DNA of 64,000 nt from an uncultured bacterium (GTDB taxonomy: Bacteria; Sysuimicrobiota; Sysuimicrobiia; Sysuimicrobiales; Sysuimicrobiaceae), in contig CALIMJ010000010.1 of NCBI GenBank assembly GCA_938028835.1, positions 1 to 64,000 on the forward strand. Reading direction: 5' to 3'. Positions 1-64,000 of the stretch are shown here, piece after piece. The notes below the pieces were generated by a model. It did not search any database and was not told where the DNA came from. It saw nothing but the letters and a program-made list of their open reading frames with translations. Numbering within the stretch: position 1 is the first letter of the stretch; each line of letters starts with the position of its first letter. The translations under genes and the position numbers were made by a program.

Positions 1-2
1 TG

Positions 3-284
3 ACACAGCTCTCGCGGTGCGCGAGGGACCTGAAGGTGCCGGTGGAGGAGGCGCGCGCTACCGTCACCGCCCGCTTCCGGCGGACGGGATCCGTGCTTCA
101 GGGCACCGCTCGCGGTGAGTGCACGGGCTTTGACGTCCGCGTGAGCGTGCGCTCGGTCGCGGACCCGCAGGCAGTCCGGCGGGTGCTCGACCTAGCCCAC
201 GCCACCTGCTACACGGAGGCGTCCCTGCGGACGTCGGTTCCCGTACAGGTCCACCACGAGCTGAACGGGACCCCGCTCCCTTGA
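3..284 (+). CDS. OsmC/Ohr-family protein, C-terminal part (5' end outside window)
   Basis: The reading frame is open from the left edge of the window and stops at 282-284, so the N-terminus is missing. The visible 93 residues look like the C-terminal half of an OsmC-type protein: a helix (LSRCARDLKVPVEEARATV), a beta-rich stretch (FDVRVSVRS), then the end helix with ATCYTEASLRTSVPV, which sits where the second reactive cysteine of OsmC/Ohr peroxidases (the CPV-like motif) occurs. Family members detoxify organic peroxides or handle sulfur compounds in the cytoplasm. The motif here reads TCYTEASL rather than classical CPVH, so peroxidase activity is uncertain. It ends about 80 nt before the convergent molybdenum-cofactor gene. 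Confidence 0.6.
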   Translation, partial: TQLSRCARDLKVPVEEARATVTARFRRTGSVLQGTARGECTGFDVRVSVRSVADPQAVRRVLDLAHATCYTEASLRTSVPVQVHHELNGTPLP

Positions 285-361
285 GCGGTCGGCCAGATGC
301 TCCACACCACCGCAGGCGGGGGTGGCCGGGCAGGTTCGGGGACGCCCGCTGCGGGCCCGGA

Positions 362-2101
362 TCAGCCGCCCTCCCGGGCCACGCGAGCCAGCCGCTCGGC
401 GAGGTCGTCCAGCAGGGCCTGTCGGGCGGCCGCGGGAAGGTCAGGCCAGGCTGAGAGCTCGCACCAGGGGCGATCCTGCACCGGCTCCTTGGGGGGTCCC
501 ACCACGATGGTGCGGCTGGAGGGATGGCGGAACCCCTCGACCAGCACCACGTCCACACCCGCGCCGCACCGAGCCGCAGTACCGGCGCACAGCTCCACCG
601 CGCGGTCCACGGTGAACTCCGGCACGGGGAAGGAGCGCACCGCCACCTCTCCGTCCCCCACCACCGCTACCGCCGCCGCCCCCGCGCGGGCCGCCCGGTC
701 GCTGTCGCTACCCTCCCGATCCAGTTCAAACCCGTGCGGCGCGTGCTTGACCACCGCCACCCGCAGGCCCGCATCGCGCAGCCGGGACACCAGGCCCTCT
801 ACCACGGACGTCTTTCCGGAGCCGGAGGCCCCCACCACCCCCACCACGAGGGGGGAGGGTACGGGTTCCAACCCAGGCAGGTGGTCGGAGACCTCCGAGT
901 GGTTTAGGAGCAGAACCGGAACGCGGGACCCCTGACGCAGAAACGGGGTGCCCGCAGGTAGCAGGATCAGCGCCTCCGCCCGCGCTAAACTCTCGAAGAC
1001 CGCTCCCTCCAGGGGCTGCACCTCCAGGGCCCCCTCCGGTGAGCTGAGGGTGGCCCAGACCACGCGTACCCGGTCCGTCGCCCGCAAGCAGCCCCGCAGG
1101 GTCGCCAGGAGCACGGGGCGCACCACGTGCTTGCGTCCCGCCAGCCGCAGCAGCAGAGGCCGGGCCAGCAGGTGGTAGGTGGCCAGGCTCGCCGAGGGGC
1201 TGCCCGACAACGCCACCGCCCAACGGTGGCCCACCCGGGCTGCGAAGAACGGGCCGCCGGGCTTGAGGTCCAAGCGGCCCGCTACTCTCTGCGCTTCGAG
1301 GTCCAGCCAGACCCGGGGCACGCGGTCGTAGCGACCCACGGACACCGCGCCGGTGGTCAGCACCACGTCGTACGGGCCCGACAGCGCCTCCCGGAACGCG
1401 GCCCGCAGGGCTTCCGGGCGATCCGGGAGGATGCCTCCATACTCCACCTGGCATCCGAGCCGCGAGACTTCGGCCACGAGCGCGAAGGCGTTGGTGTTGA
1501 GCACTTTCCCCGCAGGGGGGGATCCTGGGGGCTCGCTGAGCTCGTCCCCCGTGCAGAACAGCACCACCCTGGGTCGACGGTAGACCAGGATTTCCGGAAC
1601 TCCACCCGCCACGAGCGCGGCGACCGCACCGGGCCCCACCACCTCCCCGGTGTCCAGGATCCGGGCTCCCTCCTGCAGCTCTTCGTCCGGCCGCACCACG
1701 TGGGGCTTCGCAGGCGGCGGCTGCGCTACCACCAGCACGGCTCCCTCGCGGCGCACGAGTTCCAGGGGCAGAACCCGGTCCCCCCGTAAGGGCATGGCGG
1801 CGCCCGTGCTGATCACCCACGCCTCACCGCGGTCCGGTCCCGCGGCCGGAGGCTTACCGGGCCGGCACTCTCCGGTGACCAAAAGGTGCACGGGCCGCTC
1901 CGGGGACGCGCCCTGTACGTCCGGGTGGTGGCAGACGTAGCCGTCCATGGCGGCCCTGGCAAAACCCGGGGCCGCGCGACGGCTGCGCACTTCCTGCGCC
2001 GCCACCCGACCGGCTGCCTCCGGGGAGGCCACCCACTCCACACCCACGGGGTCGGCCGCCCTCAGCAGGCTGCGCAGGACCTCCTCCACGCGCTCCGCCA
2101 T
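362..2101 (-). CDS. moeA: MoeA-MobB fusion: molybdopterin molybdenumtransferase plus MGD adapter GTPase
   Basis: A 579-residue two-domain protein. Residues 1-400 are MoeA, which inserts molybdenum (or tungsten) into adenylylated molybdopterin: FCTGDEL near 182-188 and TTGAVSVGRYD near 249-259 are the family signature loops. After a short linker, residues 418-575 are MobB, with a P-loop GASGSGKTS at 424-432 and the VVKHAPHGF motif that follows it; MobB helps form the guanine dinucleotide cofactor. Fusions of the two are known. The ATG is directly preceded by a GGGAGGG run, so a GTG four codons later is an alternative start. It is divergent from mobA and lies beside a molybdenum/tungsten formate dehydrogenase, its obvious customer. 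Confidence 0.9.
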   Translation of the reverse strand: MAERVEEVLRSLLRAADPVGVEWVASPEAAGRVAAQEVRSRRAAPGFARAAMDGYVCHHPDVQGASPERPVHLLVTGECRPGKPPAAGPDRGEAWVISTGAAMPLRGDRVLPLELVRREGAVLVVAQPPPAKPHVVRPDEELQEGARILDTGEVVGPGAVAALVAGGVPEILVYRRPRVVLFCTGDELSEPPGSPPAGKVLNTNAFALVAEVSRLGCQVEYGGILPDRPEALRAAFREALSGPYDVVLTTGAVSVGRYDRVPRVWLDLEAQRVAGRLDLKPGGPFFAARVGHRWAVALSGSPSASLATYHLLARPLLLRLAGRKHVVRPVLLATLRGCLRATDRVRVVWATLSSPEGALEVQPLEGAVFESLARAEALILLPAGTPFLRQGSRVPVLLLNHSEVSDHLPGLEPVPSPLVVGVVGASGSGKTSVVEGLVSRLRDAGLRVAVVKHAPHGFELDREGSDSDRAARAGAAAVAVVGDGEVAVRSFPVPEFTVDRAVELCAGTAARCGAGVDVVLVEGFRHPSSRTIVVGPPKEPVQDRPWCELSAWPDLPAAARQALLDDLAERLARVAREGG

Positions 2102-2201
2102 CCCTCCCTAGCATCGCGCAACCCGCGCCCGGTTGTCTGCCCGTTGCGGCTGGCGGGTACAGCAGCCACCATGGAGGCGACCAGGCGAGACGGGGAGGGG
2201 C

Positions 2202-2846
2202 GTGCTGTCGGGAAAGCTTGACGACGTCGGCGTAGCGACCGGCTTGGCGGGGCTGGTGCTGGCAGGGGGCCGCAGCCAGCGCATGGGCAGGGACAAGGCC
2301 GCCCTGCCCTTCGGAGACCGCACCCTGCTGGATCGGGTGGTGGAGCGGGTGAAGACCTGCTGCCACCCGGTCTTCGTGGTGACTTCCGCCGCTGACCGCT
2401 ATCCTGCGCTGACCGTGCCTGTGGTGGTGGACCGGTGGCCCGGGTCGGGCCCCCTGGCGGGACTCGAGGCCGGCCTGCGGGCGTGTCCCACTGCCTACGC
2501 CGCGGTGGTGGCCTGCGACCTGCCCTTCTTGGAGCCACGGTTGCTGCTGGGGCTCCGGGAACAGGCGGAGGGAGCCGACGCCGCGGTCCCTCTCACCGAC
2601 CGGGCCCACCCCCTCTGCGCCGTCTACGGCCGGGAGGCGGCTCGGGTGGCTGAACGACTCCTGCGCGCGGGCGGCGGGTCCCTGCGGGACCTGCTGGTCC
2701 ACCTCCGGGTACGGTACGTCCCGGAAGAGGTGCTGCGCCGCTGGGATCCCGGACTCAAAAGCCTGGTGAACGTGAACACGCCCGAGGACTACGCGCGGGC
2801 GCTCGCGTGTCTGGAGACGGATGTCACAGGTTCCCCGGGGGCGTAG
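2202..2846 (+). CDS. mobA: Molybdenum cofactor guanylyltransferase MobA
   Basis: About 214 residues with the nucleotidyltransferase signature LVLAGGRSQRMGRDK near the N-terminus, the VACDLPF metal-binding segment in the middle and a VNVNTPEDY ending typical of MobA. It transfers GMP from GTP to Mo-molybdopterin to make the guanine dinucleotide cofactor used by formate dehydrogenases. I place the start at GTG 2202, directly after CGGGGAGGGG; the spacing is short, and the frame stays open to an ATG at 2133, so the start is uncertain by about 20 codons. Its 3' end overlaps the convergent iron-sulfur subunit gene by 23 nt. It is divergent from moeA-mobB, with about 100 nt between them for shared promoters. 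Confidence 0.88.
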   Translation: MLSGKLDDVGVATGLAGLVLAGGRSQRMGRDKAALPFGDRTLLDRVVERVKTCCHPVFVVTSAADRYPALTVPVVVDRWPGSGPLAGLEAGLRACPTAYAAVVACDLPFLEPRLLLGLREQAEGADAAVPLTDRAHPLCAVYGREAARVAERLLRAGGGSLRDLLVHLRVRYVPEEVLRRWDPGLKSLVNVNTPEDYARALACLETDVTGSPGA

Positions 2847-3735
2847 ACGGCTCCGCTCCGCCGCCGGGGTCTGCGGCCGTGCCCGCGTGCACGTAGGTCC
2901 AGCCGAAGCGGCCCTTGACGCAGAGGAAGCCGCGGGTGATGGGGTCCTCCAGGGGCGCCGTCACCTTGACGATGCGGTTGTCCTGCACGTGGAGATTCAG
3001 CTTGCAGCCCACCCCACAGTACGGGCAGATCGTGGTGACGACCTGCTGCCGGCCTTCCTCCCAGGTGCCGGCTCTTCGCATCTCGAACTGGGTCTTCGGG
3101 ACCAGGGCTTCCGTGGGGCAGACCGCCACACAGTTCCCGCAGAACACGCAGGCACTGTCGGGCAGCGGCAGGTCAAATCCGGGGTCGATGCGGGCCGCAA
3201 GCCCCCTTCCGGCCACCGCGATGGCGAAGCTGTTCTGTACTTCCTCCCCGCACGCCCGCACGCACCGGTAGCAGAGGATGCACCGGTCGAGGTCCCGGAC
3301 GTACAGGTCGTTGTCCACCTTGGGCGCGTGTTTAGCCCGAGGCCCCTCCTGCGCGAACGGCTCCCACCGTTCCGGACGGGCCCCGTACTCCGCCGCGTAG
3401 CGCCGCACGTCCGGGGCCAAGCTCGTGTCCACCGAGCCCTGCAGCAACTCCACCACCATGCGCCGGCTAAGCTGCACGCGGGGGGTGTCCGTCCGCACCC
3501 GCATCCCGGCCTCCACCCTCCGGATGCAGGCCGGTACCAGGGTTCGCGACCCCTCCACCTCGACCACGCAGATGCGGCAGGCCCCGATGGGCTCCAGGAC
3601 GGGGTGGTAGCAGAGGGTGGGGACGTCTTTTCCCGCCGCCCGGATCGCCTCCAGGAGCGTGGACGCCTCGGGGACCTGGACCCGCTGCCCGTCCACCTCC
3701 GCCGTAACCAGGGGGACCTGCAGCTTCCGGGTCAT
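2824..3735 (-). CDS. Formate dehydrogenase iron-sulfur subunit (HoxU/NuoG-like N-terminal module)
   Basis: A 303-residue electron-transfer protein. In order: a [2Fe-2S] ferredoxin domain (residues 10-85, cysteines in LCYHP, GACRICVVEV and VPAC), two [4Fe-4S] motifs (CILCYRCVRAC and CVFCGNCVAVC, about 150-205), and the [4Fe-4S] domain that begins molybdopterin oxidoreductases (CPYCGVGC then GFLCVKGRFGW, about 235-285). In usual FdhA proteins all this is the N-terminus of the catalytic chain; here it ends soon after GRFGWTYVH, and the catalytic chain starts where it would have continued, as a separate gene 1.9 kb upstream. The start overlaps the NuoEF-like gene by 4 nt (ATGA), so the three genes are translationally coupled. 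It probably docks between the NADH module and the catalytic subunit. Confidence 0.88.
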   Translation of the reverse strand: MTRKLQVPLVTAEVDGQRVQVPEASTLLEAIRAAGKDVPTLCYHPVLEPIGACRICVVEVEGSRTLVPACIRRVEAGMRVRTDTPRVQLSRRMVVELLQGSVDTSLAPDVRRYAAEYGARPERWEPFAQEGPRAKHAPKVDNDLYVRDLDRCILCYRCVRACGEEVQNSFAIAVAGRGLAARIDPGFDLPLPDSACVFCGNCVAVCPTEALVPKTQFEMRRAGTWEEGRQQVVTTICPYCGVGCKLNLHVQDNRIVKVTAPLEDPITRGFLCVKGRFGWTYVHAGTAADPGGGAEPSTPPGNL

Positions 3736-5615
3736 GGCCTCTTTCCTAGCAACCGCAGGCTGCTGAGCACGGCGTTCGGTGCGAGCTGCCCCAACCCGCA
3801 GATCGAGGCGTCCCGCATCACCTGCGCCAGCTCCTCAAGCAGCCTCCGCACCTCTGGGTCCACCCGTCCGCCTCCGCGCCGCAGCTCCGCCACCACCTCC
3901 AGCTGCCGCTGGGTACCCACCCGGCAGGGCACACACTGGCCGCAGGACTCGTCCCGGAAGAACCGCGCGATCCGCTCCACCACCGTCCACAGGTCCGTGC
4001 GCTCGTCGAAGACCACCAGGGCTCCGGAACCCAGCGCCGCCCCGAGGGCCTGCAGGGTCTCCACCGCCAGCGGGGTGTCCAACTCCTCAGGCAGGAGGAA
4101 GGTCCCTGCCGCGCCCCCGCACAGCACCGCCTGGACCCGCCGGCCTCCCGGCACCCCTCCGGCTAGATCCTCCACGACGGTGCGGATGGGAACTCCGAAG
4201 GGAACCTCGTACAGCCCGGGGCGGGCCACGTGCCCGCTCACGCAGACGAGCTTGGTGCCCTTGGAGCGCTCGGTCCCCAGCCGCGCGTACCAGTCGCCGC
4301 CACGCGCCAGAATGGGAGGGACACAGGCCAGGGTCTCCACGTTGTTGATGGCCGTGGGACGCCGGAAAAGCCCCACCTGGGTGGGGAAGGGCGGCCGGTT
4401 CCGGGGATCAGCTCGGAACCCCTCGATGGAGTTGAACAGGGCCGTCTCTTCCCCGCAGACGTAGGCCCCAGCCCCGCGGCGGACCTCGATGTCGAAGGAG
4501 AAGTCTGTGCCCAGGATCCGTTTCCCCAGATACCCAGCGGCGCGGGCGAACTCCAGCGCCTGCAGGAGGACCCGGTACCCCTCGGGGTACTCGCCCCGGA
4601 TGTAGAGGTAGCCCCGTTCCGCTCCCACCGCGTACCCCGCGATGGTGAGCCCCTCGATCACCGAAAAGGGGTCCTTCTCGAGGAGGACCCGGTCCTTGAA
4701 GGTTCCGGGCTCGCTCTCGTCCGCGTTACACACCACGTACCGAGGTGGCGGCTCGCGGGCCGCCAGGGCCCACTTGCGGCCCGTGGGGAACGCGGCTCCG
4801 CCCCGCCCGATGAGCCCGGAGCGTTCCACCTCCTGGATGGTGGCCTCCGGCCCGATGGTCATGGCCCGCTTCAGCCCCTCGTATCCGCCGAGCGCCCGGT
4901 AGTCCTCCAGAGACGTGGGGACGATCCGGCCGCACCGGGCCAAAAGCAGCGGGGTTCCTTCCCCCTTCCAGCCCAGGTGGGTGGGAGCGGGGGTAGCGTC
5001 AGCCAGGCCCTCCCCTCCCCGCAACCACGCCCGCACCCGCTCCTCCAGCGCCTCGGGGCTCAGTCCCAGGAGTACCCTCTCTCCGACCAGGGCCGCCACC
5101 CCGCGCTCGCACTGGCCGAGGCACGGCGAGCGGCTCCAGCCTACGGACGGGAGGGGACCCTCGCCAGACGCCGCGCCGTCAGCACGGGAGATCCCACCGT
5201 ACGCCTGCCCGTGGGCGGGCTCCTGGATGGGGTCCCCGAGGAGCCGGTGCAGGGTCTGTGCGAGCGCTTCCGCGCCCCGGAGCATGCACACGATGTCGTC
5301 GCAGAGGTGGATCATCCGCCGCGGCCTCGGCTCGGTGGCCAGTAGCGCGTAGAAGCTCGCCACCCCGTACACCTCCGCCGGCGGCAGCCCCAGCTCCCGG
5401 CAGATGGCTGCAGCCGCCGGATAGGAGATCCAACCCCGGGCCTCCTGCACAGCCCACAGGGCCGGGAGCAGCAGATCCCGCCGTCCCACCCGCTCCTCCG
5501 GCCCCAGGTGGCCCCAGACCCGCTCCAGGGCCTGCTGCTCCTCGGGGGTAGGCGGGGGCACGTGCTCCAGCCGCTGGAGCTCCACGCCCCACCCACGGAG
5601 GGGGGCTGCACTCAT
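3732..5615 (-). CDS. NuoE-NuoF fusion: NAD(H)/FMN diaphorase subunit of formate dehydrogenase
   Basis: A 627-residue fusion. Residues 1-170 are NuoE-like with the thioredoxin-fold [2Fe-2S] ligands HLCDDIVC (C-x4-C) and PCLGQC (C-x3-C). Residues 200-627 are NuoF-like: FMN-binding GRGGAAFPTGRKW, NADH-binding CNADESEPGTFKDR, and the [4Fe-4S] ligands SCGQCVPC plus a later SICGLGQ. It would pass electrons between FMN/NAD(H) and the iron-sulfur subunit, making the formate dehydrogenase NAD-linked and soluble. The ATG at 5615 overlaps the catalytic-subunit stop (ATGA). The frame remains open upstream, but that extension lies on top of the catalytic gene and has no family similarity. NuoE-NuoF fusions are uncommon but occur in hydrogenase and formate dehydrogenase diaphorases. 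Confidence 0.9.
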   Translation of the reverse strand: MSAAPLRGWGVELQRLEHVPPPTPEEQQALERVWGHLGPEERVGRRDLLLPALWAVQEARGWISYPAAAAICRELGLPPAEVYGVASFYALLATEPRPRRMIHLCDDIVCMLRGAEALAQTLHRLLGDPIQEPAHGQAYGGISRADGAASGEGPLPSVGWSRSPCLGQCERGVAALVGERVLLGLSPEALEERVRAWLRGGEGLADATPAPTHLGWKGEGTPLLLARCGRIVPTSLEDYRALGGYEGLKRAMTIGPEATIQEVERSGLIGRGGAAFPTGRKWALAAREPPPRYVVCNADESEPGTFKDRVLLEKDPFSVIEGLTIAGYAVGAERGYLYIRGEYPEGYRVLLQALEFARAAGYLGKRILGTDFSFDIEVRRGAGAYVCGEETALFNSIEGFRADPRNRPPFPTQVGLFRRPTAINNVETLACVPPILARGGDWYARLGTERSKGTKLVCVSGHVARPGLYEVPFGVPIRTVVEDLAGGVPGGRRVQAVLCGGAAGTFLLPEELDTPLAVETLQALGAALGSGALVVFDERTDLWTVVERIARFFRDESCGQCVPCRVGTQRQLEVVAELRRGGGRVDPEVRRLLEELAQVMRDASICGLGQLAPNAVLSSLRLLGKRP

Positions 5616-7585
5616 GGAGCCCCCTCCCTGGTGGCCTCCACCAGAACGCGCCCCCTCGGGACCGGCTCCACCCGGACCGCGGTGGCCTTGAACTCCGCGG
5701 TCCCGGACTTGGGGTCCGCGGCGTCCACGGTCAGGAAGTTGGTGGGGGTCTTCTCCGGGAAGTGCAGGGTCATGAAGCACAGGCCCGGCAAGACCGTGGA
5801 CTCTACCCACGCGGTAGCCTCTACGGCCCCTCTCCGGGAGCAGACCCGCACACGGTCTCCGTGCGCGATGCCGTACCGCCCGGCATCGCGGGGGTGCAGG
5901 ACGAGGTACTCCTCCTGCGGCACCGGGGTCCTGTACAGGGCCGTCTGCACGCCCGTGTTGAAGAAGTACAGCCGCCGGCCGGTGGTGAGCAGAAGCGGGT
6001 AGTCCTCGTTCACCTCGTCCACCGGTGGCTCGTAGTGCGTGGGCATGAACGGAGCCCGCGGGCCTTCTACCGGGCGCTTCCACAGCCGGCCGTGCAGGAA
6101 CAGCTCCCCCGGGTGGTCCTCGCTGGGACACGGCCACTGGATCCCACCGAGCTCCTCCAGGCGCCGGTAGCTCATGCCCCGGTGCAACGGTGACAGTTCC
6201 CGCACCTCGTTCCAGACCGCCTCCGCGTCAGGGTAGTCCCACGGCCGCCCGAGTCGCCCCGCCAGCTCCTGCAGGATCCACAGGTCGTCCCGGGCTTCCC
6301 CCGGGGGCTCCAGGGCCTTGCGCACCCGCTGCACCCGCCGTTCGCTGCTGGTGACGGTGCCCTCCGATTCACACCAGGCCGCAGCAGCGGGGAGCACCAC
6401 GTCCGCCAGCTCCGCGGTGGCGGTGAGGAAGATGTCCTGCACCACCAGGAACTCAAGCTCCCGGAACAGCCGGAGGATGCGGGTGGCGTTGGCGTCGGAG
6501 CGCACGGGGTTCTCTCCGATCACGTACAGGCCCCGCAGCAACCCCTTCTCCATGGCGTCGTACATAGCCGTGAGGTGCCAGCCCGCCTTCGGCGGGATGG
6601 TGCAGTCCCAGGCCCGCTCGAACCGGGCCCGCACCTCCGGGTCTTCCACGTCCTGGAACCCCACGAGCCGGTTCGGCAGCGCCCCCATGTCCCCTCCGCC
6701 CTGCACGTTGTTCTGGCCCCGCAGGGGGTTGAGACCGGACCCGTACCGGCCCACGTGGCCCGTCAAAAGCGCCAGGTTGGTCAGGCTGAAGACGGTGTCC
6801 ACCGCGTTGTGGTGCTCCGTGATGCCCAGCGTCCAGCAGATCATCGCCCGGGGGGCCGTGGCGTACTCCCGAGCGGTGGCCGCGATGAGCTCCCGGGGGA
6901 CCCCGGTGACGGCCTCCGCGTACTCCAGGGTGTAGGGCTCCACCGCCTCCCGGTACCGCTCGAACCCCTCCGTAGCTTCCCGGACGAACTCCTCGTTCAG
7001 GAGTCCCTCGCGGAGGATGTATCGGCCCATGGCGTTCGCAAGCGCGATGTCCGCCCCCACCCGGACGGGCAGCCACCGGTGGGCGAACGCGGCGCTGGAG
7101 GTCCGCCGGGGATCTACCACGATCAGCCGGGCACCCCTGCGCACGCCCTTCAGCATGTGGAGGAACATCACCGGGTGGGTCTCCCGGGCATTGGATCCCC
7201 ACAGGAGGATGAGATCCGTCTCCTCCATCTCCCGGTAGGAGTTGGTTCCCCCGCCTGCCCCGAACACCGCCGCCAGACCGGCGACGCTGGGGGCGTGTCA
7301 GGTCCGGTTGCAGCTGTCCACGTTGTTGGAGCCCATCACCTGGCGCGCGAACTTCCCGGCCAGGTAGTTCAGCTCGTTGGTGGACTTGGAGCAGCTGAAC
7401 AGCCCAAACCCCTGTCCTCCGTAGCGTTCCCGGATGCGCCGCAACCCCTCCGCGGCCCGGTCCAGGGCCTCCTCCCAACTGGCCCGCACCAGGCGCCCGT
7501 CCCTGCGGACCAGCGGGGAGGTGAGGCGCACGTCGGGCCCAGGCACAAGGTCGGGATCCCTTCCCCGGAACTGAGGATCCGCCAT
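5612..7585 (-). CDS. fdhF: Selenocysteine-containing formate dehydrogenase catalytic subunit
   Basis: Read through the in-frame TGA at 7298-7300, this is a 657-residue molybdopterin oxidoreductase. The TGA sits in NNVDSCNRT-U-HAPSVAG, exactly where formate dehydrogenases carry selenocysteine (or Cys) followed by the conserved His; homology continues on both sides without a frame change. Further signatures are LRGQNNVQGGGDMGALP and VQDIFLTATAELADVVLP. The cofactor is Mo- or W-bis-MGD, and the reaction is formate to CO2 or the reverse. The protein lacks the usual N-terminal [4Fe-4S] domain and starts directly at the equivalent of DVRLTSPLVR; that domain is carried by the subunit at 2824-3735. 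The ATG at 7585 has a strong GGGGGAGGGG ribosome site 5 nt upstream. It follows proS by 36 nt. No selA, selB, selC or selD is visible in the window. Confidence 0.93.
7262..7300 (-). promoter_or_regulatory. Bacterial SECIS element directing UGA recoding in fdhF
   Basis: The UGA is at 7298-7300. Eighteen bases after it, an apical loop GGUCU (7279-7275) is closed by a 7-bp stem, CGUCGCC (7286-7280) with GGCGGCG (7274-7268), including one U-G wobble. The loop sequence and the UGA-to-loop distance match the E. coli fdhF SECIS as I remember it, where GGUCU binds SelB. The hairpin lies inside the coding sequence, as is normal for bacteria. Confidence 0.88.
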
Positions 7586-7621
7586 GGTTTCCCCTCCCCC
7601 AAGCGGGATGGTTTCCTCACG

Positions 7622-9085
7622 TCAGTACGCGCGGGCGAAGTACACCAGAGCGGTGGCCGGTCTCCCGCACACCAGGCAGCTCCCCTCCGCCGCCTCCTCC
7701 GGGATCACGCGGGGCGAGCCTCCGGTTTCCTCCCGCAGCCGGTCCTCGCAGGAACCCTGTCCGCACCACAACACCCCCACGAAGCCCCGGCGCTGGCGGA
7801 TGAGCTCGACCGCCTCTGTGTACTCCGCGGCGCGCACCGTGTGGTCCGCGAGGTACGTTCGGGCGCGCTCCAGCATGCGGGACTGGATGGCCTCCAGCTC
7901 TGCACCCACCCGCTCCACCACAGCGTCCAGCGGGATCGCCTGACGGGCCCCTTCTGCGTCGCGACTCACCAGCACCGCCTGGCCCTGTTGCAGGTCCCGG
8001 GGTCCCAGCTCCACCCGAAGGGGTACCCCCCGCATCTCCCAGTCGTTGAACTTCCACCCGGGCGTGTACTCCTCCCGGTCGTCCAGCTTGACCCGGAACC
8101 GCTCCGCGAGCTGCGCCGTGATCTGACGAGCCCGCTCCAGCACCGCGGGCTCCCGTTCCCCTCGCACCGGCACCACCACCACCTGGATCGGCGCCACCCG
8201 GGGCGGCAGAAACAGACCCCGGTCGTCCCCATGGGCCATCACCAGGGCACCCACTAACCGCGTGGTGACTGCCCAGGAGGTGGTCCACACGTACTTCTCC
8301 GTGTTGTCCCGGTCGAGGAACTTGACATCGAAGGCGCGGGCGAAGTTCTGGCCGAGGAAGTGGGAGGTGCCCGCCTGGATGGCTTGCCCGTCCGGCATGA
8401 GGGCCTCCAGGGTGTAGGTCCAATCCGCGCCCGCGAACTTCTCGCTGGCCGGCTTGCGGCCCACCAGGACCGGCATCGCCAGCTGCTCCTCCAGCAGACG
8501 CCGGTAGATGTCCAGGATGAGCCGGCACTCCGCGTCCGCCTCCTCCGCAGTGCGGTGGGCGGTGTGCCCCTCGTGCCAGAAGAACTCCGTGGTCCGCAAA
8601 AACGGCCGCGTGGCCTTCTCCCACCGCACCACGCTGCACCACTGCAGGATGAGGACGGGCAGGTCGCGGTACGACCGGATCCACCGGGCGTACATGGGCA
8701 TGATGATGGCCTCCGAGGTGGGGCGCACGGCCAGGCGCTCCGCGAGCTCCTCGTCGCCCCCGTGGGTGACCCACGCCACCTGGGGTGCGAACCCCTGGAC
8801 GTGCTCCGCCTCCCGGCGCAGCAGGGACTCGGGGACGAACAGGGGAAAGGCCGCCGTCTGGTGACCGGTCCGCCGGAACTCCGCGTCCAGCCACCGCTGG
8901 ATGGCCTCCCACACGGCCCAGCCGTAGGGCCGGATGACCATGCAGCCCCGGACCGGCGAGTAGTCCACCATCTCCGCCTTCAGCAGGACCGCGGTGTACC
9001 AGTCGGACAGGCTGTCCCGCTTGCGGGGGATCTCCCGGACCCACGCCTTCGCCTCCATCTCCCCTCCGGAGCGGCTTTCCGCCAC
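7622..9085 (-). CDS. proS: Prolyl-tRNA synthetase, archaeal/eukaryal type
   Basis: A class II aminoacyl-tRNA synthetase of about 487 residues that charges tRNA-Pro with proline. It has the short archaeal/eukaryal-like (type 3) architecture without an editing insertion: VRPTSEAIIMPMYARWI (motif 2 region), LRTTEFFWHEGHTAH, GTSHFLGQNFARAFDVK and WAVTTRLVGALVMAHGDDRG (motif 3), then an anticodon-binding domain and a C-terminal zinc-binding domain with WCGQGSC and CLVCGRP. Two starts are possible, ATG 9085 and ATG 9058; the latter has GGAGGGG just upstream and is preferred by ribosome-site logic. A good promoter lies 40-65 nt upstream. The formate dehydrogenase operon follows after 36 nt and may be co-transcribed. 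Confidence 0.93.
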   Translation of the reverse strand: MAESRSGGEMEAKAWVREIPRKRDSLSDWYTAVLLKAEMVDYSPVRGCMVIRPYGWAVWEAIQRWLDAEFRRTGHQTAAFPLFVPESLLRREAEHVQGFAPQVAWVTHGGDEELAERLAVRPTSEAIIMPMYARWIRSYRDLPVLILQWCSVVRWEKATRPFLRTTEFFWHEGHTAHRTAEEADAECRLILDIYRRLLEEQLAMPVLVGRKPASEKFAGADWTYTLEALMPDGQAIQAGTSHFLGQNFARAFDVKFLDRDNTEKYVWTTSWAVTTRLVGALVMAHGDDRGLFLPPRVAPIQVVVVPVRGEREPAVLERARQITAQLAERFRVKLDDREEYTPGWKFNDWEMRGVPLRVELGPRDLQQGQAVLVSRDAEGARQAIPLDAVVERVGAELEAIQSRMLERARTYLADHTVRAAEYTEAVELIRQRRGFVGVLWCGQGSCEDRLREETGGSPRVIPEEAAEGSCLVCGRPATALVYFARAY

Positions 9086-9121
9086 CGCGTACCTGGCACA
9101 CCTGTGGTGCCGTTCGCCCGC

Positions 9122-9150
9122 ATTCTACACAACGCCCCCGGCCCGTACAA
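9122..9150 (-). promoter_or_regulatory. Predicted sigma70-type promoter of proS
   Basis: On the minus strand TTGTAC (9150-9145), a 17-nt spacer and TAGAAT (9127-9122) form a good vegetative promoter, giving a start near 9115 and a leader of 30-57 nt. No T-box-like leader fits in that length. Confidence 0.6.
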
Positions 9151-9217
9151 CGCGGCGAGCAGGGAGCCTCGGCGGGGCGCAGCGAAAAAGTCCCTCAGCA
9201 CCCACGGAGGAGGGGCC

Positions 9218-9622
9218 ATGGTCGGCTATCTGTTCCACGCGCCCGTCACCGACTTCCCCATCGCCCTGTGGATCACCGCGTTGTTGTTCGACCTCCTGTA
9301 CTGGCGGAAACCCACGGAACTGTACCGGTCCATGGGGACCTGGCTGGTCGCCCTGGGCCTGCTGGCGGCACCCGTGGCGCTGGCCACGGCCTTCTACGAC
9401 CTCGCCCGACTCCAGCGGGAGGGGGTGGGCAGCAATTTCCTGTCCCGCCACACCGTCCACAGCACGCTCGCCTACGTCACCGCTGCCCTGTACGCGGCCA
9501 ACCTGGCGGTCCGGTGGAAGGCGCCCCGCGCCCGCGGGTGGATCCTCCTCCTGTCCGCCCTCGGGGCGGCCCTCGTGGTCCTGGTGGGCTACTCCGGGAA
9601 CCAGGTGCGGCAGGTCATGTGA
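9218..9622 (+). CDS. DUF2231-type four-helix membrane protein
   Basis: A 134-residue protein with four predicted membrane helices: the pattern LFHAPVTDFPIALWITALLF, then LGLLAAPVALATAF, a helix after RHTVHSTLAYVTAAL, and LLSALGAALVVLVGYSG. Conserved histidines at the start of helices 1 and 3 (FHAP, RHTVHS) resemble heme- or metal-associated DUF2231 proteins; the function is not established. The ATG at 9218 has AGGAGGGG at the right distance. It is divergent from proS and its last 8 nt overlap the convergent thioredoxin-like gene. Confidence 0.75.
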   Translation: MVGYLFHAPVTDFPIALWITALLFDLLYWRKPTELYRSMGTWLVALGLLAAPVALATAFYDLARLQREGVGSNFLSRHTVHSTLAYVTAALYAANLAVRWKAPRARGWILLLSALGAALVVLVGYSGNQVRQVM

Positions 9623-10040
9623 CCTCCGGGCCGGGCCTTCGCAGAAGGTCGGACACCTTCCCCGGGGCAGTCCGGCCCAGCTGCCGCAGGAGCTTGCCCT
9701 CGTCCGCAAAGCCGTGGTTGAACGCCACCACCCGCCCGTCCGGCCCCACCACGACCGTGGAGGGGACCGTGAAGATCCCGAACCGGCGGGCGAGGTGCGG
9801 GTCGCGCTCCACGTCCACCACCTCCACCCGCACGTCCGAGTCTACGAGCTCCTGCAGGCGCTTCAGGGCCGGGAGCTGCTGGCTACGGCACGGCGCACAC
9901 AGCCGGTGGGTGAAGGCGATCACGGCGGGTCCTCCGGGCAGGCGCAGGTGAGCCCGGACCCGGAGATCCCGCCACCGCAGCCACGCCCCCACCGCGGCCA
10001 CCGCCGCGGCCACCAGCAGGACCACCAGCGCCCGTTCCAT
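9615..10040 (-). CDS. Membrane-anchored thioredoxin-like protein
   Basis: A 141-residue protein: an N-terminal membrane helix (residues 3-20), then a thioredoxin fold with redox motif CAPC in THRLCAPCRSQQLP, the cis-proline strand IFTVPSTVVVGPDGRVV, and a C-terminal helix. It probably acts as a thiol-disulfide exchanger at the membrane face. The ATG overlaps the stop of the DUF4395 gene by one base (TGATG). DUF4395 and thioredoxin genes often pair in sulfur or redox clusters, and here they follow rhodanese and ATP sulfurylase, so a role in sulfur-compound reduction is a reasonable guess. Confidence 0.8.
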   Translation of the reverse strand: MERALVVLLVAAAVAAVGAWLRWRDLRVRAHLRLPGGPAVIAFTHRLCAPCRSQQLPALKRLQELVDSDVRVEVVDVERDPHLARRFGIFTVPSTVVVGPDGRVVAFNHGFADEGKLLRQLGRTAPGKVSDLLRRPGPEVT

Positions 10041-10492
10041 CACGGCCCTCCGTGCGCGGCCCCCCTCCGACGGATCACCCCCAGGCGGCTGAGCTGGTAG
10101 AACACAAAGCACCCCGTGCAGAAGCCGAACCACAGGTTGACCGCGGCCAGGACCGCCACCAGCCACGCGAGGAACCAACCCGGCACCGTGTACCCACCCC
10201 ACAGGCTCAAAGCAGCCAGGAGCAGCACGCTTCCACCCATCCCCTGAGCGAAGCGGTGGGGCGCGGGGTCGTCCTCCCGCTCGTCCGGTCTCAGGACCCG
10301 GCCCTTCAGCCATCGGTGGTAGACCTGCTGGAATAGGGCGAGGCGTGGGTGCGCGGTCCCCGCCAGCAGCACCAGGGCCACCGCGGCCACCAGCCACGGG
10401 CGGTCCAGGAGGAACGCGAGCACCGTGAAGCCCACGATGCAGGCCTGGTTGGTCCGTAAAGCGTTGTGGTCCACCCGCCGCAACCCCTCCAC
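10040..10492 (-). CDS. DUF4395 family membrane protein
   Basis: About 150 residues with the DUF4395 hallmarks: an N-terminal DHNALRTNQ segment, two hydrophobic helices (VGFTVLAFLLDRPWLVAAVALVL split by loops), an amphipathic AQGMGGSVLLLAALSL helix and a final helix NLWFGFCTGCFVFYQL with the conserved CTGC pair. DUF4395 proteins are often encoded with thioredoxin or rhodanese and are thought to act in thiol/sulfur redox at the membrane. The start is unclear: GTG 10492, or GTG 10474, which has GGAGGGG nine bases upstream. It begins 4 nt after the rhodanese stop and is coupled to the thioredoxin-like gene. Confidence 0.8.
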   Translation of the reverse strand: MEGLRRVDHNALRTNQACIVGFTVLAFLLDRPWLVAAVALVLLAGTAHPRLALFQQVYHRWLKGRVLRPDEREDDPAPHRFAQGMGGSVLLLAALSLWGGYTVPGWFLAWLVAVLAAVNLWFGFCTGCFVFYQLSRLGVIRRRGAAHGGP

Positions 10493-10496
10493 CCCC

Positions 10497-11363
10497 TTAC
10501 GGTCTCGCCTCCCCCGCTGCGGTACGCTCCACGGGGACGCCTACGAGGCTGCCCCACTCGGTCCAGCTGCCGTCGTAGTTCTTCACGTTCGGGTATCCCA
10601 GTAGGAACCTCAAGGTGAACCAGGTGAGGCTGCTGCGCTCCCCGATCCGGCAGTACGCGATCCCCTCTCGGTCGGGGGTGATCCCGACCGACTCATACAG
10701 CGCCCGCAGCTCTTCCGCGGCCTTGAAGGTCCCGTCCTCGCGGACGTTCTGGGTCCAGGGGATGTTCACGGCACGCGGGACGTGTCCGGGCCGCTGCGCC
10801 CCCTCCTGCGGGTATCCGGGCGGCGCGATCAGCTCACCGTGGTACTCCTGCGGCGAGCGGACGTCCACCAGGGCGAGCTCCGGATCCTGCAACCGCTGGA
10901 GGATCTCGTCCCGGAACGCTCGCAGGGCGGGATCCGGGTCCTTCGCCCGGAAGGGGGCAGGCGGGTCCTGCGGCACCTCCGGGGTGAGGGGCCGGCCCTC
11001 CGCGACCCACTTCTGCCGGCCTCCGTTCAGGATCTTCAGGTTCTCCACCCCGTAGTACCGCAGCAGCCAGAAGGTGTAGGTGGCGAACCAGTTGCTCCGG
11101 TCGCCGTACAGGATGATGGTGTGCTCGTTGCCGATGCCCCGCGACCCCAGCAGGTCCTCCAGTTGCTCCCGGGAGACCCAGTCCCGGCGCACGGGGTCCT
11201 GCAGGTCGGTCTTCCACCGGATGTGAATCGCGCCCGGGATGTGCCCCTGCGCGTACAGCTCCGGGTCCTCGTTAGACTCCACGATGCGCAGACCCGGGTC
11301 ACCCAGGCGCTGCGCCAGCCAGTCTGTCTCCACCAGAACGTCCGGCCGTGCGTACGAAGCCAT
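10497..11363 (-). CDS. Thiosulfate sulfurtransferase (tandem rhodanese)
   Basis: A 288-residue protein with two rhodanese domains. The N-terminal one (LVETDWLAQRL to VAEGRPLTPE) lacks a catalytic cysteine. The C-terminal one carries the active loop CRIGERSS near residue 245, where cysteine takes up the sulfane sulfur from thiosulfate. Length and domain order match bacterial SseA/thiosulfate sulfurtransferases. The ATG at 11363 is preceded by CCGGAGGTGGACGG, a good ribosome site. The upstream truncated reductase frame runs 65 nt into this gene in another frame, suggesting that a deletion placed this gene beside the reductase remnant. Confidence 0.9.
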   Translation of the reverse strand: MASYARPDVLVETDWLAQRLGDPGLRIVESNEDPELYAQGHIPGAIHIRWKTDLQDPVRRDWVSREQLEDLLGSRGIGNEHTIILYGDRSNWFATYTFWLLRYYGVENLKILNGGRQKWVAEGRPLTPEVPQDPPAPFRAKDPDPALRAFRDEILQRLQDPELALVDVRSPQEYHGELIAPPGYPQEGAQRPGHVPRAVNIPWTQNVREDGTFKAAEELRALYESVGITPDREGIAYCRIGERSSLTWFTLRFLLGYPNVKNYDGSWTEWGSLVGVPVERTAAGEARP

Positions 11364-12072
11364 CCGTCCACCTCCGGGTTCCACGGTCTGTGGCCGAAAG
11401 ACCCCCGCCCACCCGCACCGCAAACCCCGGCCGTCCTTCCTTCACCACGCCCACCAGGGCCACGTCGTGGATCTCGGGGGCGTTGCACTGCGCGGGGCAC
11501 GCGCTGATGGTGTACTTGTGCTTGCGTGGCAGGTTGGAGTAGTCGCGGTGGCCGTAGAAGAACTGCGCCACGGCCTGGACCACGGGCCGCACGTCGAACA
11601 GCTCCTCCCGGTCCACCCCCGCCACGGGGCAGCTGGTGACGTTACGGACGGTATCCCCTTCCCCGCCCACGGTGGTGAGCCCCGTGGCCTGCACCGCGGA
11701 CAGGACCTCGGGGAGCTGCTCGAGCCGTACCCAGTGCAGCTGGATCCCCTGCCGGGTGGTGAGCTCCCCGTAGTTCCGGCCGTAGCGCCGGGCGATCTCG
11801 CCCACCCCCACCAGCTGCGCCGGCGTGATGCGCCCGCCGGGGACCTTGATGCGGACCATGAAGGTCCCCACCTTCGGCTTGTCGTGGGTCAGTCCCCACC
11901 AGTTCAGCCGGACGATGTCCTCCTCCGGGATGGCCTCGTAGCCGCGCGCGATCAGACTGGGCAGCTCGTGCACGATGTCCAGGGGGAATTTCTCCTGCTT
12001 GAGCCGCTCGATGGAGTTGCGCTTGAGCACGACCTCCCACGTGGGCTGGGATGCGGTCTGGACCTGCGCCAC
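11299..12072 (-). CDS. Truncated siroheme nitrite/sulfite reductase, N-terminal half only
   Basis: The first ~235 residues match the N-terminal half of ferredoxin-dependent nitrite/sulfite reductases: WWGLTHDKPKVGTFMVRIK, TTRQGIQLHWVRLEQLPEV, RNVTSCPVAG and HKYTISACPAQCNAPEIHDV. Homology stops after VRVGGGLSA. The last ~22 residues are read from rhodanese leader and coding DNA in a wrong frame. Full-length enzymes have about 560 residues, and the second half supplies the Cys ligands of the siroheme-[4Fe-4S] centre, so this product should be catalytically dead unless the other half lies elsewhere. The start ATG has a GGGAGGGGAGG ribosome site. It lies 15 nt after ATP sulfurylase. Confidence 0.75.
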   Translation of the reverse strand: MAQVQTASQPTWEVVLKRNSIERLKQEKFPLDIVHELPSLIARGYEAIPEEDIVRLNWWGLTHDKPKVGTFMVRIKVPGGRITPAQLVGVGEIARRYGRNYGELTTRQGIQLHWVRLEQLPEVLSAVQATGLTTVGGEGDTVRNVTSCPVAGVDREELFDVRPVVQAVAQFFYGHRDYSNLPRKHKYTISACPAQCNAPEIHDVALVGVVKEGRPGFAVRVGGGLSATDRGTRRWTDGFVRTAGRSGGDRLAGAAPG

Positions 12073-12087
12073 GGTTCCTCCCCTCCC

Positions 12088-13257
12088 TCAGCCCGCCTGC
12101 TCCACCAGCTCGCGGGACCCTCGGGAAAAGTGGTCCCGCAGCACCTGCGCTACCTCCGGCCGCATCACCTGCGGCGGCGGCAGCTGGCCGGACCGAAGCA
12201 GCCGCCGCACCCACGTGCCGCTCGGGTTCACCCGGACGTCCGGCGGGTGCGGGCAGCTGGGATCCGTGGCCATGGAGTCGCACCGGCGGCAGTAGAACGC
12301 CTCCCCGAAGAACACCGGCGTGATGCCGAGGCGGCTCGGGTCGAACCGATCGAAGATCCGGTGGGCGGCGTACGGCTCGTAGAACCCCCCGACCCCCGCG
12401 TGGTCGCGCCCGATGAGGATGTGGGTGCAGCCGTAGTTCTTCCGCACGAGGGCGTGGAACACCGCCTCCCGGGGGCCCGCGTACCGCATGGCGGCCGGGA
12501 ACGCGGCCAGCACCACGCGATCCCGTGGGTAGTACAGCTCCAGCAGCACCTCGTACGACCGCATCCGCACCTCCGCGGGCACGTCGTCGTCCTTCGTCTC
12601 GCCTACCAGCGGGTGAAGGAACAACCCGTCCGTGGTCTCCAGGGCACACTTGTGGAGGTACTCGTGGGCGCGGTGGATGGGGTTGCGGGTCTGGAAAGCG
12701 GTGACCGTGCGCCAGCCGGCCCGCTGGAGCAGTTCCCGGGTCTGCGCGGGGTCCAGCTCTCGATCCGCGAACCGCCCGCGGGGGCGTTCCACCAGCCACA
12801 CCGGGCCCGCTACCGTCCACGGCGATTCGCCCAGCAGACGCGCCACGCCCGGATGCGCGCGATCGGTGGTCCCGAACACCGCCTCCGCCTCCTCCTCCAG
12901 ATCCCGGCGGTACACCTCCTCCACCTCCACTAGCGCCAGCAGGCCGGGAGCGCGCACGCGCACGCGGCTCCCGCGTCCGAGCCTGCGCGCCTGGTCCTCG
13001 GGCACGGACAGGGTGATGGGAAGGGTCCACGGAAGCGCGTCGGGCAGGTGCAAGGTGTGTAGCACCGAGCGGTACGTCTCCCGGTCCATGAACCCTTCCA
13101 GCGGGCTGTAGCCTCCCGTGGCCAGCAGGGCCACGTCCGCAGCCTCCCTGGGACTGGCCTCCACCACAGGCAGCCGCGCAGCCTCCGACCGCAGGGACTC
13201 GGCCTGAGCGCCTTCCGCCACGCGCTGTACCAAACGACCCCCGTGGGGTGCGACCAC
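12088..13257 (-). CDS. sat: Sulfate adenylyltransferase (ATP sulfurylase)
   Basis: A 389-residue homo-oligomeric ATP sulfurylase that activates sulfate with ATP to adenosine phosphosulfate. Visible signatures: the QTRNPIHRAHEY motif near 205-216, LIGRDHAGVGGFYEPY near 290-305, and a C-terminal zinc motif CRRC with a downstream Cys (FYCRRCDSMATDPSCPH). It starts at GTG 13257 with GGGAGGT five bases upstream. No APS kinase or APS reductase is visible. The downstream reductase is truncated, so the complete assimilation route cannot operate from this cluster alone. It is expressed from a strong promoter about 190 nt upstream. Confidence 0.94.
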   Translation of the reverse strand: MVAPHGGRLVQRVAEGAQAESLRSEAARLPVVEASPREAADVALLATGGYSPLEGFMDRETYRSVLHTLHLPDALPWTLPITLSVPEDQARRLGRGSRVRVRAPGLLALVEVEEVYRRDLEEEAEAVFGTTDRAHPGVARLLGESPWTVAGPVWLVERPRGRFADRELDPAQTRELLQRAGWRTVTAFQTRNPIHRAHEYLHKCALETTDGLFLHPLVGETKDDDVPAEVRMRSYEVLLELYYPRDRVVLAAFPAAMRYAGPREAVFHALVRKNYGCTHILIGRDHAGVGGFYEPYAAHRIFDRFDPSRLGITPVFFGEAFYCRRCDSMATDPSCPHPPDVRVNPSGTWVRRLLRSGQLPPPQVMRPEVAQVLRDHFSRGSRELVEQAG

Positions 13258-13448
13258 GGCACACCTCCCGCGCGCGCGACACGGCGCGACGTTCGTCTTG
13301 GAACGACAGCTAGGGAAAAACCGGAAGCCGCGGAAGGAGCCCGGGCCCGGCTAGGCCAGGGCTACCCCCCGCCCAGGACAGATGCACTGCCGGGGGCGAG
13401 AGAACGGAACCCGACGCGTGAGTCGACGCTGCATGGCTACGGTTCCTT
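13258..13448 (-). other. Long G+C-rich leader of sat, function unknown
   Basis: From the predicted start near 13449 to the sat GTG there are about 190 untranslated bases containing several inverted repeats and pyrimidine-rich stretches. I checked by eye for SAM-I, cobalamin and T-box hallmarks and found none. It may be a regulatory leader or merely a long 5' UTR. Confidence 0.35.
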
Positions 13449-13455
13449 GGCGCAT

Positions 13456-13484
13456 ACTCTAGCGAGCGCCCGGTCAGCCGTCAA
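13456..13484 (-). promoter_or_regulatory. Predicted sigma70-type promoter of the sat sulfur operon
   Basis: On the minus strand TTGACG (13484-13479), a 17-nt spacer and TAGAGT (13461-13456) form a near-consensus promoter. It lies just past the end of a transposase remnant (13498-13725), so an old insertion may have brought or reshaped this promoter. Confidence 0.65.
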
Positions 13485-13497
13485 GAGGGTGGCGGCT

Positions 13498-13725
13498 CTA
13501 CGTCAATAAGTGTGGCGGGCGGAGCAGGAGAGCCAAGGGAACGAGAGCCAGGAGCATCTTTCGCACATCCATGTCTCGGTTGCGGAACCCGTAGCTGAGG
13601 CGCTTGAGGGGCTTGATCTCTGCCACTCCCTGCTTCACCCAACCGCACTTTTCCGCGTACCGGCGACGGAGCGACCCGAGGCGCGGATTTGGTTTTGGAT
13701 CCGGCGACGGTCTTGCCCAAGGCAG
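13498..13725 (-). mobile_element. Transposase remnant (C-terminal fragment, ISL3-like)
   Basis: On the minus strand, one frame ending at the stop 13498-13500 reads LRRRYAEKCGWVKQ, then KPLKRLSYGFRNRDMDVRKM and LLLALV-like hydrophobic residues. A basic helix followed by a YGFRN-type motif is the usual C-terminus of ISL3-type DDE transposases. Upstream the frame is closed by stops, and the flanking piece VQWLRAALGK appears in another frame, so the gene is degraded. No terminal inverted repeats could be defined. Together with the sat leader this explains the 500-bp gap between sat and plsC. Confidence 0.45.
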
Positions 13726-13761
13726 CCCTCAGCCACTGGACGGTAAGCTTCGGTGCCGCCC

Positions 13762-14469
13762 TCAGGGCGGGCCCGCGGCGTAAAGTTCCAGCAGGGCGTG
13801 GCGGATCCGGGTCAGAAGGGCGTCTTCGCTCTCCGCGCGTGGCGGTACCGGCGTTCCGAACCGCACCGAGACCCTGCGGGGCCGTGGCACCACGCTGCCC
13901 AGGGGCAGAGCGCGGTCGGTACCGTAGACCCACGCGGGGACCACGGGCGCGCCTGCGCGCAGGCTCAGCGCGGCTACCCCGCGGCGCAGCGGCGCCAGGG
14001 GTTGGTCGGTGCGGTTGACGCCGCCCTCCGGGAACAGGGCCAGCAGGCCCCCGGCCTCGAGGACCTGCAGCGCTGCACGGAAGCCCGCTCCCGTGTATGC
14101 CACGGGAACCAGCTCCGTGCGCCGGACGGGGATAAAGCCGTACCAGCGCACCAACGGCGCGATGGCCCGGATGAGGGGATCCCAGGGGACGAACCCCGGG
14201 GTCAATCGGCGGCCCAGCAGCTCCTCCGCGCCCAGGAACACCGCGCGCCGCGGCAGCGCCGCGGCCAGCACCACAGGGTCCAGCCACGACCGGTGGTTGG
14301 CAGCCACGATGGCTGGCCCCAGCTGGGGGCAGAATTCCTGACCGGCGCTGCGGAAGCCGAACAGAAACCACAGGGCGGCGCGCACCAGCGCGCGGACGGT
14401 CCGGTAGTCCCAGGTGTCACCCGGAAGCTGCGGCGCGCTCGGGGGTCGCAGGCCCAGGCGCGTCTCCAC
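13762..14469 (-). CDS. plsC: 1-acyl-sn-glycerol-3-phosphate acyltransferase (PlsC family)
   Basis: A 235-residue membrane-associated acyltransferase. It has the catalytic NHRSWLDP box (H-x4-D, about residues 58-65) after a hydrophobic helix (VRAALWFLFGF), and the FPEGG acceptor-binding motif near 148-152, followed by a VVPAWVYG strand. It acylates lysophosphatidic acid in phospholipid synthesis; related acyltransferases with other acceptors share these motifs, so the exact substrate is inferred. It is the last gene of the ddl-dapF-HAD-apgM-plsC run, 33 nt after apgM. Confidence 0.88.
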   Translation of the reverse strand: METRLGLRPPSAPQLPGDTWDYRTVRALVRAALWFLFGFRSAGQEFCPQLGPAIVAANHRSWLDPVVLAAALPRRAVFLGAEELLGRRLTPGFVPWDPLIRAIAPLVRWYGFIPVRRTELVPVAYTGAGFRAALQVLEAGGLLALFPEGGVNRTDQPLAPLRRGVAALSLRAGAPVVPAWVYGTDRALPLGSVVPRPRRVSVRFGTPVPPRAESEDALLTRIRHALLELYAAGPP

Positions 14470-14502
14470 GAAAAGCGCACCCGTGGCGCCGACGGACGCC
14501 GT

Positions 14503-15777
14503 CTAGGTGCCCCCTGCGAGCCGGAACAACAGCGGGAGCACCTCCACGCCACGCAACCGACCCAGCCCTCCCCTGGCGGCCGAGGCCTCCCCGAAGGGCC
14601 CCGCGCCGTCCGGCTCCACACCCGCGCCCCAAACCAACAGGGGCACCGGGTCGTCCGCGTGGGCACCCAGCTCGCACACGGTGGCGTGGTCCGCGGTGAC
14701 CGCCACCAGTACATCCCCGCGGCCAGCAAGCCCTTCCCGCAGGGGCCCGAAGAAGTGCGCGTCGATCCCCTCCACCACCGCGCGCTTGGCCTCCCCGTCG
14801 CCGTCGTGACCCGGTTCGTCGGGCCCCTTCAAGTGCACGTACAGGCCGTCCCACCGCTCCAGCTGCCGCAGCGCCTCCTCGGCCCACGCGGTGTACACCC
14901 TCGTGTCCCGGCCGCTCGCCGGCACCTCCACCACACCCATGCCTAGTAGCCGCGCGATCCCCCTCTCCACGGGCATCTCCACGAAGCACGCGAAGCGGGC
15001 GCCGAACCGTTCCACGAAGGGAGGGACCTGCGGGACGTGGTCGCTGGCATCCCGGAGCAGCACCAGGTTCGCGGGCGGCTCGCCCCGGGCCCTGCGCTGC
15101 AGGTTCACCGGGTGCTCCTCCAGCACCCGTCGGCTGCGCTCGGTGAACGCGTTCACCAGCTCTGCGGCCCGCGCGGCCCCGGGGCCGCCGTCCAGGGGCA
15201 CGCAGGTCTCCACCTCGTCTCGGACCACCGTCCTGGCCACACCCAGCGCCCCCACGCGACCGTAGGCGGGGTCGGTGTTGGAGACCTGCGCGGACAGCTG
15301 CACCCGGGGGTCGTAGAGCACCAGCACGCAACGGTGCCCCACGCTGGCCTCGAAGCGGAAGGTGGCTCCCGGAAGCTGCACCCGCTCCTGCACGGCCCGC
15401 GCCAGCTCCCGGGCCTCCTCGCTGCGCAGGCTGCGGCCCACCCGTCGGTCCAGGATGCGCCGTCCCTCTCCCGCGGTGGCGAAGTTCCCGCGGAGCGCAA
15501 GGTTCCCGTCCCGGAAGGGGAGGTCCATACCCAGAGCCTCCAGAAGGCCACGCCCCGCATGGTATCGGAACGGGTCGTAGCCCAGGATCGCGGTGACCGC
15601 CACGTCGGACTCCGGAGCGATCCCCTCACCCACCGTCACCACAAGCCCCTGCTGCCCGGCCGCCGCGAGGGCGTCCAGGTGCGGCGTGCGGGCGGCCTCC
15701 AGGGGGGTGCGCCCGCCGAGGGCCGCCAGGGGCCGATCCCCCAGTCCGTCCAGGATCACGTACAGGACCTTCCGCAT
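14503..15777 (-). CDS. apgM: 2,3-bisphosphoglycerate-independent phosphoglycerate mutase, archaeal type
   Basis: A 424-residue alkaline-phosphatase-superfamily enzyme interconverting 3- and 2-phosphoglycerate in glycolysis. The N-terminus LYVILDGLGDRP carries the first metal aspartate. ESDVAVTAILGYDP near 56-70 contains the serine that is phosphorylated during the reaction, and the C-terminal metal motifs KGPDEPGHDGD and VTADHATVCELGAH are intact. Length and the GYDPFRYHAGRG pattern match the archaeal ApgM group rather than bacterial GpmI (about 510 residues). It follows the HAD gene by 9 nt in the same operon. Confidence 0.92.
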   Translation of the reverse strand: MRKVLYVILDGLGDRPLAALGGRTPLEAARTPHLDALAAAGQQGLVVTVGEGIAPESDVAVTAILGYDPFRYHAGRGLLEALGMDLPFRDGNLALRGNFATAGEGRRILDRRVGRSLRSEEARELARAVQERVQLPGATFRFEASVGHRCVLVLYDPRVQLSAQVSNTDPAYGRVGALGVARTVVRDEVETCVPLDGGPGAARAAELVNAFTERSRRVLEEHPVNLQRRARGEPPANLVLLRDASDHVPQVPPFVERFGARFACFVEMPVERGIARLLGMGVVEVPASGRDTRVYTAWAEEALRQLERWDGLYVHLKGPDEPGHDGDGEAKRAVVEGIDAHFFGPLREGLAGRGDVLVAVTADHATVCELGAHADDPVPLLVWGAGVEPDGAGPFGEASAARGGLGRLRGVEVLPLLFRLAGGT

Positions 15778-15786
15778 ACGGCACCC

Positions 15787-16572
15787 CTACGGATCGTGGT
15801 CCAGGAGCTCCAACAGTTCGGCCAGGTCGCGCGCCACCAGCTCTGGCCGCACCGCCGCACCGGGCACCTCGTCCGCGGAGGCCACGCCCGTGAGCACCAG
15901 CGCGGTGCGCATCCCCAACCGGGAAGCGCCCAAGACGTCGGTGGCGATCTGGTCGCCGACCATGAGGGTCTCCTCCGGGGGAGTCCCCAGGCGCCGCAAG
16001 GCCATCTCGAACGGGTAGGGCTCCGGTTTACCCACGGAGGTGGGCTCGCGCCCCGTGGCGGTGCGGATGGCGGCCACGATGGCCCCCGCGCCGGGCCACA
16101 GCTCGCCCTCCACGGGCAGGTTCGCGTCCAGGTTGGTGGCCACAAAGTGCGCGCCCCGGCGGATGGCGGAGCAGGCGGTGCGCAGCCGCGCATAGGTCAG
16201 ATCGGTGTCCAGTCCCACCACCACCGCCACCGCGTCCGCCTCCTCCGTGAGCCCGTAGCCCGTCCGCTCCACCGCCTCCCGCAGGCCCGCGCCGCCGACC
16301 ACCAGCACCCGCCCCCGGAGCTCCCACCGGTGCAGCAACTCCGCCGCGCACAGCGCCGAGGTGACCACCTGGTCCTCCTCCGCCGGAATCCCCAGGTCCC
16401 GGAGGTGCTGCACGTACTGGCGCGGCGTCCGGGTGGAGTTGTTGGTGACGAACGCGTAGGGGATCCCCCTACGCCGGAGCCAGGCCAGGAACTCCATCGA
16501 GCCCGGCAGGGCCTGGCGGCCGCGGTACACCACCCCGTCCAAGTCCAGGATTACCCCGCGCGGCGCAGCCAC
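15787..16572 (-). CDS. HAD-superfamily IIA hydrolase (NagD-like phosphatase)
   Basis: A 261-residue HAD phosphatase of the NagD/p-nitrophenylphosphatase type. Motif I DLDGVVYRG (residues 9-17), motif II FVTNNSTRTPRQY (about 39-51), motif III in GKPEPYPFEMAL and motif IV MVGDQIATDVLGA are all present; the large C2 cap lies between II and III. It dephosphorylates small phosphometabolites; the true substrate cannot be told from sequence. It starts 3 nt after the DapF-like gene and precedes apgM by 9 nt. Confidence 0.9.
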   Translation of the reverse strand: MAAPRGVILDLDGVVYRGRQALPGSMEFLAWLRRRGIPYAFVTNNSTRTPRQYVQHLRDLGIPAEEDQVVTSALCAAELLHRWELRGRVLVVGGAGLREAVERTGYGLTEEADAVAVVVGLDTDLTYARLRTACSAIRRGAHFVATNLDANLPVEGELWPGAGAIVAAIRTATGREPTSVGKPEPYPFEMALRRLGTPPEETLMVGDQIATDVLGASRLGMRTALVLTGVASADEVPGAAVRPELVARDLAELLELLDHDP

Positions 16573-16575
16573 GGT

Positions 16576-17439
16576 TCACCCCGCGCTCCGGAGCAGGTCC
16601 ACGAACTCCGGCGCCAGCTCGCCCGCGTACACCTGACTGGCGGGGCCGGCCATGCGCAGCTGAAAACCTTCGTCCACGGACACCCGTAGGACCCCACCGT
16701 CCATCTCCACCTGCAGCTGGCGGCCGGTGAGGCCGCGGCGCACGCACGCGGCGGCCACCGCGCAGGCGCTGGACCCCGACGCCAGCGTCTCCCCTGCGCC
16801 CCGCTCCCAGATCCGGATCCGAACCCGGTCCGGGCCCAGGACCTGGGCGAACTGCACGTTGGTCCGCTGCGGGAAGGCGGGGTGGCGCTCCAGGGCGGGC
16901 CCCAGGCGGTGGAAGTCCACCGAGCCCAGGTCGGGCGTGAACACCACGCAGTGGGGGTTCCCCACGTTCACCGCGGTGATCCGCACCGTCGTCCCTTCGA
17001 CCTCCAGAGGCTCGTCCACCACCTCCCGCGCGGGGCCCCGGACGGGGATCCGCGGACTGCTGAAAGTTGCCTCCCCCATGTCCACGGTGACCTGCGCCAC
17101 CCGCCCGCCCTGGACCTCCACGTCGCAGCGCACCACGCCGCCCGGGGTCTCCACGGTGAACGTCGGGACGCGGGCCAAGCCGCGGTCGTACAGGTACTTG
17201 GCGAAGATCCTCAGCCCGTTGCCGCTCTTCTCCGCCTCCGTTCCGTCCGGGTTGTAGATGCGCAGGCCGAAGTCGGCCCGTTCCGAGGACACGCGGACCA
17301 GCACCCCGTCAGACCCCACGCCGAAGTGGCGGTCGCACAGCCGGCGGACCGCCTCCGGGGTGAGGGGGAAGTCCAGCTCCTGCGCCTCCAGCACGATGTA
17401 GTCGTTGCCCAGGGCGTGGGACTTGACGAACCGGCTCAT
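16576..17439 (-). CDS. dapF: Diaminopimelate epimerase-like protein with both catalytic cysteines replaced by serine
   Basis: A 287-residue protein with the complete DapF double-barrel fold: KSHALGNDYIV at the N-terminus, NPDGTEAEKSGNGLR, NVGNPHCVVF and ERGAGETLASGSSACA. True DapF enzymes use two cysteines (the C of CGNG and the C of ACGTGA) for proton exchange at the alpha carbon of diaminopimelate; here these are Ser72 (SGNG) and Ser221 (ASGSS). The substrate-binding residues around them (N63, N74, E217) are kept. The start overlaps ddl by 4 nt (ATGA), so it is made together with a cell-wall ligase. It may be a different racemase/isomerase or an inefficient serine variant; ordinary DapF activity should not be assumed. 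Confidence 0.82.
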   Translation of the reverse strand: MSRFVKSHALGNDYIVLEAQELDFPLTPEAVRRLCDRHFGVGSDGVLVRVSSERADFGLRIYNPDGTEAEKSGNGLRIFAKYLYDRGLARVPTFTVETPGGVVRCDVEVQGGRVAQVTVDMGEATFSSPRIPVRGPAREVVDEPLEVEGTTVRITAVNVGNPHCVVFTPDLGSVDFHRLGPALERHPAFPQRTNVQFAQVLGPDRVRIRIWERGAGETLASGSSACAVAAACVRRGLTGRQLQVEMDGGVLRVSVDEGFQLRMAGPASQVYAGELAPEFVDLLRSAG

Positions 17440-18518
17440 CGCGGGTCCTCCCCCCGGATCCGCCGCCCTCCCTCGTACACCGTGCACAACGCGTTGCGTC
17501 GGCTCCACCGCTCCAGGGCGAGGTCCACGAGCCGGCTGATGAGCTCGCGGTACGGGATCCCCGAAGCCTCCCACAGCTTCGGGTACATGCTGATGGGCGT
17601 GAAGCCCGGGATAGTGTTGACCTCGCTCACGTACACGGCGCCCTCCCGCTCCAGCAGGAAGTCCACCCGGGCCATCCCGCACAGCCGGAGCGCCCGGAAG
17701 GCGCGTAGGGCCAACCCGCGTACCTCCTCCGCCCGCTCCCGTGGGATCTCCGCGGGGATCACCAGTTCCGCGCCCTCCGGGTCCACGTACTTGGCCTCGT
17801 AGTCGTAGAAGAGATGGCGCGGCCGTGCGGGTCGGATCTCGCCCGGCACGGACGCGACGGGGTCGTCGTTACCCAACACGCTCACCTCCACCTCCACCGG
17901 GTCGGGCACCGCCCGCTCCACGATCACGGCAAGATCGTACCGGAGGGCGTCCCGGACTGCCTCCGCCAGCGTCTCCGCCCGGTCCACCCGGTGCACCCCC
18001 ACCGACGAACCGAGCCGCGTGGGTTTGACGAAGCACGGGTAGCCCAGGTTCTCCACCTGCGCGCGCACGCCGGCCGGGTCGCGCTCCCACCGGCTCCCCT
18101 CCACCACCACGCAGGGCACCACGGGCAGGCCCGCGTCCCGCAGCAGGGCCTTCTGCACGCCCTTGTCCATCCCCACCGCGGAGCCCAGCACGTCCGCGCC
18201 CACGTACGGCACGTTCACCATCTCCAACAGCCCCTGCACCGTCCCGTCCTCGCCGTAGGTGCCGTGGAGCACGGGGAACACCACGTCGCAGCTCACCTCC
18301 CGCCCGTCCACCACCAGAACCGCCTTCCCCATGCGGTCCAAGCGCAGCCACACGGGCTTCCCGTCCACCCACCAGCGGCCGTCCGGGGCGATGAACACCT
18401 CCACCACCGAGAACCGGTCCGGGTCCGCAGCCCGGACGACGTTCCGGGCAGACACGCAGGACACCTCGTGCTCACCCGAGCGGCCCCCGTACAGCACCGC
18501 CAGGGTCAACCGACTCAC
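17436..18518 (-). CDS. ddl: D-alanine--D-alanine ligase
   Basis: A 360-residue ATP-grasp ligase that makes the D-Ala-D-Ala dipeptide of peptidoglycan. Visible: LYGGRSGEHEVSCVSA at the N-terminus, the GTYGEDGTVQGLLEMVNVPY segment, FVKPTRLGSSVGV (ATP-binding) near 165-180, and the C-terminal SEVNTIPGFTPISMYPKLWE with the metal and substrate residues. GTG 18518 has GAGGAGG 7 nt upstream and a strong promoter about 50 nt further. It heads the ddl-dapF-HAD-apgM-plsC transcription unit. Confidence 0.93.
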   Translation of the reverse strand: MSRLTLAVLYGGRSGEHEVSCVSARNVVRAADPDRFSVVEVFIAPDGRWWVDGKPVWLRLDRMGKAVLVVDGREVSCDVVFPVLHGTYGEDGTVQGLLEMVNVPYVGADVLGSAVGMDKGVQKALLRDAGLPVVPCVVVEGSRWERDPAGVRAQVENLGYPCFVKPTRLGSSVGVHRVDRAETLAEAVRDALRYDLAVIVERAVPDPVEVEVSVLGNDDPVASVPGEIRPARPRHLFYDYEAKYVDPEGAELVIPAEIPRERAEEVRGLALRAFRALRLCGMARVDFLLEREGAVYVSEVNTIPGFTPISMYPKLWEASGIPYRELISRLVDLALERWSRRNALCTVYEGGRRIRGEDPR

Positions 18519-18566
18519 GGGATCTCCTCCTCACGTGTTCTTCAGGAAACCGACGGCCGCAGTGTG

Positions 18567-18595
18567 ACGATAGGAGGGTGTGGCGGGACCGTCAA
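18567..18595 (-). promoter_or_regulatory. Predicted sigma70-type promoter of the ddl operon
   Basis: On the minus strand TTGACG (18595-18590), a 17-nt spacer and TATCGT (18572-18567). The expected start near 18560 leaves a 40-nt leader before the ddl GTG. Confidence 0.62.
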
Positions 18596-18602
18596 GCGCC
18601 AG

Positions 18603-19440
18603 TCACGCGCTGAGGGGCGCCCGGTACAGGGAGGCGGCTACGCCGGCGACCAGCACGGCGGAAGCCAGAGCCAGCACCGCCCCCACCTCCTCCTGAGTCC
18701 AGCGCCAGCTCACCTTCCGGGCCAGGTCCCGGTAGGCGTGCCGGAGCTCCCCGGCACTGGTGGTCCGGTAGTAGCGCCCGCCCGTGCGCTCCGCGATGGC
18801 CTGGAGGGTCGGCTCGTCCAGAAGGCCCCAGTACCCGCTGCGGAGCAAGTGCGCGGGCCGTGTGGTGGCGATGCCCACCGGGTAGACCCGCACGCGGGCC
18901 CGGATCGCCCGGTTCGTGGCCTCGTCGGGGGTGGAACCGTCGCTATACCGGCCGTCCGAGAGCAGCACGGCCACGCCCCGCAGCTCGCCCCGCACCCCGC
19001 CGTCCTGCTCCAGTAACCTCGCCGCCTCCAACAGGCCCACGCCGAGCTGCGTGCGCAGCTGAGTCGCAAGCTGCGCCACCGCCTCGGCTACGCGGCCGCG
19101 ATCCGGGGTCAGGGGCACGACCACGCTGGCGAAGTTCCCAAAGGTCACCAGCCCGACCCGTGCCCCGCGCGGCAGCCGCCGGAGGAACTCCGAGGCGGCC
19201 TCCAGGCGCGACGGCTGGATGTCGGTCTCCTCCATGCTGCGGCTCACGTCCACCACCAGCACCACAGGCCGCCCCCGCAAACGCCCACCCCGGGAAGCCG
19301 GTGGCGGCCGCCGGCAGCCATGCCACCGCCGGGTGGGTGTAGGCGTCGGGCGCCCGGCGCCGCAGGGCAAGGCTGCAGGCCACCGCCCCGAGCGGCCACA
19401 GGGCGAGCACCCACAGCACCGCAGGCCAGCGGAAGCTCAT
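18603..19440 (-). pseudogene. BatA-like VWA membrane protein gene with an apparent frameshift and internal deletion
   Basis: The start codon at 19440 overlaps the kinase stop (ATGA) and gives SFRWPAVLWVLALWPLGAV, a typical BatA/YfbK-type first membrane helix, running to LPAAATGFPGW. Homology then resumes in a different frame near 19275 with RPVVLVVDVSRSME, a von Willebrand A domain (metal-site DVSRS, later VVPLTPDRG and LSDGRYSDG), and ends in a C-terminal membrane helix LALASAVLVAGVAASLY. The ~60 residues with a second helix that usually separate these parts are reduced to about 20. Either the gene is decayed, or an assembly indel adds to a real deletion. Neighbouring genes are a two-component system and an HtrA protease, suggesting envelope stress. 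Confidence 0.6.
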
Positions 19441-20655
19441 GGTGGTGCAGCCGGAATCGGAAGGCGAACCACGAACCGGGTGCCGCCCTGCGGCCGGCGT
19501 TCCGCCCACACGGTGCCGCCGTGGGCCAACACCAGGTGCTTGACCACCGCGAGGCCCAGTCCGCTTCCGCCCCCCTCCCGGCTACGGGAGGGGTCCGCAC
19601 GGTAGAAGGGCTCGAAGACCCGCTCCAGGTCTTCGGGCGAAATCCCCGGCCCCTCGTCCTCCACCGCCACCTCCGCCCACGCCCCGCGGACGGCCAGCGA
19701 CAGGCGCACCCCGCCGCCTGGCGGACTGAACCGCACCGCGTTGTGCACGAGGTTCTGCACCACCTGCCGCACCCGCTGCGGGTCACCCCACGCCTGTACC
19801 GTGCCCTCCGCGCGGAGCTCTGCGGTGAGGCCCCTCTCCTCGAACCACGGCTGCAGCGCCTCGACCACCTCCCGGCACACCTCTGCCAGATCCACGCGCG
19901 TGTGCTGAAGGGGGAGGACGCCCGCCTGCGCCAGGGTGAGGTCCCGCAGATCGCTGACCAGGCGGCTCAGCAACACCGTCTGGGTGTGTAGGGCCGCGAT
20001 GCGCTCCGGAGTGGGCTCCGCCACGCCGTCCAGGAACGCCTCCAGGTGGGCCTGGACGTTCGCTAGGGGCGTGCGCAGCTCGTGTGCCACCGCGGCTAAG
20101 AACTCCCTGCGCAGCCGCTCATCCAACTCCAGGCGGGCGGCCATGGCGTTGAAGGCCTCCGCCACCTCCCCGATCTCCCCACCCGCGGCCCGCACGCGCT
20201 GGTCCAGGCGTCCGGCGGCGATGGCACGGGCCGCGGCCCGCAACTCCCTCAGGGGGCGCGCCATCCGGCCGGCCAGCCACAATCCGGTCAGGACCGCCAC
20301 CGAGGCTGCGGTGAGCCCGCCCAGCCACAGGGACTGGTTGAACGCCGCCAGGAACTTCCGTTGCGACGCCCGGAACAGCCGGCCGCTGGGCTTGAGGTTT
20401 TGCAGCCACAGCTCCCGCACGTGGGGTGGTTGCTCGGCCACCCACGGCACCTCCCCGCGCCGGACCCGCTCCATGTAGGCCTGGAACCGTACCGCAGTGA
20501 GGTGCTGCGCCCACAGCCCCACCGCCGCCACTGCCAGCACCGCCACCACTGCGAACGCCAGCGCCAGCTGCGCCCGGAGCCCCTGGAGGCCCCACCGCCG
20601 GGAAGGCCGTTGCCTCTCCGCGCCCGACGCCCCGCCGCGGTGCACGGCCCAGGGG

Positions 20656-20672
<17 letters not shown>
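19437..20672 (-). CDS. Membrane sensor histidine kinase (HAMP-HisKA-HATPase)
   Basis: A 411-residue sensor. Two membrane helices (about 30-50 and 115-135) enclose a short outer domain of about 65 residues rich in basic residues; a HAMP domain follows (RPLRELRAAARAIAAG), then HisKA with the phospho-acceptor in AVAHELRTPLANV, and an HATPase domain with NLVHNAVRF (N box), VEDEGPGI (G1) and GGSGLGLAVV (G2). It should phosphorylate the OmpR-type regulator whose gene overlaps its start by 17 nt. The unit runs htrA, regulator, kinase, VWA, all coupled. Confidence 0.9.
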
Positions 20673-21425
<753 letters not shown>

Positions 21426-21429
<4 letters not shown>

Positions 21430-22400
21430 GGCCTGACCCCCAGCACCAGTTCCACGTCGAAGACGCCGCTACCCCGCACCACCCGCAGCCGCACGCGGTC
21501 CCCGGGCTGGTGTTCCGCCAGGAGGGCCAGGAGGTCCTCCATGGTGTCCACGGGGCGGCCGTTGAGGGCCACGATCACGTCCCCGGGCGTCCCGTTCGCA
21601 GCGTCGGGCCGCAGTCCTGCCCGGTCCGCGGGCGCCTCCGGGACCACCTCCACCACCAGAACACCCCGTTGCACAAACAGGCCCCGCTCCCGGGCCAGCT
21701 CCGGTGTCACCGTAGCTCCCAGGATCCCGATCCACGCCCGCTCCACCCGCGCGCCTGCCATGAGGATGGGTAGGGCCTGCGCCACCGCGGCGCTGCTCAC
21801 CGCCAACCCCCCTTCTGCTCCGGGCCGAGCGGAGACGGCCACCACCACCCCCACGACCTCACCCCGGGCGTTCAGCACGGGCCCCCCCGAACTGCCCGGT
21901 GCCACCGCGGCGCTGACCCGAATGAGGATGCCGGGTACGAGGCCCGGGAGGGTCAGACCCACGTCCAAGAGGACGCCAGTGGTGAGGACCTTAGGGCGTC
22001 CCCGCGGGTTGCCGATGACCACCACCGGTTCGCCCACCTGTACGCCGGAGGGCTCCGCTAGCCGCAGGAACGGCAGTCCTGTGGTGTCCACCCGCAGAAG
22101 GGCCACGTCCCGGCGGGCGTCGTAGCCCACCAGCCGGGCGGGCAGCCTCCGCCCGACCTCGAACTCCGCGGAGATCCGGTCCGCGCGACGTACCACGTGG
22201 GCTGCAGTCAGGACCCAGCCGTCGCGGGAGATCGCGAACGCGCTGCCGGTTCCCTGTCGGTCCTCCTGGAGGGTGCGCACGAGAGCGACCGCGGGCGCCG
22301 CTCGCTCGTAGAGGGCCTGAACCGCGAACGTCTGGGAATCCGCCGCGGATGCGGCCACCAGGGCCGCCAGAAGGGTGAGAAGGACCGCACGCGTCCTCAC
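21426..22400 (-). CDS. HtrA/DegP-type serine protease with PDZ domain, secreted
   Basis: From GTG 22400 this is a 324-residue protein: a signal peptide (RTRAVLLTLLAALVAASAA), a trypsin-like domain with His in VLTAAHVV, Asp in ARRDVALLRV and Ser in APGSSGGPVL, and one C-terminal PDZ domain (PADRAGLRPD, GDVIVALNGRPV). It degrades or refolds damaged envelope proteins. The GTG overlaps the stop of the upstream small membrane protein (GTGA), and the regulator gene overlaps its end. A link of this protease to the adjacent two-component system, as in CssRS or CpxAR circuits, is inferred from position only. Confidence 0.9.
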
Positions 22401-22723
22401 AGGTACGCCAGCAACTGACCGCACGCCACCACCGCCGTCCACACTCCCAGGGAGACCGCGCCTGCCACCCTCGCGGCCGGCGGCGGCGGGCCCTGGTCCG
22501 AGGAAGCTAGCAGCCGGTACACGCCACGGTGGAACGCCCACACGTTCACCCCGCCCGCTGCCACCAACCCCATCTTGACCGGAACGGCAGGGTTGTACCA
22601 CCAGTCCGGCGCGTGGGCCGCGAACACGGCCCCGCCCGTCACGGCCGCGAGGCCGAACCCTCGCCGCGCCCAGGGCAGCGCCAGGCCCAGCCCGTACCAC
22701 GTCGGGCTCCTTCCCTTTTTCAT
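22397..22723 (-). CDS. Small membrane protein resembling the C-terminal half of DUF6644
   Basis: About 108 residues with three hydrophobic segments. The stretch YNPAVPVKMGLVAAGGVNVW-AFHRGVYR resembles the second half of DUF6644-type membrane proteins, which are usually about 150-160 residues, so this copy seems N-terminally short. ATG 22723 is preceded by a GGGAGG ribosome site 9 nt upstream. It is coupled to htrA by a GTGA overlap. The function is unknown. Confidence 0.55.
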   Translation of the reverse strand: MKKGRSPTWYGLGLALPWARRGFGLAAVTGGAVFAAHAPDWWYNPAVPVKMGLVAAGGVNVWAFHRGVYRLLASSDQGPPPPAARVAGAVSLGVWTAVVACGQLLAYL

Positions 22724-22838
22724 AACACCCAGCCTCCCGCCCGGCCTTCCCTCAGGGTCACCCCGGACGGTCAACCCGCCGTGAAGGAGGTTCCCCCGCA
22801 CTCCCGCGCCGCCGGCTCCCCGGAGGGAGCGCTGCGGC

Positions 22839-23528
22839 TCAGTGGAGGCCGCTGCGCCGCATGAGTCTCAGGAACTCACGTTTCCGCCGCCATCGGCGGA
22901 AGGCCTCCAACGGGTTCGGAACCCGCACCGGGGCGTGCGGGATCCCGTATCGCCCCCCTGATCCGTACCACCACGCCACCGCACAGCCCGCCAGGGCAAA
23001 GGCACCCAGGGGGAACGGGAAGGAGAAGAACACCAGAACAGCGCTCAGGATCCCAATCCAACGTCCCTCTACGGGGATCGCGAAGTACACGAGGAGCCGC
23101 TCCCCGGGGTGCAAAAGCGACCACGCCACTGCGCAGGCCGCCGCGGGTACCCACAGCCCGGAGAGGCCTGCCGCGCGGCCCAGCCACGCGTCCGCCAGCC
23201 ACAGGGCCAGCGCAGGTGCCGGCGTGGTGAGGACCAGGAAACGGAGGTAGTCCCTTCCCAGCCACCCCCGCTCCAGGCTCCCGCCGAACAGCCACAGCAC
23301 GTAGCTGGACAGGAGGAGCGAGACCACCGAGCCGCTGCCATCGAGGGCGTACGTGAGCACCGTCCAGGGCCGCGCCGCCACGGTGTACGGGTGAAACGAC
23401 AGGGGCGAGGGCAGCCCGAGAAACGAAACCAGAAACGTGACCCCGTTGGCGAGGACCAAGGCCCATGTCACCGGACAGCGACCGGGTAACGAGTTCCATC
23501 GGCTCCGCGTGGCCCGCCACAGCTCCAT
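22839..23528 (-). CDS. Rhomboid-like membrane protein, probably lacking the catalytic histidine
   Basis: A 229-residue protein with six hydrophobic segments and a basic C-terminal tail (RRWRRKREFLRLMRRSG). The helix order and the GLSG motif in AAGLSGLWVPAAACA match the rhomboid catalytic-serine helix, but the last helix reads GAFALAGCAVAWWYG without the histidine of the usual H-x-G-G segment. It may be a pseudo-protease (Derlin/iRhom-like) that binds membrane substrates. The start ATG 23528 has only a weak ribosome site. It is a separate unit, 115 nt upstream of the small membrane protein. Confidence 0.6.
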   Translation of the reverse strand: MELWRATRSRWNSLPGRCPVTWALVLANGVTFLVSFLGLPSPLSFHPYTVAARPWTVLTYALDGSGSVVSLLLSSYVLWLFGGSLERGWLGRDYLRFLVLTTPAPALALWLADAWLGRAAGLSGLWVPAAACAVAWSLLHPGERLLVYFAIPVEGRWIGILSAVLVFFSFPFPLGAFALAGCAVAWWYGSGGRYGIPHAPVRVPNPLEAFRRWRRKREFLRLMRRSGLH

Positions 23529-23672
23529 GGAGTGCCCGCGCGTGCGGCCGCTTGGGTTCGCGGCGCCCTTGGCCGCACCGCGGTTCCTATGGTCTCGCCC
23601 CGGCGCGGGCAAATCAAGGCACAGCCTCCGGGCCGTGCGCCGCGTGGGCCCGTCAGCCCACCCCGCGCCGGC

Positions 23673-24845
23673 TCACCGCGGCAGCCGCCCCCGCAGGCCC
23701 CCGGCGTCATGGGGGCCCGGCTCTGCGAGGAGCTGACGGGCCGCGCCCACTTGGCCCCACACGTTCCACAGCAACACGCCCCGCACCCGCCCGCCCCGCA
23801 GGTAGTACACCACTCCCTGGCGGTACGGCTCCTGCCAGTCCTCCACCACCTCCAGGCGCGGGTCCAGCTCGCCTACCGCCTCGTACCCGAGGTCGAACAG
23901 GTCGGAGTAGAAAAACGGCAGGTGCGTGTAGGCCTCCTGGGCGCCCGCCATGTTGCGTCCCGCGGTGCGGCCCTGGGCGTTGGCGTTGTCCTCGTGCTCC
24001 ACCCGCAGACGCGCACCCAGTACCGGGTTGAAGAAGCGCGTCCCGTCGCCCGCGGCGAACACATCGGGGTGGCCAGCCCGCAGGAACTCGTCCACCACGA
24101 TGCCGTCCTCCACGGGAAGCCCCGCGGAGGATGCTAGCTCGGTGTTCGGCCGGATCCCCAGCCCCGCCACCACCCCATCCGCTTCGACCCGCCGGCCGGA
24201 CTGCAGGTGCACCCGGAACTGGCCCCCGGCCCGTTCCACGCCCACCACGCTCTGCTCCGGAAGCACCTCCACACCGCGCTCCCGGTAGTAGTCGTTCAGG
24301 AAAAGGGACAGACCGCGCGGGAACAGGCGGCCGCCGACCCCTTCCTCCAGGAACGTCAGGGTCACCGACCTGCCCACGTGCACCAGGGCCGCGGTGATCT
24401 CCGAGCCGATGAAGCCGCCTCCGATCACGAGGAAGCGGCGCCCTTCCTCCGCCAGCTGCCGCAACTGTTGGTAGTCGTCCAGCGTACGGAAGTAAAGGAC
24501 ACCGTCCTGCGGCAGCTGCCGCGGCGTTCCCCCCGTGGCCAGGAGCAGACGGTCGAAGCTGTACACCTGCCCCGTGTGGTCGGTCACCTGCTTGTGTCGG
24601 AGGTCCAGGACCTGCACCGTGCGTCCCAGGTGCAGGGAGACGCCGAGCTCCTCCGTCCGCCTCCACACCCGTTCCAGGGGAGCACCCTTCCACAGTCCCT
24701 TCGACAGCGGCGGCCGGTTGTACGGCGGGACCCGCTCCGCGCTCACCAACCCCACGGTGCCGTCGGGATCCAGCTCCCGGATTCCCCGCACCGCCGCGTC
24801 GCCACTCATGCCGCCCCCGACGATGAGGTACCGGTACTTGTCCAT
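23673..24845 (-). CDS. FAD-dependent pyridine nucleotide-disulfide oxidoreductase (ferredoxin/rubredoxin reductase-like)
   Basis: A 390-residue flavoprotein: FAD-binding YLIVGGGMSGDAAVRGI at 6-22, the PPYNRPPLSKG motif, a second dinucleotide fold VIGGGFIGSEIT near 143-154 for NAD(P)H, and VFAAGDGTRFFN for the FAD ribityl contact. No redox-active CxxC is present, so it belongs to the group of ferredoxin, rubredoxin or AIF-type reductases. It transfers electrons from NAD(P)H to a small redox protein or directly to an acceptor; the partner is not in the window. The next gene follows after 39 nt on the upstream side. Confidence 0.88.
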   Translation of the reverse strand: MDKYRYLIVGGGMSGDAAVRGIRELDPDGTVGLVSAERVPPYNRPPLSKGLWKGAPLERVWRRTEELGVSLHLGRTVQVLDLRHKQVTDHTGQVYSFDRLLLATGGTPRQLPQDGVLYFRTLDDYQQLRQLAEEGRRFLVIGGGFIGSEITAALVHVGRSVTLTFLEEGVGGRLFPRGLSLFLNDYYRERGVEVLPEQSVVGVERAGGQFRVHLQSGRRVEADGVVAGLGIRPNTELASSAGLPVEDGIVVDEFLRAGHPDVFAAGDGTRFFNPVLGARLRVEHEDNANAQGRTAGRNMAGAQEAYTHLPFFYSDLFDLGYEAVGELDPRLEVVEDWQEPYRQGVVYYLRGGRVRGVLLWNVWGQVGAARQLLAEPGPHDAGGLRGRLPR

Positions 24846-24884
24846 CCCCCACCCCCTTTGGCTGCAACCTACCGGCCGACTGTC

Positions 24885-25334
24885 CTACAGCTCTCCCCGG
24901 GCCCTCAGGAGCCGGTGGACCACCGCCATACACGCGTCCATCACCACGCGCAGCCCCGCCTGCCGGGCTCGGCGTGCCGCCTCCTCGTGCCGCACCCCCT
25001 CCTGCATCCACACCGCCCACGCCCCCACCGCCACCGCTTCCTCCACCACCCCGGGCACATACTCCGACCGCCGGAAGACCTGCACCACATCCACGGGACC
25101 GGGCACGTCCCGCAGGGAGGGGTAGCTCCGCAGCCCCAGGGTCTCCCGCACGTGGGGGTTCACGGGGACGATCTCGTAGCCCTGTTCCCGCAGGTAGCGC
25201 GCGACTCCGTAGCTGGGCCGGTGGGGCTTGTCTGACAATCCCACCACCGCGATCCTGCGCGCCGCCCGCAGGATGGCCCGGGCCTCCTCCAGCCGCCCGC
25301 GGTCTGCCAGGAAGTCGCCGTCCGCCTCGCTCAC
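24885..25334 (-). CDS. CoA-binding domain protein (YccU-like)
   Basis: A 149-residue single CoA_binding Rossmann domain: RRIAVVGLSDKPHRPSYGVARYL near the N-terminus, VDVVQVFRRSEYVPGVVEEA, then WMQEGVRHEEAARRARQAGL and the final VMDACMAVVHRLL. These small proteins resemble the CoA-binding part of succinyl-CoA synthetase and acyl-CoA synthetases; their role is unknown. The GTG at 25334 overlaps the stop of the ACT-domain gene (GTGA), so the two are coupled with the PLP lyase gene upstream. Confidence 0.88.
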   Translation of the reverse strand: MSEADGDFLADRGRLEEARAILRAARRIAVVGLSDKPHRPSYGVARYLREQGYEIVPVNPHVRETLGLRSYPSLRDVPGPVDVVQVFRRSEYVPGVVEEAVAVGAWAVWMQEGVRHEEAARRARQAGLRVVMDACMAVVHRLLRARGEL

Positions 25335-25813
25335 CGTCCGCTCCCTCCCCGGGGCTCCAACGGCTCCTCCAGCGCCGCCATTCCCGCGCACTCCTGCGCG
25401 AGGACTTCCAGGACCGCCTGCGTCCGTGCCACGTCCTGCTCGTGGACCAAGAGGTGGTCCCGATGGAAGGTGGAGACCACGGACACCGACACCCCCGCCT
25501 GCGCCAGCCGCTCCGTCACCACCCTCAGGTACCCCACCACGTCCGGGTCCAGCTCCACGTCCAGGGTAATCATCCGGTAGCCTCGCTGGACCGCCCGCGC
25601 CCGCAACCCTCTGCCCACCTGGTCCCACTCCACCTCCCGGCACACCAGGGAGACCTCGTGGGGTGCGAAGGTCAGGCAGAAGGGCGAGTGGAACCGGTGC
25701 GCGCGGCGCTGCAGACGCCCCCGCTCCGTGGGCGGCAGGCTTACCCACACCAAAGGCTCTTGGTGCACCACGACCCGCGTACGGGCCAGCAGCTGCGCCA
25801 CCCTTCGGTCCAT
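25331..25813 (-). CDS. ACT-domain protein (possible amino-acid sensor)
   Basis: A 160-residue protein with a double ACT-like fold: an N-terminal strand set (VVHQEPLVWVSL, HEVSLVCREVEWD) and a C-terminal ACT half (MITLDVELDPDVVGYLRVVTERLAQAGVS-type pattern followed by VSVVSTFHRDHLLVHE). It resembles ACT-type amino-acid sensors with no enzyme domain. ATG 25813 shares its A with the lyase stop (TGATG). Its position between a sulfur amino-acid lyase and a CoA-binding protein suggests sensing of an amino acid such as methionine or cysteine, which is inference. Confidence 0.7.
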   Translation of the reverse strand: MDRRVAQLLARTRVVVHQEPLVWVSLPPTERGRLQRRAHRFHSPFCLTFAPHEVSLVCREVEWDQVGRGLRARAVQRGYRMITLDVELDPDVVGYLRVVTERLAQAGVSVSVVSTFHRDHLLVHEQDVARTQAVLEVLAQECAGMAALEEPLEPRGGSGR

Positions 25814-26979
25814 CACGCCAGCGCCTGGTCCAGGTCCTCCAGCAGGTCCTCCAAATCCTCGATGCCCACCGCCACCCGAATGAGGCCGTCCGAGATCCCC
25901 GCCCGCAGCCGCTCGTCCCTCGGCACGTGCACGTGTGTGGTACTGGCGGCGTGCGTGACGAGGGAGTGCACGCCGCCCAGGCTCACGGCCAGCTTCATCC
26001 ACCGGAGCCGCTCCACCACCCGGCGGCCAGCCTCCAGCCCCCCGGCCACCTCGAAGCTCAGGACGCCGCCGAAGCCCCGCATCTGTCGGCGCGCTACCTC
26101 GTGCCCCGGATGATCCCCCAGACCCGGGTAGTACACCCGCTCGACCCGGGGATGGCGACGGAGGAACTCAGCCACCGCCTGCGCGGTGACGTTCTGCCGC
26201 TCAACCCGCAGGCCCATCGTCTGCATCCCCGTGAGGAGCAGCCACGCGGAGAAGGGATCTGCGCAACCGCCAAACACCCGCAGTTGCTCCCGCCACGCGG
26301 GCAGAAAGCTTGCCGGTCCGGCCACCGCGCCCAGCACCAGGTGGTGGTGGCCTCCCAGGTACTTGGTGGCGCTGTGCACCACCACGTCCACTCCCAGGGC
26401 GAGGGGCTGCGTGTTGTACGGCGTTGCGAAGGTGTTGTCCGCCACGCACACCGCGCCCGCCTCCCGGCTCAGCTGCGCCACGGCCCGGATGTCGGTGATG
26501 GCCAGCACCGGGTTCGCGGGAGTTTCCACGTACACCAACCGCGTGTTGGGGCGCAGGGCCCGCGCGTAGTTTTCGGGGTCGGTGGGGTCCACGAAGGTAG
26601 TCTGGATCCCCAGCCGTGGTAGGACCTTCCCGAACAACTCGAACGTGCCCGAGTACACGCACTCTGCGCACACCACGTGGTCGCCCGTGCGCACCACGGA
26701 CAGCACCGCCACGCTCACCGCAGCCATGCCGGACGCAGTCAAGACGCACGCCTCCGCCCCTTCCAGGGCGGCCACGCGTTGCTCCGCCAGCCGCACCGTG
26801 GGGTTGCCCCACCGGGTGTAGAAGGCCTCCGAGTACGAAGCGGCCCGCCGGGCGCCTTCCTCCACCGTGGGGAAGGCGAACGTGGAGGTTTGGTAGATGG
26901 GCGGTGCCACCGCCCCGTGGGGATCTACGAGGTCCCCCGCGTGGGCCGCCAGGGTGTTGAAGCCAGGCTTGCGTCCCAT
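25813..26979 (-). CDS. Cys/Met-metabolism PLP enzyme (methionine gamma-lyase / cystathionine gamma-synthase family)
   Basis: A 388-residue fold-type I PLP enzyme. Residues seen: YTRWGNPTVRLAEQRVAALEG, TASGMAAVSVAVLS, the Schiff-base lysine in VVHSATKYLGGHHHLVLGAV and the C-terminal SLGGVHSLVTHAAS plus IRVAVGIEDLEDLLEDL. The family cleaves or forms C-S bonds of methionine, homocysteine or cystathionine; the sequence alone does not tell lyase from synthase. Start ATG 26979. It is the first gene of a coupled trio with the ACT and CoA-binding proteins. Confidence 0.9.
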   Translation of the reverse strand: MGRKPGFNTLAAHAGDLVDPHGAVAPPIYQTSTFAFPTVEEGARRAASYSEAFYTRWGNPTVRLAEQRVAALEGAEACVLTASGMAAVSVAVLSVVRTGDHVVCAECVYSGTFELFGKVLPRLGIQTTFVDPTDPENYARALRPNTRLVYVETPANPVLAITDIRAVAQLSREAGAVCVADNTFATPYNTQPLALGVDVVVHSATKYLGGHHHLVLGAVAGPASFLPAWREQLRVFGGCADPFSAWLLLTGMQTMGLRVERQNVTAQAVAEFLRRHPRVERVYYPGLGDHPGHEVARRQMRGFGGVLSFEVAGGLEAGRRVVERLRWMKLAVSLGGVHSLVTHAASTTHVHVPRDERLRAGISDGLIRVAVGIEDLEDLLEDLDQALA

Positions 26980-27101
26980 CGAAGTCCGTCCCTCCCCTCT
27001 GCGTGGGCCGCGACCCTGTCCGGTCCGGTGGAACCCAACCCCGGCGCCGCAGGCCGGAGCCTCCCGGCCGCCCGGCAGGCCGGGCCTCCCCGGACAGGCG
27101 G

Positions 27102-27989
27102 CTAGCGCCCGGCCGCGCCCTCCACCGCCGTGCCCGCGGGACCCGCGCGGAGCTGCGCGAGCACGATCCCGATCAGGATGAGCCCGGCCCCCGTCCACTG
27201 GGACGGGCTCAGGCTTTCGCCGAGCCACCACCGTGCCAGCAGCGCGGCCGACACGGGCTCCGCGGTGAACACCAGGCCCACGTGGGTGGGGGAGGTGAAC
27301 CGTTGCGCCCACGACTGCACCGTGAACGCCGCAGCGCTGGCCAGCACCCCCATCCCCACCACCGCGAACCACACCTCGCCCGGGACGTTCGCCGGAACCG
27401 GCTCGGCGGCCGCGAAGGCCGCCGAGCCCGCCGCGGCCACCAGCATCTGCACACTGCCCAGGGAGCCCGCGGGAAGCCGCGGGGCCACCGCGTCCAGCAG
27501 GAGGATGTGCACCGCGAAGGACCCGGCGCAAGCCACCAGCAAAAGCTCCGGGCCTCCCAGGCCGGCCGGACCGCCGGTCAGGAGCGCGAGACCGGCTGTA
27601 CCCGCCAGGATCCCCCCCCACTCCCAGGGGCTGGGGCGCCGACCCCACAGCGCTCCCAGCAGGGGCACCAGCACCACGAACAGCCCCGTCAGGAACGCGG
27701 CGTCCGTGGCCCCTGATCCCTGAAGGCCCAGGGTCTGTAGCGCGTAGCCGGCGGTGAGGGCCAAACCGACCCCCACGCTGCGAGCCCAGTCTTCCCGCGG
27801 CGCATGCGCCAGCTGTCGCCAGGACAGGGGCAGCAGGACGCTGGACGCCACCGCGAAGCGGACCGCGAGGTACCAGAAGGGCGGCAGGACCTCCAGGATA
27901 CGCTTCGCCAGTGGGAAGGTGGTGCCCCATACCACCGCCACCGCCAGCAGCGCCAGGTCCGCCAACGCTCCGCGTGCCGCCGTCGACAC
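27102..27989 (-). CDS. EamA/DMT-family transporter
   Basis: A 295-residue membrane protein with ten predicted helices in two EamA repeats: LLAVAVVWGTTFPLAKRIL with FWYLAVRFAVAS at the start, and LVACAGSFAVHILLLD with VFTAEPVSAALLARWWLGE in the second half. These exporters move amino acids or other small metabolites. I start at GTG 27989; it is divergent from nfo, with only 41 nt between the two start codons. Confidence 0.88.
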   Translation of the reverse strand: MSTAARGALADLALLAVAVVWGTTFPLAKRILEVLPPFWYLAVRFAVASSVLLPLSWRQLAHAPREDWARSVGVGLALTAGYALQTLGLQGSGATDAAFLTGLFVVLVPLLGALWGRRPSPWEWGGILAGTAGLALLTGGPAGLGGPELLLVACAGSFAVHILLLDAVAPRLPAGSLGSVQMLVAAAGSAAFAAAEPVPANVPGEVWFAVVGMGVLASAAAFTVQSWAQRFTSPTHVGLVFTAEPVSAALLARWWLGESLSPSQWTGAGLILIGIVLAQLRAGPAGTAVEGAAGR

Positions 27990-28030
27990 GCCACCAGGAT
28001 ACCGCTCGGGCCACCGAGTACAGTACCACC

Positions 28031-28876
28031 GTGCGGTTCGGCGCCCACGTGTCCATCCGGGGCAGGATCTACGAGGCCGCAGACCGGGCGGCCCGCCTGG
28101 GCTGCGAGTGCCTGCAGATCTTCGTGGGCAATCCCCGCAGCTGGCGGGAAGTCCACTACCCACCGGAGGACCTCGCCGAGTTGCGGCGGCGGTGTCGGAG
28201 GTTCGGGCTCCGGCCTCTGGTGGCGCACGCAGCGTACCTGGTTCACCTCGCCGCCGACGGCGAGCTGTACGAGCGGTCGGTGCGCCACCTGGCTCACGCC
28301 CTGCGAATCGTGGAGGAAGCGGGAGGGCTGGGCGTGGTCACCCACCTGGGAAGCCGCCGGGGGCTGCCGCTGGCGCGCGCGGTGCGGCGGGTGGCCCGGG
28401 CGGTGGGGCTCGCGCTGGGTGGTTCGCAGCGCGCCTGGATCTTGCTGGAGGGCAGCGCGGGTCGTACCCTGGGAGCGACCTTTGAGGAGCTACGCATGGT
28501 CCTGGACGCCCTGCACGGACACCCCCGGGTGGGGGTCTGCCTGGACACGGCCCACCTGTTCGCCGCGGGGTGGGACCTCCGCACCGCGGAGGGCGTGGAC
28601 GCTACGCTGGCGGCATTCCAGGAACGGGTCGGGCTAGCCCGGCTGAAGTTGGTGCACCTGAACGACTCCCGCTCGGACCTCGCCAGCGGCGTCGACCGCC
28701 ACGAGAACATCGGTGAGGGCCGCATCGGTCTAGAAGGATTCCGAGCCTGGATCCACCACCCCAGCCTGAAACCCCTGAGCGGCGTGATCGAGACCCCGGG
28801 GTTCGACCGCATGGGACCGGACCGGGCGAACCTGCAGCGGTTGAAGCGCCTGCGGGAGGGGGGGGCGCCACGGTGA
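28031..28876 (+). CDS. nfo: Endonuclease IV (AP endonuclease)
   Basis: A 281-residue TIM-barrel AP endonuclease for base-excision repair. N-terminus RFGAHVSIRG; metal ligands in PLVAHAAYLVHLA, EGSAGRTLG, VCLDTAHLFAAGWD, HLNDSRSDL and DRHENIGEGRIG, ending with VIETPG. GTG 28031 has no ribosome site; a TACAGT -10 element ends 6 nt before it, so the transcript is probably leaderless. The next small gene overlaps its stop (GTGA). Confidence 0.9.
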   Translation: MRFGAHVSIRGRIYEAADRAARLGCECLQIFVGNPRSWREVHYPPEDLAELRRRCRRFGLRPLVAHAAYLVHLAADGELYERSVRHLAHALRIVEEAGGLGVVTHLGSRRGLPLARAVRRVARAVGLALGGSQRAWILLEGSAGRTLGATFEELRMVLDALHGHPRVGVCLDTAHLFAAGWDLRTAEGVDATLAAFQERVGLARLKLVHLNDSRSDLASGVDRHENIGEGRIGLEGFRAWIHHPSLKPLSGVIETPGFDRMGPDRANLQRLKRLREGGAPR

Positions 28877-29109
28877 GTCCGATCCGCTGCGCGTACCACC
28901 CGGACCGCGACGCCCTGCAGTACTGCAACCGGTGCGGGAAGCCCATCTGCAACGACTGCGTGGTGCGCGGCGCCGGCGGCAACCTGTGCCGGTCCTGTGC
29001 CGAGGGGCTGCGCCGCCCCGGCCGGCCGCGCTCCGCCCAGACGTGGCTGTGGGTCGCCGCGGGGCTCGCCCTGCTGCTCCTGTGGTTGCTGCCCCGCGTG
29101 CTGCGCTGA
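28873..29109 (+). CDS. Small zinc-binding (B-box-like) membrane protein
   Basis: 78 residues: a B-box-type zinc motif with CAYHPDRDALQYCNRCGKPIC, NDCVV and LCRSCAEG (C-x2-H, C-x2-C, C-x2-C, C-x2-C pairs), then a basic linker and one C-terminal membrane helix (TWLWVAAGLALLLLWLLP). Proteins with an N-terminal B-box and a membrane tail are common as uncharacterised bacterial proteins. GTG 28873 overlaps the nfo stop. Confidence 0.75.
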   Translation: MSPIRCAYHPDRDALQYCNRCGKPICNDCVVRGAGGNLCRSCAEGLRRPGRPRSAQTWLWVAAGLALLLLWLLPRVLR

Positions 29110-29121
29110 GCGGCGGCGCAA

Positions 29122-30129
29122 CTAGGTCCGGCCTACCGCGGGCTCCCCGGCGTCGAAGCGCAGGAAGGCGGCTTCCAGGGCCAGGCGCGGGTTGACGTTC
29201 CGCCGGATGGCCCAGCGGGCTTCCTCCAGGGCGTCCAGCCTGCGGCGCAGGGCACGGCGGTCCAGGGTCTCCGACAGTTCCTCGACCTGCCCCTGGCGAT
29301 CCACGTTCACCAGCAGGGAGGGGTCCCCGGTTTCCTTCCACACCAGCAGGTCCCGGTACCACAGGGCGGCCACCTCCAGCCTTTCCAGCAGCCTCGAGCG
29401 GTCCTGGGCGAGGAACTCGCACGCCTGCAGGGCCGCCAGGAGCCCCTCCCGCTCGGCCCGCACCAGGCTGTCGATCACCGCGTCCCGGTCCCGTAGCGCC
29501 TCGGGGTCCCTGGACCAAGCCGCGGCGCGGGCGGCGCGCCCCGCCGAAAGGGCAGCCAGCACCCGCGCTCGGGCGGGGTCGACCCCGAACTGCACCCGCA
29601 GGGCGTGCTCGATCTGGCTGATGGGCACCAGGTTGAACCGCACCAACTGACAGCGGGACACCACCGTGGGCAGCAGGGCCTGCGCGGACTCCACCACCAG
29701 TACCAGCACCACCCGATCGGGCGGTTCCTCCAACAGCTTCAGGAGGCTGTTCTGAGCTTCTGCCAGCATGGCGTCCGCCGGGCAGAAGACAAACACCTTC
29801 CACCGCCCCTCGTGGGGGCCGTACGCGGCCTCCCGCCGCACCTCCCGGACCTGGTCGATGCCGATGGTGGTCTTGCCCTCCAGGGGGCGCACCCACCGCA
29901 CGTCCGGGTGGACGTCGGATGTGACTTTCCGGCAGGGCTCACAGACCCCGCAGCTGTCCTCCTGGTAGCGCTCGCACTGGAGCGCCTGCGCGAAGGCCGC
30001 GGCGGCCTCCGACCGGCCGGTGCCCGCGGGCCCCGCGAACAGGTAGGCGTGGTGGACGCGCCCGCTCCGCAGGGCCGACCGCAACAGCCCGATGGCGTGG
30101 TGTTGGTCCAGAACGTCCGCGAACCGCAC
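29122..30129 (-). CDS. holB: DNA polymerase III delta-prime subunit
   Basis: A 335-residue clamp-loader subunit. Walker A-like FAGPAGTGRSEAAAAFA at 30-46, a zinc module CERYQEDSCGVCEPC near 52-67, FVFCPADAMLAEAQNSLLKLLEEPP (sensor region) and the SRC motif in VVSRCQLVRF. The GTGR-S replacement of the P-loop lysine is typical of delta-prime, which does not hydrolyse ATP. It starts at GTG 30129, 8 nt after darA. Confidence 0.88.
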   Translation of the reverse strand: MRFADVLDQHHAIGLLRSALRSGRVHHAYLFAGPAGTGRSEAAAAFAQALQCERYQEDSCGVCEPCRKVTSDVHPDVRWVRPLEGKTTIGIDQVREVRREAAYGPHEGRWKVFVFCPADAMLAEAQNSLLKLLEEPPDRVVLVLVVESAQALLPTVVSRCQLVRFNLVPISQIEHALRVQFGVDPARARVLAALSAGRAARAAAWSRDPEALRDRDAVIDSLVRAEREGLLAALQACEFLAQDRSRLLERLEVAALWYRDLLVWKETGDPSLLVNVDRQGQVEELSETLDRRALRRRLDALEEARWAIRRNVNPRLALEAAFLRFDAGEPAVGRT

Positions 30130-30137
30130 CCCGTCCC

Positions 30138-30467
30138 CTACACGCGTTCCACCCGATCCACGTCCAGCACGAACACCACCGCACCACCCACCTGGACCTT
30201 CACGGGGTACGCGGCGTAGGCGTCCACAGGTTCCGCCACCGGCGGGATCGGGCTCATCAGCTGCTCCCGGACCTGGCAGGTCCGCCGCACCACCTCCAGG
30301 ACCCGTTCCACGTCCGGGTCCTCCACTCCGATGAGGACCGTGGCGTTGCCGCTCCGGAGGAAGCCGCCCGTGGAGGCCAGCAGGGTGGACTGGAATCCCG
30401 ACTCCGTGAGCGCGTCCATCAGCCTTCCGGAGTCCTTCTCCTGCACGATGGCCAGCACGAGCTTCAT
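30138..30467 (-). CDS. darA: Cyclic-di-AMP receptor protein DarA (PstA/YaaQ)
   Basis: A 109-residue PII-like protein: KLVLAIVQEKDSGRLMDAL at the N-terminus, then TESGFQSTLLASTGGFLRSGNATVLIGV, the signature c-di-AMP loop region. DarA proteins bind c-di-AMP as trimers; their output is unresolved. ATG 30467 overlaps the tmk stop (ATGA), and the order tmk-darA-holB is the one found in Bacillota. Its presence suggests that the organism makes c-di-AMP, although no cyclase is in the window. Confidence 0.92.
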   Translation of the reverse strand: MKLVLAIVQEKDSGRLMDALTESGFQSTLLASTGGFLRSGNATVLIGVEDPDVERVLEVVRRTCQVREQLMSPIPPVAEPVDAYAAYPVKVQVGGAVVFVLDVDRVERV

Positions 30468-31099
30468 GCGCCCACCCGCTTCACCAGCGGCCGCACCGCC
30501 TCCCACACCCGCTCCGCTACCCGGTCGGGGTCCTCCTCCGCCCGGACCACGCGGATGCGCGGGTCTTCGCGGCTCAGGCACAGATACCCTTCTCGCACCC
30601 GCCGGTGGAACTCCAGCCCTTCCCGCTCGATCCGGTCGCGGCTAGACACGCCCTTCTCTGTGTCCCGCTCCAGGCCCACTTCTGCGGGCAGGTCCAGCAG
30701 GACCACCAGGTCTGGAACCAGTCCCCCGGTGGCCAGCTCGTTCACCCGCCAGACCACCTCCGCGCCCAGGCCGCGGCCATACCCCTGGTACGCCACGGAG
30801 GCGTACACACAGCGGTCGGACAGCACTACCGCACCCCGGTCCAGGGCCGGGCGTACCACTTCCCGTATCAACTGGGCCCGGGCGGCGGCGAACAGCAGCG
30901 TCTCGGCCTCGGGCGTCATGGCGACGTTCGCGGGATCCGCCAGGAGGGATCGGACCTGCTCGCCCAGCGCGGTCCCACCGGGTTCCCGGACTTCCACGAC
31001 CTCCAAACCCATCTGTCGGAGGCGGGCGGCCAGCCGCCGGAGCTGGGTAGTCTTCCCGGAGCCCTCCGGTCCCTCCAGGGCGATATAAAGCCCCCTCAC
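30464..31099 (-). CDS. tmk: Thymidylate kinase
   Basis: A 211-residue dTMP kinase: P-loop LEGPEGSGKTTQLRRLAARL at 8-27, the DRx motif SDRCVYASVAYQGYGRGLG, and the LID region. It converts dTMP to dTDP for DNA synthesis. It begins 13 nt after the R3H ATPase and its stop overlaps darA. Confidence 0.93.
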   Translation of the reverse strand: MRGLYIALEGPEGSGKTTQLRRLAARLRQMGLEVVEVREPGGTALGEQVRSLLADPANVAMTPEAETLLFAAARAQLIREVVRPALDRGAVVLSDRCVYASVAYQGYGRGLGAEVVWRVNELATGGLVPDLVVLLDLPAEVGLERDTEKGVSSRDRIEREGLEFHRRVREGYLCLSREDPRIRVVRAEEDPDRVAERVWEAVRPLVKRVGA

Positions 31100-31112
31100 C
31101 GGGCCCCGTCCC

Positions 31113-32729
31113 CTACCGCGGGTAGATGACCACCCGGCGGAAGGGCTCCTCGCCCTTGCTCTCGGAGGACAACCCGTACCGCTGGACCAGCTGGTGCTGG
31201 AGCCTGCGGATGTAGGCGTTCTGCGGGGACAGCTCCACAGGCTGGGCCTCCTCCAGTACCTCCCGGATGGCGTCCTCCACCTCCCTCAGGGCCGCCTCCT
31301 GGTCGTCTAGGTAGTCCCCCACGTCGAACAGGGACCGCAGGAACGCCTCGAGCTGTGTCACGGTGTTGCTCCGCACCACGTGCAGCGGCATGCCGCGCAG
31401 CTGCGCGTCCCGCAGCCGCTTGGGCTGGCGCTTCTCCTGGGACTTCACCGTCACCACGAGGTCTGCTTCCTCCAGGTGATCCACCACGTAGGCGGGAACC
31501 CGCAGCTCCCGGATGGCGCGCTCCAGTCGGTTGCGGCTCACCGCATACGGGTAGATCCGCAGGACCTTGCGGCCCGGCCGCTCCCCGGAATCCGGAGGCT
31601 GGGCGGCGAACGGGCCCTGGGGGGCGAAGGTGTCCACCCGCACCTGCGAGGGCTGGATCTCCACCCCGCCCTCCGTGGTCCGGACCCGGACCTCCGGCCT
31701 GGGGGGGATCCCCCGCAGGAACCGGTCCACCACCTCCGCCACGTTGTGGTGGACCGCCAGCTTGTCCTTCTCCTGGATCTCGATCACCACGTCGAAGGTA
31801 GGCGGTGCCTTGCGCTCCAGCACCGTCTTCTGGGTCCCCCGGCGGCGCGCCTCCTCGTCGGACAGGGTCACCGCCTGGATCCCCCCCACCAGGTCGCACA
31901 GGGTGGGGTTCTGCAGGAGGTTGTCCAGGGTGTTGCCGTGCGCGGTGGCAATCAGCTGCACTCCCCGCTCCGCGATGGTCCGCGCGGCCAGGGCCTCCGC
32001 CTCGGTGCCGATCTCGTCGATCACGATCACCTCAGGCATGTGGTTCTCCACCGCCTCGATCATCACCGCGTGCTGGAGGGACGGCTCGGGCACCTGCATC
32101 CGCCGTGCCCGGCCGATGCCCGGGTGGGGGATGTCGCCGTCCCCCGCGATCTCGTTGGAGGTGTCCACCACGACCACCCGCTTGCCCAGCTCATCCGCCA
32201 GGACCCGCGCGGCCTCCCGCAGCAACGTGGTCTTGCCCACTCCCGGCCGGCCCAGCAGCAGGATGGACTCCCCCGCCTCGATGACGTCCCGTACGATGTC
32301 CACGGTGCCGTACACCGCGCGCCCCACCCTGCACGTGAGGCCCACGATCTCCCCCATGCGGTTGCGGATGGCCGAGATGCGGTGGAGGGTCCGCTCGATC
32401 CCGGCCCGGTTGTCCTTGCCGAACCGCCCCACCCGCTGCGCCACGTACGCGAGGTCCTCGCGGGTCACCTCCCGCACCGGCAGAACCTGTGTGCCGTCCG
32501 TGAAGCGGGCCTCCGGGACCCGGCCCAGGTCCATCACCACCTCCAGGAGGGTGTCGCGCCGGTCCAGGCGCTCTACGGCCTCCCGGATGTGCGGCGGTAA
32601 CACCGCCAGCAGCGCCTCCAGGTCGTCCGTGATGCTGATCTGCCGGGTAGCCAAAGCCCTCACCCGTTCGGGCGGCGACTCCGCCCCCGTCCGCTGCCAG
32701 GGATGCCCGTACGTGCGCAGCGTCGCCAA
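31113..32729 (-). CDS. R3H-domain AAA ATPase (SpoIIIAA/Ycf45-like)
   Basis: A 538-residue protein. Central RecA-type ATPase: Walker A LLGRPGVGKTTLLREAARVL near 158-177, Walker B MPEVIVIDEIG near 228-238, and GVQLIATAHGNTLDNLL. C-terminal nucleic-acid-binding segments include an R3H-like part. Homologs with this layout occur in cyanobacteria and other Terrabacteria and resemble SpoIIIAA; their role is unknown but linked to single-stranded nucleic acid. The start codon appears to be TTG 32729 with GAGGAGGGG 7 nt upstream. A terminator hairpin lies immediately upstream, so expression may depend on readthrough or on a promoter in the 80 nt before it. Confidence 0.85.
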   Translation of the reverse strand: MATLRTYGHPWQRTGAESPPERVRALATRQISITDDLEALLAVLPPHIREAVERLDRRDTLLEVVMDLGRVPEARFTDGTQVLPVREVTREDLAYVAQRVGRFGKDNRAGIERTLHRISAIRNRMGEIVGLTCRVGRAVYGTVDIVRDVIEAGESILLLGRPGVGKTTLLREAARVLADELGKRVVVVDTSNEIAGDGDIPHPGIGRARRMQVPEPSLQHAVMIEAVENHMPEVIVIDEIGTEAEALAARTIAERGVQLIATAHGNTLDNLLQNPTLCDLVGGIQAVTLSDEEARRRGTQKTVLERKAPPTFDVVIEIQEKDKLAVHHNVAEVVDRFLRGIPPRPEVRVRTTEGGVEIQPSQVRVDTFAPQGPFAAQPPDSGERPGRKVLRIYPYAVSRNRLERAIRELRVPAYVVDHLEEADLVVTVKSQEKRQPKRLRDAQLRGMPLHVVRSNTVTQLEAFLRSLFDVGDYLDDQEAALREVEDAIREVLEEAQPVELSPQNAYIRRLQHQLVQRYGLSSESKGEEPFRRVVIYPR

Positions 32730-32748
32730 CGCTGGTCCCCTCCTCTGT

Positions 32749-32783
32749 AAAAAACGACGGGAGGGGCTTGCGCCCTCCCGTCG
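32749..32783 (-). terminator. Intrinsic terminator after rlmI
   Basis: On the minus strand an 11-bp perfect stem CGACGGGAGGG/CCCTCCCGTCG (32783-32773 with 32765-32755) and a 7-nt loop are followed by TTTTTT (32754-32749). It lies between rlmI and the R3H ATPase and may end the rlmI transcript or attenuate the next operon; a TAGAAT -10-like element occurs upstream at 32837-32832. Confidence 0.85.
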
Positions 32784-32864
32784 GCCGCTCCGCGAAACCT
32801 CGGTCTCCGGACCGCCACGTCGGTCGCCCCTATTCTACCTGCCCGCCCCCGCCCCCGCCACGCC

Positions 32865-34052
32865 CTACGAGACCGCCTGCAGGACGAAGCACTTCAGGTA
32901 GCGGGTCTCCGGCATGGCGGCCAAGGCCGGGTGGTCCCGCGCCTGGGATCGGTGTTCCACCAGCCGCAGGCGCCGGCCCGCGTCCCGGGCGGCGTCCAGG
33001 ACCACGCCCCACAGGCTGGCGTCGTCCACGTGGTGGGAGCACGAGCACGTGACCAGGAAGCCCCCGGGGCGAAGCAGCTTGAGGGCCCACAGGTTGATGT
33101 CCCGGTAGCCCGACAGCGCCCGGGGGACCGCCTCCTTGCGGCGTGCGAACGCGGGTGGGTCCACCACCACCCAGTCGAAGGACCGCCCCTCCCTGGCGAG
33201 TGCCCGCAGCTCGTCGAAGGCGTTGGCCACCCGGTACTCGCAGCGATCCCCCACGCCGTTCAGCCCGGCGTTCTCCCGGGCCAGCCGGACCGCCTCCTCG
33301 CTCACCTCGATGCCCAGCACGGACCGGGCACCCGCCAGGGCCGCGTGCACCCCGAAGGCACCCGTGTAGCTGAATACCTCCAGCGCCTCCGCCCCGCGGG
33401 CGGGACCCGCCACGCTCAACCGGTTCTCTCGCTGGTCGCAGAACCACCCCGTCTTCTGCCCCCCTTGAACGTCCACCACGAACCGGGCGGGTCCCTCCTG
33501 CACGACCTGACGCAGGTCCGCCTCACCCCGGACGAACCCCTGGTGCCGGGGCAGGCCCTCCAGCTCCCGCGCGTGGGGGTCGTTGCGCAGGTACACGGCC
33601 CGGCAGCCCGTGAGGGATAGCAGGAGGTCTGCCAGCAGCTCCTTGCGCACGTCCATGCCCACGGCCAGGGTCTGCATCACCAGCAGGTCGTTGTAGCGAT
33701 CCACCACCAAGCCCGGGAGCAGGTCCCCCTCCCCGTACACGAGCCGGTACGCCGTAGTCCCCGACACCACCCGCTCCCGCAGCCGCAACGCCTCCCGCAG
33801 CCGGCGCTCGAAGAACGCCTCGTCCACCGGCTCCTCGCGGTCCGTCAGCAGGCGCACCCGGATGGCGGACTGCGGGCTGAAGGTGCCCCGGCCCAGGAAC
33901 TCGTTGCGCCACGACCTTACGTCCACCACCTCGCCGGGTGCCGGGTCGCCGTGGACCTCCTCCACCTCGCCCGCGTACACCCACAGGTGACCGGCCCGCA
34001 GCCGGCGGTCCCGGCCGCGCCGCAGCACCACCGCGGGAGTGCGCGCGGCCAT
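32865..34052 (-). CDS. rlmI: 23S rRNA (cytosine-C5) methyltransferase, RlmI family
   Basis: A 395-residue class I SAM methyltransferase with an N-terminal PUA domain (LRRGRDRRLRAGHLWVYAGEV) and the EEHD-like linker (YRLVYGEGDLLPGLVVDRY). SAM motif: EALEVFSYTGAFGVHAALAGA near 235-255; catalytic motifs VVVDPPAFARRK and VTCSCSHHV carry the conserved proline pair and cysteine. It makes m5C in 23S rRNA in related bacteria. It ends in a strong terminator 80 nt downstream and begins 5 nt after the endonuclease Q stop, so these genes form one unit. Confidence 0.9.
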   Translation of the reverse strand: MAARTPAVVLRRGRDRRLRAGHLWVYAGEVEEVHGDPAPGEVVDVRSWRNEFLGRGTFSPQSAIRVRLLTDREEPVDEAFFERRLREALRLRERVVSGTTAYRLVYGEGDLLPGLVVDRYNDLLVMQTLAVGMDVRKELLADLLLSLTGCRAVYLRNDPHARELEGLPRHQGFVRGEADLRQVVQEGPARFVVDVQGGQKTGWFCDQRENRLSVAGPARGAEALEVFSYTGAFGVHAALAGARSVLGIEVSEEAVRLARENAGLNGVGDRCEYRVANAFDELRALAREGRSFDWVVVDPPAFARRKEAVPRALSGYRDINLWALKLLRPGGFLVTCSCSHHVDDASLWGVVLDAARDAGRRLRLVEHRSQARDHPALAAMPETRYLKCFVLQAVS

Positions 34053-34057
34053 CCTGC

Positions 34058-35299
34058 TCAGAACAGGCTCATCTGGGCGCCCTCGGCCGTGGCTGCCGGT
34101 GCCTGCTTCGGGCTGTCCTCGAACAGGTGGATCCGCCCGAACTCGCCGTCATACCCGGGCTCGATGTACACCCTCCCCTCCCTCATCCGGCGGATCCCCT
34201 CCACCACCCTGGGGTGGGTGGCCCGCTCCAGCTCGTCCAGCGGCACCTCCTCCAGGACGCGCAATTCGTCCCCGAACCGGGCCACCAGCTTCAGGTACTC
34301 GTCGCGGACCCGTGCGGTACCCACCCCCTGGTCCAGGGCCTCCGCCAGGATCTCGTCTAGGGGGATCAGGTTCCGGTAGCCGGGCCGGCCGGGAGGCCGG
34401 ACCCCCTCCGCTCGGTCGGCCAGGGACTCCACTCGGTGCAGGACCCCCACCGTCACCGGCCGGCCGCAGCGCGGGCAGCGTCCCCCGTGCTGCCGGGTCA
34501 CGCGGGGCGGCCAGCGGATCCCGCAGGCCCGGTGCCCGTCGTAGTGGTACTTGCCCTCCTCGGGGAAGAACTCGATGGTGTAAGCGACGCGGCCGGTCCG
34601 CAGCGCCTCCACGACGGCCGAGTAGGACCGGTCACAGTCCAGGACGGTCGCCTCCCTTCCCAACTTGGACGGGGAGTGGGCGTCGCTGAAGGACACCAGG
34701 GTGACGCGGTCCAGGAAGCTGCACCGCCAGTTCATGGGCGGGTCGCTGCTGAGCCCGGTCTCGATGGCCCGGATGTGGGGCAGCTGGTCGCCGAAGCAGC
34801 TCTCCAGGTCGTCGAAGCCCGACTGGGATCCGAACACGGAGAACCACGGGGTCCACGCGTGGGCGGGGATCACCAGGCAGTCCGGCGAGAGCTCCATCAC
34901 GTACTCCACCAGCTTGGCGCAGGACACCGTCAGGGTCGGGCGGCCATCCGCCATCAGGTTGCCGAAGCGCCCCAGGACCGCCGCGATCCGCTCGCACACC
35001 TCGAAGGACGGGCTCAGCAGGATGCTGTGGACCTTCCGCAGCCGGCCGTCCTGGCTGTACACGTTGCTGACCTCCGCGGTGAGCAAAAACCGCGTCTCCC
35101 CGTAGCGGTACAGGCCGGGTTCTGCGGGCTCCAGCTTGGCCCGGAGCTCCCGCAGCCACACCGGGTGGGTGAAGTCACCCGTGCCCACCACATGGATGCC
35201 CTTCCGCCGCGCCCACACGCTGAGGTTCTCTACGTCCATGTCACGGCTGGTGGCGCGGCTGTACCGGGAGTGCAGGTGCAGGTCACACACCAGCCTCAT
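34058..35299 (-). CDS. Endonuclease Q (PHP-domain repair nuclease) with C-terminal clamp motif
   Basis: A 413-residue PHP-family protein. Metal residues lie in CDLHLHSRYSRATSRDMD, GTGDFTHPVW, AHAWTPWFSVFGS and SFSDAHSPSKLGRE; a zinc element follows (ACGIRW, then GGRCPRCGRP), matching EndoQ, which nicks 5' of deaminated bases such as uracil and hypoxanthine in archaea and some bacteria. The last five residues are QMSLF, the form of a bacterial sliding-clamp binding pentapeptide (QLxLF) and analogous to the archaeal PIP box. ATG 35299 overlaps the MBL-hydrolase stop (ATGA). Deaminated-base repair suits a hot environment. Confidence 0.85.
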   Translation of the reverse strand: MRLVCDLHLHSRYSRATSRDMDVENLSVWARRKGIHVVGTGDFTHPVWLRELRAKLEPAEPGLYRYGETRFLLTAEVSNVYSQDGRLRKVHSILLSPSFEVCERIAAVLGRFGNLMADGRPTLTVSCAKLVEYVMELSPDCLVIPAHAWTPWFSVFGSQSGFDDLESCFGDQLPHIRAIETGLSSDPPMNWRCSFLDRVTLVSFSDAHSPSKLGREATVLDCDRSYSAVVEALRTGRVAYTIEFFPEEGKYHYDGHRACGIRWPPRVTRQHGGRCPRCGRPVTVGVLHRVESLADRAEGVRPPGRPGYRNLIPLDEILAEALDQGVGTARVRDEYLKLVARFGDELRVLEEVPLDELERATHPRVVEGIRRMREGRVYIEPGYDGEFGRIHLFEDSPKQAPAATAEGAQMSLF

Positions 35300-36156
35300 G
35301 CGCGGCCTCCCCGGGCCGGGCGCAGCAACCACTCCCGCACCCGGGCGTAGGTGACCGGCAGGGCGGAGGTCAGCCCGTAGCCGGGGAAGCGGGCCTGCAG
35401 CTCCCCGGTCACCTCCGCCTCCCCCTTTCCCGCAGCCAGCCCCTGCCGGACCACCTCCTCCACCGCGTCGTGGTAAGCGGCCTGCGCCTGTAACACCTCC
35501 GGCCCTCCCGGGAGTCCGTGTCCGGGAACGAACACCTCCGCGTCCAGGGACCGCAAGGCCTCCAGGCCACGCCGTACGCCGGCCAGGTCCGCGTCCTGGT
35601 AGTTGAAGTGGTAGCGGTGGAAGACCAGGTCTCCGCACACGGCCACGGCCGCGTCGGGCAGGTACACGAAGGCGTCCCCGGGCGTGTGGCCATGTCCGGG
35701 ATGCCACACCTCCACCTCCACGCCCAGGTGGACCCCGATCCCCTGGTCGAACGTGAGGGAGGGCAGCACCAGCACCACCTCCGACAGGAGTTCCGCGGCC
35801 TCCGCCTGACCCCGTCGGGCCGCCAGCTGGCCGGGGTGGTCTGCGGCCATCCGCTCCCGGCAAGCCCGGTGCGCGACCAGCAGCGCGCCCTGCCGCACGA
35901 AGTGCACCGCTCCCCACGTGTGATCCGCGTGGTGGTGGGTGAGCACCACCAGCCGCACGGGCCGGTCTGTCTTCTGCCGCAGCGCCGCCTCCACACGCCG
36001 CGCGTGGGCGGGCGACAGCAGGGTGTCGATGAGGACCACCCCCGCGTCGGCCACCACGGCCACACAGTTGGCACCGTAGCTAGCGGCCGGCCCGTCCCCG
36101 TCGAACCCCCATACCCACACGTTGTCCCTGACCTGAACTTCCCGTAGCTCACTCAT
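35296..36156 (-). CDS. Metallo-beta-lactamase-fold hydrolase
   Basis: A 286-residue MBL hydrolase with the di-zinc motif LTHHHADHTWGAV (H-x-H-x-D-H) near 72-84, further ligands in HPGHGHTPGD and CGDLVF, and the VPGHG segment. The layout is that of a glyoxalase II/quinoprotein-relay-type hydrolase; the substrate is not evident. The start ATG 36156 follows AAGGGGT. It is the first gene of the MBL-EndoQ-rlmI unit and divergent from the second HtrA gene. Confidence 0.85.
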   Translation of the reverse strand: MSELREVQVRDNVWVWGFDGDGPAASYGANCVAVVADAGVVLIDTLLSPAHARRVEAALRQKTDRPVRLVVLTHHHADHTWGAVHFVRQGALLVAHRACRERMAADHPGQLAARRGQAEAAELLSEVVLVLPSLTFDQGIGVHLGVEVEVWHPGHGHTPGDAFVYLPDAAVAVCGDLVFHRYHFNYQDADLAGVRRGLEALRSLDAEVFVPGHGLPGGPEVLQAQAAYHDAVEEVVRQGLAAGKGEAEVTGELQARFPGYGLTSALPVTYARVREWLLRPARGGRA

Positions 36157-36280
36157 ACCCCTTGGTATTCGCGGCCCGCCCCCGCCCTCCCCTTTCCCCG
36201 GCACGTGCTGAGGTTTTTCGGGCCCGCTGCCTGCCCGGCGCCTCGGGAATGATCCCCACACACCGGACGTTTGACCAGGC

Positions 36281-37264
36281 ATGAACCCCAAGCCTGCCGA
36301 CCCCGAGCCGCAGGACGGAGAGCTGCTGGACGCGTACTCCCAGGCGGTGGTCCGGGCCGTGGAGCGCGTGGGTCCCGCGGTGGTGAGCGTGGCTTCCGGA
36401 CCCGCGCGCTCTGGGACGCCGCACGGTGCGGCCAGCGGGGTGGTGCTGGCTCCGGATGGGTACGTGCTCACCAACCACCACGTGGTGCAGGCGGCGCCCC
36501 GCCTCGCGGTGCGCCTGCCCGACGGACGCACGCTGCCGGCTGCGCGGGTTGGCGAAGACCCCCACACCGATCTGGCGCTCCTGCGGATCCCCGAGGGCGG
36601 CCTCCCCGCGGCGGAGCTGGGAGACTCCAGCCGGCTGCGGGTGGGCCAGCTGGTGGTGGCCATCGGGAACCCTCTGGGGTTCGCGGCCACGGTGACCGCC
36701 GGGGTGGTCAGCGCCCTGGACCGAACCCTGTACAGCCAGACCGGCCGGCTCATCGACAACATCATCCAGACGGACGCGGCCCTCAACCCCGGCAACTCCG
36801 GCGGGCCCCTGGCGGACGCCTGGGGCCGGGTGGTAGGCATCAACACCGCGGTCATCGCGGGCGCCCAAGGCCTGTGCTTTGCCATCCCCGTCAACACCGC
36901 GCGCTGGGTGGCTGGTCAGCTGCTCCAGTACGGCCGGGTGCGGCGCGCTTACCTGGGGGTGGCTGCCGAACCCGTCCGGGTGGAGCGCCGCCTGGCTTTG
37001 GAGTACCGGCTGGACTCCGAGCGGTCGGCTCGGGTGGTGCAGGTGGAGCCGGGTTCGGCGGCGGACCGTGCGGGCCTGCGCCCGGGGGACGTGGTGGTGC
37101 GGGCGTCGGGCCGGGCGGTGCGCGGACCGGAGGACCTTCAGCTGGCCACGGGCCAGCACCCCCCGGGCCAGCCTATGGAGCTGTGGGTCCTGCGCGGACC
37201 GCGGATGCTCCGGCTGGAAGCCGTCCCCACAGAGCTGCCGGACCGCGGCGTACAATCAGGCTAG
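36281..37264 (+). CDS. HtrA-type serine protease with PDZ domain, no signal peptide seen
   Basis: A 327-residue S1C protease: catalytic His in VLTNHHVVQ, Asp in DPHTDLALLRI, Ser in LNPGNSGGPL, followed by one PDZ domain (SAADRAGLRPGDVVVRASGRAV). Unlike the other HtrA at 21.4 kb there is no hydrophobic N-terminus, so it may act inside the cell or use another start. The ATG at 36281 has no ribosome site; the true start may be downstream. A TACAAT element lies in its last codons and drives the next gene. Confidence 0.88.
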   Translation: MNPKPADPEPQDGELLDAYSQAVVRAVERVGPAVVSVASGPARSGTPHGAASGVVLAPDGYVLTNHHVVQAAPRLAVRLPDGRTLPAARVGEDPHTDLALLRIPEGGLPAAELGDSSRLRVGQLVVAIGNPLGFAATVTAGVVSALDRTLYSQTGRLIDNIIQTDAALNPGNSGGPLADAWGRVVGINTAVIAGAQGLCFAIPVNTARWVAGQLLQYGRVRRAYLGVAAEPVRVERRLALEYRLDSERSARVVQVEPGSAADRAGLRPGDVVVRASGRAVRGPEDLQLATGQHPPGQPMELWVLRGPRMLRLEAVPTELPDRGVQSG

Positions 37265-37267
37265 ACC

Positions 37268-37789
37268 ATGCCCCAAGGAAGGGTCCCCTGTCACACCAAC
37301 GCGGTGGTGTCACTGCGGGCTGCGCTCCTCGTCGCGGCCCTGCTGCTGTGGGCGACCTCCTCCACCGCAGGGCCCGTGTTCAAGAGGGGCACGGTGACCC
37401 TGGAGGACGGGCCGCGGCGGGTCACCCTCGACGTGGAGGTGGCGGACACCGTCACCACCCGTGCCCGCGGCCTCATGTACCGCACCTGGCTCCCGGAGTA
37501 CGCCGGTATGCTGTTCCTGTTCGAGTCGCCCCAGAGGCTGGCGTTCTGGATGAAGAACACGTGGATCCCTCTTTCCATCGCCTTCATCGACAGCGCCTGG
37601 CGCATCGTCGACATCCAGGACATGAACCCGCCGGCCCCCGGCGGCGAAATCCCGATCCACCTGTCCCGGCACGAGGCGCAGTACGCCCTGGAGGTGAACC
37701 AGGGCTTCTTCGCCCGGCACGGGATCGGCGTGGGTGCGCGGGTGGTGTACCGGCCACGGTCTGCCAGGCTGCCTTCCGCCGCGCGGTGA
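37268..37789 (+). CDS. DUF192 family secreted protein
   Basis: A 173-residue protein with a signal peptide (SLRAALLVAALLLWATSSTA) and a DUF192 domain: TRARGLMYRTWLPEYAGMLF, then FWMKNTWIPLSIAFID and a QYALEVNQGFFARHGI ending. The fold is known, the function not. The ATG lies 11 nt after a TACAAT -10 element at 37251-37256, so its mRNA is nearly leaderless, although it may also be read through from htrA, which ends 3 nt before. Confidence 0.82.
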   Translation: MPQGRVPCHTNAVVSLRAALLVAALLLWATSSTAGPVFKRGTVTLEDGPRRVTLDVEVADTVTTRARGLMYRTWLPEYAGMLFLFESPQRLAFWMKNTWIPLSIAFIDSAWRIVDIQDMNPPAPGGEIPIHLSRHEAQYALEVNQGFFARHGIGVGARVVYRPRSARLPSAAR

Positions 37790-38247
37790 CCGGCTGCCCA
37801 GGGATCGCGGCCCGCCCTTTCACCGTCGGCCTGTGTGCCCTCCTCGCCGCTTGCGGGATCGCTCCGGCTCGCTCCCTCTGTCTGCCTCCGGACGGGCGGT
37901 TCGAGCTGTACTATGTCCACTCCGCTGAGCGCAGCCCGGTGGTGGAGCGGTACCGGGTGGACGCCAAGGGCCGCCTTTGGCTGGAAGGGATGCGCTTCCG
38001 CTCCCTGGGCTGGGGGCTCCCCGCGGAAGGGTTCGTGCGGCGCGCGGGGTGGTTTGAGACCACGGCGCCGCCGCGACGCCTGGACGAGTTCGTGCTGCGC
38101 GTGAGTCGGCTGGCCCGCCAGAAGCTGCGCGCGGGGGGCCGGGTGCTGGCCCTCTCCGCCTTGGCGCGGGACGGTGCGGCCCTGCGGGTGGAGGCGGCGT
38201 CCACTCCGGGCTGCCCCCGGCTGCTGGTCCTTCGGGACGTGCCCTGA
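37786..38247 (+). CDS. DUF1850 family protein (putative lipoprotein)
   Basis: A 153-residue protein with a lipoprotein-like leader (VGLCALLAACGIAPA, cleavage before Cys) and the DUF1850 core: FELYYVHSAERSPVVERYRV and GLPAEGFVRRAGWFE. DUF1850 genes usually neighbour TAXI/TRAP transporter genes; none is here. GTG 37786 overlaps the DUF192 stop (GTGA). Confidence 0.7.
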   Translation: MTGCPGIAARPFTVGLCALLAACGIAPARSLCLPPDGRFELYYVHSAERSPVVERYRVDAKGRLWLEGMRFRSLGWGLPAEGFVRRAGWFETTAPPRRLDEFVLRVSRLARQKLRAGGRVLALSALARDGAALRVEAASTPGCPRLLVLRDVP

Positions 38248-38356
38248 CCCGCCGTCCGGTACCCTCGCGGTTCGGGTCCCGTTGGTCTAGGATAGCTAGT
38301 CGGGCCAGTCAGAAAGCCCAACCTTACGACCACCTGCGCAGGGTCAAGGAGGAACC

Positions 38357-40684
38357 ATGTCGGAGGCGAAGATTGTCCTGCCGGCTTTCTCCAGCAGGGA
38401 GACGACGCTCCTCTGGTTGGTCCTGGGGTCCGCGCTCCTCGCGCTCGTGTACGGCTGGATGCTGCGGCGTCGGGTGCTCCGGAAGGACCCGGGGCCGGAG
38501 GCCATGGTGGCGGTGGCGCGGGCCATCCAGGAGGGCGCCCACGCGTATTTAGCCCGCCAGGCGCGCACCATGGGATGGTTCGTGCTGGTGCTGGCCCTCG
38601 CCCTGTACGCGCTGTATACGCCCCTGTACCGGGACCAGCCCGAGCTCGCCCTAGGGGTGGCCGCGGCCTTTCTCATGGGTTGCCTCGCGTCGTACGGCGC
38701 AGGCTATGTGGGGATGACTTCCGCGGTGCAAGGCAACGTACGCGTCGCCAACGCCGCCCGCAGGTCCTTCAAGGAGGCGCTGGAAGTGGCGTTCCAGGCC
38801 GGCACGGTGTCGGGCATGTTCACCGTGGGGCTGGGCCTGCTCGGCGCGGTGGTCATCTTCCTCCTGTTCCGCGAGCACGCCATGCGGGTGCTGGTGGGTT
38901 TCGGCTTCGGGGGCTCGCTGGTGGCGGCCTTCATGCGGGTCGGGGGAGGTATCTATACCAAGGCCGCGGACGTGGGCGCAGACCTGGTGGGGAAGGTGGA
39001 GGCCGGCATTCCCGAGGACGACCCGCGGAACGCGGCCGTGATCGCGGACAACGTGGGGGACAACGTGGGCGACTGCGCGGGCATGGCCGCGGACGTGTTC
39101 GAGTCGTACGAGGTAACCCTGGTGGCCGCCATGCTCCTCGGGGCTGCCACCCTGCTGGAGCCCACGTTCCGCGCGCGGTTCCCTGACGAAGGGGCGGCCC
39201 AGGCCTTCGCCCTCAAGCTGGTCATCTTCCCCCTGCTGGTTCGCGCGGTAGGCGTGCTCGCCTCGGTGGTGGGCACGTGGGTGGTGTGCGGCCCCCACGA
39301 GGCCCTGGGCGACCCCATGAAGCCCATCAGCCGCGGGTTCTGGACCGCGGCGGCGGTGGCCACGGTCGGGTTCGGGCTCGTTTCGTGGTGGTACCTCCGC
39401 GACGGCCGGTACTTCCTGGCCACCTTCACCGGCATCCTCCTCGCGGTGGTGATCGAGCGTATCACGGACCACTATACCCACACGGACCGGCCGCCCGTGA
39501 CGGAGATCGCCTACTCCAGCAAGACGGGGTCGGCCACCCTCCTCCTCACCGGGATGGGATTGGGGATGGAGTCCAGCGTGTGGTCCGTCGCGGCCATCGG
39601 CGCCACCATCCTCAGCTCCTTTGCCATCTTCGGGGGAGACCCGGCCCTATCCGCCTACGGGATCGCCCTAGCGGGGTTGGGCCTGCTGACCACCACGGGT
39701 TTCATCCTGGCGGAGGACACCTACGGGCCCATCGTGGACAACGCCAACGGCATCTTCGAGATGTCCGGGGTGGAGCGCCGGGACAGCCTAGCGGGCCGCG
39801 TGGTGGCGCGGCTGGACCAGGTGGGCAACACCACGAAGGCGCTCACGAAGGGGTTCGCCATCGCCACCGCGGTGGTAGCCGCCACCGCCCTCTTTCGGTC
39901 CTACTTAGGCGAGGCGCAACTGTTCCCAGACCCCCAAAGGCTCTCCCGGGCCCTCGCCGCGGGAGGCCACGCCCTGCTGGATGCTCTCGAGGGTGTCGGC
40001 ATCCAGGTGAACCTGCCCCTGGTGTTCGTGGGCCTACTGGTAGGCGGCGCGGTGCCCTTCCTGGTGTCGGCCTTCCTGATCCGCGGGGTGGGCCGGTCCG
40101 CCTTCCACGTGGTGGAGGAGGTCCGGCGCCAGTTCCGCGAGATCCCGGGCCTGTTGGAGGGCCGGGCCCGCCCCGACTACTCCCGGTGCGTGGACATCGT
40201 CACCGCCGCCGCGCAGCGGGAGCTACTGCCTCCCGCCCTGGTCGCCATCGCGGCACCGGTGCTGGTGGGCTTCTCCCTCGGGACCGCGGCCCTGGGCGGC
40301 TACCTGGCCGGGGCCATCCTGAGCGCGCAGCTGCTGGCGGTGTTCATGGCCAACACCGGCGGGGCATGGGACAACGCCAAGAAGAAGGTGGAGGACGGCT
40401 ACCTGGGCGGCAAGGGGACGGACGCGCACAAGGCCGCGGTGGTGGGCGACACCGTGGGCGACCCGCTGAAGGACACCGCGGGGCCTGCCCTCAACCCCAT
40501 CATCAAGGTGATGAACCTGGTCGCGTTGCTCCTGGCGCCGATCCTGGTGCGGCCCCTGCCGGTGTCCGTGGAGGTGGCGGTGAGCGTCGCCGCGCTGGCG
40601 GTGATCGCGCTCGCGGTGTGGATGAGCAAGCGCGGAACCCTGGGCGAGACGCAGGCGGCCGGGGTCGCCCCCGTCGTCCGCTAG
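38357..40684 (+). CDS. hppA: Membrane-bound proton-translocating pyrophosphatase, K+-independent type
   Basis: A 775-residue, ~16-helix membrane pump that hydrolyses pyrophosphate to drive H+ export. Substrate motif GIYTKAADVGADLVGKVE and the acidic motifs DNVGDNVGDCAGMAADVFESY and GDTVGDPLKDTAGPALNP are intact. The segment GNTTKALTKGFAI carries lysine at the position where K+-dependent pumps have alanine, so it is the K+-independent proton type. It has a classical AAGGAGG ribosome site before ATG 38357. It conserves energy from biosynthetic pyrophosphate, common in thermophiles and energy-limited bacteria. Confidence 0.95.
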   Translation: MSEAKIVLPAFSSRETTLLWLVLGSALLALVYGWMLRRRVLRKDPGPEAMVAVARAIQEGAHAYLARQARTMGWFVLVLALALYALYTPLYRDQPELALGVAAAFLMGCLASYGAGYVGMTSAVQGNVRVANAARRSFKEALEVAFQAGTVSGMFTVGLGLLGAVVIFLLFREHAMRVLVGFGFGGSLVAAFMRVGGGIYTKAADVGADLVGKVEAGIPEDDPRNAAVIADNVGDNVGDCAGMAADVFESYEVTLVAAMLLGAATLLEPTFRARFPDEGAAQAFALKLVIFPLLVRAVGVLASVVGTWVVCGPHEALGDPMKPISRGFWTAAAVATVGFGLVSWWYLRDGRYFLATFTGILLAVVIERITDHYTHTDRPPVTEIAYSSKTGSATLLLTGMGLGMESSVWSVAAIGATILSSFAIFGGDPALSAYGIALAGLGLLTTTGFILAEDTYGPIVDNANGIFEMSGVERRDSLAGRVVARLDQVGNTTKALTKGFAIATAVVAATALFRSYLGEAQLFPDPQRLSRALAAGGHALLDALEGVGIQVNLPLVFVGLLVGGAVPFLVSAFLIRGVGRSAFHVVEEVRRQFREIPGLLEGRARPDYSRCVDIVTAAAQRELLPPALVAIAAPVLVGFSLGTAALGGYLAGAILSAQLLAVFMANTGGAWDNAKKKVEDGYLGGKGTDAHKAAVVGDTVGDPLKDTAGPALNPIIKVMNLVALLLAPILVRPLPVSVEVAVSVAALAVIALAVWMSKRGTLGETQAAGVAPVVR

Positions 40685-40700
40685 ACGCGCGTCCACAGAA

Positions 40701-41414
40701 ATGGGGACCCGCCGCTTCCCGCTGGGCCAACTGGCCGGGTGGCGCGCGGCAACGGGAGCTGCTAGGCTGTTCGCTGTGCGGACCCCGGTGGGAGTGTCGG
40801 CCCGTCACAACTCCGGACGTCTCCTGGGTGGGATCACGGCCGCGGCCCTGTGGCTGAGCGCCCTCGCCGTCACAGGCCACGCCCAGCTCCTCGCCACCGG
40901 CCGCTTCGCGGTGATCCCCGAGGACTCCCGGGTGGAGCTGTTCGTGCGGGATAACGTGGGCGGGTTTCGGGTCCGCGCGCAGCAGTTCGAAGGGACCGCG
41001 GTGGTGCGCCAGACGGGCGAGCGGAGCTTCGTGGCCGACCTGGAGCTGACCGTGGCGGCGCGGTCGGTGACCACGGGCTTGGCCCTGCGGGACGTCCAGA
41101 TGCACCGCGACCAGCTCCTCACCGAGCAGTACCCCACCATCAGTTTCCAGGGGATGGTGACGACGGACGCCGCGCGGGTCATCGGCACGTTCCCGGCGAT
41201 GGCCCATGGCCGCCTCACCCTACGGGGCGTGACCCGGCAGGTCTCCGCACCGGTACAGGTCACCCCCTTGCCGGACGGGTTCCGGGGCCGCGCGGAGTTC
41301 GAGCTGCGCATGTCCGACTACGGCATGCCCGTCCCTCGCTTCCTGTTCTTCGTGGCCGAGGACCTCGTCAGGGTCACGGTGGAGCTCCGCCTGCGCGCCG
41401 CCAACCGTTCGTAG
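40701..41414 (+). CDS. YceI-family secreted protein
   Basis: A YceI lipocalin-like domain: GRFAVIPEDSRVELFVRDNV, ADLELTVAARSVTTG, QLLTEQYPTISFQG and LTLRGVTRQVSAPVQV. YceI proteins bind isoprenoid-type lipids. A signal peptide (GGITAAALWLSALAVTGHA) begins about residue 43 of the longest frame, so the true start is probably a GTG near 40776 or slightly later; the ATG 40701 has no ribosome site. Confidence 0.82.
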   Translation: MGTRRFPLGQLAGWRAATGAARLFAVRTPVGVSARHNSGRLLGGITAAALWLSALAVTGHAQLLATGRFAVIPEDSRVELFVRDNVGGFRVRAQQFEGTAVVRQTGERSFVADLELTVAARSVTTGLALRDVQMHRDQLLTEQYPTISFQGMVTTDAARVIGTFPAMAHGRLTLRGVTRQVSAPVQVTPLPDGFRGRAEFELRMSDYGMPVPRFLFFVAEDLVRVTVELRLRAANRS

Positions 41415-41496
41415 CCCCAGCGGACCACGCGAGCCCCACGGCCTTCCCGCGCGCAGCCGCGGTAAAGTGGGCTTGGGTGCGGTCTGGGGGAAAACG

Positions 41497-42597
41497 GTGG
41501 CGGAGGAACTCCGGCGGCTGAGCATCCGGGAGGCCCAGCAGACTCCCCTGGCCCGGGTCCTGCAGGAGATGACCCGGGAGGGGGAGCTGTACCGCCGTCT
41601 GGACGAGCACAAGGTGGAGTGCTTTGCCTGCGGTCACCGGTGCGTGATCTTCGAAGGGCTGTCGGGCATCTGCCGCGTCCGGTTCAACCGGGGCGGTCGG
41701 CTGTATGTGCCCTGGGGCTACGTGGGCGCCCTCCAGCTGGACCCCATCGAGAAGAAGCCCTTCTTCCACGCCTACCCGGGAGCTCGGGCCCTGAGCTTCG
41801 GCATGCTGGGCTGCGACCTGGCCTGCCCCTACTGCCAGAACTGGCGGATCAGCCAGACCCTGCGGGATCCGGTGGCCACCCGCCTCGCCGACTTCACCCC
41901 CATCACGCCCGAGGCGTTCGTCCAGCTGGCCCTACGCTCCGGGGCCCGGGTGCTGACCAGCACGTACAACGAGCCCCTCATCACCAGCGAGTGGGCGGTG
42001 GCCCTGTTCCGCGAGGGCCGACGGCACGGGCTGGTGGGAAGCTACGTGTCCAACGGCAACGCCACCCCGGAGGTGCTGGACTACATCCGCCCGTACGTGG
42101 ACCTATACAAGGTGGATCTGAAATCCATGCGGGAGAAGGGCTACCGGCTGCTGGGCGGCAGGCTGCAGACGGTCCTGGACACCCTCCGGTGGGCCCACGA
42201 CCGTGGCTTCTGGGTGGAGGTGGTCACCCTGGTGGTGCCGGGATTCAACGACGACGAGGCGGAGCTCCGCGACGCCGCTTCCTACATCGCCGGGGTGTCC
42301 CCGTTCATCCCCTGGCACCTGACGGCCTTCCACAGCGACTACCGGATGCTGGACACTCCCAGCACGCCCGCGGCGACGCTGCTCCGCGCGGCGCGGATCG
42401 GTCAGGAACAAGGACTCCGCTACGTGTATGTGGGGAACCTCCCCGGCCAGGTCGGACGCTACGAGAACACGTACTGCCACGGGTGCGGGGCGCTGTTGGT
42501 CGAGCGGCGGGGCTTCCGCGTCCTGCGGAACCGGCTGGCGTCCACCGCCGGCACGTGCCCGGACTGCGGTACCCGCATCCCGGGCGTGTGGGGGTGA
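41497..42597 (+). CDS. amrS: Radical SAM protein, AmrS-like (AmmeMemoRadiSam type)
   Basis: About 366 residues. The radical-SAM cluster motif is C-DLA-C-PY-C in GMLGCDLACPYCQNW (near 104-118). It has the extra N-terminal zinc motif CFACGHRCVIFEG with a later C, the TYNEPLITSEWA segment and a C-terminal YCHGCGA...CPDCG zinc pair, as in AmrS proteins. AmrS is part of the AmmeMemoRadiSam system with AMMECR1 and MEMO; neither partner is here, so its role is unknown. I prefer GTG 41497 with GGGGGA just upstream; a TAAAGT -10 element lies 30 nt upstream. The frame is open to GTG 41467. Confidence 0.85.
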   Translation: MAEELRRLSIREAQQTPLARVLQEMTREGELYRRLDEHKVECFACGHRCVIFEGLSGICRVRFNRGGRLYVPWGYVGALQLDPIEKKPFFHAYPGARALSFGMLGCDLACPYCQNWRISQTLRDPVATRLADFTPITPEAFVQLALRSGARVLTSTYNEPLITSEWAVALFREGRRHGLVGSYVSNGNATPEVLDYIRPYVDLYKVDLKSMREKGYRLLGGRLQTVLDTLRWAHDRGFWVEVVTLVVPGFNDDEAELRDAASYIAGVSPFIPWHLTAFHSDYRMLDTPSTPAATLLRAARIGQEQGLRYVYVGNLPGQVGRYENTYCHGCGALLVERRGFRVLRNRLASTAGTCPDCGTRIPGVWG

Positions 42598-42636
42598 CCC
42601 CCCCGTCCAGGACGCCGTCTCCGGGCTCGCGGGAAC

Positions 42637-43182
42637 TTACGGCGCGTACACGATCCGGCTGCCCTCCACGCGAGCGAACGGCGTCAGTCGGTGCGCGGAG
42701 CAACCCCGGTCCGTGATGTGCCGGACGTTCCACCCACGCACCAGGAAGGCGTCCGCCAGCAGCTGACGGTGGCACCGCCACGGCGTGGCCTCCGCGCACA
42801 TCAGCGCCATCCTCTCCCGAGACGCCAGCGCCTGTAGCTCCTCCAGGATCCGGTCGAACTCCGCGGTCAGCATGAAGTCCGCGTACGCGCGGAAGGCAGC
42901 CACCCGCCACCCGGTGTTGGGCGACCCCGCGGAGGGGCGCCGAAAGCCGCCGAGTTCCTCCCGCCAGACGTACTCGATCCCCTCCCGGGCGAGGGCGGGT
43001 TGCAGCTGGTCGTTCCGGAAATGGGGGAAGCGGCGGGACGTGGGCCAGCGCCGGATGTCCACCACCACCTGGATCCGGTGCACCCGCAGAAGCTCCAGGA
43101 ACTTCGCCAGGGCGCGGGTGGAGTGACCCACGGTGTGGATCGTCCGGGGGCCCTGGCACCCCGCCTCGCCCGGCTCCCTCAC
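42637..43182 (-). CDS. DUF488 domain protein
   Basis: A 181-residue DUF488 protein: TIHTVGHSTRALAKFLELL at the start, VVVDIRRWPTSRRFPHF, EYVWREELGGFRRP, and CAEATPWRCHRQLLAD near 145. The Cys-x-Glu-x-Cys/His pattern is conserved in the family, whose function is unknown. GTG 43182 overlaps the znuB stop (GTGA), so it is translated with the metal transporter. Confidence 0.85.
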   Translation of the reverse strand: MREPGEAGCQGPRTIHTVGHSTRALAKFLELLRVHRIQVVVDIRRWPTSRRFPHFRNDQLQPALAREGIEYVWREELGGFRRPSAGSPNTGWRVAAFRAYADFMLTAEFDRILEELQALASRERMALMCAEATPWRCHRQLLADAFLVRGWNVRHITDRGCSAHRLTPFARVEGSRIVYAP

Positions 43183-43979
43183 CGCCTCTGGGGCAGGGCC
43201 CAGGAAGCTCCCGCGAACAGGGCGATGCTGGCCAGGACCACCGCCCCGCTCGGCGCCACGTCCAGGTAGAAGCTCGCCACCAAGCCGGCCAGTACCGCCG
43301 TCGCCGCCACAGCTACAGCTAGGACCAGGGTCCCGCGGAAGCTGCGGGCGGCGCGCATGGCGGTGAGGGCGGGGATCACCAGCAGGGCGCTGGTGAGCAG
43401 GACCCCCACCACCCGCATGCCCACCACTACCGTGACGGCCACCAGCACGGTGAGCAGGAGGTTCAGGGCGTCTGCGGGCACGCCCTGCACCCGGGCGGCC
43501 TCCTCGTCAAAGGTCACCGCAAACAGGTCCTTGTAGAACACCGCCACGCTGCCGCCCACGCCCACCGCCAACGCCGCCATCCACACCAGGTCTTGAGGCC
43601 GAACCGCGGTGACCGCTCCGAACAGGTAGCCCAGGAGGTCCGCGTTCAGCCCGCGGGCCAGGCTCAGCAGCACCAGGGCCACCGCCAGACCGCCGCTCAG
43701 GAACAGCGCCAGGGCGGCTTCCCCGAACACCTGTCCGGAAGCCCGGAGGCGCTCCACCCCCAGCGCCCCCACCACGGTGAGCACCAAGGCTCCCAGCGCG
43801 GGCGAGACTCCCAGCAGGACCCCTGCGCCCACGCCCGCCAGGGCCACGTGGGCGAGGGTGTCCGCGATAGGGCTCATGCGCCGCAGCACGAGGAACACGC
43901 CCACCACCGGGGCCGTCACAGCCAGGAGCAGGCCGGCCACCAACGCCCGTTGCATGAACCCGTACTGGACCAGCTCCAC
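43179..43979 (-). CDS. znuB: Metal ABC transporter permease (ZnuB/MntB family)
   Basis: A 266-residue inner-membrane permease with eight or nine hydrophobic segments. Family signatures: ADTLAHVALAGVGAGVLLGV near 34-53 and a conserved DEEAARVQGVPADALNL loop in the middle. It forms the channel of a zinc or manganese importer together with the ATPase and lipoprotein encoded upstream. It begins 6 nt after znuC. Confidence 0.9.
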   Translation of the reverse strand: MELVQYGFMQRALVAGLLLAVTAPVVGVFLVLRRMSPIADTLAHVALAGVGAGVLLGVSPALGALVLTVVGALGVERLRASGQVFGEAALALFLSGGLAVALVLLSLARGLNADLLGYLFGAVTAVRPQDLVWMAALAVGVGGSVAVFYKDLFAVTFDEEAARVQGVPADALNLLLTVLVAVTVVVGMRVVGVLLTSALLVIPALTAMRAARSFRGTLVLAVAVAATAVLAGLVASFYLDVAPSGAVVLASIALFAGASWALPQRR

Positions 43980-43985
43980 GTCGCC

Positions 43986-44747
43986 TCAGTGCCGGTGTGC
44001 CACCACGAGGTTGCGGGTGCCGTACAGCCGCTCCACCGCCCCCTCCCGGAGCGCTTCCTCCGGCGGGCCGTGGAAGAACAGGGCCCGGTTCAGACACGCC
44101 AGCTGGGAGACCTCCCGCGCCACCGCGGTCACGTCGTGGGACACCAGGACCACCGTGGTCCCCCGTTCCCGGTTCAGGTGGCGGAGCAACCCGTAGAAGC
44201 GCTCCTCCCCCTCCGGATCCACCCCCACCGTGGGCTCATCCAGCAGGAGCAGCTCCGGGTCGTTGGCCAACGCCCGTGCGACGAACACCCGCTGCTGCTG
44301 GCCCCCCGAAAGCCGGCCCACCAGCCGGTCCCGTAGCTCCCACAACCCCGCGGTGCGCAGGGCCGCCTCCGCCGCCGCACGGTCGTGCGGACCGAACCGC
44401 CGGCCGGCTCCCACGCGGCCAGCCCGCCCGCTCAGCACCACCTCTAGCACCGTGGCGGGGAACCGCGTCTCGAACGCCACCGCTTTCTGGGGCACGTAAC
44501 CGACCCGGTGCCAGTCGCGGAACCGCCGCAGCTCCTGGCCGAAGAGGCGCACGTGCCCGCAGGTGGGGCGGACCAGGCCCAGCAGCACCCGTAACAGCGT
44601 GGTCTTGCCCGCCCCGTTGGGGCCGATGACCCCCAGGAAGTCGCGCCGCCGGATGCGCAGGTCCACGTGGTCCAGCACGCGTTCCCCGCCGAAGTCCACA
44701 CACACGTGCTCAAGTTCGGCGACGACGTCTCCCGCCGTCTCTCTCAC
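43986..44747 (-). CDS. znuC: Metal ABC transporter ATP-binding protein (ZnuC/MntC family)
   Basis: A 253-residue ABC ATPase. Walker A VIGPNGAGKTTLLR, Q-loop PQKAVAF, ABC signature LSGGQQQRVFVARAL, Walker B LLLLDEPTVGVDPEG and switch His in VLVSHDVTAV are intact. It powers the ZnuB permease. It starts at GTG 44747, about 90 nt after the inserted DsrE-like gene; that gap and the codon-biased gene before it show the operon was interrupted. Confidence 0.9.
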   Translation of the reverse strand: MRETAGDVVAELEHVCVDFGGERVLDHVDLRIRRRDFLGVIGPNGAGKTTLLRVLLGLVRPTCGHVRLFGQELRRFRDWHRVGYVPQKAVAFETRFPATVLEVVLSGRAGRVGAGRRFGPHDRAAAEAALRTAGLWELRDRLVGRLSGGQQQRVFVARALANDPELLLLDEPTVGVDPEGEERFYGLLRHLNRERGTTVVLVSHDVTAVAREVSQLACLNRALFFHGPPEEALREGAVERLYGTRNLVVAHRH

Positions 44748-44840
44748 GGTCCGCCCGCCCCCTCCTCCGCGCTCCCCTCCCGTCGCCTCGCCACCAGCGG
44801 GTCCAGGGCATTTCGTCGCTGCGGCGCGTCAAACGCCCTC

Positions 44841-45218
44841 CTATAACGTAATCACCTGGTCCGGCGGATTTCCTGCCAGCGCCGCATAGAACTGCGGGAA
44901 GCAACCCGCCTGTACGCCTTCCACTAGGCCCTTGGCCCTCACGCTCCCGGTCCCGCACAGGTCGAATGTCCCTTCCGCGTAGCCCCTGCGAACGAGGCAC
45001 TGATCACACGCCATCAACACGATTCCATCTCTTTTTGCAATCCTGGCCAGTCGCTCTCCTATTTCGTCCCCGAGCCGAAGACAGTAGAGGTTGTCGTCGA
45101 AGAACATCATACCCACGACCGTCGCGCCATGAATACCCGCTTCCAGTTGGGGAAGGATCATGGTCGCCAACTTCAATGTGCTGGCCATGTTCGTCGCAAA
45201 AATATAGGCCACCTTCAT
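44841..45218 (-). CDS. DsrE-like small protein, AT-richer than its surroundings (possibly SaoD-type)
   Basis: 125 residues with a DsrE/F-like Rossmann layout: KVAYIFATNMASTLKLATMI, ATVVGMMFFDDNLYCLRLGD, GIVLMACDQCLVRRGYAEG and VEGVQAGCFPQFYAAL. The CDQC pair and two further cysteines suggest sulfur or selenium handling. I recall a RefSeq DsrE-like family called SaoD that occurs in selenium-using genomes, which would fit the selenoprotein formate dehydrogenase here, but I cannot verify this. The DNA is clearly AT-richer and uses codons rare in the neighbours, and the gene sits inside the znu cluster, so it looks transferred. The 290 nt upstream (45219-45508) hold no gene I can recognise. ATG 45218 has a GGGAGGG site. 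Confidence 0.6.
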   Translation of the reverse strand: MKVAYIFATNMASTLKLATMILPQLEAGIHGATVVGMMFFDDNLYCLRLGDEIGERLARIAKRDGIVLMACDQCLVRRGYAEGTFDLCGTGSVRAKGLVEGVQAGCFPQFYAALAGNPPDQVITL

Positions 45219-45508
45219 TCATCGACCCTCCCTTTCCTGATCTCTCAGATCGCTCCGCCTCCCCGCGAGGCCGAAGGCCTCCCCTTCGAATCCCGCGGGC
45301 GGCGCAGCTGCGGGTGGGAAACGGATCCGTTACAGGGCTACCGATACGCCCCCGCCGTTCCTTACCGCTCGCAACCCGCAGGATCCCGGCGCCCAGCCCC
45401 GCCCGCGACCCCCCCGCACCAGTTCCGCGAGCGCCACATCCCCGGCTGACCCTGTGGCTGGCAGCCCGCGGCGTTGCGAACGGGCACGCGACCCCACAGC
45501 GCACCTCC

Positions 45509-46435
45509 TCAACGGCACCCCAGGCCCCCGGCCAGGCTTTCGAGGTTTTGCTCCATCCGCGACAGGTACGTGGCCCCACGGCGCCGGGCCTCCTCGGTCA
45601 CCCGCTCCGCCGGATCCAGGGTGAGGACGGGCACGCCGAGCTCGTGCGCCAGGGCCCGTACGGCACGATCTCCCTCTCCGGACTCTGCGAACACGGCCCG
45701 GACTCCCTCCCGACGCCCCAGGGCCACGAGCTCCCGGATCCGCCGTGGTGACGGCTCTGCTTCGGGGCTCAGGCCGGCCACGGACACCAGCCGCAGCCCG
45801 TACCGCCGGGCCAGATAGCCGAAGGCGGCGTGGGACGTCAGCACCACCTTCGTCCGGCAGCGTGCCAGGGTCCGCTCATAGCGCAGGTGGAGTTCGTCCA
45901 GACGCCGCTTCAGCGCCGCGGCCCGCTCGCGGTACCCGGGCTCTCCGTCCGGGTCCGCCCGAGCCAGCCCCTCCGCCACGTTGTCCACCATCCCCTTCGC
46001 CAACACGGGATCCAGCCACGCGTGCGGGTCAAACCGCTCGACATCCCCCTTGGAGCCCTGTCCGGGTTCCGCGTGGTCGGCTTCCCCGCCCTGCGCCTCC
46101 ACCAGCGGCAGGCCGCGGGTGGCCTCCACCCGCACCACCTCCGACGGCAGCTCGCCCGCCAGCGCCTCCACCCACGGTTCGAACCCGGCGCCGTTGTAGA
46201 CGAACACCTTGGCTTCCCGCAGGCTCGCCACGTCGCCCGGCGTGGGCTCGTAATCGTGCGGCTCCGCGCCCGCGGGCACAAGCTGCCTGACTTCCACCCG
46301 GGGGCCCCCCACCTCCCGGGCGAACTCGGCCAGAGGGTAGAAGCTGGCGACCACCCTCACCTTCGAAGTGGCCGGTCGCTGAGGTGCGCAGCCGGCCAGA
46401 AACAGCACGGCCAGCCAGAAGGCCCACTGCCTCAC
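45509..46435 (-). CDS. znuA: Metal ABC transporter substrate-binding lipoprotein (ZnuA/MntA family)
   Basis: A 308-residue lipoprotein: signal with lipobox LFLAGC at about 11-16, then a cluster A-I binding protein (VVASFYPLAEFAREV, PAGAEPHDYEPTP, DPHAWLDPVLAKG, TSHAAFGYLARRYGL, FAESGEGDRAVRAL). Metal ligands are the His in EPHDYEP, DPHAWLD and TSHAAF and a late acidic residue. A charged loop with one His before DPHAW is short, so zinc versus manganese is open. GTG 46435 overlaps the regulator stop (GTGA). Confidence 0.9.
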   Translation of the reverse strand: MRQWAFWLAVLFLAGCAPQRPATSKVRVVASFYPLAEFAREVGGPRVEVRQLVPAGAEPHDYEPTPGDVASLREAKVFVYNGAGFEPWVEALAGELPSEVVRVEATRGLPLVEAQGGEADHAEPGQGSKGDVERFDPHAWLDPVLAKGMVDNVAEGLARADPDGEPGYRERAAALKRRLDELHLRYERTLARCRTKVVLTSHAAFGYLARRYGLRLVSVAGLSPEAEPSPRRIRELVALGRREGVRAVFAESGEGDRAVRALAHELGVPVLTLDPAERVTEEARRRGATYLSRMEQNLESLAGGLGCR

Positions 46436-46866
46436 CGCATCACCTCCCTGCACGTCGAGCAGTAGCCCAAGAGCTCCAGCCGGTGCCCGGTCACCAGAAA
46501 CCCACCCACCGTGGCCCCGGCTTCCACGGGCACCGGGCACCCGTCCCACCGACTCACCCCCCCGCACCCGAGGCACACCAGGTGGTGGTGGTGGGGCTGG
46601 TCCAGCTCGTAACGGGCCACCCCACCCTCCTCCCAGCGCTGCACCCAGCCTTCCCGGGCCAGGAGGTCTAGGGTGCGGTACACGGTCACCAGCCCTAGCC
46701 TGGGGTACACCTGCTTGGCCAGTCGGTACACGGTGCGCGCGTCTGCGGCGCAGCCGGCCCGGGAAAGGCCTTCCAGCACCGCGCGACGGGCCGCGGTGAC
46801 CCGAAGACCGCGAGCCCTCCACGCCTTCAGCACGGGGGCCTTATCGAAACTCATTTTCAACTGCAT
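46432..46866 (-). CDS. Fur-family metal regulator (probably Zur)
   Basis: A 144-residue Fur protein: winged helix with RVTAARRAVLEGLSRAG and LVTVYRTLDLLAREGW, the metal site YELDQPHHHHLVCLGCGGV, and a second zinc pair CSTC at the end. It is translationally coupled to znuA, so it most likely senses the metal taken up by this ABC transporter and represses its own operon. The start is ATG 46866 or an ATG four codons later. No perfect Fur box was recognised in the 80 nt upstream. Confidence 0.9.
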   Translation of the reverse strand: MQLKMSFDKAPVLKAWRARGLRVTAARRAVLEGLSRAGCAADARTVYRLAKQVYPRLGLVTVYRTLDLLAREGWVQRWEEGGVARYELDQPHHHHLVCLGCGGVSRWDGCPVPVEAGATVGGFLVTGHRLELLGYCSTCREVMR

Positions 46867-46947
46867 CCTACGCGGCCACCCCGGCCCCGGTCAAGCCCGT
46901 CGGGGCTCTACTCGAGCCAAAGGCAGCTGGGTCGCTCGCCGGAAGGG

Positions 46948-47475
46948 TCAGGCACGGAGGCGGCGAGCCAGCCAGGCCTGTGCCTGCAAGAACACGGCGC
47001 TGCGGTTCGCCGGGGTGAGCACCAGCTCCGTCACGCGGGGCTGGCGTCGGAACCTGTCGGCCCACGGGTGTGGGCCTGCCAGAATGGTGGCCACGAGGGG
47101 CGCTGGCCCTGAAGCCACCTCCTCCAGGGCCTCGCGGAAGCTCGCGCTGAGCAGTTCCATCTTCCCCACCTCGTCCACGAAGACCGCGCGGCCCGCCACC
47201 GCGCTCTCCCGCATCGCAGGGATGCCCACCTCGTCCAGAACCTCCAAGAGGACGCCGTAGCGGCCCACCCGGTACTTCGCGGAGAGATCCACGTGAGCGA
47301 ACACCGCACGCTGCCCGCTAAGCGTGACCAGCACGAACCCCACCCGGTGGCCGCCCTCCCGCAGCTCCTCCGTGTAGAACCCGCCCACGCGGCCGGGGAA
47401 GAGCTGCGCCAGCCGCCTCAAGAGGGTGGTCTTCCCCGCCCCCGGCCGACCGGAGACCAACAGGACGTCTGCCAA
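46948..47475 (-). CDS. THEP1-family nucleoside-triphosphatase
   Basis: A 175-residue P-loop NTPase: VSGRPGAGKTTLLRRLA near the N-terminus, GGFYTEELREGGHRVGFVLVTL, VFVDEVGKMELLS (Walker B-like) and the ATILAGPHPWADRFRR segment. The THEP1 family hydrolyses nucleoside triphosphates in thermophiles; the biological role is unclear. The start is probably TTG 47475, directly after GGGAG. It lies between bcsA-like and the metal regulator on the same strand. Confidence 0.85.
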   Translation of the reverse strand: MADVLLVSGRPGAGKTTLLRRLAQLFPGRVGGFYTEELREGGHRVGFVLVTLSGQRAVFAHVDLSAKYRVGRYGVLLEVLDEVGIPAMRESAVAGRAVFVDEVGKMELLSASFREALEEVASGPAPLVATILAGPHPWADRFRRQPRVTELVLTPANRSAVFLQAQAWLARRLRA

Positions 47476-47500
47476 CTCCCAGACTTCCGGTGGGATCCCG

Positions 47501-49663
47501 CTACGCGCGGGCCGCCGCGGGCTCCCCGTGACCCGGTTCCGCAGCTACCGCACGCCCCGCGCGGACACCCACCCAGAACACTTCGCCGTCCCCGAAGGGC
47601 AGTGCCTTCTTCCAGACCACGGCACCCGACAGGACCGTGTCCTCTCCCCTCTCCAGCACCACGACTTCCGAGCCTTCCGCCGGTCCCGCCGGGACCAGCA
47701 GCCGCGCTCCGGCATCGGAGACGTCTTCCACCAGGCCCCACACCGCCGCGCCCTGCCACGTCACCCGCACGGGCGCCGGGGCAACCCGACGGGAGCCGGT
47801 TCGCCGTCGGTTCTCTGGGCTGCCCAGTGGGTCCAGGGGTCTGGCGACTCGTTCCAGGAGCCTGCGCTGCGCCCCGAACAGGACCAAGCTGAAGAAGGTG
47901 TCCGAGGCCTCCGGCGAAGGCGGAACCAGGCGCACGCCGACTTCCACCTTCGGGCCTCGGGTCCGCACCGCCACCGCCCGGCCTTCCAGGACCAGCTCCG
48001 CGTGCGGCCAACCGGCTGGCAAGGACAGGTGGACCGTGGTCCCCGGCGAAGGGGCGCGCTCGTGACCGGAAAGCTCCAGGCCCGCGCCCTCCTCGTGCAC
48101 GTCCCGCAGCAGGCCCACCGCTTCGCGGTCGCCGTCCCACCGGACCCGAACCGGCAGGTGGGCCCGCAGGCGCTGCACCGCCCTGCGGTCTCGCTTGCGG
48201 TACGCGACCGCGACGGCCCAAGCCGCGAGGTAGCTGTGCCACGCGGCCCACACCGCGTTGACCGCGTAGGCGGCCGCGAGATCCCCGGCCGCGGCTACTC
48301 GGGCCACGCACCCCGCAGCCGCCATCAGGTTCGCCAGGAGCACACCCACCTGCGGCAGGACCGCCGCCAGGGGAGGGCGTTCGCCCTTTGACGCCTTGGA
48401 CGTGACGTGGAAGGAGGCCCGGCCCGTGAACAGGCTGAGGGTCGCCCGCACGTACGTGGCGAACCGGGCCATGTTGTAGTGCTCGGTGAGCAACACCAGC
48501 CCGTAGCCGCGGCTGGCCAGCTTGAAGGCCAGATTACTGAGGGTGTGGTAGGCGACGAACGCCACGAGGAAGACCCAGTCCACGGCCCGCACGGGCAGCT
48601 GCCCGGTGGCAAAGAAGACCGGCGGCGCCAGGTACAGCACCGCCTTCTGCCACCCCTCGAACCAGGTCATCATGGAGGCCAGGTACGTCAGGCGCTGTGC
48701 GAGGGAGAGTCCTGGCCGCCAAAGGGGGTTATCCAGCCGCAGCACCTGCATGGCCCCGCGGCCCCACCGCAGGCGCTGGGTCCGGTACGGCGCCACCGTG
48801 GACGGTGCCAGGCCATAGGCGAGGGCCTCGGAGTGGTAGACGGACTTCCAGCCGCGGGCGTGCATGCGGATGGAGGTGTGCAGGTCCTCCGTGACCGTCT
48901 CCGTGGCGAACCCGCCCACGTCGTCCAGGGCGGCCCGCCGCAACACCGCGGGCGACCCGCAGTAGAACGCCGCGTTCCAGTGGTTCTTGCCCGGCTGGAT
49001 CACCCGGAAGAACAGCGCCTGCTCGTGCCAGGCGCGGCCAGTCTCCGGCTCCACCCAGTGCTGGTAGCTCTCCAGGTTGTAGAAGTCCTGGGGCGTCTGC
49101 ACGAACGCCACCCGCGGGTCGCGGAAGTAGCCCAGCACGCGGTCCAGGAACTCCGGCATGGGCACGTGATCCGCGTCCAGCACCGCCACGAACTCTGCGT
49201 CGCTGTGGCGGAGGCCGAAATTCAGGTTGCCGGCCTTGGCGTGCTCGTGGGTCGACCGGGCGTGGTACGCACACCCTAGCGCTGCGGCAAGCTCCCGAAC
49301 CTCGGGCCGGTTCCCGTCGTCCAGCACCAGGGTCCGGTGTGGGTAGCGGATGCGCTGCGCCGCCAAGAGGGTCCGGCGCAGCACCCACAGGGGCTCGCCC
49401 TTGGTCGGCACCAGCACGTCCACCCGCAGCCCTTCTGGGGGCGAGGGTGGCTCCGGGTGCTCCACCTTCCAGACCGTGAAGAAGAACAGGACCGCGCTCA
49501 GCCACCCGAACGCCTCCGCACCCCACAACAGCACCGAGAACGCCCACGCGTCCGGGTTGAGCGTCCACCCGGCCCGCCACGCGAGATACCCCGCGCCCAC
49601 CACGGAGGCCAGCACGGTGGTCGCCCGCGTCAGCCTCTCCCGATCGAAACGCAAACCGCACAC
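47501..49663 (-). CDS. Cellulose synthase-like glycosyltransferase with two PilZ domains
   Basis: About 720 residues. Two N-terminal membrane helices; a GT2 domain (DVLVPTKGEPLWVLRRTL, VLDADHVPMPEF, ETVTEDLHTSI, QRLRWGRGAMQVLR: the D, DxD, TED and QxxRW motifs); further membrane helices; then two PilZ domains. The first (about 490-580) begins RDRRAVQRLRAHLP and has DVHEEGAG in place of DxSxxG. The second (about 620-710) has RRRTGSRR and DVSDAGARL and is canonical. It is a c-di-GMP-responsive polysaccharide synthase; cellulose as the product is not proven. GAGGAGG abuts GTG 49663, so TTG 49654 is a likely alternative start. No bcsB or bcsC is visible. Confidence 0.88.
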   Translation of the reverse strand: MCGLRFDRERLTRATTVLASVVGAGYLAWRAGWTLNPDAWAFSVLLWGAEAFGWLSAVLFFFTVWKVEHPEPPSPPEGLRVDVLVPTKGEPLWVLRRTLLAAQRIRYPHRTLVLDDGNRPEVRELAAALGCAYHARSTHEHAKAGNLNFGLRHSDAEFVAVLDADHVPMPEFLDRVLGYFRDPRVAFVQTPQDFYNLESYQHWVEPETGRAWHEQALFFRVIQPGKNHWNAAFYCGSPAVLRRAALDDVGGFATETVTEDLHTSIRMHARGWKSVYHSEALAYGLAPSTVAPYRTQRLRWGRGAMQVLRLDNPLWRPGLSLAQRLTYLASMMTWFEGWQKAVLYLAPPVFFATGQLPVRAVDWVFLVAFVAYHTLSNLAFKLASRGYGLVLLTEHYNMARFATYVRATLSLFTGRASFHVTSKASKGERPPLAAVLPQVGVLLANLMAAAGCVARVAAAGDLAAAYAVNAVWAAWHSYLAAWAVAVAYRKRDRRAVQRLRAHLPVRVRWDGDREAVGLLRDVHEEGAGLELSGHERAPSPGTTVHLSLPAGWPHAELVLEGRAVAVRTRGPKVEVGVRLVPPSPEASDTFFSLVLFGAQRRLLERVARPLDPLGSPENRRRTGSRRVAPAPVRVTWQGAAVWGLVEDVSDAGARLLVPAGPAEGSEVVVLERGEDTVLSGAVVWKKALPFGDGEVFWVGVRAGRAVAAEPGHGEPAAARA

Positions 49664-49827
49664 CTCCTCTTCGGCGATAGCTCTGCTGGCTTGCGGTGCC
49701 CCGGACCCAGCCGTGGCCCGCGCTATGCATGCAGGCTAAAACGTGGCATCCCGACGGCCCATAAGTTGCTCCACTCAACTGGAGCAATCACTGTGCCAAA
49801 GTAAACCTGGCATCGGCGCGCGGTCAA
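49664..49827 (-). promoter_or_regulatory. Promoter and structured leader of the PilZ glycosyltransferase gene
   Basis: On the minus strand TTGACC (49827-49822), 18 nt and TACTTT (49803-49798) form a plausible promoter. Close to the predicted start, 8-bp arms TTGCTCCA/TGGAGCAA with a 6-nt loop (49787-49766) form a clear hairpin, followed by about 100 nt of further G+C-rich leader. The c-di-GMP-I hallmark GCAAA blocks are absent. The next 286 nt (49828-50113) hold only an 8-bp inverted repeat AGGTCAGG/CCTGACCT (49995-50022) and no gene that I can support. Confidence 0.45.
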
Positions 49828-50113
49828 GGCAGCGCCCCTGCCCGAACGGCCGCAGGAACCCCCCGCACACGGACCGGTGGATTCCCCTGGCGCCCACACC
49901 CACCCCGCGCCACGGCACCGGAGCCGCCCCTGTGGGCGACTAAACTCTACTTCCCCCGGCGGTGCCCTCACGGCGGGTGGCAGCCGCGCGACGGAGGTCA
50001 GGCGGCCTTCCAACCCTGACCTGCAGGCAACCCCTCCGGTGTACCCCTCGGAGGGGCCGGCGTCCCCGCGGCAGTACGCAGCGCCCTGCGGCCCCGGGCG
50101 TGACGCACGGGGG

Positions 50114-50317
50114 TCAGGATTCGCCCGGATCTACCCGGTCCTCATGGGATCGGGCAATGGCCTCCAGCAGGGCCTCTGGGGTGGTCCCTGCGGCGGGGCC
50201 GAGGTAGACGGTGCGCCCCTCAGGATCCACCAAGGCCACCACGTGCTCCGACTCCAGTAGCCGATACCCGTGGGGCAGGGGGAACGTCAGGTACTCCCGC
50301 GGAACCTCCTTAAGCAC
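50114..50317 (-). CDS. Small hypothetical protein (67 aa)
   Basis: From GTG 50317, preceded by GGGGAGGGACT, the frame gives KEVPREYLTFPLPHGYRLLE, then SEHVVALVDPEGRTVYLGP and a helix (TPEALLEAIARSHEDRV). A compact alpha/beta pattern with a good ribosome site supports a real gene. I do not recognise a family. It is divergent from the XRE-type regulator, with about 95 nt between. Confidence 0.5.
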   Translation of the reverse strand: MLKEVPREYLTFPLPHGYRLLESEHVVALVDPEGRTVYLGPAAGTTPEALLEAIARSHEDRVDPGES

Positions 50318-50412
50318 AGTCCCTCCCCCTCTGAAAGCTACGCTTCGCAGGCATTTTAATGCAGATCGTAAAGCTCCGTCGCGGCCGAGTTGGCGCGGCC
50401 TTCGCTTAGACT

Positions 50413-50937
50413 TTGCCTGTCCGATTACGACGCGCGGCAGGATGCACACCCTTGGTACCCGCGAGGGGATCCCCGGAGTCCCGGCGTGCTTTGGGCGCCC
50501 GCTTGAGGGCCGCCAGGAAAGCAGCCAACCTCACCCTGAAGGAGCTGGCGGCCCGTCTGGGGGTCCGGCCCGGTACGGTCGTCAGCTGGGAAAGCGGACA
50601 ACGCCAGCCGAGCGTGGAACAGGTGGCCGCCATCGCGCAGGCCTGCGGGGCCGACGTGGGGTGGCTGGTGACCGGCCACACCCCTGGGACTGACCTGGCA
50701 GACCTGCTGAAGAGGCTCGCGGAAGAGGTGTCCAGCGTACGCGCGGCGCTGGAGCGATGGGTCGCGGAGCGGCCCCCCGGGTACCCGGGGTCGCCGCCCA
50801 AGGATGTGGACGCCGTGGTGGACGAAGCGGTGGAGGAAGTCCTCCGCCAGCTGCGCTCCCTGGGGGATCTACCCGCCTCCGAGCTGCGTGCGGCGCTCGC
50901 CCGGGCGCTCCGGAAACAGCTGGGGGACCGCGGCTAG
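50413..50937 (+). CDS. XRE-family helix-turn-helix regulator
   Basis: Up to 174 residues. The core is an HTH_3 domain: RLRAARKAANLTLKELAARL, then GVRPGTVVSWESGQRQPSVE, followed by a short helix and a charged C-terminal helical region (LADLLKRLAEEVSSVRAALERW) likely for dimerisation. The first ~25 residues from the earliest TTG 50413 are not domain-like, and a TAGACT -10-like element ends right at 50412, so the start is probably near TTG 50491. It may control the divergent small gene or the kinase that follows. Confidence 0.8.
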   Translation: MPVRLRRAAGCTPLVPARGSPESRRALGARLRAARKAANLTLKELAARLGVRPGTVVSWESGQRQPSVEQVAAIAQACGADVGWLVTGHTPGTDLADLLKRLAEEVSSVRAALERWVAERPPGYPGSPPKDVDAVVDEAVEEVLRQLRSLGDLPASELRAALARALRKQLGDRG

Positions 50938-50969
50938 CCTGCCTCCGGACGTACAATCCCCTTTAGGAG

Positions 50970-52613
50970 ATGACCCGGGCGCAGCTCGAGCACCTGCTGC
51001 AGCGTAAGTCGGCGGAGATCGCCGCCCTGCGGGAGATCAGCCGCACCATCAGCCAGGCCCACGACCTGGACACCACCTTGACCACCATCACCCGGAAGAC
51101 CGCGGAGGTCATGGGCATGGACTCCTGCTCCCTGTACCTGCTGGACCCGCAGGGCGACTACCTGGTCCTCCGGGCCACCACCGGGCTTGCGCCGGAGGCG
51201 GTGGGCCGGGCTCGGCTTCGGCTGGGCGAGGGCCTCACGGGCTGGGCCGCCCTGCACGAGCAGCCCGCTTGGAGCAGCAACGCGCCCAGCGACCCCCGCT
51301 TCGTGCTGCTGCCGGAGACCGAGGAGCTCCGCTTCCGGTCCCTGCTCGCGGTGCCCCTGGTGGTGGGCGGGCGGGTCCTCGGGGCCATGAACGTGCAGAC
51401 CCGCAACACCCACGAGTTCACCGACGACGAGGTGGAGCTGCTGAGCATGATCGCGGACCTGGCGGGCGGCGCCATCGAGAAGGCCACCCTGCACGACCAC
51501 ATGCGCCGCCAGATCCGGGAGCTATCCACCCTGGCGGAACTCAGCCAGACCCTCACCTCCCCGCTGTACCTGGAGCAGGTCCTGCAGGTGATCGTGGAGA
51601 TGGCCGCCCGCATGCTGGAGGCCCGGCTGTGCTCCCTGCTGCTGGTGGACGACTCCACGGGGGTGCTGCGGCCTGCGGCGGCTCACCCCGCGGGCGAGGC
51701 GTACACGGAACGGGCGCCGATCCCTCTCGGCTCGGGGATCGCGGGCCGGGTGGCTCAGACGGGGGAGATGGAGGTGGTAACGGACCTGTGGACCGAGCCG
51801 CGCTTCTCCGACCCCGACTTCGCGCGCCGGCAAGGTCTTCGGTCCATGGTATCCGTGCCGCTACGGGTGCGGGACCGGGTGATCGGGGTGTTGAACTGCT
51901 ACCGCGGACGACCCGCAGCCTTCTCCCCCGCCGACGTCAACCTCCTCACCACCCTCGCCACCCAGACCGCCCTGGCCATCGAGAACGCCAACCTGGTCAT
52001 GCGGTCCGCGGTGGTGCGGGAGATGCACCACCGGGTGAAGAACAACCTGCAGACCATCGCCATGCTCCTGCGACTGCAGCTGGCGGACGGTCGAGAGCCC
52101 TCGGGGCGCGAGGTGCTCACGGAGACCATCAACCGGGTGCTGGGGATTGCCGCGGTGCACGAGATCCTGTCCCTGGAGGGGTTCCGCACCGTCAACCTGC
52201 GGGAAGTGCTCGACCGCCTCACCCACGCGGTGGTGGCCAACATGCGGCGGCCGGACCTGCGGCTGGAGGTCTCCGTGCAGGGGGACGACGTCTACTTCCC
52301 CTCGCAGCCCGCCACCTCCGCTGCGCTAGTGGCCACCGAGCTGGTTCAGAACGCTTTGGAGCACGCGTTTCGGGACCGCACCCGCGGCCACCTGTGGGTG
52401 CGGCTGCTGGACGCTCCCACCCACGTGGTGCTGGAGGTGGAGGACGACGGGGCAGGCCTGCCCGAGGGGTTCGACCCCGCCCGCTCCTCTGACCTGGGAC
52501 TGCGCATCGCCCGTACCCTGGTGCAGGAGGACCTGCGGGGAGAGCTGGTGGCCGAGCGGGGCGTGGGGGCCCGCTTCGTCGTGCGCATCCCCAAGGAGGT
52601 CCTGCGGACGTGA
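50970..52613 (+). CDS. Cytoplasmic GAF-GAF-HisKA_2 sensor histidine kinase
   Basis: A 547-residue soluble kinase. An N-terminal coiled helix, GAF domain 1 (about 15-170), GAF domain 2 (about 185-350), a HisKA_2 dimerisation domain with phospho-acceptor in MHHRVKNNLQTIAMLLRLQL, and a HATPase domain (VATELVQNALEHAF, EVEDDGAGLP, DLGLRIARTLV). HisKA_2 kinases typically pair with ANTAR regulators (EutW-EutV). A TACAAT element 13 nt before ATG 50970 makes the message almost leaderless. The ANTAR regulator overlaps its stop (GTGA). The GAF ligand is unknown. Confidence 0.9.
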   Translation: MTRAQLEHLLQRKSAEIAALREISRTISQAHDLDTTLTTITRKTAEVMGMDSCSLYLLDPQGDYLVLRATTGLAPEAVGRARLRLGEGLTGWAALHEQPAWSSNAPSDPRFVLLPETEELRFRSLLAVPLVVGGRVLGAMNVQTRNTHEFTDDEVELLSMIADLAGGAIEKATLHDHMRRQIRELSTLAELSQTLTSPLYLEQVLQVIVEMAARMLEARLCSLLLVDDSTGVLRPAAAHPAGEAYTERAPIPLGSGIAGRVAQTGEMEVVTDLWTEPRFSDPDFARRQGLRSMVSVPLRVRDRVIGVLNCYRGRPAAFSPADVNLLTTLATQTALAIENANLVMRSAVVREMHHRVKNNLQTIAMLLRLQLADGREPSGREVLTETINRVLGIAAVHEILSLEGFRTVNLREVLDRLTHAVVANMRRPDLRLEVSVQGDDVYFPSQPATSAALVATELVQNALEHAFRDRTRGHLWVRLLDAPTHVVLEVEDDGAGLPEGFDPARSSDLGLRIARTLVQEDLRGELVAERGVGARFVVRIPKEVLRT

Positions 52614-53179
52614 GGCGGATCGTCATCGCGGACGACGAGGCCCTCATCCGCATGGGACTGCGGGCCATGCTGGAGGACCGCGGGTACCGGGTGGTGGGCG
52701 AGGCCTCCGACGGCAAGCGGGCGGTGGAGCTGGTCCAGCGCCTGCGGCCGGACCTGGTGTTCCTGGATGTGAAGATGCCAGAAATGGACGGGTTGGGGGC
52801 CGCCGCCCGGATCCAGGAGGTGCGGCCCACCCCGGTGGTCCTGCTGACCGCGTACAGCGAGCGCGAGCTGGTCAAGCAGGCCCAGCGGGCCGGGGTCCTC
52901 GCCTACCTGGTCAAGCCCATCAAGGAAGAGGACCTCGTGCCCGCCATCGAGGTGGCGCTAGCCCGGTTTGCGGACCTGCAGCGCAAAGACGAGCGCATCG
53001 GGGAGTTAGAAGAGCAGCTGCAGACTCGCAAGCTGGTGGAGCGCGCCAAGGGGCTGCTGATGCAGCGGGAGGGGTTGTCGGAAGAGGAAGCCTTCCGACG
53101 TATCCAGCTGGAGGCCCGGCGCACCCGCCGCACCATGCGGGAGGTGGCCCGGGAGATCCTCGGCGAGGACCCCCGCTAG
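52610..53179 (+). CDS. Response regulator with ANTAR RNA-binding domain (kinase partner)
   Basis: A 189-residue regulator: receiver domain (IVIADDEALIRMGLRAML, Asp in LVFLDVKMPEMDG, Lys in YLVKPIKEED), a coiled linker (DERIGELEEQLQTRKLVE) and a C-terminal ANTAR domain (RAKGLLMQREGLSEEEAF, then RTMREVAREIL). ANTAR dimers bind paired RNA hairpins and prevent transcription termination. GTG 52610 overlaps the kinase stop, so they form one two-component pair. A paralogue sits between gltB and amtB without a kinase gene beside it; this kinase may serve both. Confidence 0.92.
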   Translation: MRRIVIADDEALIRMGLRAMLEDRGYRVVGEASDGKRAVELVQRLRPDLVFLDVKMPEMDGLGAAARIQEVRPTPVVLLTAYSERELVKQAQRAGVLAYLVKPIKEEDLVPAIEVALARFADLQRKDERIGELEEQLQTRKLVERAKGLLMQREGLSEEEAFRRIQLEARRTRRTMREVAREILGEDPR

Positions 53180-53191
53180 TCCGCGGGAGGG

Positions 53192-53657
53192 TCAGCCCGC
53201 CGGCTCCGCCTCGGTGCGGAGCTGGCGCAGGAGGGTGGCCATCTCCACCGCGGCCAGCGCCGCGTCGCGGCCCCGGTTGCCGGCCTTCCCTCCCGCCCGC
53301 TCGGCCGCCTGCTGCGGGTCGTCCGCGGTCACCACCCCGTAGAGTACGGGGACGCCGCTATCCAGCGCCGCGCGCGCGATGCCCGCCGCGCTGTGGCCGG
53401 CCACGTACTCGAAGTGGGGCGTCTCCCCGCGCACCACCGCCCCCACGCACACCACCGCGTCGTAGCGGCCGGAGCGCGCCAGCCGCGCGGCCACCAAGGG
53501 GATCTCGAACGCCCCGGGGACCCACGCCACGTCTACCTCCTCCACGCCGCACCGGCGGAGCCCGTCCAGGGCTCCGTCCACCAGGAGCCGCGTGGTGGCC
53601 TCGTTGAACCGGCTGGCCACGACACCCACCCGCAGCCCTCTGCCGTCCAGGGATCCC

Positions 53658-53680
<23 letters not shown>
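53192..53680 (-). CDS. ribH: 6,7-dimethyl-8-ribityllumazine synthase
   Basis: A 162-residue lumazine synthase: VGVVASRFNEATTRLLVDGAL, the VPGAFEIPLVA motif, GAVVRGETPHFEYVAG and VLTADDP-type VVTADDPQQAAERAGG near the end. It condenses the two riboflavin precursors. It starts at GTG 53680 or the adjacent ATG and overlaps ribBA by 23 nt. It converges on the ANTAR gene with 12 nt between. Confidence 0.94.
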
Positions 53681-54889
<1,209 letters not shown>

Positions 54890-54893
<4 letters not shown>

Positions 54894-55474
54894 CGTCCGG
54901 ACCCTCCCAGCAGCCGCTCCAGGTATTTCGCCAGCACGTCGACCTCCAGGTTCACCGGGTCGCCCGGGCCGCGCAGGCCCAGGGTGGTGCGCTGCAAGGT
55001 CTGCGGGATCAGGCAGACGCGGAAGCTGCGCGACGTCAGGGCTGCCACGGTGAGGCTCACACCGTCCACCGCAACCGATCCTCGCTCCACCAGATACCGG
55101 AGGACGCTGGTCGGTGCAGCCACCTCCATCCACCGCGCCTGCCCGTCCGGCCGTACCCACTTCACCCGCCCCACCGCGTCCACGTGTCCCTGGACCAGGT
55201 GCCCTCCCAGCCGCTGCGCCAGGCGCAGCGGCCGCTCCAGGTTCACCGGGTCCCCTGCTTTCCGCCTCCCCAGGGTGGTGCGCTGGAGGGTCGCGGGTCC
55301 CAGGTCGGCCTCGAACCCTGACCGGTCCACGCGCACCGCGGTCAGGCACACCCCGTCCACCGCCACGCTGTCGCCCGGCCGCAGCCCGCGCACCACGCGC
55401 TGGGCCTCTACCCGCAGACGGCTTCCCCGCCGCGACGCGACCCGTCCGACTTCCTCCACGATCCCGGTGAACAC
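54890..55474 (-). CDS. ribE: Riboflavin synthase, alpha subunit
   Basis: A 194-residue protein built of two lumazine-binding repeats. The N-terminus is MFTGIVEEVGRV; each repeat has a SVAVDGVCLT or SVAVDGVSLT motif, and TLQRTTLG occurs in both halves. It dismutates two lumazines to riboflavin. The start GTG 55474 directly follows the ribD stop. Confidence 0.94.
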
Positions 55475-56587
55475 TCAGGCCTCCACCGCCAGGCGGCCGC
55501 GCACGCGGCCCTCCACGCACAGGTCCGGGCCGAACCGGCGCACCGTCACCTCCTCCAGTGGCAGGGCGTGCACGAGCTCGGCCACGCCCTGTCCGGAGAC
55601 AGGCCCGGGTGCGGCTCGGCCCCCCACCACCACCGGCGCCACGAAGGCGATCACCCGATCCACAAGCCCGGCCTCCAACAGGGAGGCGTGCAGGGCGCTA
55701 CCGCCCTCTGCGAGCACACTCAGCACCCCACGGTCGGCGAGCCTGCGCAACAGGTCGCGCAGGGACACGCCCCCCGCCTCTGGCTCGCACACCCACACCT
55801 CCGCGCCTGCACGCCGTAACCGCTCGGCCCGGCTTGGATGCGCGCGCGAGGTGGTCGCCACCACCACCGGCGAACTTCCCTCCCGCAGCATCCTGGCATC
55901 CTCCGGGAGGTGCGCCCCGCTGTCCACCACGACCCGCAGGGGGTCCCGGCCACCGGGGAGGCGACACGTGAGGGCGGGGTCGTCGCGCAGGGCGGTCCCG
56001 CACCCCACGAGGACGGCGTCGTGATGGTCCCGCAGGCGGTGTGCGTACTCCCGGGCCTGCGGCCCCGTGATCCATCGTGAGGCGCCTGTACGGGTGGCGA
56101 TGCGGCCGTCCACGGACATGGCCCACTTGCAGGTCACCCACGGGAGCCCGGTGGTCCGGTGCTTTACGTACGCGGCGTTGACGCGCCGGGCTTCCTCCTC
56201 GAGCACGCCCACCGCCACCTCCACCCCGGCTTCGCGCAGCCGCCGGATTCCTCGTCCCCTTACCCTCGGGTCTGGGTCCTCCATCGCCACCACCAAGCGG
56301 CGGACTCCCGCAGCGAGGATGGCTTCCGTGCACGGGGGAGTCCGGCCGTGGTGGTCGCAGGGTTCCAGGCTCACGTACAGGGTGGCTTTGCGCGCCAGCT
56401 CGCCCGCGCGGGCCAGAGCTTCCACCTCCGCGTGCGGCTCGCCTGCCGCCCGATGGTAGCCGCAGGCCACCTCCACGCCGTCCCGCACCACCACCGCCCC
56501 CACGACGGGGTTGGGGCTGGTGCGGCCCAGGCCCAGGCAGGCCAGCCGCAGCGCCCGCCGCATCCAGAACACGTCGCGTAAGCGCAT
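55475..56587 (-). CDS. ribD: Bifunctional diaminohydroxyphosphoribosylaminopyrimidine deaminase / reductase
   Basis: A 370-residue enzyme. The deaminase domain has the zinc site GEPHAEVEALARAG and PCDHHGRTPPC; the reductase domain follows with KWAMSVDGRIATRTGASRWI, LVGCGTALRDDP and VLAEGGSALHASLLEAG. It is the first gene of the ribD-ribE-ribBA-ribH operon. ATG 56587 is at the base of a 12-bp hairpin and lies 150 nt after an FMN riboswitch. Confidence 0.94.
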   Translation of the reverse strand: MRLRDVFWMRRALRLACLGLGRTSPNPVVGAVVVRDGVEVACGYHRAAGEPHAEVEALARAGELARKATLYVSLEPCDHHGRTPPCTEAILAAGVRRLVVAMEDPDPRVRGRGIRRLREAGVEVAVGVLEEEARRVNAAYVKHRTTGLPWVTCKWAMSVDGRIATRTGASRWITGPQAREYAHRLRDHHDAVLVGCGTALRDDPALTCRLPGGRDPLRVVVDSGAHLPEDARMLREGSSPVVVATTSRAHPSRAERLRRAGAEVWVCEPEAGGVSLRDLLRRLADRGVLSVLAEGGSALHASLLEAGLVDRVIAFVAPVVVGGRAAPGPVSGQGVAELVHALPLEEVTVRRFGPDLCVEGRVRGRLAVEA

Positions 56588-56614
56588 GCGCCCGGAGGTA
56601 AGACCTCCGGGCGC
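56588..56614 (-). promoter_or_regulatory. 12-bp hairpin abutting the ribD start codon, sequestering the ribosome site
   Basis: On the minus strand GCGCCCGGAGGT (56614-56603), a 3-nt loop and ACCTCCGGGCGC (56599-56588) form a perfect stem ending one base before ATG 56587. The GGAGGT ribosome site lies in the 5' arm and is paired with its complement. No U-run follows, so it looks like a translational switch rather than a terminator, probably an output of the upstream FMN aptamer. Confidence 0.6.
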
Positions 56615-56735
56615 TGAGGGGAAGCCAGCCACCGGACTCCTGCGTCCGGGACCCGCGGCCGGACGCGCCTCCACGGCGTGGCCTCGCCCGTCTGGCACGG
56701 CGGCACGCCGGCCACGCCCGGCGTAGTCTGGCGAC

Positions 56736-56907
56736 CTCCTCCCATCCGGACTGTACCGTCGGCCCCGGACTGGGCTCCCCAGGAGCCGCCACCGGAGTCC
56801 ACCGCGCCGCAGACCGTGCGCGGGTCGCGGGCTCACGCCGGCCGTCGCCGGCGCCTACCGCCGGTCGGGAATCAGGGACCGTGCGATCCCCTCACCCTGC
56901 CCCGAAG
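56736..56907 (-). ncRNA. FMN riboswitch (RFN element)
   Basis: On the minus strand the conserved blocks appear in order: GGGGCAGGGTGA, TTCCCGACCGGCGGTA, GAGCCCGCGA, GTGGACTCCGGTG, then CCGGGGCCGACGGTACAGTC and CGGATGGGAG. The first arm after GGGTGA and the arm before CCGGGGCC carry longer hairpins than the usual short AAATT turns. It senses FMN and controls the riboflavin operon. A promoter with TACAAT (56933-56928) is just upstream. Confidence 0.95.
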
Positions 56908-56914
56908 GTCCTAC

Positions 56915-57056
56915 CAGTTTTCACACGATTGTACCAGGGCGAAGCGCCGCTGCGCTTCCCCGAACGTTCGGCGTGGAACGTTCGGCTATGCCGATCTTCC
57001 GGGCCTGTGTTTCACACGATTCCCACGAACTGGGCTTCTTTTCCCAGCCGAGCCCG
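56915..57056. promoter_or_regulatory. Divergent regulatory region between the rib operon and gltB with repeats
   Basis: Within 140 bp there are two copies of GAACGTTC (56964-56971 and 56978-56985), centre to centre 14 bp, the first inside a 12-bp palindrome CCGAACGTTCGG; a 12-bp direct repeat TTTCACACGATT (56919-56930 and 57010-57021); and an inverted repeat GAAGCGC/GCGCTTC (56943-56960). The rib -10 element TACAAT (minus, 56933-56928) overlaps the first TTTCACACGATT copy. The spaced palindromes look like a dimer-of-dimers operator for an unknown regulator. Confidence 0.45.
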
Positions 57057-57085
57057 TTGACAGCTACACCCGACGCTGCTATCTA
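57057..57085 (+). promoter_or_regulatory. Predicted promoter of gltB with CCCGTTGACA element
   Basis: TTGACA (57057-57062), a 17-nt spacer and TATCTA (57080-57085). The -35 element is preceded by CCCG, making the decamer CCCGTTGACA also seen before the ANTAR gene and amtB. Start near 57092, leaving a leader of about 190 nt. Confidence 0.6.
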
Positions 57086-57167
57086 ACAAAGAAACAAAAT
57101 CGCTCGTGAGGAAGTGCGCCTAGGGTTCCGCGGCCTAACCCCGGCCGGCCTGGACCGAGCGGCGCAG

Positions 57168-57246
57168 GCGGGTTTCCGGACCCGCTACACCGTCGGGACA
57201 AAAGCCCGAGGGGGAGGTTCCTCAGGCAGAGGCCCCCTCGGGCTTT
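57168..57246 (+). promoter_or_regulatory. Candidate attenuator in the gltB leader: two hairpins overlapping a terminator-like stem
   Basis: P1: GCGGGT/ACCCGC with a 6-nt loop (57168-57185). P2: TCGGG/CCCGA with a 7-nt loop (57193-57209). Then a 14-bp stem AAAGCCCGAGGGGG/CCCCCTCGGGCTTT (57201-57214 with 57233-57246) whose 5' arm overlaps P2, so P2 and this stem exclude each other. The following bases are only mildly U-rich (CTTTGGGCTATCTT), so it is a weak terminator by eye. Two hairpins in tandem, the second overlapping a terminator, is the layout of ANTAR-type antitermination leaders. Confidence 0.5.
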
Positions 57247-57285
57247 GGGCTATCTTCAAGATCTCCTGAGGAGGGAGCCGGGACC

Positions 57286-60200
57286 GTGACGTCTCTGGCA
57301 GCGTTTCCCGAGCGCGACGCGTGCGGGGTGGGGTTCGTGGCGCGTCTGGACGCGGCCCCGTCCCACGCCGTGCTGCAGGCGGCGTTGACCGCCCTCCGCA
57401 ACCTAGCCCACCGGGGCGCGCAGGCTGCGGACGGCCGCACGGGGGACGGAGCGGGGGTGCTCACGGAGATTCCGCACGGGCTGTTCGCCCGGGTGCTGCG
57501 GGAGATGGGCTGCCGCGGAGACGGGCGGCCTCTCGTGGTCGGCGTCTTCTTCTTTCCGGCAGGGGACGAGGTCTACCGGGTCTGCCGGGCGGTGTGCGAG
57601 GAGGAGTTCCAGCGTGCGGGCCTGCAGCTGTTGGGATGGCGCAACCCGCCGGTGCAGCCCAAAGCACTGGGCGAGTACGCCCTCCGCACCCTGCCCCGCA
57701 TCGAACAGGCGCTCCTCACCGCCTCCCCGGACCTGGATCCGGAGGCCCTGGAGCGGCACCTGTACCTGGTCCGGCGCCGCATCGAGAAACGCGCGGCGCC
57801 CCTGGGCCTGTACGTCCCCTCGCTTTCCTCCCGCACCGTGGTGTACAAGGCCCTGGTGTCCGCTCCACAGCTGGAGCGCTTCTACCTGGACCTGCAGGAC
57901 CCGGACTTCGCGGTCCGGGCCGCGGTGTTCCACCAGCGGTACAGCACCAACACCAATCCCTCGTGGCAGCTGGCGCAGCCCTTCCGCCTGCTGGCCCACA
58001 ACGGCGAGATCAACACCCTGCTGGGCAACGTGAACTGGATGCGGGCGCGGGAGGGCGGCCTGTCCAGCAGCCTGTGGGGGGACCGGCTGCACGAGCTGCT
58101 CCCCGTGATCCAGGAGGGCGGCAGCGACAGCGCCATGCTGGACAATGTGCTGGAGCTGCTGCGCCGCAGTGGCCGGGACCTGCCGCACGCGCTGCGGATG
58201 CTGGTCCCTGAGGCATGGGAGGGCGCGTGGGAGCTCGAGGGTTCCGTGCGCGGCTTCTACCGGTACCACGCGTGCCTGGCCGAACCCTGGGACGGTCCCG
58301 CGGCGCTGGCCTTCTTCGACGGACGCACGGTGGGCATGGCCCTGGACCGCAACGGCCTGCGTCCCGCCCGCTACACCGTCACCCGCGACGGTCTGGTGGT
58401 GGCTGCCTCCGAGGTGGGCGTGCTGCCCATCGCCCCCGGGAGAGTCCTTGAGCGCGGCCGGCTGGGGCCAGGCCACATGGTCGTGGTAGACCTGGAGGCG
58501 CGCCAGCTCCTCCACCCCCCCGAGATCCGCCGCCAACTGGCCTCGCGCCGGCCATACGCCAAGTGGGTGGAGCGTCTGGTGCGCGTGGACCCCAAGCCGC
58601 AGCCTCGGCCACACGCGGGCGCCCCCCTCCATCTCCTGCACCTCGCCTTCGGCTACACCAAGGAGGACCTGCAGCGGGTGTTGCAGGCCATGGCCGCAGA
58701 CGGCAAGGACGCGGTGGGCTCCATGGGAGACGACACCCCGCCTTCCGCCCTGTCCAGCCAGCCCCGGCTGCTGTACCAGTTCTTCCGCCAGCGCTTCGCC
58801 CAGGTCACCAACCCTCCCATCGACCCGCTGCGGGAGCGCCTGGTGATGTCCCTGGAAGTGCGTCTGGGCCCGCGCCGGTCGTTCCTGGAAGAAACTCCCG
58901 AGCATGCCGACCTCGTGGAGCTGGCAAGCCCCGTGCTGCCGGACCTGGATTGGCTGGACGAGGTCCCCCTGAAGCCCTGTCGCCTCGACGCTACCTTCGA
59001 GGCGTCCTGGGGGTCGCAGGGCCTGCAGGAAGCGCTGGACCGCCTGTGCCGGGAGGCCGCGGAGGCCGTGCGGGACGGCTGCACGGCTTTGGTCCTGACC
59101 GACCGCGGCGTCAGCCGGGAGCGCGCGCCCATCCCTGCCTTGCTGGCCACCGCGGCCGTCCACCACCACCTCATCCGTCAGGGGCTGCGGCTCAGCACCG
59201 CCCTGCTGGTGGAGACCGGCGAGGCGCGGGAGGTCCACCACGTGGCGTGCCTGGTGGGCTACGGCGCCGAGGGGGTCTACCCCTACTTGGCCCTGGAGAC
59301 CGCCCAGAAGCTCTCGCCCGAGGGGGCGGCGAACCTCAAGAAAGCGCTAGAGGCCGGCCTGCTCAAGGTCATGGCCAAGATGGGGATTGCCCCCCTGCAG
59401 GCGTACTGCGGGGCCCAGATCTTCGAGACCATCGGACTGGACCGGGCCCTGGTGGAGCGCTACTTCCCGGGGACCCCCAACCACGCGCCGGGCGTAGATC
59501 TGGCAGCCCTCGCGCGGGACGTGCTGGACCGCCACGCCGCCTATCGACGCGCGCTCGACGGCGAGCCCGCCAGCGTCCCCGACATCGGTTTCTACCGGTA
59601 CCGGCACGGGGGCGAGCAGCACGGGTTCGAGCCCGACGTGGTGAAGGCCATCCACCGGGTAAGCCTCCACGGCGCAGAGGAGTACCCGAAGCTGGCCCAG
59701 CTAGTGGGCTCCAGGCCCCCGCAGGCCCTGCGCGACCTCCTGGAGATCCGGCCCGCCGGACCGCCGGTCCCCCTGGAGGAGGTGGAGCCGGTGGCGCGTA
59801 TCCTCCGCCGGTTCGTGATCTCCGCCATGTCCCACGGAGCCCTCTCCCGGGAGGCCCACGAGACCCTGGCTATCGCGGCCAACCGACTGGGCATGCGCAG
59901 CAACAGCGGCGAGGGCGGCGAGGATCCCGCCCGTCGGAAGGTACGGCCCAACGGGGACTGGCCTAACACCACCATCAAGCAGGTGGCCTCCGGCCGGTTC
60001 GGAGTGACCGCGGGGTACCTGCGGTCGGCAATGGAGCTGGAGATCAAGATGGCCCAGGGCAGCAAGCCCGGTGAGGGTGGGCAGCTGCTGGGGCACAAGG
60101 TCACTGAAGAGATCGCTCGGCTGCGGAAGACGCAGCCCGGTACGACCCTCATCTCCCCGCCGCCTCACCACGACATCTACAGCATCGAGGACCTCGCCCA

Positions 60201-61692
60201 GCTCATCTACGACCTCAAGCAGGTGCACCCCACCGCGCACGTGGCCGTGAAGCTGGTGGCCACCACAGGGGTGGGCACCATCGCCTCCGGTGTGGCGAAG
60301 GGGTTCGCGGACGTGGTGCAGATCAGCGGCCACGAGGGTGGCACGGGCGCTTCGCCTCTGGACTCCATCAAGAACGCGGGGCTGCCCTGGGAGGTGGGGC
60401 TGAGCGAGGCCCGCCGAGCCCTGAGCGCCAACGGCCTGCGGGGCCGCGTGCGCCTGCGCGTGGACGGAGGGTTCAAGGTGGGGCGCGACGTGGTGCTGGC
60501 GGCCTTGCTGGGCGCGGACGAGTTCGGGTTCGGCACCGCGGCCCTGGTGGCCCTGGGCTGCGTGATGGCCCGGCAGTGCCACAGCAACACCTGCCCCGTG
60601 GGGATCGCCACCCAGCGGGAGGACCTGCGGGGCAAGTTCCCGGGCACGCCCGAGCGGGTGGAAGCGTACTTCCGCGCGCTGGCCGAAGACGTCCGGCGCC
60701 AACTGGCGCAGCTTGGGGTTAGGTCCCTGGACGAGATCGTGGGCCGGGTGGACCTGCTCCGGGTAAGGGACGACGTGACCCTGTACCGGGCGGAGCGGCT
60801 GGACCTGTCGGAGATCGTGCGACCGGCGGAGGGCGAGACCCGCGGGAGCTTTGGGGCGCCCCTGCCCGTGGAGGGCAGGCTGAACCGCCTGTTGGTGGAG
60901 CAGTACCGGCAGACGGTGGAACACGGGGTGCCGGCAGAGGGACACCACCCCATCACCAACCGGGACCGAACCGTGGGTGCCACCGTGGCGGGCGAGATCG
61001 CCCAGCGCTGGGGCGAGGAGGGCCTTCCCGAGGGCACCCTGCGCCTCACCTTCGAGGGGGCTGCCGGCCAGAGCTTCGGGGCCTTCTGCGTACCCGGGAT
61101 GCACCTCCGGTTGGTGGGTGAGGCCAACGACTACGCGGGCAAGGGGATGTCCGGCGGGGAGATCGTCATCGTCCCCCCGCCCCCCCTGCACCGGGAGAGC
61201 TGGAAGCACGTCATCGTGGGGAACACGGTGCTCTACGGCGCCACCGGCGGGGTGTTCTTCGCCGCGGGCCGGGCGGGCGAGCGCTTCGCGGTGCGCAACA
61301 GCGGTGCCGTGGCGGTGGTGGAGGGTGCCGGCGACCACTGCTGCGAGTACATGACGGGTGGGCTGGTGGTGGTGCTGGGACCCGTGGGCCGGAACTTCGG
61401 AGCGGGCATGACGGGCGGCCGCGCGTACGTGCTGGACGAGGCCGGCGTGCTGGACCGTCAGGTCAACACCGACTCGGTGCAGACCGGGCCGCTGGCGGAG
61501 GAGGAAGCGGAGGAGCTGCGGGCGCTGCTGGTCTGCTACCACGAGGCCACGGGCAGCCATCGCGCCCAGTCCCTCCTGCGTCGGTGGGCACGGGCCGTGG
61601 CTCAGTTCCGGGCCGTGCGGCCCCGCTCCGCGCTGGAGGTCCCCGCTCAGGTCCCTCCACGGCAGGCCTCCGCAGCGCGCCCCGCCCGTTGA
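57286..61692 (+). CDS. gltB: Glutamate synthase large subunit (GltB / ferredoxin-type GOGAT)
   Basis: A 1468-residue enzyme making glutamate from glutamine and 2-oxoglutarate. The class II amidotransferase Cys is in ERDACGVGFVARL after a 12-residue propeptide. The synthase half has GEGGEDPARRKVRPNGDWPN, GTGASPLDSIKNAGLPWEVG and the [3Fe-4S] motif CVMARQCHSNTCPVGIATQ, and the C-terminal GxGxG beta-helix follows. No GltD small subunit lies next to it, so electrons may come from ferredoxin or from a distant GltD. GTG 57286 has GAGGAGGG 10 nt upstream. The stop codon lies inside the -35 element of the next promoter. Confidence 0.95.
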   Translation: MTSLAAFPERDACGVGFVARLDAAPSHAVLQAALTALRNLAHRGAQAADGRTGDGAGVLTEIPHGLFARVLREMGCRGDGRPLVVGVFFFPAGDEVYRVCRAVCEEEFQRAGLQLLGWRNPPVQPKALGEYALRTLPRIEQALLTASPDLDPEALERHLYLVRRRIEKRAAPLGLYVPSLSSRTVVYKALVSAPQLERFYLDLQDPDFAVRAAVFHQRYSTNTNPSWQLAQPFRLLAHNGEINTLLGNVNWMRAREGGLSSSLWGDRLHELLPVIQEGGSDSAMLDNVLELLRRSGRDLPHALRMLVPEAWEGAWELEGSVRGFYRYHACLAEPWDGPAALAFFDGRTVGMALDRNGLRPARYTVTRDGLVVAASEVGVLPIAPGRVLERGRLGPGHMVVVDLEARQLLHPPEIRRQLASRRPYAKWVERLVRVDPKPQPRPHAGAPLHLLHLAFGYTKEDLQRVLQAMAADGKDAVGSMGDDTPPSALSSQPRLLYQFFRQRFAQVTNPPIDPLRERLVMSLEVRLGPRRSFLEETPEHADLVELASPVLPDLDWLDEVPLKPCRLDATFEASWGSQGLQEALDRLCREAAEAVRDGCTALVLTDRGVSRERAPIPALLATAAVHHHLIRQGLRLSTALLVETGEAREVHHVACLVGYGAEGVYPYLALETAQKLSPEGAANLKKALEAGLLKVMAKMGIAPLQAYCGAQIFETIGLDRALVERYFPGTPNHAPGVDLAALARDVLDRHAAYRRALDGEPASVPDIGFYRYRHGGEQHGFEPDVVKAIHRVSLHGAEEYPKLAQLVGSRPPQALRDLLEIRPAGPPVPLEEVEPVARILRRFVISAMSHGALSREAHETLAIAANRLGMRSNSGEGGEDPARRKVRPNGDWPNTTIKQVASGRFGVTAGYLRSAMELEIKMAQGSKPGEGGQLLGHKVTEEIARLRKTQPGTTLISPPPHHDIYSIEDLAQLIYDLKQVHPTAHVAVKLVATTGVGTIASGVAKGFADVVQISGHEGGTGASPLDSIKNAGLPWEVGLSEARRALSANGLRGRVRLRVDGGFKVGRDVVLAALLGADEFGFGTAALVALGCVMARQCHSNTCPVGIATQREDLRGKFPGTPERVEAYFRALAEDVRRQLAQLGVRSLDEIVGRVDLLRVRDDVTLYRAERLDLSEIVRPAEGETRGSFGAPLPVEGRLNRLLVEQYRQTVEHGVPAEGHHPITNRDRTVGATVAGEIAQRWGEEGLPEGTLRLTFEGAAGQSFGAFCVPGMHLRLVGEANDYAGKGMSGGEIVIVPPPPLHRESWKHVIVGNTVLYGATGGVFFAAGRAGERFAVRNSGAVAVVEGAGDHCCEYMTGGLVVVLGPVGRNFGAGMTGGRAYVLDEAGVLDRQVNTDSVQTGPLAEEEAEELRALLVCYHEATGSHRAQSLLRRWARAVAQFRAVRPRSALEVPAQVPPRQASAARPAR

Positions 61693-61717
61693 CAGGGCCC
61701 CTGCGGGCCGCTAGCCT
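61689..61717 (+). promoter_or_regulatory. Predicted promoter of the ANTAR regulator gene, overlapping the gltB stop
   Basis: TTGACA (61689-61694), preceded by CCCG, then a 17-nt spacer and TAGCCT (61712-61717). The TGA stop of gltB is inside TTGACA, the same arrangement as between the ANTAR gene and amtB. Confidence 0.55.
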
Positions 61718-61741
61718 GACTTCGGAAATCCCAGGCCACGA

Positions 61742-61772
61742 CGCCCCCGAAGCCCGGGGGCGCTTTTGTTTT
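61742..61772 (+). terminator. Intrinsic terminator between gltB and the ANTAR gene (possible attenuator)
   Basis: CGCCCCCG/CGGGGGCG (61742-61749 with 61755-61762), a 5-nt loop, then CTTTTGTTTT. It ends gltB transcripts and also stands between the ANTAR promoter and its ribosome site. An upstream CTTCGG (61720-61725) can pair with CCGAAG (61747-61752), which would break the terminator stem, so a switch is possible. Confidence 0.85.
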
Positions 61773-61795
61773 GAACCCGCGGGAGGAGGGGTGCG

Positions 61796-62383
61796 GTGAG
61801 CAAGCGGATCGTGATCGCGGAAGACGAGGCCGTAGTGCGCATGGGCCTGCGGGCCATCTTGGAGGACGCAGGCTACCGGGTGGTGGGGGAAGCGGGCGAC
61901 GGGGAGGAGTGCCTGGAGCTGGTCCGCTCCCACGATCCGGACCTGGTGGTTCTGGACGTGCGGATGCCCCCTCCCGACGGCATCGAGGTAGCCCGCCGCC
62001 TGCGGGAGACGTCTCCGCGGCCGGTCGTGTTCCTCACCGCCTTCGGCGACCGCGGACTCCTGGAGGCCGCGGCGGCGGCGGGCGGCTTCGGGTACGTGGT
62101 CAAGCCCGTGGTGGGGGCGGAGCTGCTGGCCGCGGTGGAGCTCGCGTGGGCCCGCTGGCGCGACCTGCAGGAAGCCCGCGAGGCTCTGGAGACCCGCAAG
62201 CTGGTGGAGCGGGCGAAGGGCGTGCTCATGCGCCGCCTGGGCCTAGGCGAGGAGGAGGCGTACCGGTTGCTGCAGCGCCGCAGCCGCAACCTGAGGCGTC
62301 CCATGCGGGAGGTCGCACAGGCCGTACTGGTGCACGAGGAAATTGTCTCCCAGTCTCCCAAACCGAAACCGAAAACCCGTTGA
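61796..62383 (+). CDS. ANTAR-domain response regulator between gltB and amtB
   Basis: A 195-residue regulator: receiver domain (RIVIAEDEAVVRMGLRAIL, phospho-acceptor in LVVLDVRMPPPDG, Lys in YVVKPVVGAEL), then an ANTAR domain (TRKLVERAKGVLMRRLGLGE, then RPMREVAQAVL) and a lysine-rich tail. It is closely related to the ANTAR protein at 52.6 kb. ANTAR proteins bind leader RNA hairpins and block termination (EutV, NasR, AmiR). Its position between gltB and amtB and the terminator-like hairpins in all three leaders make nitrogen-assimilation control the likely job. GTG 61796 has GGGAGGAGGGG. Its TGA stop forms part of the amtB -35 element. Confidence 0.92.
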   Translation: MSKRIVIAEDEAVVRMGLRAILEDAGYRVVGEAGDGEECLELVRSHDPDLVVLDVRMPPPDGIEVARRLRETSPRPVVFLTAFGDRGLLEAAAAAGGFGYVVKPVVGAELLAAVELAWARWRDLQEAREALETRKLVERAKGVLMRRLGLGEEEAYRLLQRRSRNLRRPMREVAQAVLVHEEIVSQSPKPKPKTR

Positions 62384-62408
62384 CATCCTCGGGGCGCGTT
62401 GCTATGGT
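62380..62408 (+). promoter_or_regulatory. Strong promoter of amtB overlapping the ANTAR stop codon
   Basis: TTGACA (62380-62385), a 17-nt spacer, TATGGT (62403-62408); the upstream bases make CCCGTTGACA. This is the best consensus match in the window. Start near 62415, leaving a 100-nt leader. Confidence 0.72.
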
Positions 62409-62418
62409 GTGAGCCGGG

Positions 62419-62505
62419 CCGGGACGCCCGCAGGTTCGGACGTCCCGGTTTGTTTTTGTCGCGACTTCGGGCCAGGACGCCCTCCGGGGCGTCCTTTGGC
62501 TTTTT
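62419..62505 (+). terminator. Two tandem intrinsic terminators in the amtB leader
   Basis: Hairpin 1: CCGGGACG/CGTCCCGG (62419-62426 with 62441-62448), with an inner CCG/CGG and the 6-nt loop CAGGTT, followed by TTTGTTTTT. Hairpin 2: GGACGCCC/GGGCGTCC (62475-62482 with 62487-62494), extended by GCCA/TGGC, followed by TTTTT (62501-62505). Both lie between the amtB promoter and its GGGAGGAG ribosome site, so amtB cannot be expressed well without readthrough. GGACGCCC occurs in the 5' arm region of both hairpins, so alternative pairing is possible. Confidence 0.8.
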
Positions 62506-62516
62506 CGGGAGGAGCG

Positions 62517-63887
62517 ATGCGGAAAGCCTGGACCCTGGCCGCAGTTCTGCCGCTGGCCTGTGCGCCCGCCGCGTGGGCGGCAGATCCTACGGGCACCACC
62601 ACCTTCAAGGCCGACCCCCACTCAGCCGTGAACTTCACATGGACCCTGGTGGCTGCCTTCCTGGTGTTCTTCATGCAGGCCGGCTTCGCCCTGCTGGGCG
62701 CGGGGTTGATCCGATCCAAGAACACCGTCAACTACCTGACGAAGAGCTACATGGACTTCAGCATCGCGGCCCTCAGCTACTGGGCGTTCGGGTTTGCCCT
62801 CATGTTCGGAGGCAGCCAGCTCGCCAGCGGCCTGGAGCACGGGACGCCGTGGGTGGGTCTGTCGGGCTTCTTCCTGAGCGGCGCCGCTTACGACGTCACT
62901 ACGGCCCTCTACTGGTTCTTCCAGATGGTGTTCGCGGCCACCGCCGCCACCATCGTGGCGGGGGCCATGGCGGAGCGCACCAAGATCCAGGCCTACCTGG
63001 CCTACAGCTTCCTGGTGAGCGCCCTGATCTACCCCATCTACGGCCACTGGGTGTGGGGCGGCGGCTGGCTGGCGAACCTCCCCTTCGGGGTCGGGGCGCG
63101 GGACTTCGCGGGCTCTGGGGTGGTCCACGCGGTGGGCGGACTGCTGGGCCTGGTGGGAGCCGCCATGGTGGGCCCGCGCATCGGGAAGTTCAACCCCGAC
63201 GGTTCCCCGAACCCCATCCCCGGCCACAACATGGCCTACGTGGTCACGGGGACCTTCATCCTGTTCTTCGGCTGGTTCGGGTTCAACCCCGGCAGCACCC
63301 TGGCCGCCACCGACCTGCGGATCTCCGTGGTGGCGGTGAACACCTTCCTCGCGGGCGCCGCCGGGGGCGTGGTGGCCCTGTACGCGACCCTGGCCCGCAC
63401 GGGCAAGGCGGATGTCGCCATGGCCTGCAACGGCGCCCTGGCGGGCCTCGTGGGCATCACCGCGCCGTGCGCGTACGTGCCCACGTGGGCGGCGGTGGTC
63501 ATCGGCGGGGTAGCCGCCCTGGTGATGATGTGGAGCCTCGGGTTCGTGGAGCGGGTCCTCAAGGTGGACGACCCGGTGGGCGCGGTGTCGGTGCACGCCG
63601 CGGGGGGCCTGTGGGGGCTGTTGGCCGTGGGGATCTTCGCGGACGGAACGTACGGGAACGTGCGTGGCCTGATCGTGGGTGAGACCGGCCAGCTGGTGGC
63701 CCAGCTCATCAGCATGGGGGTGGTTACCCTCTGGACCCTCCTCACAGGATATGTGATGTTTGCCCTGATCCGGGCCACCATCGGCCTACGGGCGTCGCGG
63801 GAGGAGGAGCTACAGGGCCTGGACATCCCCGAGCACGGCACACCGGCCTACGCCCCCGAGCCCGTACTGGCCGGCGCCGGGCTGTAG
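62517..63887 (+). CDS. amtB: Ammonium transporter
   Basis: A 456-residue ammonium channel with a signal peptide (WTLAAVLPLACAPAAWA) and 11 membrane helices. Family marks: SKNTVNYLTKSYMDF, the pore histidines in IYGHWVWGGGWL and SVHAAGGLWGLLAVG, and FNPGSTLAATD. It takes up ammonium for the glutamine synthetase-GOGAT route; no PII gene is seen within the window. ATG 62517 follows GGGAGGAG and a leader with two terminators. Confidence 0.95.
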   Translation: MRKAWTLAAVLPLACAPAAWAADPTGTTTFKADPHSAVNFTWTLVAAFLVFFMQAGFALLGAGLIRSKNTVNYLTKSYMDFSIAALSYWAFGFALMFGGSQLASGLEHGTPWVGLSGFFLSGAAYDVTTALYWFFQMVFAATAATIVAGAMAERTKIQAYLAYSFLVSALIYPIYGHWVWGGGWLANLPFGVGARDFAGSGVVHAVGGLLGLVGAAMVGPRIGKFNPDGSPNPIPGHNMAYVVTGTFILFFGWFGFNPGSTLAATDLRISVVAVNTFLAGAAGGVVALYATLARTGKADVAMACNGALAGLVGITAPCAYVPTWAAVVIGGVAALVMMWSLGFVERVLKVDDPVGAVSVHAAGGLWGLLAVGIFADGTYGNVRGLIVGETGQLVAQLISMGVVTLWTLLTGYVMFALIRATIGLRASREEELQGLDIPEHGTPAYAPEPVLAGAGL

Positions 63888-63929
63888 CCCTGGACACCGG
63901 AAACGCGCGACGGAAAGGAGGTCGGACCT

Positions 63930-64000
63930 GTGGAAGCGTGGATTGCGGTCGGTTCGTTCGTGGTGTTGTTCTGCGCATGGGTAGTACTCCCCAGTCGTTT
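63930..64000 (+). CDS. Start of a membrane protein gene (3' end outside window)
   Basis: GTG 63930 is preceded by AAAGGAGGTCGGACC, a strong ribosome site, and begins EAWIAVGSFVVLFCAWVVLP, a single N-terminal membrane helix. Only 23 residues are visible, so the family cannot be named. It lies 42 nt after amtB and may be co-transcribed. Confidence 0.6.
   Translation, partial: MEAWIAVGSFVVLFCAWVVLPSR

Follow-up and report, generated by a model that had tools for sequence, protein, structure and literature searches.

The DNA analysed here, referred to as the window, is a stretch of 64,000 nucleotides from contig CALIMJ010000010.1 of an uncultured bacterium (GTDB phylum Sysuimicrobiota). Features at the locus under study are collected in Table 1. 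The central gene encodes a homologue of endonuclease Q (EndoQ), and a GGAGG stretch precedes its ATG. Read in the minus-strand frame, the C-terminus of the protein is ...AEGAQMSLF-stop. A preliminary description of this DNA had placed a pentapeptide of the bacterial clamp-binding type, QMSLF, at the protein's end within positions 34058-34110; its codons were indeed found there, at 34061-34075. Because P0001 carries one extra residue before Met, its residue numbers run one above the native numbering.

Table 1. Features of the EndoQ gene, its product and its immediate neighbours in the window.
Feature	Position	Strand	Details
EndoQ coding sequence, 413 aa	34058..35299	(-)	ATG 35299-35297, stop TGA 34060-34058
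Pentapeptide QMSLF, clamp-binding type, C-terminal	34061..34075	(-)	P0001 residues 410-414
Disordered tail (predicted), QMSLF at tip	34061..34111	(-)	P0001 residues 398-414, pLDDT <50
Asp207 (SDAHS), PfuEndoQ Asp193 position	34682..34684	(-)	phmmer match and 51-sequence alignment
Likely zinc-ligand region, H257xxC260 ... C276xxC279	34466..34534	(-)	CxxC ... CxxC in PfuEndoQ
Downstream neighbour, PUA + SAM methyltransferase (RlmI-like)	32865..34052	(-)	start 5 bases past EndoQ stop
Upstream neighbour, metallo-beta-lactamase-fold hydrolase	35296..36156	(-)	stop overlaps EndoQ start (ATGA)

A relative of the RlmI-like methyltransferase was present near EndoQ in 29 of 38 loci of the window's phylum, as judged from the stretch around each locus. 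It was present in only 1 of 80 named loci (the best 80 of at least 513 relatives; see below). A conserved pairing of EndoQ with the metallo-beta-lactamase-fold gene was also considered and was rejected, given that a relative of the latter occurred in only 3 of 38 loci. Past the methyltransferase gene, further downstream, positions 31113-32729 encode an AAA+ ATPase that includes SpoIIIAA-like, PTPase-like (PF25516) and R3H domains. As regards a mobile origin, plasmid and phage records gave no match at E 1e-5, and one scan of viral contigs yielded none that was confirmed.

The identity of the protein as EndoQ, likewise proposed in the preliminary description, was borne out by both sequence and structure comparisons. 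The phmmer search matched the window protein to PfuEndoQ (PDB 5zb8) at E 2.4e-53 over residues 6-397, with about 30% identity, and all PDB matches at E <= 0.001 were EndoQ chains (5zb8 and 7k30 to 7k33). The AlphaFold2 model of the window EndoQ had a mean pLDDT of 91.4, with values below 50 at residues 398-414. In Foldseek comparisons, the best match of this model was 5zb8_A (TM 0.85/0.88, 411 columns), and the dU-DNA complex 7k30_A was matched at TM 0.83/0.87 over 398 columns. These values point to a body that is confidently predicted to adopt the EndoQ fold, with the motif at the tip of a predicted disordered tail. Moreover, H9, H11, D207 and H209 were invariant among 51 aligned sequences, and both the HxH and the Asp193 equivalent of the PHP active site were present; PfuEndoQ Asp193, which aligns with D207, reads Asn in the crystal sequence of the 7k30 dU complex. 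The zinc-binding domain holds four candidate zinc ligands, of which the first pair is HxxC, as against CxxC in Pfu. Among NCBIfam models, the protein matched TIGR00375 (E 2.4e-55) at 188.4 bits against an equivalog cut-off of 326.6 bits, and this cut-off was exceeded in 0 of 43 genomes of the window's phylum and in 0 of 16 genomes of the named loci. Given a score under the cut-off, the protein is therefore a homologue in a sister subfamily, outside that equivalog. We conclude that the window gene encodes an EndoQ homologue of a bacterial subfamily sister to the archaeal enzymes. No member of the window clade could be tied to a biochemical study.

Such distance raises the question of substrate. 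A deep split (SH-aLRT 100) separates the clade from TIGR00375-like proteins and PfuEndoQ, and this split, the HxxC rather than CxxC zinc pair and the score under the equivalog cut-off would all accord with a clamp-binding PHP nuclease or phosphoesterase that no longer cuts deaminated DNA, acting on another lesion or on an RNA or DNA end. However, the PHP residues, the Asp193 equivalent and the zinc-domain cysteines are retained, and the near full-length fold match extends to the structure in complex with dU, so that we regard a change of substrate as unlikely and retain the reading of a nuclease for deaminated DNA.

Given that conservation of the terminal pentapeptide in relatives had been set out in advance as a test of its relevance, C-termini were compared within the window's phylum. 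When 40 loci were examined, two were cut by contig ends; in all 38 complete C-termini (own gene included), Q..LF formed the last five residues, with the consensus Q-[TMI]-[STNR]-L-F. One of the phylum's loci (L026) contains one in-frame TAG; its frame was left as it stood and counted by its tail. Q, L and F were invariant, and the linker at positions -9 to -16 was variable (entropy 2.4-3.3 bits). Entropies computed for the named loci described below depend on prior selection for the motif and do not enter the evidence. Positions -6 and -7 were mostly A and P, and the linker is therefore only partly free. At the motif residues, synonymous codons were in use (2 for Q, 4 for L and 2 for F). Shuffling of the last 15 residues produced the motif in a mean of 0.28 of the 38 sequences, with a maximum of 3.

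Background was estimated by using neighbouring reading frames, with a strict (Q..LF) and a relaxed (Q..[LMI][FLIMVW]) form of the motif, both scored in the last 15 residues. The ORFs were mechanical predictions of >=150 aa in the loci and >=120 aa in the window. Among 399 flanking ORFs, 10 carried the relaxed motif and 2 the strict one, both of the latter being UvrD-like helicases directly adjoining EndoQ; among the 47 other ORFs of the window, neither form was found. A chance origin of the motif was rejected on the basis of this background together with the shuffles.

EndoQ, detected as a TIGR00375 match, was present in 40 of 43 genomes of the window's phylum and in 28/28 of the well-assembled ones. 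Beyond the phylum, a scan of genome contigs gave at least 513 confirmed relatives of the window EndoQ, of which the best 80, chosen by similarity to the query, constitute the named loci. These best 80 of at least 513 fell into 20 named NCBI phyla, plus 21 unplaced loci. Complete C-termini were available for 76 of them; the strict motif was present in 56 and absent in 20, and the relaxed motif was present in 66 and absent in 10. Counted by phylum in the same 80, the strict motif was found in 17 and the relaxed motif in 20 of the 20 named phyla. Shuffles of these 76 C-termini gave a mean of 0.68 and a maximum of 4. Exceptions to the strict pattern comprised ELSLF/ELPLF in two Bipolaricaulota proteins, tails ending at the core, and replacement of the final F by L or I in actinobacterial fusions. 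Linker length ranged from 11 to 47 residues among 79 single-domain proteins. The conservation that had been sought was thus observed in all 38 sequences of the window's phylum and, in strict form, in 56 of the 76 from the named loci.

These data also bear on whether the tail ends in QxxLF merely by chance or shared ancestry, without function. The 38 sequences represent one small phylum and are not independent (the others are 61-97% identical to the query), and such relatedness would by itself favour shared ancestry. Against this stand the variable linkers beside invariant Q, L and F with synonymous changes, the strict motif in 17/20 named phyla (best 80 of at least 513 loci), and a shuffle mean below 1. 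For the clade as a whole, this explanation was already unlikely; with all of the evidence considered, it appears extremely improbable, and we continue with a tail under functional constraint.

The search was extended to individual phyla, where the 30 loci retained per search were the best-scoring among the matches listed. In the phylum to which a Thermodesulfovibrionales record belongs (genome G066, locus L083), TIGR00375 matches occurred in 129 of 295 genomes, and the best 30 listed loci gave 21 strict and 23 relaxed motifs; one locus of this phylum (L292) has one in-frame TAA, and its frame was likewise left as it stood and counted by its tail. In the phylum of G055, EndoQs were more divergent, with a match in 33 of 54 genomes and the strict motif in 10 of the 30 best listed loci. 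Two very divergent, tail-less EndoQ-like proteins from the latter phylum (L175 and L182, ~33-34% identical to the query, on long branches) possibly belong to another PHP nuclease subfamily. In the phylum of Saccharopolyspora (G061, Actinomycetota), 9 of 296 genomes had a match, two of these being weak matches for which the query protein gave no hit; the five complete C-termini from this search included 0 strict and 4 relaxed motifs. The phylum of a Clostridium sp. (G062) had matches in 207 of 398 genomes, 2 of them over the cut-off, and contained both EndoQ types described below. EndoQ had been portrayed in the preliminary description as known mainly from Thermococcales, a portrayal at odds with matches in 40/43, 207/398 and 129/295 genomes of three bacterial phyla. 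In the available text of published accounts, EndoQ is described as occurring in "only a few bacterial genuses" (PMC4357722) or "some limited groups in Bacteria" (PMC6202378); the counts obtained here (207/398, 129/295 and 28/28 well-assembled genomes of the window's phylum) indicate a bacterial distribution broader than a few exceptions.

Not all bacterial EndoQs carry the motif. The 30 best TIGR00375 matches from the Clostridium phylum had it in 0 of 30 cases, the proteins ending soon past the core. In an unrooted tree of 78 rows, 47 window-type proteins were set apart by a branch with SH-aLRT 100; the 30 clostridial proteins formed a separate group, and PfuEndoQ, the sole archaeal row, fell outside the window clade. 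The first zinc pair followed the same division, being HxxC in 45 of 47 window-type rows (one HH and one CC in the remainder) and CxxC in 30/30 clostridial rows and Pfu. A second clostridial-phylum sample consisted of 20 regions picked by hand from the matches in that phylum. In this sample, the motif was found in 0 of 10 proteins of the CxxC type, so that 40/40 clostridial CxxC-type EndoQs over both samples are without it. The strict motif was present in 6 of 7 HxxC helicase fusions from this sample, the seventh ending in QISFL plus two residues, and the motif was found in 0 of 3 HxxC single-domain proteins. One clostridial genome (G571, loci L301 and L302) contains both EndoQ types, namely a CxxC single-domain protein without the motif and an HxxC helicase fusion with it. 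Given that the CxxC-type samples are without the motif, the motif tracks the HxxC clade, not bacterial origin as such. Within the HxxC clade it comes and goes; the relaxed motif required 11 changes by parsimony on a 108-row tree.

The preliminary description had further suggested that the nuclease was adapted to the bacterial clamp. In the sense of a PIP box converted into a clamp motif, this was not upheld: the motif goes with one bacterial clade, and no tail motif was seen in those bacterial EndoQs whose scores are closer to the archaeal-type model (0/30 and 0/10). Given that the tree is unrooted and includes one archaeal sequence, the root cannot be placed, and the conversion is unsupported by it.

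The proposed binding partner was examined next to the motif itself. The genome of the window contains one DnaN match, 32% identical to E. coli DnaN. At aligned positions that we take to line the peptide pocket, E. coli residues R152, L155, T172, G174, R176, L177, P242, V247, N320, V360 and P363 are kept, and H175, R246, S346 and M362 differ. The organism has two C-family polymerases. An internal QTGLF is present in the examined part of one; in the second, no QTGLF-type motif was seen in the part examined. In the available portion of PMC12309361, the clamp-binding consensus is given as QL[S/D]LF or QxxLF, and B. subtilis DnaN is reported to bind QLSLF at 3.8 uM and QMGLF at about 78 uM. From its sequence, QMSLF likely binds DnaN, although perhaps modestly, because it keeps the anchors and has the consensus Ser at position 3. 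As a point against a tether, clamp-type peptides can bind weakly, as QMGLF does in the portion of that report available.

Fusions of EndoQ to a helicase were a recurrent finding. Among the best 80 of at least 513 loci, 22 encode complete fusions of 988-1,174 aa, in which EndoQ is followed by a UvrD/PcrA-like helicase. When two fusions and one adjacent helicase were scanned, matches to PcrA, UvrD and Rep were far below the equivalog cut-offs. On the EndoQ tree, 3 changes of the fusion state are required. A 31-row group of less than firm support (SH-aLRT 89) contains nearly all fusions, together with a non-fused protein (L119) and a stop-split one (L100); this group is nested in a 39-row group (SH-aLRT 97), and the remaining 8 rows include L078 and L114, with a separate helicase directly downstream. 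In the 22 fusions (best 80 of at least 513), the relaxed motif occurred in the last 15 residues of 22/22 and the strict motif in 15/22. A second set of 29 fusion frames was assembled from 25 named loci and 4 from the Saccharopolyspora-phylum search, three being cut by contig or locus ends; Q..LF was retained at the old EndoQ end in 12 of these 29. The fusions L128, L145, L310 and L311, among others, have an internal QxxLF (at about residue 414-440) plus a terminal QxxLF. The model of one fusion without the strict internal motif (L109; mean pLDDT 79.5, pTM 0.57) was of low confidence at residues 419-469 and 1034-1053, which correspond to the old EndoQ end and the terminus.

Related arrangements were also seen. 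In L078 and L114, EndoQ is not fused but is followed immediately by a UvrD-like helicase gene (L078:4273-6231 and L114:4251-5051, the latter incomplete), as if fusion came after adjacency. In L078, EndoQ ends in ...GQGTLF and the separate helicase in ...PQMGLF, a clamp-type end. In a Ruminococcaceae record (L100:3001-6168), the EndoQ frame stops and the helicase continues at once in the same reading frame, which represents either a fusion interrupted by one stop codon or a fault in the assembly. The motif as a general trait of UvrD helicases was rejected for the window's phylum where readable: 18 of 30 stand-alone PcrA-like loci could be read and had a KRLAL-type tail without the motif (in the other 12, another frame had been picked). 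The window genome gave partial helicase matches only and no locus. In the open-licence literature, no paper on EndoQ-UvrD fusions was found.

That a UvrD-like helicase adjoins or is fused to EndoQ elsewhere demonstrates that other partners exist, and the terminal peptide could accordingly dock a dedicated helicase or another replication protein, merely resembling the clamp consensus. However, the motif is still terminal in the helicase fusions, where a peptide for docking the helicase would be idle, and the fixed positions Q, L and F (I or L in some fusions) are the anchors published in the available part of PMC12309361. We therefore give docking to a partner other than DnaN little credence, and take DnaN as the partner in what follows.

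Taken together, these data make it very probable, as far as can be judged from sequence, that EndoQ of the window nicks deaminated DNA and that its QMSLF tail tethers the nuclease to DnaN and hands the nick onward. In the proposed mechanism, incision by the globular body, made up of PHP and zinc-binding parts, would fall 5′ of uracil, hypoxanthine and abasic sites. The flexible tail would place its QMSLF in the peptide pocket of the sliding clamp DnaN and so keep the nuclease on repair patches or freshly replicated DNA. The nick, with its 3′-OH, would then pass to the polymerase and ligase on the clamp, the tail serving with DnaN as the archaeal PIP box serves with PCNA. In fusion proteins, the attached UvrD-like helicase could displace the damaged strand. 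Tethering to DnaN by the tail is strongly suggested by the conserved motif. We infer the lesion specificity of the window enzyme by analogy with its family, and likewise the hand-over to polymerase and ligase. In archaea, EndoQ nicks 5′ of dU, dI, dX and AP sites (PMC4357722, PMC4858679), and PCNA stimulates it via its C-terminal PIP box (PMC4858679), according to the available parts of these sources. The idea that the window's phylum relies on EndoQ alone for uracil repair was rejected, given that the UDG superfamily (PF03167) was found in 39 of 43 of its genomes. Because the window's own genome has two UDG-superfamily matches, EndoQ is probably not the only uracil route there and probably works beside glycosylases. 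Extended to the large bacterial EndoQ clade as a whole, one might picture a clamp-guided system for repair of deaminated bases that acquired its DnaN motif early. Within one branch, a UvrD fusion with one motif in the linker at the old EndoQ end and another at the new terminus could then occupy the two pockets of the DnaN dimer at once, incise 5′ of the lesion and peel off the damaged strand, all as one polypeptide; we offer this extension as a doubtful, if conceivable, scenario.

The clamp-motif idea is itself not new, because a beta-clamp consensus in the C-terminal region of bacterial EndoQ was remarked by Shiraishi et al. in 2016 (PMC4858679, in the part of the text available). Bacterial EndoQ was noted by Shiraishi et al. 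in 2015 and 2016, and Bacillus pumilus EndoQ was studied in 2017, as cited in the available text of PMC6202378. Going beyond the 2016 remark, the motif is, on sequence grounds, a mark of a widespread bacterial HxxC branch, including helicase fusions; the clade split with its zinc-ligand marker, the bacterial breadth and the two-motif fusions were not found in print in the open-licence literature. If the tail binds DnaN, bacteria with HxxC-type EndoQ would possess, alongside uracil-DNA glycosylase, a route for removing deaminated bases that is coupled to the replication clamp, and the QxxLF peptide would parallel the archaeal PIP box in role. The helicase fusions provide a ready two-activity protein for testing clamp coupling.

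In comparison with known systems, the window protein has in common with PfuEndoQ and TkoEndoQ (5zb8, 7k30) the PHP, zinc-binding and C-terminal architecture, the fold and the catalytic-site residues, and in the archaeal enzymes a clamp motif likewise stands at the extreme C-terminus. In those enzymes, however, the motif is a PIP box (QRTLLQYI in Pfu and QRSITEFL in Tko, in the available text of PMC4858679), whereas the window's motif is of the bacterial QxxLF type; the PIP-box pattern Qxxhxxaa was not found at the C-terminus of the window protein, which ends in QMSLF. PfuEndoQ also differs in its CxxC first zinc pair (HxxC in the window protein) and in lying outside the window's clade. The bacterial EndoQ of Shiraishi and colleagues resembles the window protein in being bacterial and in having a C-terminal beta-clamp consensus (PMC4858679, available part), whereas the CxxC-type bacterial EndoQs sampled here, all from the Clostridium phylum, are without the motif (0/30 and 0/10). 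The EndoQ-UvrD fusions belong to the same EndoQ clade as the window protein and also have a clamp-type motif close to the C-terminus; they differ in having an extra helicase and, in 12/29 frames, a second, internal QxxLF. Finally, the DnaN client PolC (QLSLF) likewise has its QxxLF at the C-terminus in the available text of PMC12309361; PolC is a polymerase, whereas the window protein is a predicted lesion-nicking endonuclease with M and S at positions 2 and 3 of the motif. The window EndoQ presents two sequence features of a bacterial DnaN client, namely a QxxLF in a predicted flexible segment and conservation of this motif in relatives.
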